This document shows, piece after piece, positions 1 to 30,706 of a stretch of DNA of 30,706 nt. The notes beneath the pieces were generated by a model, which saw nothing but the letters and a program-made list of their open reading frames with translations, had not been told where the DNA came from and did not search any database. Source of the DNA: a virus. The DNA lies in the IMG/VR virus record IMGVR_UViG_3300045999_001478, positions 1-30,706 of that record; one strand, 5' to 3'. Both the position numbers and the translations under genes were made by a program. Each line of letters starts with the position of its first letter. The stretch's first letter is position 1.

Positions 1-231
1 CCGATACGCTTTGTGCATACATTCGTGGAGAACTACGAATGCCAGTTCCTTCTCCGACAAGTCCTTGACGAACTTGCGCCCATACACCTCATCGCGCCCG
101 TTGGTTGCTGCTGTTGGTACTCGGTCATCAATGCGTGTCTTGCCCACCATCATCACACCCTGCCACAGTGCGAACTTAGGCTCACGCATGAGACTGATCT
201 TGACCTTCGCCAGCTTGCGTTCTTCTGTCAT
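1..231 (-). CDS. Metallopeptidase-like protein of MoxR-associated type (DUF2201/VWA-like), 5' part only
   Basis: The gene runs off the left edge; only the first 77 residues are visible. They end in VVLHECMHKAYR, which contains a HExxH zinc-protease motif at residues 69-73. The layout (basic N-terminus, KISLMREPKF, a variable segment, then LSEKELAFVVLHE) matches the N-terminal putative metallopeptidase domain of DUF2201-type proteins, which usually carry a C-terminal von Willebrand factor A domain. That second domain would lie outside the window. The start ATG overlaps the stop of the preceding gene as ATGA, with AGGAGGGG just upstream. A MoxR-type ATPase gene lies two genes upstream in the same operon, the usual partner of such proteins. 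The motif is seen directly; the family assignment is inference. Confidence 0.75.
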   Translation of the reverse strand, partial: MTEERKLAKVKISLMREPKFALWQGVMMVGKTRIDDRVPTAATNGRDEVYGRKFVKDLSEKELAFVVLHECMHKAYR

Positions 232-497
232 GTACCCCTCCTGTTAAGAAAGTCTTCTGCTGCTTCTTTGTCAGAATCAAGCAATTGCCCACCTGTTATC
301 TTGATGATGCGTAGGCAATACTCGATAGCTTCTTCACGGCTCATTGGCTCACTAAGTTTCTGAACACCCTCTACGTCATACCGTACTACCCGCACTCGTA
401 GTGGTGTTCTAGGTGATCTACGGTCAGAGTTGTCCTCTGGAAACCAACCCCAACCGTACGTGCCGCCGTACTCCTCCTTACTTAGGTTTACCCCCAT
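228..497 (-). CDS. Hypothetical protein, 89 aa, in MoxR operon
   Basis: I do not recognise this family. The product begins with a Gly/Tyr/Trp-rich stretch (GGTYGWGWFPED), followed by a basic strand-like segment and a C-terminal helical part (SREEAIEYCLRIIKITGGQ and onward). No signal peptide or membrane segment is visible. It overlaps the upstream gene by 20 bp and shares ATGA with the downstream metallopeptidase-like gene, so it is probably translationally coupled. Its position between a MoxR ATPase and a HExxH protein makes an accessory role for that pair possible, but nothing in the sequence proves it. Confidence 0.7.
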   Translation of the reverse strand: MGVNLSKEEYGGTYGWGWFPEDNSDRRSPRTPLRVRVVRYDVEGVQKLSEPMSREEAIEYCLRIIKITGGQLLDSDKEAAEDFLNRRGT

Positions 498-702
498 CGC
501 CTCCCTCCGCTATTACATCGATCACGCTGATGATGCGCTTATACATCTCGATCTCATCGGCCTCATCCGCAGGTATATGAAACTCCACCCGCACGATCAT
601 CGTGTCGTACGGAAGGTTAGATAGGCGCTCGATCTTGAACACCTTGCCCTTGTACCTGTTTCGCATGTACTCATAGAACGCCCCGTCCCTACTCATACTC
701 AC
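478..702 (-). CDS. Hypothetical protein, 74 aa, in MoxR operon
   Basis: Unrecognised small soluble protein with an alternating pattern, KVFKIERLSNLPYDTMIVRVEF, that suggests a beta-rich fold, followed by an acidic helix (ADEADEIEMYKRIISVIDVI) and a Gly-rich tail. Its ATG overlaps the stop of the MoxR-type gene as ATGA, so translation is likely coupled to the ATPase. It overlaps the next gene by 20 bp. It sits between the ATPase and the metallopeptidase-like gene and may belong to that module. Confidence 0.7.
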   Translation of the reverse strand: MSMSRDGAFYEYMRNRYKGKVFKIERLSNLPYDTMIVRVEFHIPADEADEIEMYKRIISVIDVIAEGGDGGKPK

Positions 703-1763
703 AGCAAGTCCTCGTTGCGTGCAACCCAGTCGCTGAATGCCTTGCAGCTAAACGCTACCTGCTGCTTAGACTTAGACTTGGCGATGTTGATTGCGAATGC
801 TGCTTGCCACTCAGGTGCAAAGCGTTCCAGATACTGCATGAATGGTGTGATGGTTGCCTTGTCCACCTTGCTGATTGCACCGAACACCACGATGGCACAA
901 GCACCTGCTGACTCAGGCACAAGAGCACCACGCGGGTCTTTGATCGTTGACTCCCACGTAGGTAGCTGGTCAGAGAACTCAAGGTAGGCTTGCATATCCC
1001 GAGCCGCAGCCTCACCGATAGTGCCGGACAGTGCGGCGATCACGCTATCTGGATCAAGCTCCTTGCGAATCTTGACGATGTTGGACGCACGCTCCAGTGA
1101 CCGAGGGGATACGTATGCAGTGCTAGGGCGCAGCGGGTTGTAGATGTACGGGTTCTCCTTCTGGCTCCCGTCTGTGTAGCTTGCGAATATCTGTGGGAAC
1201 TGCTTACCGAACGCCAGTATCTCGGCCTCGATGCCGTTGTCCATCGCCCACTCAGACCACTCCTCGAAGCTAGGCTTGCTGACTTGTATCGGCGTGATGC
1301 GATTCAACGTATGGGCTTTCAACGTATCACCTACACCGTCAGTGGCAAGGTTGCCGGTCATGAAGATAATACTGTCGGGGTGCACAGGTATGTCACCGAG
1401 CCTCGGGTTGTGTGCCTCAAGCAGTGGATGCAGCATATTGATGACAGGCGCAGCACCCTTACTGAACTCGTCAAGCATCACGATGACAGGCTCGCCGGTG
1501 TGGAACATAAACCTAGCGTTGGGGTAATACTTGGTAGTGCGTGAGTCCTTGTCGATGACAGGCATAGCAATGTCACCCAAGTCCATGTTGGGCACGTCCA
1601 TGTAGGCTACGTGGTGGTTGGGGAACTTCTCTTTCAACGCCGCCATGATGGAAGACTTGCCGATGCCCGGCTCGCCGCGCAGCATGTAGCGATTCTTAGG
1701 GGTAGCTGCGATGATTGCAGCCGCTTGCTTCAACGTCACGGTCTTGCCGAAATTGATTTCCAT
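699..1763 (-). CDS. MoxR-type AAA+ ATPase
   Basis: A 354-residue AAA+ protein. Walker A is GEPGIGKS at residues 30-37, Walker B is VIVMLDE at 93-99, the sensor-1 region is MTGN ending at N138, and HTLNRI with R155 is the likely arginine finger. The layout and length fit the MoxR/RavA branch, whose members remodel or activate protein complexes together with VWA-domain or metallopeptidase partners. The HECMH protein at the left edge of the window is the likely partner. The start is preceded by AAGGAGCTAAGC, a strong ribosome binding site. In a phage it could act in virion assembly, host takeover or defence, and the sequence does not decide among these. The C-terminal 190 residues show no motif I can name. 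Confidence 0.9.
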   Translation of the reverse strand: MEINFGKTVTLKQAAAIIAATPKNRYMLRGEPGIGKSSIMAALKEKFPNHHVAYMDVPNMDLGDIAMPVIDKDSRTTKYYPNARFMFHTGEPVIVMLDEFSKGAAPVINMLHPLLEAHNPRLGDIPVHPDSIIFMTGNLATDGVGDTLKAHTLNRITPIQVSKPSFEEWSEWAMDNGIEAEILAFGKQFPQIFASYTDGSQKENPYIYNPLRPSTAYVSPRSLERASNIVKIRKELDPDSVIAALSGTIGEAAARDMQAYLEFSDQLPTWESTIKDPRGALVPESAGACAIVVFGAISKVDKATITPFMQYLERFAPEWQAAFAINIAKSKSKQQVAFSCKAFSDWVARNEDLL

Positions 1764-1802
1764 GCTTAGCTCCTTCGTTGTTAGTACTACAGGTTGAACT
1801 GC

Positions 1803-1982
1803 TTATTTTTTAGGCACAGGGAAGTACAAGTCCCCGCGTTTCTCTATCTCAGCGTCGCCCTCGTATATGCCCATGAGTATTACTTGCATCATTTCTAACA
1901 TCATGCGGTACTTCCATTGCAGGTGTAGGCAGTACATCCCTAGCCCCGCAGCTAGTACGCCTAGTAAGGTTACGTCACTCAT
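1803..1982 (-). CDS. Small membrane protein, 59 aa
   Basis: The ORF encodes MSDVTLLGVLAAGLGMYCLH at its N-terminus, one hydrophobic segment (about residues 4-20), followed by a Met-rich helix (YRMMLEMMQVILMGIYEG) and a charged tail ending FPVPKK. The ATG shares four bases (ATGA) with the stop of the upstream gene, which supports real, coupled translation. The topology is probably N-out with a cytoplasmic tail. No family recognised. Confidence 0.65.
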   Translation of the reverse strand: MSDVTLLGVLAAGLGMYCLHLQWKYRMMLEMMQVILMGIYEGDAEIEKRGDLYFPVPKK

Positions 1983-2152
1983 ACCCCCTCCTCTAGTTGC
2001 TTCCTCGCCCTTATGTCTGCGTCCTTGCCATACTTGTCGAACAGGAAAGCTGTGGCTTCCAGTATCTCCGCGCAGTACCTGTCCTTGTTGTCCTTGACCA
2101 TGGCTCGCAGCACCTTGTATAGATGCAGTGCATCGTCACTTAACTCAGTCAT
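1979..2152 (-). CDS. Hypothetical protein, 57 aa
   Basis: A small charged protein of 57 residues, starting MTELSDDALHLYKVLRAMVK and ending RARKQLEEGV, predicted all-helical. Both ends are ATGA junctions, with the DUF2591-like gene upstream and the small membrane protein downstream. GGAGGGGAT precedes the start. No homology recognised; the evidence is the tight packing, the ribosome binding site and the absence of stops. Confidence 0.65.
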   Translation of the reverse strand: MTELSDDALHLYKVLRAMVKDNKDRYCAEILEATAFLFDKYGKDADIRARKQLEEGV

Positions 2153-2478
2153 ATCCCCTCCGGTATCTGTACTTCATCACCCAGTTTGCTTGCCACGTAG
2201 CAGCGCATGGCTGCGACTAGTACCTTCGCGCTTCTTTCCTCGTACTCGTACTTGTCGCCGGTGATATTTGCAATCCAGTACTGTTCGTCGATGAACTCCA
2301 TCCATATCAAGCTGATCTTCTCGCGCTCTACGATTGCCCCGCCTTGTGCCCAGTTGGTTGATGGTGTGTACCCACCCTCACGAATAAAGCCCACATCTAG
2401 GGCATCGCCGTTGATTAAACCCTCACACTTAGCCACTGCCCAGTCCAGCGCAGCGCCCGTCAGTTCACTCGTCTTCAT
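2149..2478 (-). CDS. DUF2591 / NinX-like phage protein
   Basis: The 109-residue product opens with KTSELTGAALDWAVAKCEG, the hallmark start of DUF2591 proteins, which include NinX of lambdoid phages. Further family-like features are the GGAIVERE segment and the C-terminal AMRCYVASKLGDEVQIPE. The biochemical role of the family is unknown; members sit in early or recombination regions of phages. The start has GAGAGGGATATG upstream and overlaps the preceding gene by ATGA. Family match is from memory of the N-terminal motif; function is unassigned. Confidence 0.85.
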   Translation of the reverse strand: MKTSELTGAALDWAVAKCEGLINGDALDVGFIREGGYTPSTNWAQGGAIVEREKISLIWMEFIDEQYWIANITGDKYEYEERSAKVLVAAMRCYVASKLGDEVQIPEGI

Positions 2479-2723
2479 ATCCCTCTCCCTATCTCTTGCC
2501 CATCAGAGTTGACCAGCACTTCCTCGTCTTGCTCTGCTAGGCGTTTAACTTCCTCGGCTATGGTGTTGACCAGAACCTGTACTGCTGTGTACACCGCGAC
2601 CTGCTCGTGGGTTGGCAGTGTGTTAATGATGTCGGATACGTATTTGTAAGCATCCTCAATGGTCTCGCGGGTTGCGAACAGCGGGGATTGAAGGTTTGTT
2701 GCTAGGTTGTTAAGCTTGCTCAT
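2475..2723 (-). CDS. Hypothetical helical protein, 82 aa
   Basis: An 82-residue acidic protein, predicted mostly helical (TIEDAYKYVSDIINTL, HEQVAVYTAVQVLVNTIAEE) with a short charged tail. It has no signal sequence, membrane segment or Cys motif. It is linked to its neighbours by ATGA overlaps on both sides, and GGGAGGCATAGC precedes its start. I do not recognise the family. Confidence 0.7.
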   Translation of the reverse strand: MSKLNNLATNLQSPLFATRETIEDAYKYVSDIINTLPTHEQVAVYTAVQVLVNTIAEEVKRLAEQDEEVLVNSDGQEIGRGI

Positions 2724-2938
2724 GCTATGCCTCCCTTGTGTGATGAGTTGAGCCCCTTGAGCAGGGCAGGGTCTGTTACTACGATGTAATTACTCTTGGG
2801 CATTGGGACTACGCAATGCGTTTCCTTCTTAGCCTTGGCCTCGCCGCAAGCTAGGCACAGCCTGTACCCCAGTGCAATGCGCCTGTGGTCTACAAAGCCC
2901 CAACACTCAGCGCAAAGGTATCTTGCGTCTTCGTTCAT
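2720..2938 (-). CDS. Zinc-ribbon-like small phage protein, 72 aa
   Basis: The chosen start (MNEDARYLC) has a near-perfect GGAGGTGAT upstream and sits on an ATGA overlap with the preceding microprotein; an in-frame upstream ATG would remove this arrangement. Two CxxC knuckles (C9/C12 and C27/C30) suggest a zinc ribbon, with a further HC pair at about 41-42. The C-terminal half contains VPMPKSNYIVVTDPALLKGL and SHKGG. That block looks like one shared by small phage proteins I have seen, but I know no function for it. Nucleic-acid or protein binding is plausible. Confidence 0.75.
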   Translation of the reverse strand: MNEDARYLCAECWGFVDHRRIALGYRLCLACGEAKAKKETHCVVPMPKSNYIVVTDPALLKGLNSSHKGGIA

Positions 2939-3018
2939 ATCACCTCCAGATACACAAGTAGTAGTAATGCGGCTAATGTGACACCGCAAATGATCCCTGT
3001 CACATCATGTCTGTCCAT
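2935..3018 (-). CDS. Membrane microprotein, 27 aa (third of three)
   Basis: The ORF reads MDRHDVTGIICGVTLAALLL followed by LVYLEVI and stop. A charged N-terminus precedes one hydrophobic segment that fills most of the protein. It starts directly after the previous microprotein through a TGACATG junction, with AAGG seven bases upstream, and its stop overlaps the zinc-ribbon gene as ATGA. It is too short for routine gene finders, so the evidence is packing, ribosome binding site and hydrophobicity. Confidence 0.5.
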   Translation of the reverse strand: MDRHDVTGIICGVTLAALLLLVYLEVI

Positions 3019-3019
3019 G

Positions 3020-3118
3020 TCAGAGCCTTAGTAAATGTATAAGAAGCAGTCCGAGGAATACCCCGATAACTGCGCCGATCAGTGCGGCAATCAATGCCTG
3101 CCATTCGAAGTCTTCCAT
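3020..3118 (-). CDS. Membrane microprotein, 32 aa (second of three)
   Basis: The product begins MEDFEWQALIAALIGAVIGV and ends LLLIHLLRL: an acidic N-terminus followed by one Gly/Ala/Leu-rich transmembrane helix. The GxxxG-like spacing (LIGAVIGVFLG) could support helix-helix packing. The start follows the upstream stop as TGACATG, with GGTGGTG just before it, and the same TGACATG junction leads into the next microprotein. No family is recognised. Confidence 0.5.
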   Translation of the reverse strand: MEDFEWQALIAALIGAVIGVFLGLLLIHLLRL

Positions 3119-3119
3119 G

Positions 3120-3212
3120 TCACACCACCATCATCAGGTACGCAGTGAACAGCATCGCCGCGCAGTACAAGGTGCATAGGATTTCGTAGCCGTAGTTTTT
3201 GATCTTGTTCAT
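3120..3212 (-). CDS. Membrane microprotein, 30 aa (first of three)
   Basis: The product is basic at the N-terminus (MNKIKNYGYE) and then hydrophobic to its end (ILCTLYCAAMLFTAYLMMVV), a single-pass membrane peptide or uncleaved signal anchor. It has a clear GGAG eight bases before the ATG, which makes it the likely entry point for ribosomes translating the following two microproteins. A TGTAAG hexamer lies just upstream, at 3230-3235, within its probable leader. Confidence 0.55.
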   Translation of the reverse strand: MNKIKNYGYEILCTLYCAAMLFTAYLMMVV

Positions 3213-3270
3213 GTTGTTCTCCAAGGTAATGTAAGAAATGCCAGTTCCCTGCGGGGCAAGCCCCGCTTCT

Positions 3271-3426
3271 TTAACGTACAGTCCAGAAGTCAAAGTCTTC
3301 CAGTCGGTTTGCGCGACACATGGTTAGCCACTCCTGCTCAAGGCGATCGAGCACCGCCTCTTCTGCTTCTGTTACGCAGTACTCGAATTCGGCGGCGAGC
3401 AATGCCTGTGCTTGTGCTTGGGTCAT
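3271..3426 (-). CDS. Hypothetical small acidic protein, 51 aa
   Basis: I place the start at MTQAQAQALLAAEFEYCVTE, which has GGAAG at a good distance. The longer in-frame reading would extend into the TGTAAG repeat array and has a composition unlike a gene. The protein is helical and acidic, ending DFDFWTVR. The following 58 bp contain one TGTAAG copy and lead to the microprotein trio. Unrecognised family. Confidence 0.6.
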   Translation of the reverse strand: MTQAQAQALLAAEFEYCVTEAEEAVLDRLEQEWLTMCRANRLEDFDFWTVR

Positions 3427-3586
3427 GATGCTTCCTTTCGTGGAAAATCTTACAATGCACCGTCTCACGGAATGTAAGAGAAGTGATGTAAGGTTGTAAG
3501 AGAAATGGGGTGTAATGTAAGAAGTGAATCTTACAAAAGGAAATGCAAAGTGGTCTAGCAAAAATGCGGGGTTTGAGAGAGTTTAG

Positions 3587-3614
3587 TTATATTATTATTA
3601 TTAAATAAGTATAA
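3587..3614. other. AT-rich tract inside the hexamer array
   Basis: This stretch is A/T except for one G, with several ATT repeats. It directly abuts two TGTAAG copies and the left arm of the 24-bp inverted repeat. Easily melted DNA next to iterons is typical of replication origins; here that role is inference. Confidence 0.5.
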
Positions 3615-3752
3615 TGTAAGATTGTAAGAGAATTTTGGAAAGTACACATATACGGCTGCCCTAAATTTAAGCAGTTGCAAGAAGGCTCGTTGCCCCTCAG
3701 ATTCCCACGGAGGTGCTTTCATACCCTAAAAATTCTCTTACAATCTTACATT
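3613..3752. repeat. Perfect 24-bp inverted repeat with 92-bp centre
   Basis: The left arm at 3613-3636 (AATGTAAGATTGTAAGAG then AATTTT) is exactly complementary to the right arm at 3729-3752 (AAAATTCTCTTACAATCT then TACATT). Each arm holds two hexamer copies 8 bp apart. The 92-bp centre (3637-3728) has no hexamer copy and no ORF. The arms could bind a dimeric or looping protein, or extrude as a cruciform. Confidence 0.85.
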
Positions 3753-3826
3753 GCTTTAAAATCAAGGACTTACATCTTACAATACCCCTTACAATTAACA
3801 TTACAATAACATATTTTCTTACAAAG

Positions 3827-3851
3827 CAAAACGGGGCGCAATGCGCCCCGT
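3827..3851 (-). terminator. Hairpin terminator after the 3870-4349 gene
   Basis: ACGGGGCGC (3831-3839) pairs with GCGCCCCGT (3843-3851) around a three-base loop: nine perfect, very GC-rich pairs. On the minus strand the hairpin is followed by TTTGCTTTG, a modest U-tract. It lies 19 bp beyond the stop of the leftward gene, so it probably ends or attenuates that transcript before the hexamer array. Confidence 0.75.
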
Positions 3852-3869
3852 GATTAACGATACTCCACA

Positions 3870-4349
3870 TTACATTGCAGCAGCAGAGGCTTGCACTTCA
3901 GCGATCAGCGCGATCACTTGCATCAGAACGTTACGCTTGCTGCTAGGCTTGTCCATGCCTGTTTTCTTACAAACGATGTAGCCACCATTTTTCAGGTCGC
4001 GCAGTTGATCTTCGAAGCGTCCGCCGAGTGTCTCGAACTCAGCGCGATTGCGGATTGTCAGGCTTGCACCTGTGATAGCAGCGATAGCGTCCGTGAGTGG
4101 CTTGTAGTTTCCAGCCCGCGCAGCCCGAGCGATCATTGCTTCGCCTGCAACAGACAGACCCTCGCGGGCATACTTGCCGAGCTTGCCCTTCTGATTACTG
4201 AGATAAGCCAGAGCAGGCGCAGAGGCTTGACCGACAGCGGACAGTTTCTTTTCTGTTACGGTTTTGCCGGACACTACAACCTGAGCGGGGCCGAACTCTA
4301 CGATTGCGTTGTTCAGGTCAGCGGTGTCGAATTGTGCGATGTTGTTCAT
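3870..4349 (-). CDS. Conserved-looking phage protein, 159 aa, unknown function
   Basis: The chosen start is MNNIAQFDTADLNNAIVEFG, with TTGGAG nine bases upstream; the longer frame upstream runs through a hairpin region and looks non-coding. The protein is Ala-rich, basic and helical, with KLGKYAREGLSVAGEAMIAR, a segment with NRAEFETLGGRFEDQLRDL, and a Lys-rich turn (KKTGMDKPSSKRN). There is no membrane segment. A single well-spaced gene with its own leader and a terminator suggests high, separately controlled expression. Its place beside the hexamer array makes a DNA-binding role (initiator or regulator) tempting, but I see no helix-turn-helix I would defend. Confidence 0.8.
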   Translation of the reverse strand: MNNIAQFDTADLNNAIVEFGPAQVVVSGKTVTEKKLSAVGQASAPALAYLSNQKGKLGKYAREGLSVAGEAMIARAARAGNYKPLTDAIAAITGASLTIRNRAEFETLGGRFEDQLRDLKNGGYIVCKKTGMDKPSSKRNVLMQVIALIAEVQASAAAM

Positions 4350-4410
4350 TTTGAAATCTCCAAGATTAGATTGATAAACAAATACACTCGGTTGAATGTA
4401 CTTGCGAATC

Positions 4411-4433
4411 GGCACACTACTTCGCGGTGTGCC
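4411..4433. promoter_or_regulatory. Hairpin/palindrome in the leader of the 3870-4349 gene
   Basis: GGCACAC (4411-4417) and GTGTGCC (4427-4433) form a perfect seven-pair inverted repeat with a nine-base centre. It lies about 60 bp upstream of the start codon on the coding strand. It may be an mRNA leader hairpin or a dimer-binding operator. Confidence 0.45.
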
Positions 4434-4597
4434 AGCGCGAGCGCACTGCAGTTTTGTCATACTTGCAATGCGCCGTTAATCTTAGCGATCCTGTTGTGCA
4501 AAGCTCCGCTGAGGACGTGTCCGCGCAACGCGATCACACGAGTCCCATCCTTGAAGCAAACGCAGTTTTCGAGAGGCTGCGCCACAATCAGGCTTTA

Positions 4598-4622
4598 TTT
4601 ATACACAAGAAACCGTGTCCAA
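4598..4622 (-). promoter_or_regulatory. Candidate leftward promoter
   Basis: On the minus strand TTGGAC (4622-4617) is followed 13 bases later by TATAAA (4603-4598), with AATAAA at 17-base spacing overlapping it. The -35 is good but the spacing to the better -10 is short. It would drive the 3870-4349 gene with a leader of about 240 bases. Confidence 0.3.
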
Positions 4623-4753
4623 TGCGCGAGCGCAAAGAGTACATAAAATTGTAAAAGAGTTACGACAGCAACAGGGCGGGGGAGGTACTACCGCGATTCA
4701 ACCGTACACTGCAAACGTGCAAGCCCGTAGGCGTTGCGCCGCCGCGTGACTAA

Positions 4754-4809
4754 AGCCAGTCGCGCCCTCCGCGCCGTGTTTCGCGCTACTGGCTGCGTTG
4801 TGAGCCAGT
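4754..4809. promoter_or_regulatory. Two mutually exclusive hairpins (attenuator-like)
   Basis: AGCCAGT occurs at 4754-4760 and again at 4803-4809, and its complement ACTGGCT lies between them at 4788-4794. The middle element can pair with the first copy (long hairpin, with an extra inner CGCG/CGCG) or with the second (seven-pair stem, eight-base loop), but not with both. This three-part layout is what transcription attenuators and RNA switches use. No ligand or regulated gene is evident, and either strand could be transcribed. Confidence 0.45.
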
Positions 4810-4850
4810 GATTGAACTATAGCAAATCGTATGACAAATAAGATTTTTTT

Positions 4851-4880
4851 CCGCCGTACCCCGCCATACCCCGCCACCCC
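4851..4880. repeat. Three 10-bp tandem repeats
   Basis: CCGCCGTACC, CCGCCATACC and CCGCCACCCC follow each other without gap after a run of seven T. A 10-bp period places each copy on the same face of the helix, as for a cooperative DNA-binding protein. Confidence 0.6.
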
Positions 4881-4962
4881 AAAATCAGACTTGGGACTCC
4901 GCGCTCCGCCCTACACTCTGTTTTGCACAGTCAATCACACACATCACAATTCCATAACCAAA

Positions 4963-4993
4963 TTGACAACATTAAACTTATCCTACCTACATT
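4963..4993 (+). promoter_or_regulatory. Weak rightward promoter candidate
   Basis: A perfect TTGACA (4963-4968) is followed by TACATT (4988-4993), but the 19-base spacing is long and the -10 is imperfect. It is less convincing than the candidate at 5074-5102. Confidence 0.2.
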
Positions 4994-5073
4994 GATAAGT
5001 TATTACCCCCACCCCATACATATTTATACGGTCTAAGCCTTATACTTTTCTCAGCAACACCCCCCTTATCATT

Positions 5074-5102
5074 TTGATTTCGCTATACCCCCGGTATATA
5101 TT
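5074..5102 (+). promoter_or_regulatory. Candidate promoter of the rightward late operon
   Basis: TTGATT (5074-5079) and TATATT (5097-5102) are 17 bases apart, a good sigma70-type arrangement. Transcription would start near 5109, about 40 bases before terS. The spacer contains a palindrome that overlaps the -10. Confidence 0.5.
5084..5098. promoter_or_regulatory. Palindrome in the promoter spacer, possible operator
   Basis: TATACC, three C, GGTATA: a perfect inverted repeat lying between the -35 and -10 of the late promoter candidate and overlapping the -10. A bound dimer there would block RNA polymerase. It could also be chance in an AT-rich region. Confidence 0.4.
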
Positions 5103-5148
5103 TTTTGTGCTAAGCTCCGCTCACTCCCGCCATTACCCCTGCGGTGCT

Positions 5149-5766
5149 ATGATTAAGATCGACCCCACTGACGATCACCCGGTGCCCTATAACACCGCGC
5201 CTGAAGAGCTAAGTACTTTTCAGGATGAAGTCGTTGTCGCCGCAAATACCGCAGAAATACTAGAGAAGCTCGGCTCCCCTATTGAGATAGACACAGCCGA
5301 TATAGACAAAACGGTCTCACTGTTCAAAGCATCCGAGCGCAGTAAAGCGGGTAAGGAACTAAAGCGGCCCGAGACTGCTTTTGCCGCCAATCTATTTCTG
5401 AAGACGTATGCGAACAGAGTCGCTGCGGATATGCACGAAGTGCGAAGCGCGATAACAGCTAAGCTGATGGAGATTGCCAACTGTGGCGACCCACGGTACG
5501 AGCTGAAAGCCTTGGAATTACTAGGCAAGCACAGCGACATTGGCCTCTTCACCGAGCGCAGCGAGATCACAATCAACCACAAATCGTCCGATGACCTTGA
5601 GTCAGCTATTAAAGAGAGAATTAAGAGACTGCTTAATAGTGACGTTATCGACGTAACCCCCATTTCAGACAGCTTAGACATCGAGCTTGGCGTGGCAGAC
5701 GATGAACCACGTGCCATGGCACACCTAGAAGACCAACTAGGGGGGGCCGATGACGAACATAATTGA
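5149..5766 (+). CDS. terS: Terminase small subunit (TerS)
   Basis: I choose the start at MIKIDPTDDHPVPYN (205 residues); an upstream in-frame ATG would overlap the candidate promoter. The middle part (AANLFLKTYANRVAADMHEV, then ELKALELLGKHSDIGLF) resembles small terminase proteins, in which this helical region forms the oligomer and the N-terminal part binds the packaging site. The C-terminal tail is acidic (DDEPRAMAHLEDQLGGADDE). It overlaps terL by 17 bp, the classic order. TerS recognises phage DNA and feeds it to TerL. The ribosome binding site is weak (GCGGTG). Assignment rests on position plus the ELLGKHSDIG-type motif. Confidence 0.8.
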   Translation: MIKIDPTDDHPVPYNTAPEELSTFQDEVVVAANTAEILEKLGSPIEIDTADIDKTVSLFKASERSKAGKELKRPETAFAANLFLKTYANRVAADMHEVRSAITAKLMEIANCGDPRYELKALELLGKHSDIGLFTERSEITINHKSSDDLESAIKERIKRLLNSDVIDVTPISDSLDIELGVADDEPRAMAHLEDQLGGADDEHN

Positions 5767-7282
5767 CTCCGTATCCCTAAAAGACCTTCCAAAAATCCTG
5801 CCCAAGCTATCGGAACAGGAACGGCGGCAGCTTTTGTTCGAGCTGGAAGCTCTGGATGCGATGAAACAGAAGGAACTGCAGCAGAAAAAGTTCATTAAGT
5901 TTGTCGAAGCGGTCTGGCCGACCTTCATTGCGGGGAGACACCATGCTCGAATGGCTGAAGCGTTTGAAAGAGTGGCTAATGGAACCTGCAAACGGCTCAT
6001 CATCAACATGCCACCACGGCACACGAAGTCAGAATTCGCCTCATACCTGCTGCCAGCATGGTTTTTGGGCAAGTTTCCTCACAAAAAGGTGATTCAGGCG
6101 TCTCACACGGCGGAATTGGCCGTGGGTTTCGGTCGAAAAGTGCGAAATCTGGTGGATTCCGAGGTCTATCGGAACATTTTCCCCAACTTGTCCCTGTCTG
6201 CGGACTCAAAAGCGGCAGGTCGGTGGAATACCAGCAAGGGTGGCGACTACTTTGCTATCGGTGTGGGCGGTGCGGTGACCGGTAAAGGCGCTGATGTGCT
6301 GATAATTGACGACCCGCACTCGGAACAGGAGGCGGCGCTCGCACAGGTGAACCCTGACATCTACGACAAGGTGTACGAGTGGTATACATCGGGTCCTCGT
6401 CAGCGACTCCAGCCGGGTGGCTCTATTGTTATAGTGATGACGCGGTGGTCACTCCGCGATCTTACTGGGCAGGTGATTAAATCTAGTGCCGCACGGGGTG
6501 GTGACGACTGGGAAGTGATCGAGTTCCCGGCTATTTTGCCTAGTGGCAACCCGCTGTGGCCTGAGTTTTGGAGCAAGGACGAGCTTGAGGCTCTGCACAC
6601 CGAACTGCCAAATAGCAAGTGGATGGCCCAGTACCAGCAGCAGCCGACCTCGGATAGCTCTGCAATTATTAAGCGGGAATGGTGGAAGATATGGGAGGGC
6701 GAGCGCCCGCCGCAGTGTGACTACATCTTGCAGACATGGGATACGGCATTCGAGAAGAATACACGGGCTGACTATTCGGCATGTACAACGTGGGGCATCT
6801 TCTATAACGACGAGGACCACGGGCAGGCCAACATCATCCTGCTAAATAGCTTCAAGGAGCGCATGGAGTGGATCGAGCTTAAGGAAAAGGCGTTCGAGCA
6901 CTACCGCGAGTGGGAGCCTGACAGCATTCTGATTGAGAAGAAGGCCACAGGTGCGCCTCTTATATATGAGTTCAGGGCGATGGGGATACCCGCGCAGGAG
7001 TTCACTCCGGGCAAAGGCAGTGACAAGATAAGTAGGTTGAATGCGGTGTCGGACTTAATAGCATCAGGCAAGGTATGGGTGCCAGAGACTCGCTGGGCTG
7101 AAGAGCTTATAGACGAGATCGCTAGTTTCCCCAGCGGCGAGCATGATGACTTGGTCGATGCAACGACACTTGCGTTGGCAAGATTCCGTCAAGGTGGGTT
7201 CATACGCCTGCCCAGTGACGAGCCAGAAGAAATTCAGTGGTTCAAAGGACGCAGAAATCAAGAACGCTTCTATAACGTTTAA
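5750..7282 (+). CDS. terL: Terminase large subunit (TerL), ATPase-nuclease packaging motor
   Basis: A 510-residue protein of normal TerL length. The ATPase half has a Walker A-like loop MPPRHTKSE at residues 87-95, where T replaces the more common G, Walker B VLIIDD at 183-188, and an SHT segment at 118-120. The RNase H-like nuclease half shows WDTAFEK (D331), IEKKATG (E396) and HDDLVDAT (D466, D467, D470), the expected acidic metal ligands. TerL powers DNA translocation through the portal and cuts concatemers. Genes for TerS upstream and portal downstream fit. No truncation seen. Confidence 0.97.
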   Translation: MTNIIDSVSLKDLPKILPKLSEQERRQLLFELEALDAMKQKELQQKKFIKFVEAVWPTFIAGRHHARMAEAFERVANGTCKRLIINMPPRHTKSEFASYLLPAWFLGKFPHKKVIQASHTAELAVGFGRKVRNLVDSEVYRNIFPNLSLSADSKAAGRWNTSKGGDYFAIGVGGAVTGKGADVLIIDDPHSEQEAALAQVNPDIYDKVYEWYTSGPRQRLQPGGSIVIVMTRWSLRDLTGQVIKSSAARGGDDWEVIEFPAILPSGNPLWPEFWSKDELEALHTELPNSKWMAQYQQQPTSDSSAIIKREWWKIWEGERPPQCDYILQTWDTAFEKNTRADYSACTTWGIFYNDEDHGQANIILLNSFKERMEWIELKEKAFEHYREWEPDSILIEKKATGAPLIYEFRAMGIPAQEFTPGKGSDKISRLNAVSDLIASGKVWVPETRWAEELIDEIASFPSGEHDDLVDATTLALARFRQGGFIRLPSDEPEEIQWFKGRRNQERFYNV

Positions 7283-7291
7283 GGAAAAATC

Positions 7292-9772
7292 ATGGCAATT
7301 GATAAAGGACTGTATGCAGCGCCTCTCGGCATAGCCGATGCAACTGCGGCGGAACCCGACTTGGAAATCGAGATCGAAGACCCAGAAGCGGTACGCATCC
7401 GTGCGGATGGCATGGAAGTAGATATTGAGCAAGGCGAAGAAACGGCAGAAGACTTTGACGCCAACCTCGCTGAGTTTATGGACGACAGTGAGCTACAGGG
7501 CTTGGGCGATGAGTTGCTGGGTGACTTTACCGGCGACGTAGACTCACGCAAAGACTGGGTGGATGCTTATACCAAGGGCTTGAAACTGTTGGGTTTAAAG
7601 AGCGAGGAGCGCACAGAACCTTGGGCTGGAGCCTGTGGTGTGTTCCATCCGATGCTAACTGAAGCAGTGGTGCGGTTCCAATCAGAAGCTATTGTTGAGA
7701 CGTTCCCAGCCATGGGTCCTGTCAAGACTCAGATCGTCGGCGCAATCGACAAGATGAAGGAAGAAGCAGCAGCGCGGGTTCGTGAAGATATGAACTACAA
7801 GCTGACTGACGAGATGGTGGAGTACCGCCCAGAGCACGAGAAGATGTTGTTTGCTCTGCCGCTGGCGGGCTCTGCGTTTAAGAAGGTGTACTACGACCCA
7901 GCGTTGGGCCGTCAGGTGGCGATGTTTATCCCTGCTGAAGACATGATTGTGCCTTATGGTGCAGCAAGTCTGGAGACAGCAGAGCGTGTGACACACATCA
8001 TGCGCAAGACCAAGAACGACCTGCGCAAACTTCAAGTGGCGGGCTTCTATCGTGACGTGGAGTTAGGTGATCCACAGAACGTGCTGGACGATATTGAGAA
8101 GGAAAAGGAACGCGAGCAGGGCTACATCGGTAACGTCGATAGCCGCTATAAAGTGCTTGAGATGCACGTGGAACTTGATTTGCCCGGCTTTGAAGACACC
8201 GACAAGCATGGCGAGCCAACCGGTATAGCATTACCTTACGTCGTCACTATTGAGAAGGGCACCGGTACTATTCTGTCTATTCGTAGGAATTGGTACGAGG
8301 ACGACAAACTTAAATTAAAGCGCAATCACTTCGTGCACTACGTTTATGTTCCCGGCTTTGGCTTCTATGGCTTCGGGTTCATTCACTTGATCGGTGGCTA
8401 CGCTAAGGCAGCGACAGCCATCATGCGTCAGTTGGTTGATGCAGGTACGCTGGTTAACTTGCCCGGTGGTCTGAAAGCAAAAGGACTGCGCATCAAGGGT
8501 GATGACACGCCGATCTCTCCGGGTGAATTCCGTGACGTGGATGTGGCGTCAGGCTCTATACGCGACAACATCTTGCCGCTGCCATATAAAGAGCCAAGTC
8601 AGACTCTGTATCAGTTGTTGCAGATGATTATTCAGGAAGGTCGTAGCTTTGCGTCTGCTGGTGACATTAACGTCAGCGACATGTCGGCTAATGCACCGGT
8701 AGGTACTACGCTCGCTATTCTTGAGCGCACACTGAAGATCAGCACAGCAGTTCAAGGTCGCCTGCACTACGCGATGAAGAACGAGTTCCGCCTGTTAAAG
8801 ACTATCATTGCGGACTACACCTCGCCTGACTACACCTACGAGCCAGAAGATGGTACTCGCTCAGTTAAGCGTAGCGACTACGACCACGTGGACATCATCC
8901 CTGTCAGTGATCCTAACGCGGCCACTATGGCGCAGAAGATTACGCAGTATCAGGCAGTGATTCAGTTGGCCCAAGGCGCACCACAGTTGTACGACCTGCC
9001 ACTCTTGCACCGTCAGATGATCGAGGTGTTGGGTATCAAGAACGCCAATAAGTTGGTGCCGACAGAAGATGATGCTACGCCTGTAGACCCAGTTCAAGAG
9101 AACCAGAATGTGTTGATGGGCAAACCTGTCAAAGCATTCATTGAACAGGATCACGAGGCACACATCGCGGTGCACATGGCAGCTATCCAAGACCCGATGA
9201 TTCAACAGTTGATGCAGAACAACCCTATGGCTACGCAGATTCAAGCAGCAGCTATGGCCCACATCAACGAGCATCTTGGCTTCCAGTATCGCAAAGAGAT
9301 CGAGAAGCAACTTGGTGTCATGTTGCCGACCGAGCAGCAGAACAAACAGATGTCACCGGAAGTTGCAGCGCAAGTTGCACAGATGTCAGCGCAAGCAGCA
9401 CAACGCCTCTTGATGAAGAACCAGCAGCAGGCAGCACAGCAGCAAGCACAACAGCAGGCACAAGACCCAGTTATTCAGATGCAGCAGCAAGAGCTTCAGC
9501 TTAAACAGCAGGAGATTCAGCGCAAGATGCAAAAGGATATGGTCGATGCACAACTCAAACAGCAGCAGTTGCAAGTGGAGCAGGCTCGCATCGCAGCACA
9601 AGAGAAGATCGCTGGTATGCAAGTCGGTGCCAAGACTACACATGCTCGCAACGAGTTGGATGCACGGATGCAGGCAGAAGGTGTGAAGCTGGGTATGCAA
9701 GCCTCTAAAGAACGACGTGAAGAGCGCCGTGCACAACAACCACAGATGCAAAGGCCAAAGGAGACTAAATGA
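7292..9772 (+). CDS. Portal protein (large, P22-type)
   Basis: At 826 residues this is in the size class of the long portals of podoviruses such as P22. After an acidic N-terminus (EPDLEIEIEDPEAV) it carries SRKDWVDAYTKGLKLLGLK, EPWAGACGVFHPMLTEAVVR and GGLKAKGLRIKGDD, segments I associate with P22-like portals. From about residue 680 onward it becomes Gln/Ala-rich and helical with many QQ pairs, matching a C-terminal barrel or coiled-coil extension. The portal forms the dodecameric ring at one vertex through which TerL pumps DNA. The AAGGAG in its last codons serves the next gene, which overlaps it by ATGA. Confidence 0.92.
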   Translation: MAIDKGLYAAPLGIADATAAEPDLEIEIEDPEAVRIRADGMEVDIEQGEETAEDFDANLAEFMDDSELQGLGDELLGDFTGDVDSRKDWVDAYTKGLKLLGLKSEERTEPWAGACGVFHPMLTEAVVRFQSEAIVETFPAMGPVKTQIVGAIDKMKEEAAARVREDMNYKLTDEMVEYRPEHEKMLFALPLAGSAFKKVYYDPALGRQVAMFIPAEDMIVPYGAASLETAERVTHIMRKTKNDLRKLQVAGFYRDVELGDPQNVLDDIEKEKEREQGYIGNVDSRYKVLEMHVELDLPGFEDTDKHGEPTGIALPYVVTIEKGTGTILSIRRNWYEDDKLKLKRNHFVHYVYVPGFGFYGFGFIHLIGGYAKAATAIMRQLVDAGTLVNLPGGLKAKGLRIKGDDTPISPGEFRDVDVASGSIRDNILPLPYKEPSQTLYQLLQMIIQEGRSFASAGDINVSDMSANAPVGTTLAILERTLKISTAVQGRLHYAMKNEFRLLKTIIADYTSPDYTYEPEDGTRSVKRSDYDHVDIIPVSDPNAATMAQKITQYQAVIQLAQGAPQLYDLPLLHRQMIEVLGIKNANKLVPTEDDATPVDPVQENQNVLMGKPVKAFIEQDHEAHIAVHMAAIQDPMIQQLMQNNPMATQIQAAAMAHINEHLGFQYRKEIEKQLGVMLPTEQQNKQMSPEVAAQVAQMSAQAAQRLLMKNQQQAAQQQAQQQAQDPVIQMQQQELQLKQQEIQRKMQKDMVDAQLKQQQLQVEQARIAAQEKIAGMQVGAKTTHARNELDARMQAEGVKLGMQASKERREERRAQQPQMQRPKETK

Positions 9773-9966
9773 ACGACCAAACCGTCCTGAGCTATTTGAA
9801 GGATAAGTTTAAGGACGAGCAAAAACATCGAGCCGAGTCCCTAGCGAACGGCTCTGCGGGCAGTATGGAAGAGTACAAATACGTAGCCGGAGTAATCCGG
9901 GGTCTAGCTTTGGCTACGGAAACTATAGACGACCTCGTGCAACGACTGGAGAAATCTGATGACTAA
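9769..9966 (+). CDS. Hypothetical protein, 65 aa, between portal and GroES-like genes
   Basis: A small charged helical protein (LKDKFKDEQKHRAESLANGS, then VIRGLALATETIDDLVQRLE). It overlaps the portal gene by ATGA and has a strong AAGGAG. It overlaps the GroES-like gene by 8 bp. Its place in the head cluster suggests an assembly factor, but I recognise no family. Confidence 0.75.
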   Translation: MNDQTVLSYLKDKFKDEQKHRAESLANGSAGSMEEYKYVAGVIRGLALATETIDDLVQRLEKSDD

Positions 9967-10363
9967 TGATGTTGATCTGGCTCAAGCTGTAGATTTGGCT
10001 GCTGTTTTGGATAAGTCTGCGGAAGAGAAGGCAACACAACTGCCTATCCCATCTGGGTGGCACATTCTTGTAGCTCTACCTGAAGCGGAGGAGAAGTACG
10101 AGAGCGGTCTTATTAAAGCTGACGAGACTCGTCGGTTTGAGGAAGTGCTGGCAACAGTGTTTTTTGTAGTCAAGTTGGGCCCCGATGCCTACACCGATAA
10201 AGAAAAGTTCCCCACCGGTCCATGGTGTAAGGAAGGTGACTTTATCTTGGCTCGCCCTAATTCAGGCACCCGCCTGAAAATCCACGGTCGGGAGTTCCGG
10301 CTGATTAACGACGATACGGTTGAGGCAGTTGTCCAAGACCCCCGTGGTATCTCACGTGCATAA
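9959..10363 (+). CDS. GroES-like co-chaperonin (Cpn10 fold)
   Basis: Residues 29-130 read like a Cpn10 barrel: PSGWHILVALPEAEEKYESG (roof strand plus Gly-Leu-Ile mobile-loop-like SGLIKADETRR), then ATVFFVVKLGPDAY, then WCKEGDFILARPNSGTRLKI (the GD-V-ag-G-like turn), and a final strand IHGREFRLINDDTVEAVV. A 28-residue acidic N-terminal extension is unusual for host GroES. Such phage co-chaperonins (T4 gp31 is the classic case) pair with host GroEL to fold the major capsid protein. The location among portal, scaffold and capsid genes supports this. It diverges strongly from typical GroES, so the match is structural rather than close. Confidence 0.8.
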   Translation: MTNDVDLAQAVDLAAVLDKSAEEKATQLPIPSGWHILVALPEAEEKYESGLIKADETRRFEEVLATVFFVVKLGPDAYTDKEKFPTGPWCKEGDFILARPNSGTRLKIHGREFRLINDDTVEAVVQDPRGISRA

Positions 10364-10373
10364 GGAGAAGTGA

Positions 10374-11360
10374 ATGGATCAAGTCGAGTTTGAATTTCCC
10401 GACGAAAAGGAAGAACGGTTAAAGGCTCAAGCCCCCAAGGCTGAAGCTGCACCCGAAATCGACCTTGAAATCGTCGATGACACCCCACCGCAGGACCGGG
10501 GCCGCAGGCCCATGGCCGATCCACCAGAAGACGTGGATGAGGACGAACTAGCTTCGTATGACGAAAAAGTTCAAAAACGGATCAAAAAGTTTACAAAAGG
10601 TTATCATGACGAGCGCCGTGCTAAGGAAGAAGCACTGCGTGAGCGGCAAGCTGCGGAAGACTTTGCCCGTCAGGTATACGAGGAAAACCAGCGACTACAA
10701 CTGCAACTGTCTGAAGGGTCCAAACTGTTTATTGAGCAGGGTAAATCCTCTGCCCAGTTGGAGCTAGAAGCCGCCGAGCGTAAGTACAAAGAGGCTTATG
10801 AATCTGGCAACTCTGACGCAATGGTGGAAGCTCAACGGCATATTGCTAGTGCGACGCTGAAGCTTGACAAGGCTGAGAACCTTAGACCTATTGAAGTACA
10901 GGAAAAACCCGAGTATAGTCCGCCTAAACAGGCTTCTGCACCTCGGGACGACAAGCTGCAAGATTGGTTGTCAGACAACCCGTGGTACGGTAATCAAGCC
11001 GATCCTGACCATAGGATCATGAGCGCCACCGCCTTGGGCGTGCATTCAGTGCTAGTTGAACAATATGGTCAGGGTTACGTTGGATCAGATGAATACTACG
11101 AGAAGATCAACTCTCGTATGCGAAGAAGTTTCCCCGATTACTTCGGGAGCCAGCAAGACACTCAGGAAACCGAGGAAGAGGAACCGCGTCAAAAGCAGGT
11201 TACTTCCCGTGCCAAACCGGCTACTGTCGTAGCACCAGCTACACGTAGCACGTCGCCCAAGAAGGTAAAGTTAAGTGCTTCGCAAGTAGCAATAGCAAAG
11301 CGTTTAAATGTACCACTTGAACTTTACGCCAAGAAGGTTGCAGAACAGGAGAATCAATAA
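10374..11360 (+). CDS. Scaffolding protein
   Basis: A 328-residue highly charged protein. The first 60 residues are acidic and Pro-rich (EIDLEIVDDTPPQDRG), followed by long helices with heptad character (residues about 60-170: KRIKKFTKGYHDERRAKEEA, LELEAAERKYKEAYESGN) and a basic C-terminus ending KKVKLSASQVAIAKRLNVPL. This composition and the position just before the capsid genes fit a phage scaffold that guides procapsid assembly and then leaves or is degraded. No protease is visible nearby. AAGGAGAAGTGA precedes the start, and its stop overlaps the next ATG. Confidence 0.88.
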   Translation: MDQVEFEFPDEKEERLKAQAPKAEAAPEIDLEIVDDTPPQDRGRRPMADPPEDVDEDELASYDEKVQKRIKKFTKGYHDERRAKEEALRERQAAEDFARQVYEENQRLQLQLSEGSKLFIEQGKSSAQLELEAAERKYKEAYESGNSDAMVEAQRHIASATLKLDKAENLRPIEVQEKPEYSPPKQASAPRDDKLQDWLSDNPWYGNQADPDHRIMSATALGVHSVLVEQYGQGYVGSDEYYEKINSRMRRSFPDYFGSQQDTQETEEEEPRQKQVTSRAKPATVVAPATRSTSPKKVKLSASQVAIAKRLNVPLELYAKKVAEQENQ

Positions 11361-11812
11361 TGGCAAACGAACCGCGTCTCACCCGAGAGCTTGACTCTCG
11401 CTCGAAAAATATGCGTACGGCAACATGGGCACCGCCAGAGTTGTTACCGACGCCGAATCCTGAGCCGGGCTATGCGTTTCGCTGGGTACGAGTGTCCACT
11501 TTGAACACTGCAGACCCGTTGAATATCTCCGCAAAGCGACGTGAAGGCTGGGAACCTGTCAAGGCTTCCGAGCATCCTGAGCTGCATTACCACATCACGG
11601 ACGATACAAATTCGAAAGATGTGGTTGTAATTGGTGGGTTGATGTTGTGCAAGACTCCGGAAGAGTTTGTTAAACAGCGTAATGCTTATTACGCAAAACA
11701 AGCTAACGACCAGATGAATGCTGTAGACAACAACCTGATGCGCCAGAGTGATCCGCGTATGCCTCTCTTTAACGAGAAGAAGTCATCAACGACCTTTGGC
11801 TCTGGTAAATAA
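11360..11812 (+). CDS. Head-region accessory protein, 150 aa
   Basis: The product has a Pro-rich N-terminal part (TWAPPELLPTPNPEPGYAFR), a predicted beta section around FRWVRVSTLN and DVVVIGGLMLCKTPEEF, and a charged helical C-terminus (VKQRNAYYAKQANDQMNAVD). It lies between scaffold and structural genes with a one-base stop/start overlap, so it is probably a head-assembly or minor virion protein. I cannot name the function. Confidence 0.75.
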   Translation: MANEPRLTRELDSRSKNMRTATWAPPELLPTPNPEPGYAFRWVRVSTLNTADPLNISAKRREGWEPVKASEHPELHYHITDDTNSKDVVVIGGLMLCKTPEEFVKQRNAYYAKQANDQMNAVDNNLMRQSDPRMPLFNEKKSSTTFGSGK

Positions 11813-11828
11813 TTTATGGAGTTAAATC

Positions 11829-12482
11829 ATGGCTTATCCTACTGTAAGTGCTCCTTACGGCCTACAGCCAATCAACTTGATTGGTGGTCAGGTCTTCGCA
11901 GGTGCAACCCGTCAGTTGCCGATCACTCCCACTATCGGTAACGGTGGTGGCTCGATCAACTACAACACTGCTATTTATTACGGTGACGTAGTTCAACTGA
12001 GTTCCGCAAATAGCACAGTTATCATCTCGACTCTGGATACTGATTCTTCGCCAGTAGCTGGCGTTGTTGGTGTATTCCTTGGCTGTACTTATACTAACCC
12101 TGTGACCAAGCAGAAGACCTTCAGCCAGTACTGGCCCGGTTTTGCGTCTGGTGTAACAGATGCGTATGCGTACATTGCAGATGACCCCGACCAGCTTTAC
12201 AAAGTTGCTTCGGTTGGCAATACCGTCAATACCACCGGTCTGGTTATCAGCGCCGTGTCTCAAGTCGTTGTGGGCAATAACGCCACTCTGATTCTGAACA
12301 CAGGCAACGCTACCAGCGGCAATTCCCGTATTGGTGTGTTCGCTAATGCTGTTAGCACATCCCTGCCGATGCGTGTAGTTGATGGTGTTCCTGACACCGC
12401 AACTTCCAGCGGTTACACCGAACTGATCGTCAAATTCAACTTTGGCTATCATTCGTACAACAACGCTACTGGCGTAGCATAA
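11829..12482 (+). CDS. Capsid-associated structural protein, possible decoration protein
   Basis: A 217-residue protein, Gly/Ser/Thr/Val-rich and beta-predicted, beginning MAYPTVSAPYGLQPINLIGG. Lys is very scarce and no coiled coil or membrane segment is present. It sits directly before the major capsid gene with its own TATGGAGTTAAATC ribosome binding site, the usual place for a decoration or stabilising protein in many phages. It could instead be a minor capsid protein; the sequence alone does not settle this. Confidence 0.8.
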   Translation: MAYPTVSAPYGLQPINLIGGQVFAGATRQLPITPTIGNGGGSINYNTAIYYGDVVQLSSANSTVIISTLDTDSSPVAGVVGVFLGCTYTNPVTKQKTFSQYWPGFASGVTDAYAYIADDPDQLYKVASVGNTVNTTGLVISAVSQVVVGNNATLILNTGNATSGNSRIGVFANAVSTSLPMRVVDGVPDTATSSGYTELIVKFNFGYHSYNNATGVA

Positions 12483-12494
12483 GGAGCTTAAATC

Positions 12495-13403
12495 ATGGCT
12501 ATTTCACGCGCACAACTACTGAAAGAGCTGCTCCCCGGCCTGAACGCCCTGTTCGGTCTGGAGTATGCCCGCTACGGCGAAGAGCACAAGGAAATCTACG
12601 AATCTGAGACTTCCGAGCGTTCATTCGAAGAAGAAACAAAACTGTCGGGTTTCTCGGCTGCTCCAGTCAAGAACGAAGGCTCTGCGATTGCTTATGACAA
12701 TGCGCAGGAAGCTTGGACTGCTCGATACAACCACGAAACCATTGCTCTGGGTTTCTCGCTGACCGAAGAGGCCATCGAAGACAACCTGTATGACAGCCTG
12801 TCGGCTCGTTATACCAAAGCTCTGGCTCGTGCTATGGCTTACACCAAGCAAGTCAAGGCTGCTAACGTCCTGAACAACGGCTTCTCGTCGTCCTACCCCG
12901 GTGGTGACAACGTGGCTCTGTTCTCGTCTGCGCACCCTCTGGTTTCTGGTGGCACCAACAGCAACATTCCGTCAACTCCGGCTGACTTGAATGAAACTTC
13001 GCTGGAAAACGCTGTGATTCAGATCGCTGCGTGGACTGACGAACGTAGCCTGCTGATTGCTGCTAAGCCTAAAAAGCTGATCGTTCCACCTGCTCTGCAG
13101 TTCGTTGCTACTCGTCTGCTCGAAACCAGCCTCCGTGTTGGTACCAACGACAACGACATCAACGCCCTGAAGAACAACGGTTCGATCCCAGAAGGCTATA
13201 CGATCAACCACTTCCTGACCGACACAAACGCATGGTTCCTGACCACTGACGTTCCAAACGGCATGAAGCACTTTGTTCGTACCCCGATGTCTACGTCCAT
13301 GGACGGTGATTTCGATACTGGTAACGTTCGTTACAAGGCTCGTGAGCGTTACTCGTTCGGCTGGTCTGACCCGCTGGGCATGTACGGCTCGCAAGGCGCG
13401 TAA
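12495..13403 (+). CDS. Major capsid protein (HK97-type fold, Mu gpT-like)
   Basis: A 302-residue protein in the right size range for a major head subunit. Motifs include NHETIALGFSLTEEAIEDNL, YTKALARAMAYTKQVKAAN, NVALFSSAHPL and AAKPKKLIVPPALQFVATRL, which recall Mu gpT-like capsid proteins of the HK97 fold. AAGGAGCTTAAATC gives a strong ribosome binding site, and a strong terminator follows 7 bp after the stop, consistent with abundant expression. No N-terminal delta domain is evident; the separate scaffold gene would supply that role. It is the probable client of the GroES-like protein. Confidence 0.92.
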   Translation: MAISRAQLLKELLPGLNALFGLEYARYGEEHKEIYESETSERSFEEETKLSGFSAAPVKNEGSAIAYDNAQEAWTARYNHETIALGFSLTEEAIEDNLYDSLSARYTKALARAMAYTKQVKAANVLNNGFSSSYPGGDNVALFSSAHPLVSGGTNSNIPSTPADLNETSLENAVIQIAAWTDERSLLIAAKPKKLIVPPALQFVATRLLETSLRVGTNDNDINALKNNGSIPEGYTINHFLTDTNAWFLTTDVPNGMKHFVRTPMSTSMDGDFDTGNVRYKARERYSFGWSDPLGMYGSQGA

Positions 13404-13409
13404 GAGAGA

Positions 13410-13435
13410 GGGGGGCTTTACCGCCCCCCTTTTTT
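13410..13435 (+). terminator. Strong intrinsic terminator after the major capsid gene
   Basis: GGGGGGC (13410-13416) pairs with GCCCCCC (13423-13429) around a six-base loop, followed by six T (13430-13435). This is a textbook rho-independent terminator. Partial read-through would step down expression of the genes that follow. Confidence 0.93.
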
Positions 13436-13455
13436 GGTATATAAAGTAATGAATT

Positions 13456-13518
13456 CCGGGGTTTATCCGGTGCGATCGAACAGGCTCCCCGGCCTGACTT
13501 CATGCAGATCGTCGCACC
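13456..13518 (+). promoter_or_regulatory. Structured leader with nested and crossing stems
   Basis: Three complementary pairs lie here: CCGGGG (13456-13461) with CCCCGG (13487-13492); GGTGCGA (13469-13475) with TCGCACC (13512-13518); and CAGGC (13481-13485) with GCCTG (13492-13496). The second can enclose the third, while the first crosses the second as in a pseudoknot. It lies between the capsid terminator and the next start codon, so it may stabilise or regulate that mRNA. TATATAAAGTAATG just before it may be part of a promoter. Confidence 0.4.
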
Positions 13519-13541
13519 TAACCGCATGAGGAAAAATTCAA

Positions 13542-14000
13542 ATGGCACTTTCTACTACCCAAAGTATTTGGCGTTCGGGCGGCGGCGATCAAACTCGCAC
13601 CGCATATTGTGGCTCCGGCGTCATGGCTGCTGAGTTCTACATCGCTGATGCTTCCCCAGCTACTGCTGGCACCCAAGTCAAAGTTTCTTCGGTTTCCGGC
13701 GCACCTTCGCTCATTCTCCCGGCTGGCGCAGTTATCCTGTCTGTGGTGATTACTGACGCTGGCACAGGCACCTGTGACCTTGGCGCTACCGGCTACAACT
13801 CCGGCACTGCTGACAACAACTTCTTCGCCTCTGGCTTGGCTGTTTCGGCATTGGGCGTTATCACTTCTGGTTTGACCTTTGCAGCATCGACTGAACTGTC
13901 GTATGTAACCGTGACCGATAACACCTCGGGCGCTGGCACTGTTGCTGGCTACATCACTTACTTCGTGGTTGATCCGCTGGTTGGTCAGCAGAACGTCTAA
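13542..14000 (+). CDS. Virion structural protein, 152 aa
   Basis: The product is Ala/Gly/Thr/Ser-rich, strongly beta-predicted and nearly free of charge (for example STELSYVTVTDNTSGAGTVA). It begins MALSTTQSIWRSGGGDQTRT. Composition resembles head decoration or tail-surface proteins. Its own leader after the capsid terminator and a GAGGAAAA ribosome binding site suggest good expression. No family recognised. Confidence 0.75.
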   Translation: MALSTTQSIWRSGGGDQTRTAYCGSGVMAAEFYIADASPATAGTQVKVSSVSGAPSLILPAGAVILSVVITDAGTGTCDLGATGYNSGTADNNFFASGLAVSALGVITSGLTFAASTELSYVTVTDNTSGAGTVAGYITYFVVDPLVGQQNV

Positions 14001-14013
14001 TTAGGGGGCCGAT

Positions 14014-14502
14014 ATGGCTATGCAATACGACGTAAAGTCGTTCCATGCAACAGCTTCATCGCTGGCGTATGCTGATCGCACACGTTTAAAAGGCGTGGTT
14101 ATATCCCCTGTTACGTCTACCACTTTTAACTCGTGCGTAGTTGATACTGCGGGGGCGTTGACGGGAACGTATGATATTCCGGGTTCAACGACCTGCACCG
14201 TGACTATTGCCAATCATGGGCTGTCGAACGGCGACATAGTTGGGCTTAACTTCACTAGTGGTACAGCGGTAGACGACAGCTATGTTGTAGCGAATGTAAC
14301 AACTAATACGTTCACTGTAACAACGGCGAGTCTGACTACCAGCGGTAATGTGACGCTGTACCCCAAAGTCCTTGTTGAACTGGACTGCTCTTCGGGTACG
14401 TCTTTTTACACGTTGATTCCGGGTGAGGGCATCCTTGCAACAGGCGGTTTGTTCTGTTTGCTACCGTCTACTAACGTCACTATGACTATTTTTTACGGAT
14501 AG
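14014..14502 (+). CDS. Beta-rich structural protein, first of a tandem paralog pair
   Basis: 162 residues. The core TCTVTIANHGLSNGDIVGLN leading to FTSGTAVDDSYVV matches the core of the next gene (TITVTIVNHGFVTGQRVFLN, FTSGTARDGVYTI), and both end in a LIPGEGI segment and an xxxTxFYG terminus. The NHG(L/F)xxGxxVxLxFTSGTA module is typical of small beta domains that I have seen in phage structural proteins. The two genes thus arose by duplication. Probably virion surface proteins. Confidence 0.78.
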   Translation: MAMQYDVKSFHATASSLAYADRTRLKGVVISPVTSTTFNSCVVDTAGALTGTYDIPGSTTCTVTIANHGLSNGDIVGLNFTSGTAVDDSYVVANVTTNTFTVTTASLTTSGNVTLYPKVLVELDCSSGTSFYTLIPGEGILATGGLFCLLPSTNVTMTIFYG

Positions 14503-14511
14503 GAATAGGCC

Positions 14512-15006
14512 ATGATGCAGACTGACGTTAAATCCGCCCGTGCCGCAAACACTGGACTGTTGGTAACGCAAGCGCCCGTACGGTTGAAATCCATTACGGT
14601 GACAAGCGCAACGGTATCCGCGAGGAATGTTGCTATCTGCGACCCAACCGTTAATGAGTCTGGTACGTATTCTCGTACAAACCCTAGTTCCACAATTACC
14701 GTCACGATAGTGAACCACGGCTTTGTTACTGGGCAGCGCGTGTTCTTGAACTTTACGTCTGGCACTGCGCGGGATGGCGTGTATACGATTACGAAGACGG
14801 GCGACGATACGTTTACTTGTGTAGACCCTTTGGTGGTTTCTACGACAAGCGGTAACGTCACGGCATATAGCAGTCTTGCGCTGGAAATCGACACCTTCAA
14901 CACCGTTGGTCTGCCTATCTTGATCCCCGGTGAAGGTATTTACTGCCCTAACGGTATTTTTGTGGGGTGTGGCTCATCGGTAACTGCGACGGTGTTCTAT
15001 GGCTAA
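14512..15006 (+). CDS. Beta-rich structural protein, second of the tandem paralog pair
   Basis: 164 residues, same domain order as the preceding gene: N-terminal xxDVKSxxA, strands, NHGFVTGQRV-FLNFTSGTA, a TSGNVTAY strand, LIPGEGIYC and a final TVFYG. It differs by having more Asn/Arg and by an 8-bp overlap with the next gene. Spacing from the first copy is only 9 bp, with TAGGAATAGGCC as ribosome binding site. The two may form a heteromer or serve as alternating surface units; this is inference. Confidence 0.78.
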   Translation: MMQTDVKSARAANTGLLVTQAPVRLKSITVTSATVSARNVAICDPTVNESGTYSRTNPSSTITVTIVNHGFVTGQRVFLNFTSGTARDGVYTITKTGDDTFTCVDPLVVSTTSGNVTAYSSLALEIDTFNTVGLPILIPGEGIYCPNGIFVGCGSSVTATVFYG

Positions 15007-15253
15007 GACCCCGGCATGGACGAGGAAAGAAGGCAAAAATCCCAAGGGTGGTCTAAACGCCAAAGGGAGAGCCTCCTACAACGCAGCGAATCCGGGGAAG
15101 CCGGGGTTGAAAGCCCCCCAGCCGGAAGGCGGCGCAAGGAAAAAATCATTCTGTTCCAGAATGGAAGGGATGAAAAAGAAGCTCACCTCGTCGAAAACCG
15201 CGAACGACCCGAACAGTCGGATCAATAAAAGTTTGAGGGCTTGGAAATGCTAA
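14999..15253 (+). CDS. Small basic phage protein with KGGLNAKGRASYN motif, 84 aa
   Basis: A very basic protein with MAKTPAWTRKEGKNPKGGLN at the N-terminus, AKGRASYNAANPGKPGLKAP and KKSFCSRMEGMKKKL. I recall small phage proteins with this pattern, sometimes labelled DUF6321, but am not certain of the name. It is mostly disordered, with two Cys. It opens a run of basic proteins that extends to 19449. A nucleic-acid or capsid-interior role is plausible. Confidence 0.75.
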   Translation: MAKTPAWTRKEGKNPKGGLNAKGRASYNAANPGKPGLKAPQPEGGARKKSFCSRMEGMKKKLTSSKTANDPNSRINKSLRAWKC

Positions 15254-15444
15254 AAGATCACATCGAACCAGATTTCATGGACAACATCTCCATTATTGCG
15301 GGGTTGGGCGTCCTACTTTCGTGGTTGCCTACTGTGTTTTCACTTGTGTCTATTGTCTGGTTCAGCATTCGTATCTGGGAGTCCGATACGGTACGTGGGT
15401 TGACCAACCGTATTAAGGGGAAAAAAGATGAAGAGCAAAGCTAA
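15247..15444 (+). CDS. Small membrane protein, holin-like candidate
   Basis: I use the ATG at 15247 (65 residues) instead of the in-frame TTG six bases upstream; GAGGG lies eight bases before. The product has an acidic N-terminus, one long hydrophobic stretch (about residues 14-41, ISIIAGLGVLLSWLPTVFSL and VSIVWF) and SIRIWESDTVRGL before a charged tail. Length and topology are holin-like, but it is 11 kb from the endolysin and inside the basic-protein cluster. It could equally be a small assembly or entry membrane protein. Confidence 0.7.
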   Translation: MLKDHIEPDFMDNISIIAGLGVLLSWLPTVFSLVSIVWFSIRIWESDTVRGLTNRIKGKKDEEQS

Positions 15445-16327
15445 ACCTGCAAAGGGTTCTGCACGCACTAAGCGTTTTGATGTCGGCGGCACTGTTGGTG
15501 CTCTGGCCGGTCTGGGTACTCTTGCTTACCTGATGTCGCGTAAGAAGAAGGGCGCGGATGAAAGCTCTGACGTAGCTGCACGTCGTGCCTCCGGTGCTTA
15601 TCGGGGTGGTGCAGGAACCGATACAACGACGGATACAACGTCGGATACAACGTCGGACAACAAACCATTTGTTAGGCCTCCACCCGGTGTAATTTTTGAG
15701 GAAGACCGTGCTAAAGAAAAAGACAGAATGGATTCGGCGGTTGAAACTCATCGCCGGATAACTAGCGGCGGAGGTGGCGGCAATGCTCCCGTAGTTAAAA
15801 AGAAACCTGTAATCAAAAACGTAGTCAAAAAAGCCGCTGATGGTTCCGCATCCACAACAAACCAAGGATCAAGCACAAATACAGGCGTGGATGCTGGTAT
15901 TGCAGCAGGTAATAAAGAACGCGGACCAGACAAGACTCTAGCAGGGCAAGGCGGATACCAACCTCCTACGGAACAGCACGCCGCAGAAGTTACTTCAATT
16001 ATGAAGGACGTTAAAGACCCGAACAAAGGGAAGTATGCGGGCAAGGGGAAAAGGGCCGTTTCTAAAGCCGGAAAGCTAGCCACAAATGCGTATAAGGATT
16101 CTTCTGGCGTTTTATACGACGTAGAAGGCAACCCTGTTAGACAAGCAACACGAAAAGGCCGAGATGCTCGTCCGGGTAAAAAAGCGGGTGGCGCAGTCAA
16201 GAAGTACGCTAATGGTGGCTCGGTAATGGCGTCCAAGATGGGTTCGGTTAAAACTGCCAAGCCCTCTATGCGTTCTGCTTCATCCCGTGCTGACGGTATC
16301 GCTATTCGCGGAAAGACAAGGGCTTAA
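15428..16327 (+). CDS. Basic low-complexity protein with C-terminal RADGIAIRGKTRA tag
   Basis: 299 residues, rich in Lys, Gly, Ala, Thr and Ser. An N-terminal FDVGGTVGALAGLGTLAYLM stretch could be a membrane or hydrophobic anchor. A Thr/Asp repeat follows, then a long disordered basic middle part and KKYANGGSVMASKMGSVKTA leading into SRADGIAIRGKTRA at the very end. The same ending occurs in three later gene products of this cluster. This length is much greater than the others. It may be a packaged DNA-binding or ejected protein; nothing enzymatic is visible. Confidence 0.72.
   Translation: MKSKAKPAKGSARTKRFDVGGTVGALAGLGTLAYLMSRKKKGADESSDVAARRASGAYRGGAGTDTTTDTTSDTTSDNKPFVRPPPGVIFEEDRAKEKDRMDSAVETHRRITSGGGGGNAPVVKKKPVIKNVVKKAADGSASTTNQGSSTNTGVDAGIAAGNKERGPDKTLAGQGGYQPPTEQHAAEVTSIMKDVKDPNKGKYAGKGKRAVSKAGKLATNAYKDSSGVLYDVEGNPVRQATRKGRDARPGKKAGGAVKKYANGGSVMASKMGSVKTAKPSMRSASSRADGIAIRGKTRA
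15620..15655 (+). repeat. Three 12-bp tandem repeats inside the basic protein gene
   Basis: GATACAACGACG followed by two GATACAACGTCG. They encode DTTT/DTTS units. Because 12 is a multiple of three, copy changes would keep the reading frame. Confidence 0.8.
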
Positions 16328-16329
16328 TC

Positions 16330-16560
16330 ATGGCTGATAAATCAATCGGACGCCGCATGTACGAGAACGTCATGGGCACACCTGAGCAGAACGCTGAGGC
16401 TGAAAAACGTATGGCGGAGCAGGATAAGAAAAATCCTGATACCGCACAGGCCAAGCTAAACAAGGTGGTAAAGACCGTCACTGGTAAGAAAAAGGGCGGC
16501 TACGTTAAAGCGGCTGATGGCTGCGCTCAGCGTGGTAAGACGAAGGGCAGGATGGTGTAA
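16330..16560 (+). CDS. Small basic protein with C-terminal ADGCAQRGKTKG tag, 76 aa
   Basis: MADKSIGRRMYENVMGTPEQ opens a charged helical part, followed by Lys-rich VVKTVTGKKKGGYVKAADGC and AQRGKTKGRMV at the end. The ending matches the shared tag. The stop and next start overlap as TAATG, so it is coupled to the following gene. A disordered, strongly basic protein; DNA or capsid binding likely. Confidence 0.75.
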   Translation: MADKSIGRRMYENVMGTPEQNAEAEKRMAEQDKKNPDTAQAKLNKVVKTVTGKKKGGYVKAADGCAQRGKTKGRMV

Positions 16561-16970
16561 TGCCTGCCAAGTCAGCAAAGCAGGAAAAGTTCATGCAAGC
16601 TGTGGCGAACAATCCAAAGTTTGCAAAAAAGGTTGGCGTTCCAACAAGCGTAGGTAAAGAGTTCACTAAATCAGGAGGCGGTATGGCTAACACATCACGT
16701 ATGAATCGTTTGGAAGAACTTGGTCGCGTAAATGCTGAAAAGGCATCGTCGGCCAAAGGCAAAAAGAATTTGATGGCAGAAAAGAAACGCATCGTCGGCG
16801 AACTGAAAACAGGCGCTATGAAAAAAATGGCTGCTGGCGGCATGACTAAGATGGGCGCGGTTAAGACTGCTGCTCCTAGCCGTGATGGCGTTGCTGTCAA
16901 AGGCAAGACCAAAGGCAAGCAGATCGTCATGGCTGGCAACAAAGGTATGAAGCGCGGCGGAGCCTGCTAA
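16560..16970 (+). CDS. Basic protein with MPAKSAKQ N-terminus and internal RDGVAVKGKTKG tag, 136 aa
   Basis: The N-terminal MPAKSAKQEKFMQAVANNPK, then FAKKVGVPTSVGKEFTKSGG, resembles small phage and bacterial proteins with a MPAKSKAQ start (DUF3008-like, uncertain). The C-terminal half has KKMAAGGMTKMGAVKTAAPS followed by RDGVAVKGKTKGKQ and a further tail ending GMKRGGAC. It is related to the end of the 15428-16327 product (KMGxVKTAxPS). An internal AGGAGG (16673-16678) stands four bases before an in-frame ATG at 16683, so a shorter 95-residue product is possible. Confidence 0.75.
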   Translation: MPAKSAKQEKFMQAVANNPKFAKKVGVPTSVGKEFTKSGGGMANTSRMNRLEELGRVNAEKASSAKGKKNLMAEKKRIVGELKTGAMKKMAAGGMTKMGAVKTAAPSRDGVAVKGKTKGKQIVMAGNKGMKRGGAC

Positions 16971-17245
16971 TGATGGCCTCGCGTGGCATGGGTGACATTA
17001 ACCCTTCCAAGATGCCGAAGCCTAAGAAAAAGGCTCGCCGGGATGACACCGACTTTACGCAGTACAAAGAAGGTGGGAAGGTCAACGCTGCTGGTAATTA
17101 CACCAAGCCAGAACTTCGTAAGAAGATCGTAAGCCAAGTAAAGTCCGCAGCCACCCATGGCACAGGCGCAGGTCAGTGGTCAGCCCGCAAAGCACAGCTT
17201 GTGGCGAAGAAGTACAAGGCAGCAGGTGGGGGCTACCGTGACTGA
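16970..17245 (+). CDS. Small basic protein with MASRGMGDI / GQWSARKAQL motifs, 91 aa
   Basis: Motifs are MASRGMGDINPSKMPKPKKK, FTQYKEGGKVNAAGNYTKPE, and the C-terminal AGQWSARKAQLVAKKYKAAG. The GQWSARKAQL block recurs in phage and plasmid proteins sometimes labelled DUF5872; I recall this without being sure. A TAATG-type junction joins it to the previous gene. No tag of the RGKT kind is present, but it shares the KxGG and high Lys content of the cluster. Function unknown; DNA binding is plausible. Confidence 0.75.
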   Translation: MMASRGMGDINPSKMPKPKKKARRDDTDFTQYKEGGKVNAAGNYTKPELRKKIVSQVKSAATHGTGAGQWSARKAQLVAKKYKAAGGGYRD

Positions 17246-17588
17246 TACGGCTAGAGAGCGAGAGATACAAAGGATTTTAGCTAGTGATCCTGACTATGCT
17301 CGTGACACGGACATAACTAAACGTGCTGAGCGCGTGGAAAAAATGTCTAAGCTTACAGCCGATGATGTTGTGAAAGAAAAGGATATATCGAAAGATGACC
17401 GCCGACTTGCTAAGTCTTTTATAAAAAGCGCACGGGGTGCTGGCGGTGGCGGCGGAATGATGCCTGATCTAGAAGGGCTAAAGGGAAGAAAACCTAAGCT
17501 GTACAAAAAAGGCGGTGCAGTTAAATCAGCTTCCGCCCGTGCAGACGGAATAGCCCAACGCGGTAAGACGCGGGGTATGATGCGATGA
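17238..17588 (+). CDS. Basic protein with C-terminal RADGIAQRGKTRG tag, 116 aa (GTG start)
   Basis: I choose the GTG at 17238 (VTDTAREREIQRILASDPDY); GGTGGGGG lies just upstream and it overlaps the preceding stop by 8 bp. A longer in-frame reading starts inside the preceding gene and is not needed. The N-terminal half is helical and charged; a Gly-rich linker (GAGGGGGMM) leads to KLYKKGGAVKSASARADGIA and QRGKTRGMMR. This is the clearest copy of the shared tag. Confidence 0.75.
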   Translation: MTDTAREREIQRILASDPDYARDTDITKRAERVEKMSKLTADDVVKEKDISKDDRRLAKSFIKSARGAGGGGGMMPDLEGLKGRKPKLYKKGGAVKSASARADGIAQRGKTRGMMR

Positions 17589-17818
17589 AAGCGCCACAGC
17601 AAAGCTTGAAAGCTTGGGGGGACCAGAAATGGCGAACCAAAAGCGGAAAGCCATCGTCAAAGACCGGCGAGAGGTATCTCCCGGAAAAGGCGATCAAGGC
17701 GTTAAGCCCAGCCGAGTATGCAGCCACAACGAAGGCAAAGCGGGCAGGGAAAGCAAAAGGTAAGCAGTTCGTTGCACAGCCCAAGGGCATAGCTAAGAAA
17801 ACGGCGGGGTATAGATAA
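17585..17818 (+). CDS. Small basic protein with KWRTKSGKPSSKTGERYLP motif, 77 aa
   Basis: MKAPQQSLKAWGDQKWRTKS, then GKPSSKTGERYLPEKAIKAL, then YAATTKAKRAGKAKGKQFVA. I recall similar small proteins in phage genomes, without a known function. It shares ATGA with the gene before and TAATG with the adaptor gene after it. Very basic and probably partly disordered. Confidence 0.78.
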   Translation: MKAPQQSLKAWGDQKWRTKSGKPSSKTGERYLPEKAIKALSPAEYAATTKAKRAGKAKGKQFVAQPKGIAKKTAGYR

Positions 17819-18564
17819 TGGCCTATTCAACCAACACAACTGCGTTTAACCCCGACCTCAACGAGATATTCGAAGAGGCGTTTGAGCGTTGTGGCTTGGA
17901 ACTTCGCACGGGGTATGACTTCCGTACGGCGCGGCGCAGTCTGAACTTCCTGATGGGTGAGTGGGCGAACCGGGGCATTAACCTGTGGACCATCGAGCAG
18001 GGCTCTATTAATCTGGCACAGGGGGTAACGACCTATGATCTACCTGATGATACCGTTGATCTTATTGAACATGTTATTCGCACTGATTCCGGACAGGGTC
18101 CTAACCAGACTGATCTGAACATCACCCGTATCAGCGTCTCCACCTATTCGACTATCCCTAATAAGCTGGCTCAGGGGCGTCCGATTCAGGTTTGGATTGA
18201 CCGCCAGTCGGGGCAAAACGTGGGTTCAAATTTACCGGCTGCTGCGAAGCACCCACAGATTAACGTCTGGCCTGCGCCCGATCAAGGCACCACTTTGCAG
18301 CCGTACTACGTGTTCTATTACTGGAGACTGAAGCGCATCTATGACGCCGGTACCGGTACAAACATTATCGATATTCCGTTCCGCTTCCAGAACTGCATGG
18401 TGGCGGGACTTGCTTATATGTTGGCCGTGAAGAAGCCCGAGGTATCTGCGGATCGTGTGATGGCGCTGAAGATGATGTATGACGAGGCGTGGGAGTTGGC
18501 TGCATCGGAAGACCGCGAGAAGGCTGCGGATCGCTTGGTTCCACGTGAGTTCTTTATCGCTTAA
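17818..18564 (+). CDS. Head-tail adaptor-like protein (P22 gp4 / tail tubular A class)
   Basis: 248 residues. It has EIFEEAFERCGLELRTGYDF and RTARRSLNFLMGEWANRGIN (alpha-helical adaptor-like N-terminus), GVTTYDLPDDTVDLIEHVIR (a strand-turn-strand often seen in such proteins), HPQINVWPAPDQG and a C-terminal helix. This arrangement resembles proteins that bind below the portal ring to close the head and attach the tail. A second protein with similar architecture is at 19458. I name a class instead of a specific ortholog. Confidence 0.8.
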   Translation: MAYSTNTTAFNPDLNEIFEEAFERCGLELRTGYDFRTARRSLNFLMGEWANRGINLWTIEQGSINLAQGVTTYDLPDDTVDLIEHVIRTDSGQGPNQTDLNITRISVSTYSTIPNKLAQGRPIQVWIDRQSGQNVGSNLPAAAKHPQINVWPAPDQGTTLQPYYVFYYWRLKRIYDAGTGTNIIDIPFRFQNCMVAGLAYMLAVKKPEVSADRVMALKMMYDEAWELAASEDREKAADRLVPREFFIA

Positions 18565-18566
18565 CG

Positions 18567-18974
18567 ATGGGTAATCGGTTCAGTTCAGCTAAAAATTCGA
18601 TCTCGGAATGTGATCGATGCGGGTTTCGGTACAAGCTGAAATACCTAAAAAAGCTCATTATTAAGACAAAGCAGGTTACGATTAAGGTGTGCCCGACGTG
18701 TTGGGAACCCGATCAACCGCAGTTACAATTAGGTATGTATCCGGTAGACGACCCGCAGGCAGTACGGGAACCACGGCCAGATAACAGCTACAGGCAGGCA
18801 GGATATACAGGGTTGCAGTTGACGTTGAATACCGACTTTGGCGATCCTTCTGGTGGTAGTCGGGTGTTTCAGTGGGGTTGGGCACCGGTTGGTGGAGCAA
18901 GCGGGAATGACGCGGGGTTGACGCCGAATGCTTTAGCTCCTATCAGTGTAGTGGGCAGCGTGACAATTACTTAG
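18567..18974 (+). CDS. Zinc-finger-containing phage protein, 135 aa
   Basis: Two CxxC pairs (C15/C18 in ECDRCGFRY and C42/C45 in VCPTCW) form a likely zinc ribbon near the N-terminus. This is followed by QPQLQLGMYPVDDPQAVREP, a segment I recall in similar phage proteins. The C-terminal half is Gly/Ser-rich and beta-predicted. It lies between adaptor and small basic genes, so it could be a virion or assembly component; the function is unknown. Confidence 0.78.
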   Translation: MGNRFSSAKNSISECDRCGFRYKLKYLKKLIIKTKQVTIKVCPTCWEPDQPQLQLGMYPVDDPQAVREPRPDNSYRQAGYTGLQLTLNTDFGDPSGGSRVFQWGWAPVGGASGNDAGLTPNALAPISVVGSVTIT

Positions 18975-18982
18975 GAGTTGAT

Positions 18983-19165
18983 ATGAAACACGAAGACATC
19001 AAGAAGGACAAACCGTTTATGGAGAAGATTGCTAAGAAAGCAGTCAAGGGCCATGAGCAGCGTATGCACGGTGCCAAGAAGATGGCCAAGGGCGGCGTGA
19101 CTTCTGAGCAGATGAAAGCCATGGGTCGCAATCTGGCTCGTGCTGCAAACCAGAAATCGGGCTAA
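18983..19165 (+). CDS. Small basic protein MKHEDIKKDKP..., 60 aa
   Basis: MKHEDIKKDKPFMEKIAKKA, VKGHEQRMHGAKKMAKGGVT, SEQMKAMGRNLARAANQKSG: a helical Lys-rich protein with a MAKGG turn like those of the upstream basic cluster. TAGGAGTTGAT gives a good ribosome binding site. I recall similar proteins in phages with this gene order, without function. Confidence 0.75.
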   Translation: MKHEDIKKDKPFMEKIAKKAVKGHEQRMHGAKKMAKGGVTSEQMKAMGRNLARAANQKSG

Positions 19166-19167
19166 TC

Positions 19168-19449
19168 ATGGCCAAATACTCACAAAAGCAGGGTGGCAAA
19201 GAAGTAGGCCAAGCTGCTGTTTATGCGGAGCCACACACCATGGACGGTAAAAAAGTGAACGTTAAAGAAGCTATCAGCATAGCTAAAGACCCTAATACAC
19301 TTTCAGCACGTGAAGTTAAACCCGGTAAACCGGCTATGCGCGTGTCAGCGGGCGACCCTAATGCTGACGATGTAAAGACTACCGGCATCAAGATGCGTGG
19401 CGCTGGCGCTGCTACTAAAGGCTTTATGTGCCGTGGCCCTATGGCTTGA
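19168..19449 (+). CDS. Small protein with C-terminal GIKMRGAGAATKGFMCRGPMA, 93 aa
   Basis: The N-terminus is basic (MAKYSQKQGGKEVGQAAVYA), the middle charged, and the end TTGIKMRGAGAATKGFMCRG followed by PMA. This Gly/Met/Arg ending is a second type of short C-terminal signature in the cluster, distinct from the RGKT tag but equally basic. It is probably co-translated with its neighbours. No enzyme motif. Confidence 0.75.
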   Translation: MAKYSQKQGGKEVGQAAVYAEPHTMDGKKVNVKEAISIAKDPNTLSAREVKPGKPAMRVSAGDPNADDVKTTGIKMRGAGAATKGFMCRGPMA

Positions 19450-19457
19450 GGTGAATT

Positions 19458-20177
19458 GTGACGTATACCGAACTGTTCTTTGCCGTTAAGAATTACCTGC
19501 AAAACGACTTCCCGTCGAATACGTGGACGAACGTAGCAGGTACAGGCACGACTACGTCTGACGGTACTGAACAGATCAATACGTTCATCACGCAAGCCGA
19601 AGAGCGCATCTATAACACGGTGCAAATTCCGCCGTTGCGCAAAAACGTCACAGGCGTAACTTCTAGCGGCAATAAATATTTGTCATGCCCTAATGACTTT
19701 TTGTCCGTTTTTTCGATGGCGGTTATTGATGGTACCGGCGCGTATGAGTACCTGCTAAACAAAGATGTGAATTTTATCCGCGCTGCGTACCCAAGCCCAA
19801 CCGATCAAGCTATTCCTAAGTACTACGCTCTGTTCGGCCCTACCGTTGCGTCTGGCGTTATTACAGATGAGTTGAGCTTTATTCTTGGCCCGACACCTGA
19901 TACCAGCTACAGCGTTGAGTTGCACTACTACTATTACCCTGAGTCAATCACGGTTGCGGCTGATGGTCGTACATGGCTTGGCGATAATTATTCGCCTGTT
20001 CTGTTGTACGGCACGTTAGTAGAAGCGTACACGTTCTTAAAGGGTGAAATTGATTTGACCGCGCAGTACGAGAAGAAGTACCAAGAGGCTATGGGTCAAC
20101 TGAATCGTCTGGGTACTGGACTTGAGCGTGGCGATGCTTACCGTGATGGTCAGGCTAAGATTAAGGTGAATCCGTAA
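19458..20177 (+). CDS. Adaptor / tail tubular-like protein (GTG start)
   Basis: 239 residues from a GTG with GAGGTG seven bases upstream. MTYTELFFAVKNYLQNDFPS, INTFITQAEERIYNTVQIPP, GNKYLSCPNDFLSVFSMAVI and a C-terminal GDNYSPVLLYGTLVEAYTFL with DLTAQYEKKYQEAM match the pattern of adaptor/gatekeeper proteins such as the T7 gp11 or P22 gp4 class. It has the same strand-Pro-strand motif as the 17818 gene product, so both may form successive rings under the portal. Confidence 0.8.
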   Translation: MTYTELFFAVKNYLQNDFPSNTWTNVAGTGTTTSDGTEQINTFITQAEERIYNTVQIPPLRKNVTGVTSSGNKYLSCPNDFLSVFSMAVIDGTGAYEYLLNKDVNFIRAAYPSPTDQAIPKYYALFGPTVASGVITDELSFILGPTPDTSYSVELHYYYYPESITVAADGRTWLGDNYSPVLLYGTLVEAYTFLKGEIDLTAQYEKKYQEAMGQLNRLGTGLERGDAYRDGQAKIKVNP

Positions 20178-20611
20178 TGCCTATTCAACAGGGACTCACA
20201 AACAGCTTTAAGCAGGAGATGCTCCAGTCAGGGCAGAACTTGGCAACCGACACATTGAAGATGGCGTTGTACACCGCGTTTTCTGACATCGGGCAGTTGA
20301 CCACTGTGTACACAACAAGCAATGAAGTAACAGGCACGGGGTATATAGCGGGTGGCGTAGTCATGACGGGTGTGACAATCAGCACACAAACAACTGGCCC
20401 TGATGCTGGTACTGTCTACGTAGACTTTGCTGATGTGTCTTGGCCCGGTGCAAACTTTATTGCTCGTGGGGCTTTGATTTATAACGTGACTCGTAGCAAC
20501 AAGTCGGTGGCAGTGCTGGACTTTGGTTCAGACAAAACTTTTAGTAGTGTAAACAATACCGTCACCATGCCAGCGAATACGGCAACGACGGCACTAATTC
20601 GTTTTCCTTGA
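20177..20611 (+). CDS. Conserved virion-type protein, 144 aa
   Basis: MPIQQGLTNSFKQEMLQSGQ, DTLKMALYTAF, GYIAGGVVMTGVTI, FADVSWPGANFIARGALIYN and AVLDFGSDKTFSS. I recall this pattern in phage structural proteins near tail genes. It is beta-rich and lacks membrane segments. The TAATG overlap with the adaptor gene supports co-expression. Likely a tail or baseplate-type surface protein; not proven. Confidence 0.78.
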   Translation: MPIQQGLTNSFKQEMLQSGQNLATDTLKMALYTAFSDIGQLTTVYTTSNEVTGTGYIAGGVVMTGVTISTQTTGPDAGTVYVDFADVSWPGANFIARGALIYNVTRSNKSVAVLDFGSDKTFSSVNNTVTMPANTATTALIRFP

Positions 20612-20620
20612 GAGGTTATT

Positions 20621-21196
20621 ATGCTTATAGCAAAATCCGCAGGTACAGATAACGTGGCTTCGTCGCTTACAGCGCGTACTGGCACATCAGACGGTATGAA
20701 AGCGGGCGGCGTATTTCATGTTCAGTGCTTAGATAAAGACGGCGACCTGAAATGGGAAACCACTAAACACAATCTTGTGGTCAATGAGGGACTGCAAGAC
20801 ATGAACACTAAGTATTTTAAAGGCTCTACTTATACGGCAGCTTGGTTTCTTGGGTTGGTTACTGGTCCCGGTTCTGGCACTACGTTTGCAGCCGCAGATA
20901 CCCTAGCGTCAAAGGCGTGGACGGAATTCACCGACTATGTAGGCTCCCGTAAAGCAGTTACTTTTGGCACCGCCACTACCGCTGACCCCTCAGTGATTAG
21001 TAATTCTGCGGCGCCATCTTCTTTCACTATTTCAGGTGCTGGTGGCACGGTTGCAGGCGCTTTTCTTTGCTCAGTATCCAGCGGCACATCAGGCATTTTG
21101 TTTTCCGAATCAGATTTTCAGTCTCCGGGGGATCGGGTTGTGGTAGCTGGAGATACGCTTAATGTGACGTACACGTTTAGTCTTGACGCGGCATAA
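20621..21196 (+). CDS. Conserved virion-type protein, 191 aa
   Basis: Recognisable features are KAGGVFHVQCLDKDGDLKWE, TKHNLVVNEGLQDMNTKYFK and AAWFLGLVTGPGSG, followed by a beta-rich C-terminus with GDTLNVTYTFSL. Proteins with this W-x-x-x-x-HNLVVNEGL pattern are common in phage tail regions in my recollection. No catalytic motif is seen. GAGAGG precedes the ATG. Confidence 0.75.
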   Translation: MLIAKSAGTDNVASSLTARTGTSDGMKAGGVFHVQCLDKDGDLKWETTKHNLVVNEGLQDMNTKYFKGSTYTAAWFLGLVTGPGSGTTFAAADTLASKAWTEFTDYVGSRKAVTFGTATTADPSVISNSAAPSSFTISGAGGTVAGAFLCSVSSGTSGILFSESDFQSPGDRVVVAGDTLNVTYTFSLDAA

Positions 21197-21199
21197 ATC

Positions 21200-21688
21200 G
21201 TGTTTGCTGATGCCCCATATGCTAATGGACCATTTGCGGGTGACCCAAGTGCGTCTAACTTAGCTATTTCCTGCGATATTGCGGAAGCTGCGGCTGTATC
21301 GGAAATAACGGGGGCGGGGGCAGCATTTGCTTCTACAAGTAGCGAAACTGTGGTTGGAGCAGATAGCGTTGCAGCGTTCTCAACTTTTAACGCAGCTTTA
21401 CTAGAAGCAAGTACCAGTTCAGAAATAGTTAGCGCGTTGATGGCGTTTAGTAGCGTCATAGGGGAAAGTAGTACTGGTACTGACAGTGCGTTAGTGGAGG
21501 CGTCAACGTTTGGCGCAGCGATAAGCGAAAGTATTGAAGCTTCGGAGCTATCCTCGGCCTTGGGGGTGCTTTATGCTGGTGTTACTGAAAATGTAGCAGG
21601 TACGGATCAATTAACTAGAAGGCTTCTCTGGGAACTTATTGACGATTCGCAGTCCGTATCATGGCAGCTAATAAACACGCAGGGATAA
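21200..21688 (+). CDS. Ser/Ala-rich protein with 21-residue repeats (GTG start)
   Basis: 162 residues starting at a GTG three bases after the previous stop; the ribosome binding site is weak. From about residue 25 onward it consists of roughly five 21-residue units with the pattern (I/L)xEsxxxSxxxxAxxxFxxx, for example ALLEASTSSEIVSALMAFSS and IGESSTGTDSALVEASTFGA. The end DDSQSVSWQLINTQG is different. Regular repeats just before a fibre gene suggest a shaft or linker, or a fibre-attached protein. Confidence 0.68.
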   Translation: MFADAPYANGPFAGDPSASNLAISCDIAEAAAVSEITGAGAAFASTSSETVVGADSVAAFSTFNAALLEASTSSEIVSALMAFSSVIGESSTGTDSALVEASTFGAAISESIEASELSSALGVLYAGVTENVAGTDQLTRRLLWELIDDSQSVSWQLINTQG

Positions 21689-21691
21689 AAA

Positions 21692-23845
21692 ATGGCGCTC
21701 ATAGTTAAAGATAGAGTTCAACAAACAACCACTACGGTGGGCACTGGGACTGTAACGCTTAGTGGCGCGGTTCTTGGGTATCAATCTTTCGCCGCCATAG
21801 GCAACGGAAATACTACTTACTACGCAATTGTTGATCCACTGTTACACGATTGGGAAGTCGGTATTGGTACGTACACAGCGTCAGGTACAACGCTTTCGCG
21901 TGATACAGTTTTGTCCTCAAGTACTGGCGGCACGCTCGTGCCTTTTTCTGCGGGCACTAAAAATGTATTTTGTACGTACCCGTCAGAGCGGTCTGTGTAT
22001 CGGGACACGGCGGATACCTACACGGTTCAGCAAGCTTTTGACGCACTTACAGCAAACTCGATTGCGCTGACCACAGGTACAATTACCACCACCCCAACTA
22101 ACAACACGGATATTGTTAATAAGCAGTACGCTGACGCAATTGCATCTGGTATTCACTTTCATGAAGCAGTGGCCTATGCAACTACCGCAGCACTGCCCGC
22201 CTGTACTTATAACAATGGCTCATCCGGTGTTGGCGCAACGCTGACCGGAGATGCTAATGGCGCTTTAACGATTGATAGCTATACGTTCACCTCACCTGCG
22301 GATAACGGAACGCGGGTTCTGATTAAAGACCAAGCAAACGGTGCGCATAATGGTGTTTACACGCTAACCCAAGCAGGCAATTCATCGCCCGGCGCTCCTT
22401 TTATTTTGACTCGCGCAACTGACTTTGACACCGCTGGTACTGGGGTTAATCAGATTGACGAGGGCGATTTCTTCCTAGTGACCGGCGGCGTTGTTAATCT
22501 CAATACCGCTTGGGTACAGCAAACTGCGCCCCCTATAGTAGTTGGTACGACCGCGCTTGTCTTCCAGCAGTTTTCTGCGCCGATTACGTACACAGCAGGG
22601 ACAGGGCTAAGTGAGTCTCCGTCGTACACATTTAATATTGCCAACACCGCAGTAACAGCAGCGACGTATGGATCGCAGTCTTCTGTTGGCACATTTACAG
22701 TCAACGCTCAGGGGCAGATCACTAACGCCGTAAATACGGCGATTGCCATTTCATCCGCTGCGGTATCTGGCTTGGCGGCATCAGCAACTACAGACACGAC
22801 AAACGCAAACAACATTACTTCAGGTTCTCTGGGTACGTCGCGGTTGTCGGGGTCTTATACGGGCATCACGGGTGTGGGCGCTCTTGCTGCGGGGTCGTTG
22901 GCATCGGGTTTCACTGCGGTATCCGCACCTTTGGGCGGCACAGGTCAGACTTCGTATACGGTGGGTGACATCCTCTTTGCCGATACTTCTACATCTATAG
23001 CTAAACTGGCGGACGTAGCCGTTGGAAATGCGTTGATTTCAGGTGGTGTTGGTGCTGCCCCCAGTTACGGCAAGATTGGTTTAGCCACGCACGTAGACGG
23101 CACTCTCCCTGTAGCAAACGGCGGTACAGGCATTACAAGTTTTGGTACAGGTGTTGCAACTGCATTGGGAGTAAACACCGGCACTGCGGGCGCTTTTGTG
23201 GTCAATGGTGGAGCTTTGGGTACGCCTTCCAGCGGCACATTAACCAGTGCAACGGGGCTTCCACTCACTACAGGGGTAACCGGGACTTTGCCAGTAGCAA
23301 ACGGTGGTACGGGTGCTACTACACTAACCGCAAACAACGTACTTCTTGGCAACGGTACCTCCGCAGTTCAAGTCGTAGCTCCCGGTACAAGCGGAAATGT
23401 CTTAACTTCAAACGGTACAACTTGGACAAGTGGTTCTGCCCCCGGATTCGCTGCTGGAACAGTTCTTTTGTTTTACCAAGCCGCTGCACCTACTGGCTGG
23501 ACACAAGTAACGACCCAGAATAACAAAGCGTTGCGCGTGGTATCTGGTACAGGTGGGGGTACCGGCGGTTCTGTTGCATTTACCACAGCTTTTACAAGTC
23601 AATCAGCGGGCGGTACGGTTGGCGCGACCACGCTTTCAACATCGCAAATACCAAGCCACACGCACAATGTATCCGGTAACCGGGTTCAAGGTATTGGTGG
23701 TGGCGCTGATTACGGCTCGGGGAGTGGAGGAAATGCAACAAGTAGCGGAACTGGCGGCGGCGGTTCACACGACCACACATTCACTGGAAGCTCAATAAAT
23801 TTAGCTGTGCAATACATTGACATAATTATTGCCAGCAAAAATTAA
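21692..23845 (+). CDS. Tail fibre 1 with HxH tip
   Basis: 717 residues. N-terminal part MALIVKDRVQQTTTTVGTGT and LLHDWEVGIGTYTASGTTLS looks like a virion-anchoring domain. A middle domain (HFHEAVAYATTAALPACTYN to NTAWVQQTAPP) is a familiar fibre module. Several LPVANGGTG repeats follow (fibre shaft). The tip contains APTGWTQVTTQNNKALRVVS and HTH/HDH pairs at 656-658 and 693-695, like the metal-binding histidines of T4 gp12-type fibres. The last 130 residues are closely related to those of the second fibre at 24751-25740. It should bind the host receptor. Confidence 0.92.
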   Translation: MALIVKDRVQQTTTTVGTGTVTLSGAVLGYQSFAAIGNGNTTYYAIVDPLLHDWEVGIGTYTASGTTLSRDTVLSSSTGGTLVPFSAGTKNVFCTYPSERSVYRDTADTYTVQQAFDALTANSIALTTGTITTTPTNNTDIVNKQYADAIASGIHFHEAVAYATTAALPACTYNNGSSGVGATLTGDANGALTIDSYTFTSPADNGTRVLIKDQANGAHNGVYTLTQAGNSSPGAPFILTRATDFDTAGTGVNQIDEGDFFLVTGGVVNLNTAWVQQTAPPIVVGTTALVFQQFSAPITYTAGTGLSESPSYTFNIANTAVTAATYGSQSSVGTFTVNAQGQITNAVNTAIAISSAAVSGLAASATTDTTNANNITSGSLGTSRLSGSYTGITGVGALAAGSLASGFTAVSAPLGGTGQTSYTVGDILFADTSTSIAKLADVAVGNALISGGVGAAPSYGKIGLATHVDGTLPVANGGTGITSFGTGVATALGVNTGTAGAFVVNGGALGTPSSGTLTSATGLPLTTGVTGTLPVANGGTGATTLTANNVLLGNGTSAVQVVAPGTSGNVLTSNGTTWTSGSAPGFAAGTVLLFYQAAAPTGWTQVTTQNNKALRVVSGTGGGTGGSVAFTTAFTSQSAGGTVGATTLSTSQIPSHTHNVSGNRVQGIGGGADYGSGSGGNATSSGTGGGGSHDHTFTGSSINLAVQYIDIIIASKN

Positions 23846-23851
23846 ATTTTT

Positions 23852-24421
23852 ATGAACAGATTACGCACTATATCAAGCACGCTCCCTTTGGATTTTATAA
23901 GGGACGTAAAAAACTTTGTTCGTACACAAAGAGTGGTTCGAACCAACCATACTACTTGGGGGGAACCTGCTTTACCTGCGGACGTAGCGAATATTATTGG
24001 TTTTAGTGGCCCAATGTATATGGTTGAGTTAGTGGACGCCTTAAAAGAACAAGCTATGAAACACATGGCGGTTCATTTTACAGATATTAATCTTTTAGAC
24101 TACGAAGCGGACATAACCTATGTTACAGGTGGCCGTTATAGTTTTGCTCCGTGGCATAACGATGTCATATATGAACGGTCTATAACTGTCTATTTAAACG
24201 AGGAGTGGGATCGTAATTGGGGTGGATGTTATTTATATGATGAAGACAACGGAGAAGGTGTAAGAGCCATTTATCCGGAGTTTAATAAAGCAATAGATAT
24301 TACTCCGCCGTTGTTGCATGCAACTGCAATGCCCAACATTCAAGCGCCCCTTCGCTTCTCGTTGCAGTACCATATTTTTAAAAAAGGTTTAAGCACAAAC
24401 CCATTTGACTACAAAGGATAA
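23852..24421 (+). CDS. 2-oxoglutarate/Fe(II)-dependent oxygenase (prolyl 4-hydroxylase-like)
   Basis: 189 residues. The jelly-roll signature is complete: WHNDVIYERSITVYLNEEWD with iron ligands H102 and D104, GGCYLYDED, then LLHATAMPN with distal H156, and PLRFSLQYH with R168 for 2-oxoglutarate. The N-terminal third is helical and Lys-rich. Such enzymes hydroxylate protein side chains or other small targets. It sits between two fibre genes with 6-bp spacings, so a fibre or host-surface substrate is suggested but unproven. AT-rich composition compared with the genes around it hints at separate origin. Confidence 0.9.
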   Translation: MNRLRTISSTLPLDFIRDVKNFVRTQRVVRTNHTTWGEPALPADVANIIGFSGPMYMVELVDALKEQAMKHMAVHFTDINLLDYEADITYVTGGRYSFAPWHNDVIYERSITVYLNEEWDRNWGGCYLYDEDNGEGVRAIYPEFNKAIDITPPLLHATAMPNIQAPLRFSLQYHIFKKGLSTNPFDYKG

Positions 24422-24427
24422 TAACCA

Positions 24428-24724
24428 ATGCAAATGCGACCAAAAAGTAACTGCCCACTTCATTCTTTTGAGCCATGCAAGCAACTTGATTGCGCGTGGT
24501 TTACGCAGTTGCGCGGAGCAAACCCAAACACCGGTGAGCAAGTTGATGAGTGGGGTTGTGCAATTGCGTGGTTGCCAATGCTAATGATAGAAAATAGTCA
24601 ACAACAAAGACAGACCGGCGCGGCTGTTGAGTCGTTTAGAAACGAGATGGTTAAAGCTAATGAAAGTAGCCAGCAGGTACTTCTTGCTGCGGCAAAAGGC
24701 GGCACTGTCCCACAACTTTTATAG
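24428..24724 (+). CDS. Cys-containing phage protein, 98 aa
   Basis: MQMRPKSNCPLHSFEPCKQL, DCAWFTQLRG, EWGCAIAWLPMLMIENSQQQ and RQTGAAVESFRNEMVKANES. Cys at 9, 17, 22 and 44 could form a metal or disulfide cluster, followed by a helical C-terminal half. I recall highly similar proteins in phages with this arrangement. Function unknown; it follows the oxygenase by 6 bp. Confidence 0.8.
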   Translation: MQMRPKSNCPLHSFEPCKQLDCAWFTQLRGANPNTGEQVDEWGCAIAWLPMLMIENSQQQRQTGAAVESFRNEMVKANESSQQVLLAAAKGGTVPQLL

Positions 24725-24750
24725 TAGCAAAACGCTGCTAAAGGAATAAC

Positions 24751-25740
24751 ATGCCTTCTACATATTCTCCCAATTTACGTATTGAACTGATTGCTACTGG
24801 CGAACAGTCGGGCACTTGGGGTTCTACTACTAATACAAATCTTGGCACACTTATAGAAGATGCTATTTCAGGGTATGTATCTGTATCGATTACGTCCTCA
24901 GATCAGGCGTTAACTGCTACTAATGGCGTTCCGGATCAGTCCCGTAACATGGTGGTCAATTTGACCACGACTACAGGTGCCGATTTCAACGTTTACATCC
25001 CACCAGTAGAAAAGTTTTATGTGGTACGTAATTCAAGCGCGTATAACGCAACTATTTATTGCTCCACAGCACTTGGCAATACAACCCCTGCTGGTACGGG
25101 GGTGACTATTGCTGCTAACGGCACTACTATTATTTTTTCTGATGTTATTAATGTTGTTACCGCTTTAAATTATTTACCTACCCCGTTAACGGTTAGATCG
25201 GGGGGTACCGGGCAAAATAGCTTAACAGCAAATAACGTATTGATAGGGAACGGTACTTCAAATGTTCAGTTTGTAGCCCCCGGTGCGGCAAACAATGTTT
25301 TAATTTCAAATGGTACAGCTTGGGCAAGCGGTCCTGTACCCACGTTTCCGGCGGGTACGGCATTAACGTTTATACAAACAACAGCGCCTACAGGGTGGAC
25401 AAAGTCTACGACACACGATAATAAAGCGCTACGTATTGTGTCTGGCTCGGCAGGTTCAGGTGGCTCCGTTCCGTTTACCACAGCTTTCACTTCTCAAGCT
25501 GTTTCCGGGGTTGTGGGAAGCACTACCTTAATTACCTCGCAAATGCCAAACCATACGCACACTGTTTCGGGGAATCTTGTCCAAGGAATCGGGGGCGGTG
25601 CTGATTATGCCTCGGGAAGTGGTGGGGCTACGACTTCATCATCAACTGGCGGCGGCGGTTCACACAACCATACGTTCACAGGCACTGCAATAGATTTAGC
25701 TGTGCAATACGTAGACGCGATTATTGCCACAAAAGATTAA
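24751..25740 (+). CDS. Tail fibre 2 with HxH tip (shares C-terminus with fibre 1)
   Basis: 329 residues. MPSTYSPNLRIELIATGEQS and GTWGSTTNTNLGTLIEDAIS form the N-terminal domain seen in many short phage fibres. A short shaft with RSGGTGQNSLTANNVLIGNG leads to a tip whose last 130 residues resemble the fibre 1 tip nearly line by line, with HTH at 268-270 and HNH at 305-307. The shaft is much shorter. The two fibres thus look like a long and a short version carrying the same receptor-binding tip. Confidence 0.9.
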   Translation: MPSTYSPNLRIELIATGEQSGTWGSTTNTNLGTLIEDAISGYVSVSITSSDQALTATNGVPDQSRNMVVNLTTTTGADFNVYIPPVEKFYVVRNSSAYNATIYCSTALGNTTPAGTGVTIAANGTTIIFSDVINVVTALNYLPTPLTVRSGGTGQNSLTANNVLIGNGTSNVQFVAPGAANNVLISNGTAWASGPVPTFPAGTALTFIQTTAPTGWTKSTTHDNKALRIVSGSAGSGGSVPFTTAFTSQAVSGVVGSTTLITSQMPNHTHTVSGNLVQGIGGGADYASGSGGATTSSSTGGGGSHNHTFTGTAIDLAVQYVDAIIATKD

Positions 25741-25799
25741 TACGAATATCCGGTTTAACACACCGGGGTATCACAAACCGCAAACCTTAGGAGTTTAAA

Positions 25800-26084
25800 A
25801 TGCGAGTAACAATTATCCCTTCTGATGGCTTTGTTTCTATTGACGGTGTTGGCTACGGTTCGTTAAACCTTTCAGCAATCGATGCCTCAGTTCACGCTGT
25901 TCAATGGTATGGCACGGAAGGTGAAGTTGAAGTGTGTAATCCAGTTACCAGAAAAATGGTTGAAAACCGCAGCATAACTTCGCTCAGTGAGTTTCAAGCC
26001 GCACTGGATGCGTGGAACGTAGCAAATATTGCGGCGCTTACTCCGCCCGTAGCACCTGCACAACCTGCCGTACCGGCGGAGTAA
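25800..26084 (+). CDS. Small protein downstream of fibre genes, possible fibre chaperone
   Basis: 94 residues: MRVTIIPSDGFVSIDGVGYG, then SLNLSAIDASVHAVQWYGTE, and an Ala/Pro-rich tail (PPVAPAQPAVPAE). I recall this pattern in small proteins found after phage fibre genes. The place and size fit a fibre assembly protein, but there is no defining motif. GGAGTTTAAA precedes the start. Confidence 0.75.
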   Translation: MRVTIIPSDGFVSIDGVGYGSLNLSAIDASVHAVQWYGTEGEVEVCNPVTRKMVENRSITSLSEFQAALDAWNVANIAALTPPVAPAQPAVPAE

Positions 26085-26090
26085 GAAATT
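26078..26090 (+). promoter_or_regulatory. Ribosome binding site deciding an ATT start
   Basis: GGAG (26078-26081) stands six bases before ATT (26088-26090), with the upstream stop TAA in between. No ATG, GTG or TTG in the reading frame is close to a ribosome binding site here. Confidence 0.6.
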
Positions 26091-26798
26091 GATCCGTTAA
26101 CCCTACTCGCTGCTGCCAACGCTGCTGTTGCTGCGGTAAAGAAAGGATGCCAGCTTTACAAGGACATCAAGGGCGCAGCGGGGGAAGTAAAAGATGTACT
26201 GGATGATCTAAAGTCGCAGTTCCAGAAGATACCGAACCCGACGAACGCGCAGAAGATTCAGTACAACGAAGAAGTTGCAAGGGTACAGGAGATCGCCAAG
26301 GCTGACCCGAACGACGTTTTCTTGCGGATTGGTAACGATCTGGGTGCGCTGATGGATGCGTATGACAACATCGGCAAAGCGTTCTTGGCACAGGAAGCAC
26401 AAGCCACAGAGGTCTACAAGGGCACAGATTCTATTGGCAAGCGGGCGTTAAACCGCGTCATTATCAGAGCCAGACTGGATGCCATGTTAGTAGAGTTGAG
26501 AGAGACGATGGTCTATAAAGCCCCGCCTGAGTTGGGTGACTTGTGGGGCAAGTACGAAAAGATGTGGCAAAAGATAGTCGTTGAGCAGGATGAAGCGCAT
26601 AAGCGTGAGACGGCAAAGATGCAGATTGAAGCGGCGCAAAGACGCAGGCGGCTAAGAAAAAGGAAAGAAGAAGCGGTATGGGTTGGAGCAATCCTTTTCG
26701 TCGTGGCGTGGTACGTAGGAGTAATGGTAATGCTTCGTCTGAGCCAGACGTACCGTGGGCTTTACTCGTCGCCGTGGTGGTCTTGTGTTTTGTGCTAG
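26088..26798 (+). CDS. Conserved phage protein with C-terminal membrane segment, apparent ATT start
   Basis: The frame runs from ATT at 26088 through 236 residues: (I/M)DPLTLLAAANAAVAAVKKG, CQLYKDIKGAAGEVKDVLDD, ADPNDVFLRIGNDLGALMDA, APPELGDLWGKYEKM and a membrane segment AVWVGAILFVVAWYVGVMVM. I recall phage proteins of this kind opening with MDPxxLLA, so ATT would replace the usual ATG. A TTG-started version would begin at 26322, but the coding pattern continues upstream of it without a break. It lies just before the lysis genes. Function unknown; the membrane anchor and helical body could suit a lysis or entry role. Confidence 0.78.
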   Translation: MDPLTLLAAANAAVAAVKKGCQLYKDIKGAAGEVKDVLDDLKSQFQKIPNPTNAQKIQYNEEVARVQEIAKADPNDVFLRIGNDLGALMDAYDNIGKAFLAQEAQATEVYKGTDSIGKRALNRVIIRARLDAMLVELRETMVYKAPPELGDLWGKYEKMWQKIVVEQDEAHKRETAKMQIEAAQRRRRLRKRKEEAVWVGAILFVVAWYVGVMVMLRLSQTYRGLYSSPWWSCVLC

Positions 26799-26929
26799 TG
26801 ATCGCCCTGCCTGTCATGGGTGTGATGTATATGGACATGAACAACGCGCTGTACAGAGCAGCAGAAGAGACCCGTAAGATGAAAGAGCTACGAGTCAAGA
26901 TTCTTAAAGATTTAAGGGGTGAAGAATGA
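26678..26929 (+). CDS. Single-pass membrane protein overlapping its neighbour
   Basis: 83 residues: basic MGWSNPFRRGVVRRSNGNAS, transmembrane WALLVAVVVLCFVLVIALPV, then MYMDMNNALYRAAEETRKMK and a basic tail. It overlaps the upstream gene by 121 bp in another frame and shares ATGA with the endolysin gene. AGAAGAAGCGG is its ribosome binding site. A basic N-terminus plus one membrane helix plus coil could be a holin or antiholin. Confidence 0.75.
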   Translation: MGWSNPFRRGVVRRSNGNASSEPDVPWALLVAVVVLCFVLVIALPVMGVMYMDMNNALYRAAEETRKMKELRVKILKDLRGEE

Positions 26930-27564
26930 TTACGCTTCAACAGTTCCGGCAACTTGTCCCCAATACAAAGTACCCACAACAGTGGTACGACACTTTGTTT
27001 GGCAAGCAGACAGAGCTTGGTGGCAAGACCCTGCTGGATGAGTACGAGATCAACACCCCTAAGCGCATTGCCGCGTTTATGGCCCAGTGCGGTCACGAGT
27101 CTGGCGGCTTTGTATTTTTAAGTGAGAATCTGAACTACAGCACCCAAGGTTTGATGCGCACGTTTGCCAAGTATTTTCCAGACCAAGCCACAGCAGCTGC
27201 CTACGCCAGAAACCCTGAGAAGATTGCCAACCGCGTCTACGCCAACCGGATGGGTAATGGAAACGAAGCGTCCGGGGAAGGGTTCCGGTACCGTGGCAGA
27301 GGTTTGATTCAAGTCACCGGCAAGGACAACTATTTTTGGTTTGCGTCGTCCCTAAACATCACGCCTGAAGAGGCTGCCGAGTACATGCAGACTTTTGAAG
27401 GTGCAGCCCAGAGCGCCTGCTGGTACTGGGAGACCACGAGCCTGAACAAGCTGGCAGATGCTGGCGACATACTGACTATGACTAAGCGGATAAACGGAGG
27501 AACCATTGGACTCGAAGATCGTAAGAAACATTACGAGCACGCTCTTCATGTGCTTGGCGCTTAG
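26926..27564 (+). CDS. Endolysin, GH19 chitinase-like
   Basis: 212 residues in the glycoside hydrolase family 19 pattern used by many phage lysins: FMAQCGHESGGFVFLSENLN with likely catalytic E58 (GHESGGF) and E67 (SENLNYS), YANRMGNGNEASGEGFRYRG, RGLIQVTGKDNY and the C-terminal TKRINGGTIGLEDRKKHYE. It cleaves the glycan strands of peptidoglycan. There is no signal peptide, so release should depend on a holin. It shares ATGA with the membrane protein before it. Confidence 0.93.
   Translation: MITLQQFRQLVPNTKYPQQWYDTLFGKQTELGGKTLLDEYEINTPKRIAAFMAQCGHESGGFVFLSENLNYSTQGLMRTFAKYFPDQATAAAYARNPEKIANRVYANRMGNGNEASGEGFRYRGRGLIQVTGKDNYFWFASSLNITPEEAAEYMQTFEGAAQSACWYWETTSLNKLADAGDILTMTKRINGGTIGLEDRKKHYEHALHVLGA
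27496..27508 (+). promoter_or_regulatory. Strong ribosome binding site for a TTG start
   Basis: GGAGG (27496-27500) lies five bases before TTG (27506-27508), inside the endolysin coding sequence. The match is perfect and supports the TTG start of the following lipoprotein. Confidence 0.75.
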
Positions 27565-27760
27565 TGCGTGTGATCGTTACAGATACCCGTGCCAAGACCC
27601 AGAAAACTGGGAAACCAAGCAGTGTAAAAGACCGTACTGCACAGCAACTGGAACTTGCCCAGATCAATTGATGAAACCGGAGGACATGAAAGATGAACCC
27701 CCTAAAGCTGATAAGCCAATTTCTTGCCCTGACGCAGGAACAGCACGATGCAGTAATTAA
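27506..27760 (+). CDS. Phage lipoprotein, Cys-rich, TTG start
   Basis: 84 residues. The N-terminus MDSKIVRNITSTLFMCLALS ends in a lipobox LSAC with C22, so the mature protein should be lipid-anchored in the host envelope. The mature part has further Cys (29, 40, 45, 51, 74, 82) in a YPCQDP...CKRPYCTATGTC layout. It overlaps the endolysin gene by 59 bp and the next gene by 68 bp. It could be an envelope or exclusion protein of the lysis region. Confidence 0.78.
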   Translation: MDSKIVRNITSTLFMCLALSACDRYRYPCQDPENWETKQCKRPYCTATGTCPDQLMKPEDMKDEPPKADKPISCPDAGTARCSN

Positions 27761-28145
27761 GTTCTGTATCGCGCTTACCTTCTGCTGCACGGTCATTATC
27801 ATGGTGGGTATCAGCCTGTATTCCGTGGTGTTTGTGACCCAGCCTATGAGCGGCATGGCTCCGGCGGACAAGCAGTTCTTCCTGATTCTGTCAGACATGA
27901 GCAAGTATATTCTTGGCTCTTTGGCGACTTTGCTGGCGGTTAAGGGTAAGGATGCTCTGCCAATGTTCACACCTCCCGGCCTGTCCACAGACAAAGAACG
28001 CGCAGACCCTGCGCCAACTAGACCGAGTCCAGCGCCAGTATCAACCCCTGTACAGCGTACAGCTCCTATAGTAGATGCAGCAGCAACCACGGGCTACGGC
28101 GGCAAGTCAGCCCCAGTCCAACCACCCCACCCGGAGATCGACTGA
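27693..28145 (+). CDS. Holin candidate with two membrane segments
   Basis: 150 residues. Segments at about 22-48 (KFCIALTFCCTVIIMVGISL) and 62-84 (FFLILSDMSKYILGSLATLL) are likely transmembrane. A Pro/Ala-rich C-terminal tail of about 60 residues follows. ATGAACCC is preceded by AAAGATGA within the upstream lipoprotein gene; the ribosome binding site is moderate. The placement after the endolysin and before the spanins makes a holin the best guess. The membrane protein at 26678 is an alternative. Confidence 0.75.
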   Translation: MNPLKLISQFLALTQEQHDAVIKFCIALTFCCTVIIMVGISLYSVVFVTQPMSGMAPADKQFFLILSDMSKYILGSLATLLAVKGKDALPMFTPPGLSTDKERADPAPTRPSPAPVSTPVQRTAPIVDAAATTGYGGKSAPVQPPHPEID

Positions 28146-28312
28146 TGAAGAACCTGATTGCACTTATTGCGTTTGTCCCACTCGTCCTATTTGCGGCTGA
28201 GACCAAGAAAGTCTGCAACAAGCAGAAGGACAAAAAGGGTAAAGAAGTTCAGGTATGCAAGGAAGTGAAAGTACACAAGAAGCTGGATGGCACCAAGGTA
28301 CCGCCAAAATGA
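28145..28312 (+). CDS. Secreted small Cys protein, 55 aa
   Basis: MKNLIALIAFVPLVLFAAET is a signal peptide with a likely cleavage after LFA or LFAA. The mature part is Lys-rich and contains KKVCNKQKDKKGKEVQVCKE: two Cys flanking a Lys loop that could form a disulfide in the periplasm. Its ATG overlaps the holin stop (TGATG) and its stop overlaps the spanin start (ATGA). I do not recognise the family. Confidence 0.7.
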   Translation: MKNLIALIAFVPLVLFAAETKKVCNKQKDKKGKEVQVCKEVKVHKKLDGTKVPPK

Positions 28313-28794
28313 CCGCTTTCCTGAACCCGTGGGTGATCCTGTCCCTCGTCTTAGCGATTGCCGGGGCGTTTGGGGGCGGGTATTATAAGGGCAATTCTGC
28401 GGGTCAGGCAGAGGTTCAGCAAAAGTGGGACAAGGAAAAGACGGAGCAGTTCGCGGCGTACGCGGATGCACAAGAGGCGGCGAGAACGCGGGAGCAGAAT
28501 CTTCAGACTCAAGCGGACAGGCTGCGAGAGGAAAAGGACAATGAGATCAAGAATCTTAACGCTCGGGCCACTGCTCTTACTAACAGCCTGCGCGACAGGC
28601 CGAGTCGCACCGCCACCCCTCCCAGTACCGTGTCCAGTGCCGCCAACACTAGCTGTCCCGCCGTCGTCTGTACTGGAGCAGGACTTTCTAAAGAGGATGG
28701 AGAGTTTCTTGCAGGGGAAGCTGCCAGAGCCGACGAAGCCCGAACCCTCCTCAAGCAGTGCTACGAACAATACAACGCCGTAAGGCAAAAGTAA
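28309..28794 (+). CDS. Inner-membrane spanin subunit (Rz-like)
   Basis: I choose MTAFLNPWVILSLVLAIAGA (161 residues), on an ATGA overlap, over an upstream in-frame ATG. One N-terminal membrane segment (about 6-26) is followed by a periplasmic coiled coil (KEKTEQFAAYADAQEAARTR, EQNLQTQADRLREEKDNEIK) and a C-terminal LLKQCYEQYNAVRQK. This is the i-spanin layout. A second gene for the lipoprotein partner is embedded in another frame. Together they fuse inner and outer membranes at lysis, implying a Gram-negative host. Confidence 0.85.
   Translation: MTAFLNPWVILSLVLAIAGAFGGGYYKGNSAGQAEVQQKWDKEKTEQFAAYADAQEAARTREQNLQTQADRLREEKDNEIKNLNARATALTNSLRDRPSRTATPPSTVSSAANTSCPAVVCTGAGLSKEDGEFLAGEAARADEARTLLKQCYEQYNAVRQK
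28541..28783 (+). CDS. Outer-membrane spanin lipoprotein (Rz1-like), nested in Rz
   Basis: 80 residues from an ATG preceded by GAGAGGAAAAGGACA. MRSRILTLGPLLLLTACATG has a lipobox LTAC with C17, followed by a Pro-rich mature part (APPPLPVPCPVPPTLAVPPS). Both traits define o-spanins such as Rz1. The gene lies wholly within the Rz-like gene in the +1 frame, as in lambda. A longer in-frame start upstream gives an implausible Arg-rich extension. Confidence 0.85.
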   Translation: MRSRILTLGPLLLLTACATGRVAPPPLPVPCPVPPTLAVPPSSVLEQDFLKRMESFLQGKLPEPTKPEPSSSSATNNTTP

Positions 28795-28803
28795 GGAACA
28801 ACC

Positions 28804-30706
28804 ATGCCGTTGCAGAAACTACAGTTTCGCCCCGGTGTAAACCGCGAAGGCACCACACTTTCTAATGAAGGTGGTTGGTTTGACTGCGACAAGATTCGTT
28901 TCCGCTCCGGCTATCCAGAGAAGATCGGTGGCTGGGCTGCGCTATCCTACAATACATTCCTTGGTATCTGCCGTTCGCTTTCAAACTGGGTAACACTTGG
29001 CGGATATAACTTAGCAGGGGTTGGCACCAATTTAAAATTCTATATCGAGAACGGGGGGTCATATTTTGACATTACCCCTATCAGACTTAACACCACTAAC
29101 ACCACTACGTTTGCTGCGGTAAATGGGTCCACTACGCTTACTGTTACTGATACAGGAGCAGCAGGGATACAAGAAGGGGACTTTGTAACGTTTAGCGGGG
29201 CCGTCAGTCTTGGTGGCAACATTACAGCCTCAATCCTTAATTCTGAGTTTCAAATACAAAGTATCATTTCTGGTACGCAATATACTATTGCCTCATCTAT
29301 CGCGGCTAATAGCTCTGATGTTGGTAACGGTGGCGCTAATACTGATGCCGCATATCAAATCAGCGTAGGCCCTGCAATAAACACTACAGGTACCGGGTGG
29401 GGGGTTTCTCCGTGGGGCGGGTATATTCCGGGTACAGCATCTTCGACGCTAAATGGCCCTATAGATAACGTAGTAACTACGATTACTGTTTTTGGTACTT
29501 CCACGTTTACTGCGACTGGTGCAATCTGGATTGACGGTGAGTACATAACGTATACCGGTAAGACCGGAACCGACTTTACAGGCTGTGTCCGTGGGGCTGA
29601 CGGCACCACTGCTGCGTCTCATTTGACTGGGAGCCTCGTTTCTCAAGCTACGCTATTTCCGGGGTGGGGAGAGGGGTATAGCAGTTCGACGGTTCCTATT
29701 GCCGTTCGTCTGTGGAGCCAAGCTAATTTTGGGGAAGAACTTTTATTTAGCCCACGCGGGGGGCCTATCTATTTATGGCAACCCGGTGCCGGTGCAGTCC
29801 CAGCATTGACCGCACGAGGGGTCTTAATATCAGGTACAAACGTGCCGTCGCAAGTAAATGAGATTATGGTATCCGCTTCGTCACGAATCACTATTGCATT
29901 TGGTTGCAATGATTACGACGCTCCATTAGGTACCGGCATATTTGACCCCATGCTAATTCGCTGGACCGCGCAAGAAGATTACACCGACTGGACACCATCT
30001 GCTACGAATCAGGCAGGTAGCTACCGTCTTTCCGATGGCTCTACAATTATTGGTGCACTGCAAACCCGGCAAGAAATCGTGGTGTGGACGGATGCTGCTA
30101 TTTACTCGATGCAGTATCTTGGGGCACCGTTTGTGTACGGCTTTAACCTCCTCGCGGATAATATTTCTATTGCCTCGCCCAATGCTATGGCGACAGCCAA
30201 CGGTGTTGTGTACTGGATGGGCGTAGACAAGTTCTACATTTATTCTGGTCGGGTTGAAACGTTACCTTGTTCTCTGCGTACTTTTATCTTTAACGATATT
30301 AACCGTGAGCAACAAGAACAGTTTTTTGCTGGCACTAATGAAGGTTATTCGGAAATCTGGTGGTTCTATTGCTCAAAGAATAGTGACGTTATCGACCGCT
30401 ACGTCATCTTTAATTATCTTGACCGCGTTTGGTATTACGGTACGTTAGATCGTACTGCTTGGCTGGATTCACCCCTGCGTCAGTTTCCGATGGCGGCAGC
30501 GCCTACCAATATACTTGTGTACCATGAGGCGGCAGTGGACGATGGCACAACCAACCCGCCCAGCCCAATCAATGCGTACATTCAGTCTTCTGATTTTGAC
30601 ATTGGTGACGGCCACAATTACGGGTATGTGTGGCGCATGATCCCAGACATTACTTTTGATGGGTCAGACACAACCGGCGCGACATCAGAAAATCCATTCG
30701 TGCTCC
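28804..30706 (+). CDS. Tail hub / gp10-like protein, 5' part
   Basis: The frame is open to the right window edge: 634 whole codons are visible. It begins MPLQKLQFRPGVNREGTTLS, then NEGGWFDCDKIRFRSGYPEK, a pattern I recall in phage structural proteins of this region. The rest is a long series of beta motifs (for example WIDGEYITYTGKTG and VWTDAAIYSMQYLGAPFVYG). Repeated beta blades are consistent with a propeller such as P22 gp10 or the T7 gp12 nozzle, which close the tail channel. A TVTDTGAAGIQEGDFVTFSG segment resembles the module of the paralog pair at 14014-15006. The stop lies outside the window. Confidence 0.8.
   Translation, partial: MPLQKLQFRPGVNREGTTLSNEGGWFDCDKIRFRSGYPEKIGGWAALSYNTFLGICRSLSNWVTLGGYNLAGVGTNLKFYIENGGSYFDITPIRLNTTNTTTFAAVNGSTTLTVTDTGAAGIQEGDFVTFSGAVSLGGNITASILNSEFQIQSIISGTQYTIASSIAANSSDVGNGGANTDAAYQISVGPAINTTGTGWGVSPWGGYIPGTASSTLNGPIDNVVTTITVFGTSTFTATGAIWIDGEYITYTGKTGTDFTGCVRGADGTTAASHLTGSLVSQATLFPGWGEGYSSSTVPIAVRLWSQANFGEELLFSPRGGPIYLWQPGAGAVPALTARGVLISGTNVPSQVNEIMVSASSRITIAFGCNDYDAPLGTGIFDPMLIRWTAQEDYTDWTPSATNQAGSYRLSDGSTIIGALQTRQEIVVWTDAAIYSMQYLGAPFVYGFNLLADNISIASPNAMATANGVVYWMGVDKFYIYSGRVETLPCSLRTFIFNDINREQQEQFFAGTNEGYSEIWWFYCSKNSDVIDRYVIFNYLDRVWYYGTLDRTAWLDSPLRQFPMAAAPTNILVYHEAAVDDGTTNPPSPINAYIQSSDFDIGDGHNYGYVWRMIPDITFDGSDTTGATSENPFVL

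Follow-up and report, generated by a model that had tools for sequence, protein, structure and literature searches.

Unlike basic proteins between the head and adaptor genes of an aquatic phage lineage share a short, mainly C-terminal peptide, a possible docking signal

Why should neighbouring phage genes whose products are otherwise unlike carry the same short peptide at or near their ends? The question is raised by a 30.7-kb viral sequence (the window below, i.e. the whole stretch of 30,706 nucleotides that was analysed). The window encodes a terminase (phrog_38), a portal (phrog_1216), a GroES-like protein, a probable scaffold (judged by position and by relatives), tail proteins and lysis genes. 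Between the genes for the major head protein and the head-tail adaptor lies a run of small genes, four of which carry the peptide, here called the tag. The relevant features are:

12495..13403, + strand: major head protein, HK97-type (phrog_371), the upstream anchor gene
14999..15253, + strand: DUF6321 protein, 84 aa, charge +17, without tag
15428..16327, + strand: tagged protein, 299 aa, charge +30, with an N-terminal Gly/Ala-rich hydrophobic stretch, VGGTVGALAGLGTLAYLMS
16286..16324, + strand: tag of protein 15428, RADGIAIRGKTRA, in the short form ending RGKTRA-stop
16330..16560, + strand: tagged protein, 76 aa, charge +9
16513..16557, + strand: tag of protein 16330, ADGCAQRGKTKGRMV, canonical form, ending 4 residues after the motif
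16560..16970, + strand: tagged protein, 136 aa, charge +23, with a C-terminal Cys
16878..16916, + strand: tag of protein 16560, SRDGVAVKGKTKG, internal form, 17 residues before the C-terminus
16970..17245, + strand: basic KxGG protein (phrog_17747), without tag
17157..17588, + strand: open reading frame of protein 17238, opening at the ATG at 17157
17238..17588, + strand: tagged protein, 116 aa, charge +11, read from an in-frame GTG
17538..17585, + strand: tag of protein 17238, RADGIAQRGKTRGMMR, canonical form
17585..17818, + strand: basic protein (phrog_14910), without tag
17818..18564, + strand: head-tail adaptor, SU10-type (PF24175), the downstream anchor gene
18983..19165, + strand: basic protein without tag, C-terminus MKAMGRNLARAANQKSG
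19168..19449, + strand: basic protein without tag

Two further genes deserve mention. A small open reading frame at 15241-15444, between the DUF6321 gene and the first tagged gene, encodes a hydrophobic segment that is probably membrane-spanning; family matching gave no match. A 2OG-Fe(II) oxygenase-like gene lies amid the tail genes at 23852-24421, with matches below the Pfam cut-off.

An initial annotation, made from the letters of the window, had described a common signature on four clustered basic proteins between capsid and adaptor genes, and this description holds. The motif DG[ICV]Ax[RK]GKT[RK] is present in four open reading frames, as SRADGIAIRGKTRA-stop (15428-16327), ADGCAQRGKTKGRMV-stop (16330-16560), SRDGVAVKGKTKG followed by 17 aa (16560-16970) and ARADGIAQRGKTRGMMR-stop (ORF 17157-17588), and the capsid gene at 12495 (phrog_371) and the adaptor gene at 17818 (PF24175) flank the cluster. 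Chance does not produce such a set: 2000 shuffles of the window's 240 open reading frames gave 0 matches, against the four observed. The bodies do differ: blastp between them gives no similarity with E below 0.15. Each of the four has a strong positive charge (+9 to +30). The neighbours at 16970, 18983 and 19168, which had been likened to them, are basic as well, as are those at 14999 and 17585. One part of the description needs to be narrowed. The KxGG stretch said to precede the tag is clear in two of the tagged proteins (KKGGYVKAADG and KKGGAVKSASARADG); in 15428 (KKAGGAVKKYANGG) it is farther from the tag on the upstream side, and in 16560 (MAAGGMTKMGAVKTAAPS) the match is looser.

Other phages have the tag too. 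In IMG/VR virus contigs at least 120 stretches match a degenerate DNA pattern for it, versus 10 stretches for a control with the same codons in reverse order. The DNA scan demanded RGKT, so that conservation of these four letters is partly by construction. When a position-specific score built from the tags was used without this demand (0 reversed proteins above 12 bits among 16,761), the A was sometimes C or V, the D sometimes N or G, and the K of GKT sometimes H, R, F or L. Among the matches listed, 116 of 120 loci hold homologues of the window's structural genes, and the remaining four are 1.1-3.2 kb in length. The tag-bearing phages appear to form a family that is widespread in fresh water and in other aquatic habitats.

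The same pattern has 28 matches in 84,980 bacterial and archaeal genomes (257 Gb). Four of these have tag-like ends (L137, L145, L148 and L160); all are in MAG-type or environmental assemblies, and they are probably virus fragments. The other 24 do not end as tags, and the idea of a bacterial or plasmid motif was rejected. A tblastn search of phages and plasmids with the 28-aa tag returned nothing at the limits used; the query is too short for this purpose, since the Planktothrix phage Pag-Yong1 has a variant of the tag. Full-text literature searches found no paper describing RGKTRG as a phage peptide, and likewise none for PHIKZ165.1, Pag-Yong1 or DUF6321; nor did virion proteomics for any tagged protein come to light.

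Within the phage genomes the tag keeps to one place. In every one of 16 records of 40-87 kb the tags are gathered in a single cluster that spans no more than about 2 kb, and there are one to five tagged proteins per genome. Loci were also sampled blind to the tag, by the head protein alone, and 32 of these have both head protein and adaptor; the sample leans to close relatives (head proteins 85-93% identical) and includes the window itself. Scored for the tag, 30 of the 32 capsid-adaptor spans hold at least one, and the strict motif is found between head protein and adaptor in 26. The tag therefore tracks with gene order, as the initial annotation had asked to be checked. In six of the 32 loci a further tag stands at the N-terminus of a protein of 61-64 aa, encoded downstream of the adaptor; beyond the span and this N-terminal form, no tag was found elsewhere in these loci. 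N-terminal copies (MAYTRSADGIAKKGKTEGKNLGDSGP...) on proteins of about 62 aa are seen in 18 loci (L044:5539-5724, L226:11926-12114, L116:5948-6133 and 15 further loci), and the gene is downstream of the adaptor wherever both genes were located. The C-termini of these relatives' proteins resemble that of the window's 18983 protein, MKAMGRNLARAANQKSG. A tag scattered widely over unrelated proteins and not linked to phage heads had been named as evidence that would speak against a head signal; the findings contradict this, the tag being slot-bound and nearly absent from cellular genomes. The tag is confined mainly to one phage lineage and one genomic slot.

The phrog_17747 protein (16970-17245 in the window) is kept in 103 of the 120 tagged loci among the matches listed. 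Its C-terminal module, GQWSARKAQLVAKKYKAAGGGY, is common to HMO-2011-type phages of Puniceispirillum, Roseobacter, Pelagibacter and Methylophilales.

The anatomy of the tag was followed in 300 non-redundant tagged open reading frames among the matches listed. Most stop exactly four residues after the motif (188 of 300), 13 close with RGKTRA or RGKTKA, and in 96 the motif is followed by nine or more residues, many of these last open reading frames being members of the MPxxS family to which 16560 belongs. The canonical end approximates to GG-K/S-V-S-S-A-S-K/S-R-A-D-G-[I/C]-A-Q-R-G-K-T-[R/K]-G-[R/K]-M-[V/C]-stop. At the invariant residues every synonymous codon is in use, and because these codons vary freely at fixed residues, it is the peptide that is under selection. 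Tags inside one genome are more alike (0.729) than shuffled ones (0.671; 0 of 2000), with a synonymous identity of 0.465 within genomes vs 0.426 between them. Such likeness is expected if each set fits its own partner, and it could partly stem from duplication or shared ancestry. The internal and N-terminal copies imply that a free C-terminus is not required, and a degron, which needs one, was rejected for this reason.

The letters GxxxxGKT also fit the Walker A P-loop, GxxxxGK[ST], yet this identity was rejected as well. Relatives have H, R, F or L in place of the Lys, and Pag-Yong1 has GRT; the motif ends one to four residues before the stop in 201 of 300 open reading frames, which leaves no following helix; and no secondary structure is predicted around the motif in a model of 16560, where a strand-loop-helix would be called for.

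A last-residue Cys occurs in 70 of the 96 open reading frames with an internal tag and in 45 of the 188 canonical ones, and DUF6321 proteins have it also; among neighbouring structural proteins Cys does not rank in the top eight final residues. In the window it is found at 14999-15253 and 16560-16970, and could be disulfide or metal related.

The bodies are far more varied than the tag. Single-linkage clustering places them in 91 clusters, a figure to be read as about 90, since shared Lys/Gly composition has probably swollen one cluster, of 154, and some open reading frames are drawn with starts too far upstream. The tag is modular across these unlike bodies. The DUF6321 body, without tag in the window, carries one in L032, L068, L096, L101 and L192. 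The MPxxS domain is found as a stand-alone open reading frame of 49-50 aa in L034, L042 and L039, and in the first two of these the tag is on the open reading frame next to it. In one instance, L040:1154-1540, an MPxxS N-terminal domain is followed by a C-terminus like that of DUF6321, as though either the tag or DUF6321 could serve as the end.

Net charge is positive in every tagged open reading frame (median +13). With the tag and the 14 preceding residues removed, the bodies have a median of +5.1 per 100 aa vs -1.4 in neighbouring structural proteins, and an ILVFWY fraction of 0.15 vs 0.29. The bodies are basic and poor in hydrophobic residues, and the window's scaffold, portal and head protein are acidic. 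The Gly/Ala-rich hydrophobic N-terminal stretch seen in 15428 occurs in a minority of tagged open reading frames, and transmembrane cargo was discarded as a common theme, as a 19-residue hydropathy of at least 1.6 is reached in just 2 of 300.

What, then, might the tag do? The initial annotation had suggested a targeting signal, for example for the procapsid, or a peptide for binding a shared partner. Its reading is supported in part, as regards conserved tails on differing bodies and their link with the gene order. The reading we favour, and to which we give a little less than an even chance, is that it is a sorting or docking peptide that brings varied basic proteins to a common partner, so that they end in the virion. 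The peptide would be short, mostly disordered and usually C-terminal, and would recruit variable small basic proteins to one partner during head assembly. This partner would most likely be the acidic scaffold, or else the inner face of the portal or capsid, and the tagged proteins might then be packaged along with the DNA, as internal cargo or cargo associated with the neck. In this picture the bodies would be changing cargo and the tag their shared address. Whether the proteins lie in the virion, which partner they meet, whether they enter the head, and whether they are ejected or condense DNA are matters of inference here.

The positive charge raises the question of whether a protein partner is needed at all. 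The tag could be a nucleic-acid anchor. As a basic and disordered tail it would bind packaged or replicating DNA and help to condense it. All tagged open reading frames are positive (median +13), the tag is rich in R, K and G, and the bodies are basic without it. However, charge is all that a non-specific tail needs, whereas the tag has a fixed DGxAxxGKT core that includes an Asp and stops at an exact position, and basic proteins without tag adjoin the tagged ones. We consider such an anchor unlikely, even if it is the best placed of the alternatives.

A docking peptide might also act from outside the head. The tagged proteins would then be neck/tail joining or head-completion factors, the tag docking on portal or adaptor from the exterior; their genes are directly upstream of the adaptor, and the N-terminal copies are directly downstream. 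DUF6321 is of interest here. The window open reading frame at 14999-15253 belongs to this family (PF19846; 70.8 bits vs a Pfam gathering cut-off of 28.5). DUF6321 proteins are strongly basic, end in Cys, occupy the same slot as the tagged proteins and can carry the tag at their end; they differ from the tag in being a longer conserved domain that is spread over cyanophages and pelagiphages. The domain is found as a separate gene or as the C-terminal module of larger phage proteins. In the T7-like cyanophage P-SCSP1a of Prochlorococcus the gene (L251:3947-4201) occupies a slot equivalent to that of the window, with the major capsid gene on one side and the gp11 tail tube gene on the other, and this position favours neck factors. 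The papers on P-SCSP1u and P-SSP7 gave no proteomic data for the product of the DUF6321 gene. In cyanomyoviruses DUF6321 forms the C-terminal module of the T4-GC119 protein, which is encoded near terminase genes (L252:2126-4252, L253:2535-3740 and L254:10537-12024).

Against neck factors, one to five differently built, hydrophobic-poor proteins per genome would be unusual for neck parts, and there are related phages with the same adaptor type but without tagged proteins. HTVC027P and 023Pt_psg01 have the slot with neither tag nor basic cluster; in DSL-LC04, a lake metagenome assembly, basic KxGG proteins are present and the tag is absent. The head proteins of these three are 61-65% identical to that of the window (61-72% when Pag-Yong1 is included), and such untagged near relatives imply that the tag is not essential to this virion type. 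A neck role seems rather improbable, more so than a DNA anchor.

Slightly more doubtful again is a role in the infected cell, in which the tag would localise the proteins to a host or phage complex. The late-gene location is compatible with it, though it suggests timing only, and each long record has one tag cluster, which in the capsid-sampled loci is inside the structural block. In addition, the N-terminal domain of 16560 is common to a virion protein family verified by mass spectrometry, the one link of a tagged protein to virions and an indirect one. The AF2 model of 16560 is of low confidence (pLDDT 60.8); it predicts a confident three-helix domain at residues 1-37, while the rest is low-confidence and basic, with no structure around the tag (pLDDT about 50). 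No solved structure was found by sequence for 16560, the head protein or DUF6321. The N-terminal domain matches phrog_16759, PHIKZ165.1 and GAP32_317/CBB_322-type proteins, whose first 35-39 residues are like its own, and also phrog_22033 (E=5e-6). We equate the latter with the family of GAP32_317 and its CBB homologue, as the domain falls, by a weak tblastn match (E=2-3), at the start of those genes. Judging by the numbering, FDG95_gp322 of the RefSeq record would be the CBB_322 of the published work, which was detected in virions by mass spectrometry with 30 peptides (PMC5259590). The match to phrog_16759, PHIKZ165.1, GAP32_317 and CBB_322 is limited to the N-terminus of 16560 and stops short of the tag.

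It is very improbable that a prohead protease removes the tag, which would then be a processing site or propeptide like the capsid targeting sequence (CTS) of T4. T4 and giant phages do cleave short conserved terminal peptides from internal proteins, and GG sequences lie ahead of the tag; but the spacing from GG to tag varies, the terminal residues past the motif are constrained, and family matching in the head block recognised no stand-alone protease, although a divergent one may escape such matching. That the tag has no function and was spread as a relic from one gene end to another by recombination is scarcely credible, since its residues are fixed while synonymous codons are scrambled and it is kept on many body clusters across diverged contigs, even if the tags of one genome resemble each other.

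Two further systems can be set beside a docking peptide. One is Pag-Yong1, a named phage with a recorded host source. Its protein UMO75986.1 ends ...GGMIGRDGCAKRGRTKGRFI and is encoded in a like slot, between the minor capsid and portal-adaptor genes; it differs in having GRT for GKT, and it is the only tagged protein of that phage.

The other is the CTS of T4. The T4 internal proteins have only this sequence in common (PMC3012670), a short propeptide that gp21 cleaves from the N-terminus (PMC7411985). As with the tag, one short conserved sequence is found on varied bodies (IPI, IPII, IPIII and Alt; PMC3012670, PMC7411985), and the window has one sequence on several unlike proteins. The position differs: the CTS is N-terminal, and the tag is C-terminal or near C-terminal in nearly all cases, sometimes internal or N-terminal. 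Packaging by the CTS has been demonstrated in T4; packaging by the tag is a prediction from sequence. If it is a loading signal, a simple sequence search would predict the internal cargo of many uncultured aquatic phages, there would be a new handle on protein packaging in phages, and a phage lineage could swap its accessory virion proteins while one address is kept. It is possible, though we hold this more tentatively than docking itself, that in a whole lineage of abundant aquatic phages the tag is a portable, uncleaved, mainly C-terminal loading code, new cargo genes being admitted to the virion just by acquiring it, and that it is an independently evolved counterpart of the T4 sequence. 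By analogy, the best explanation appears to be that the tag works like the T4 CTS without being homologous to it.
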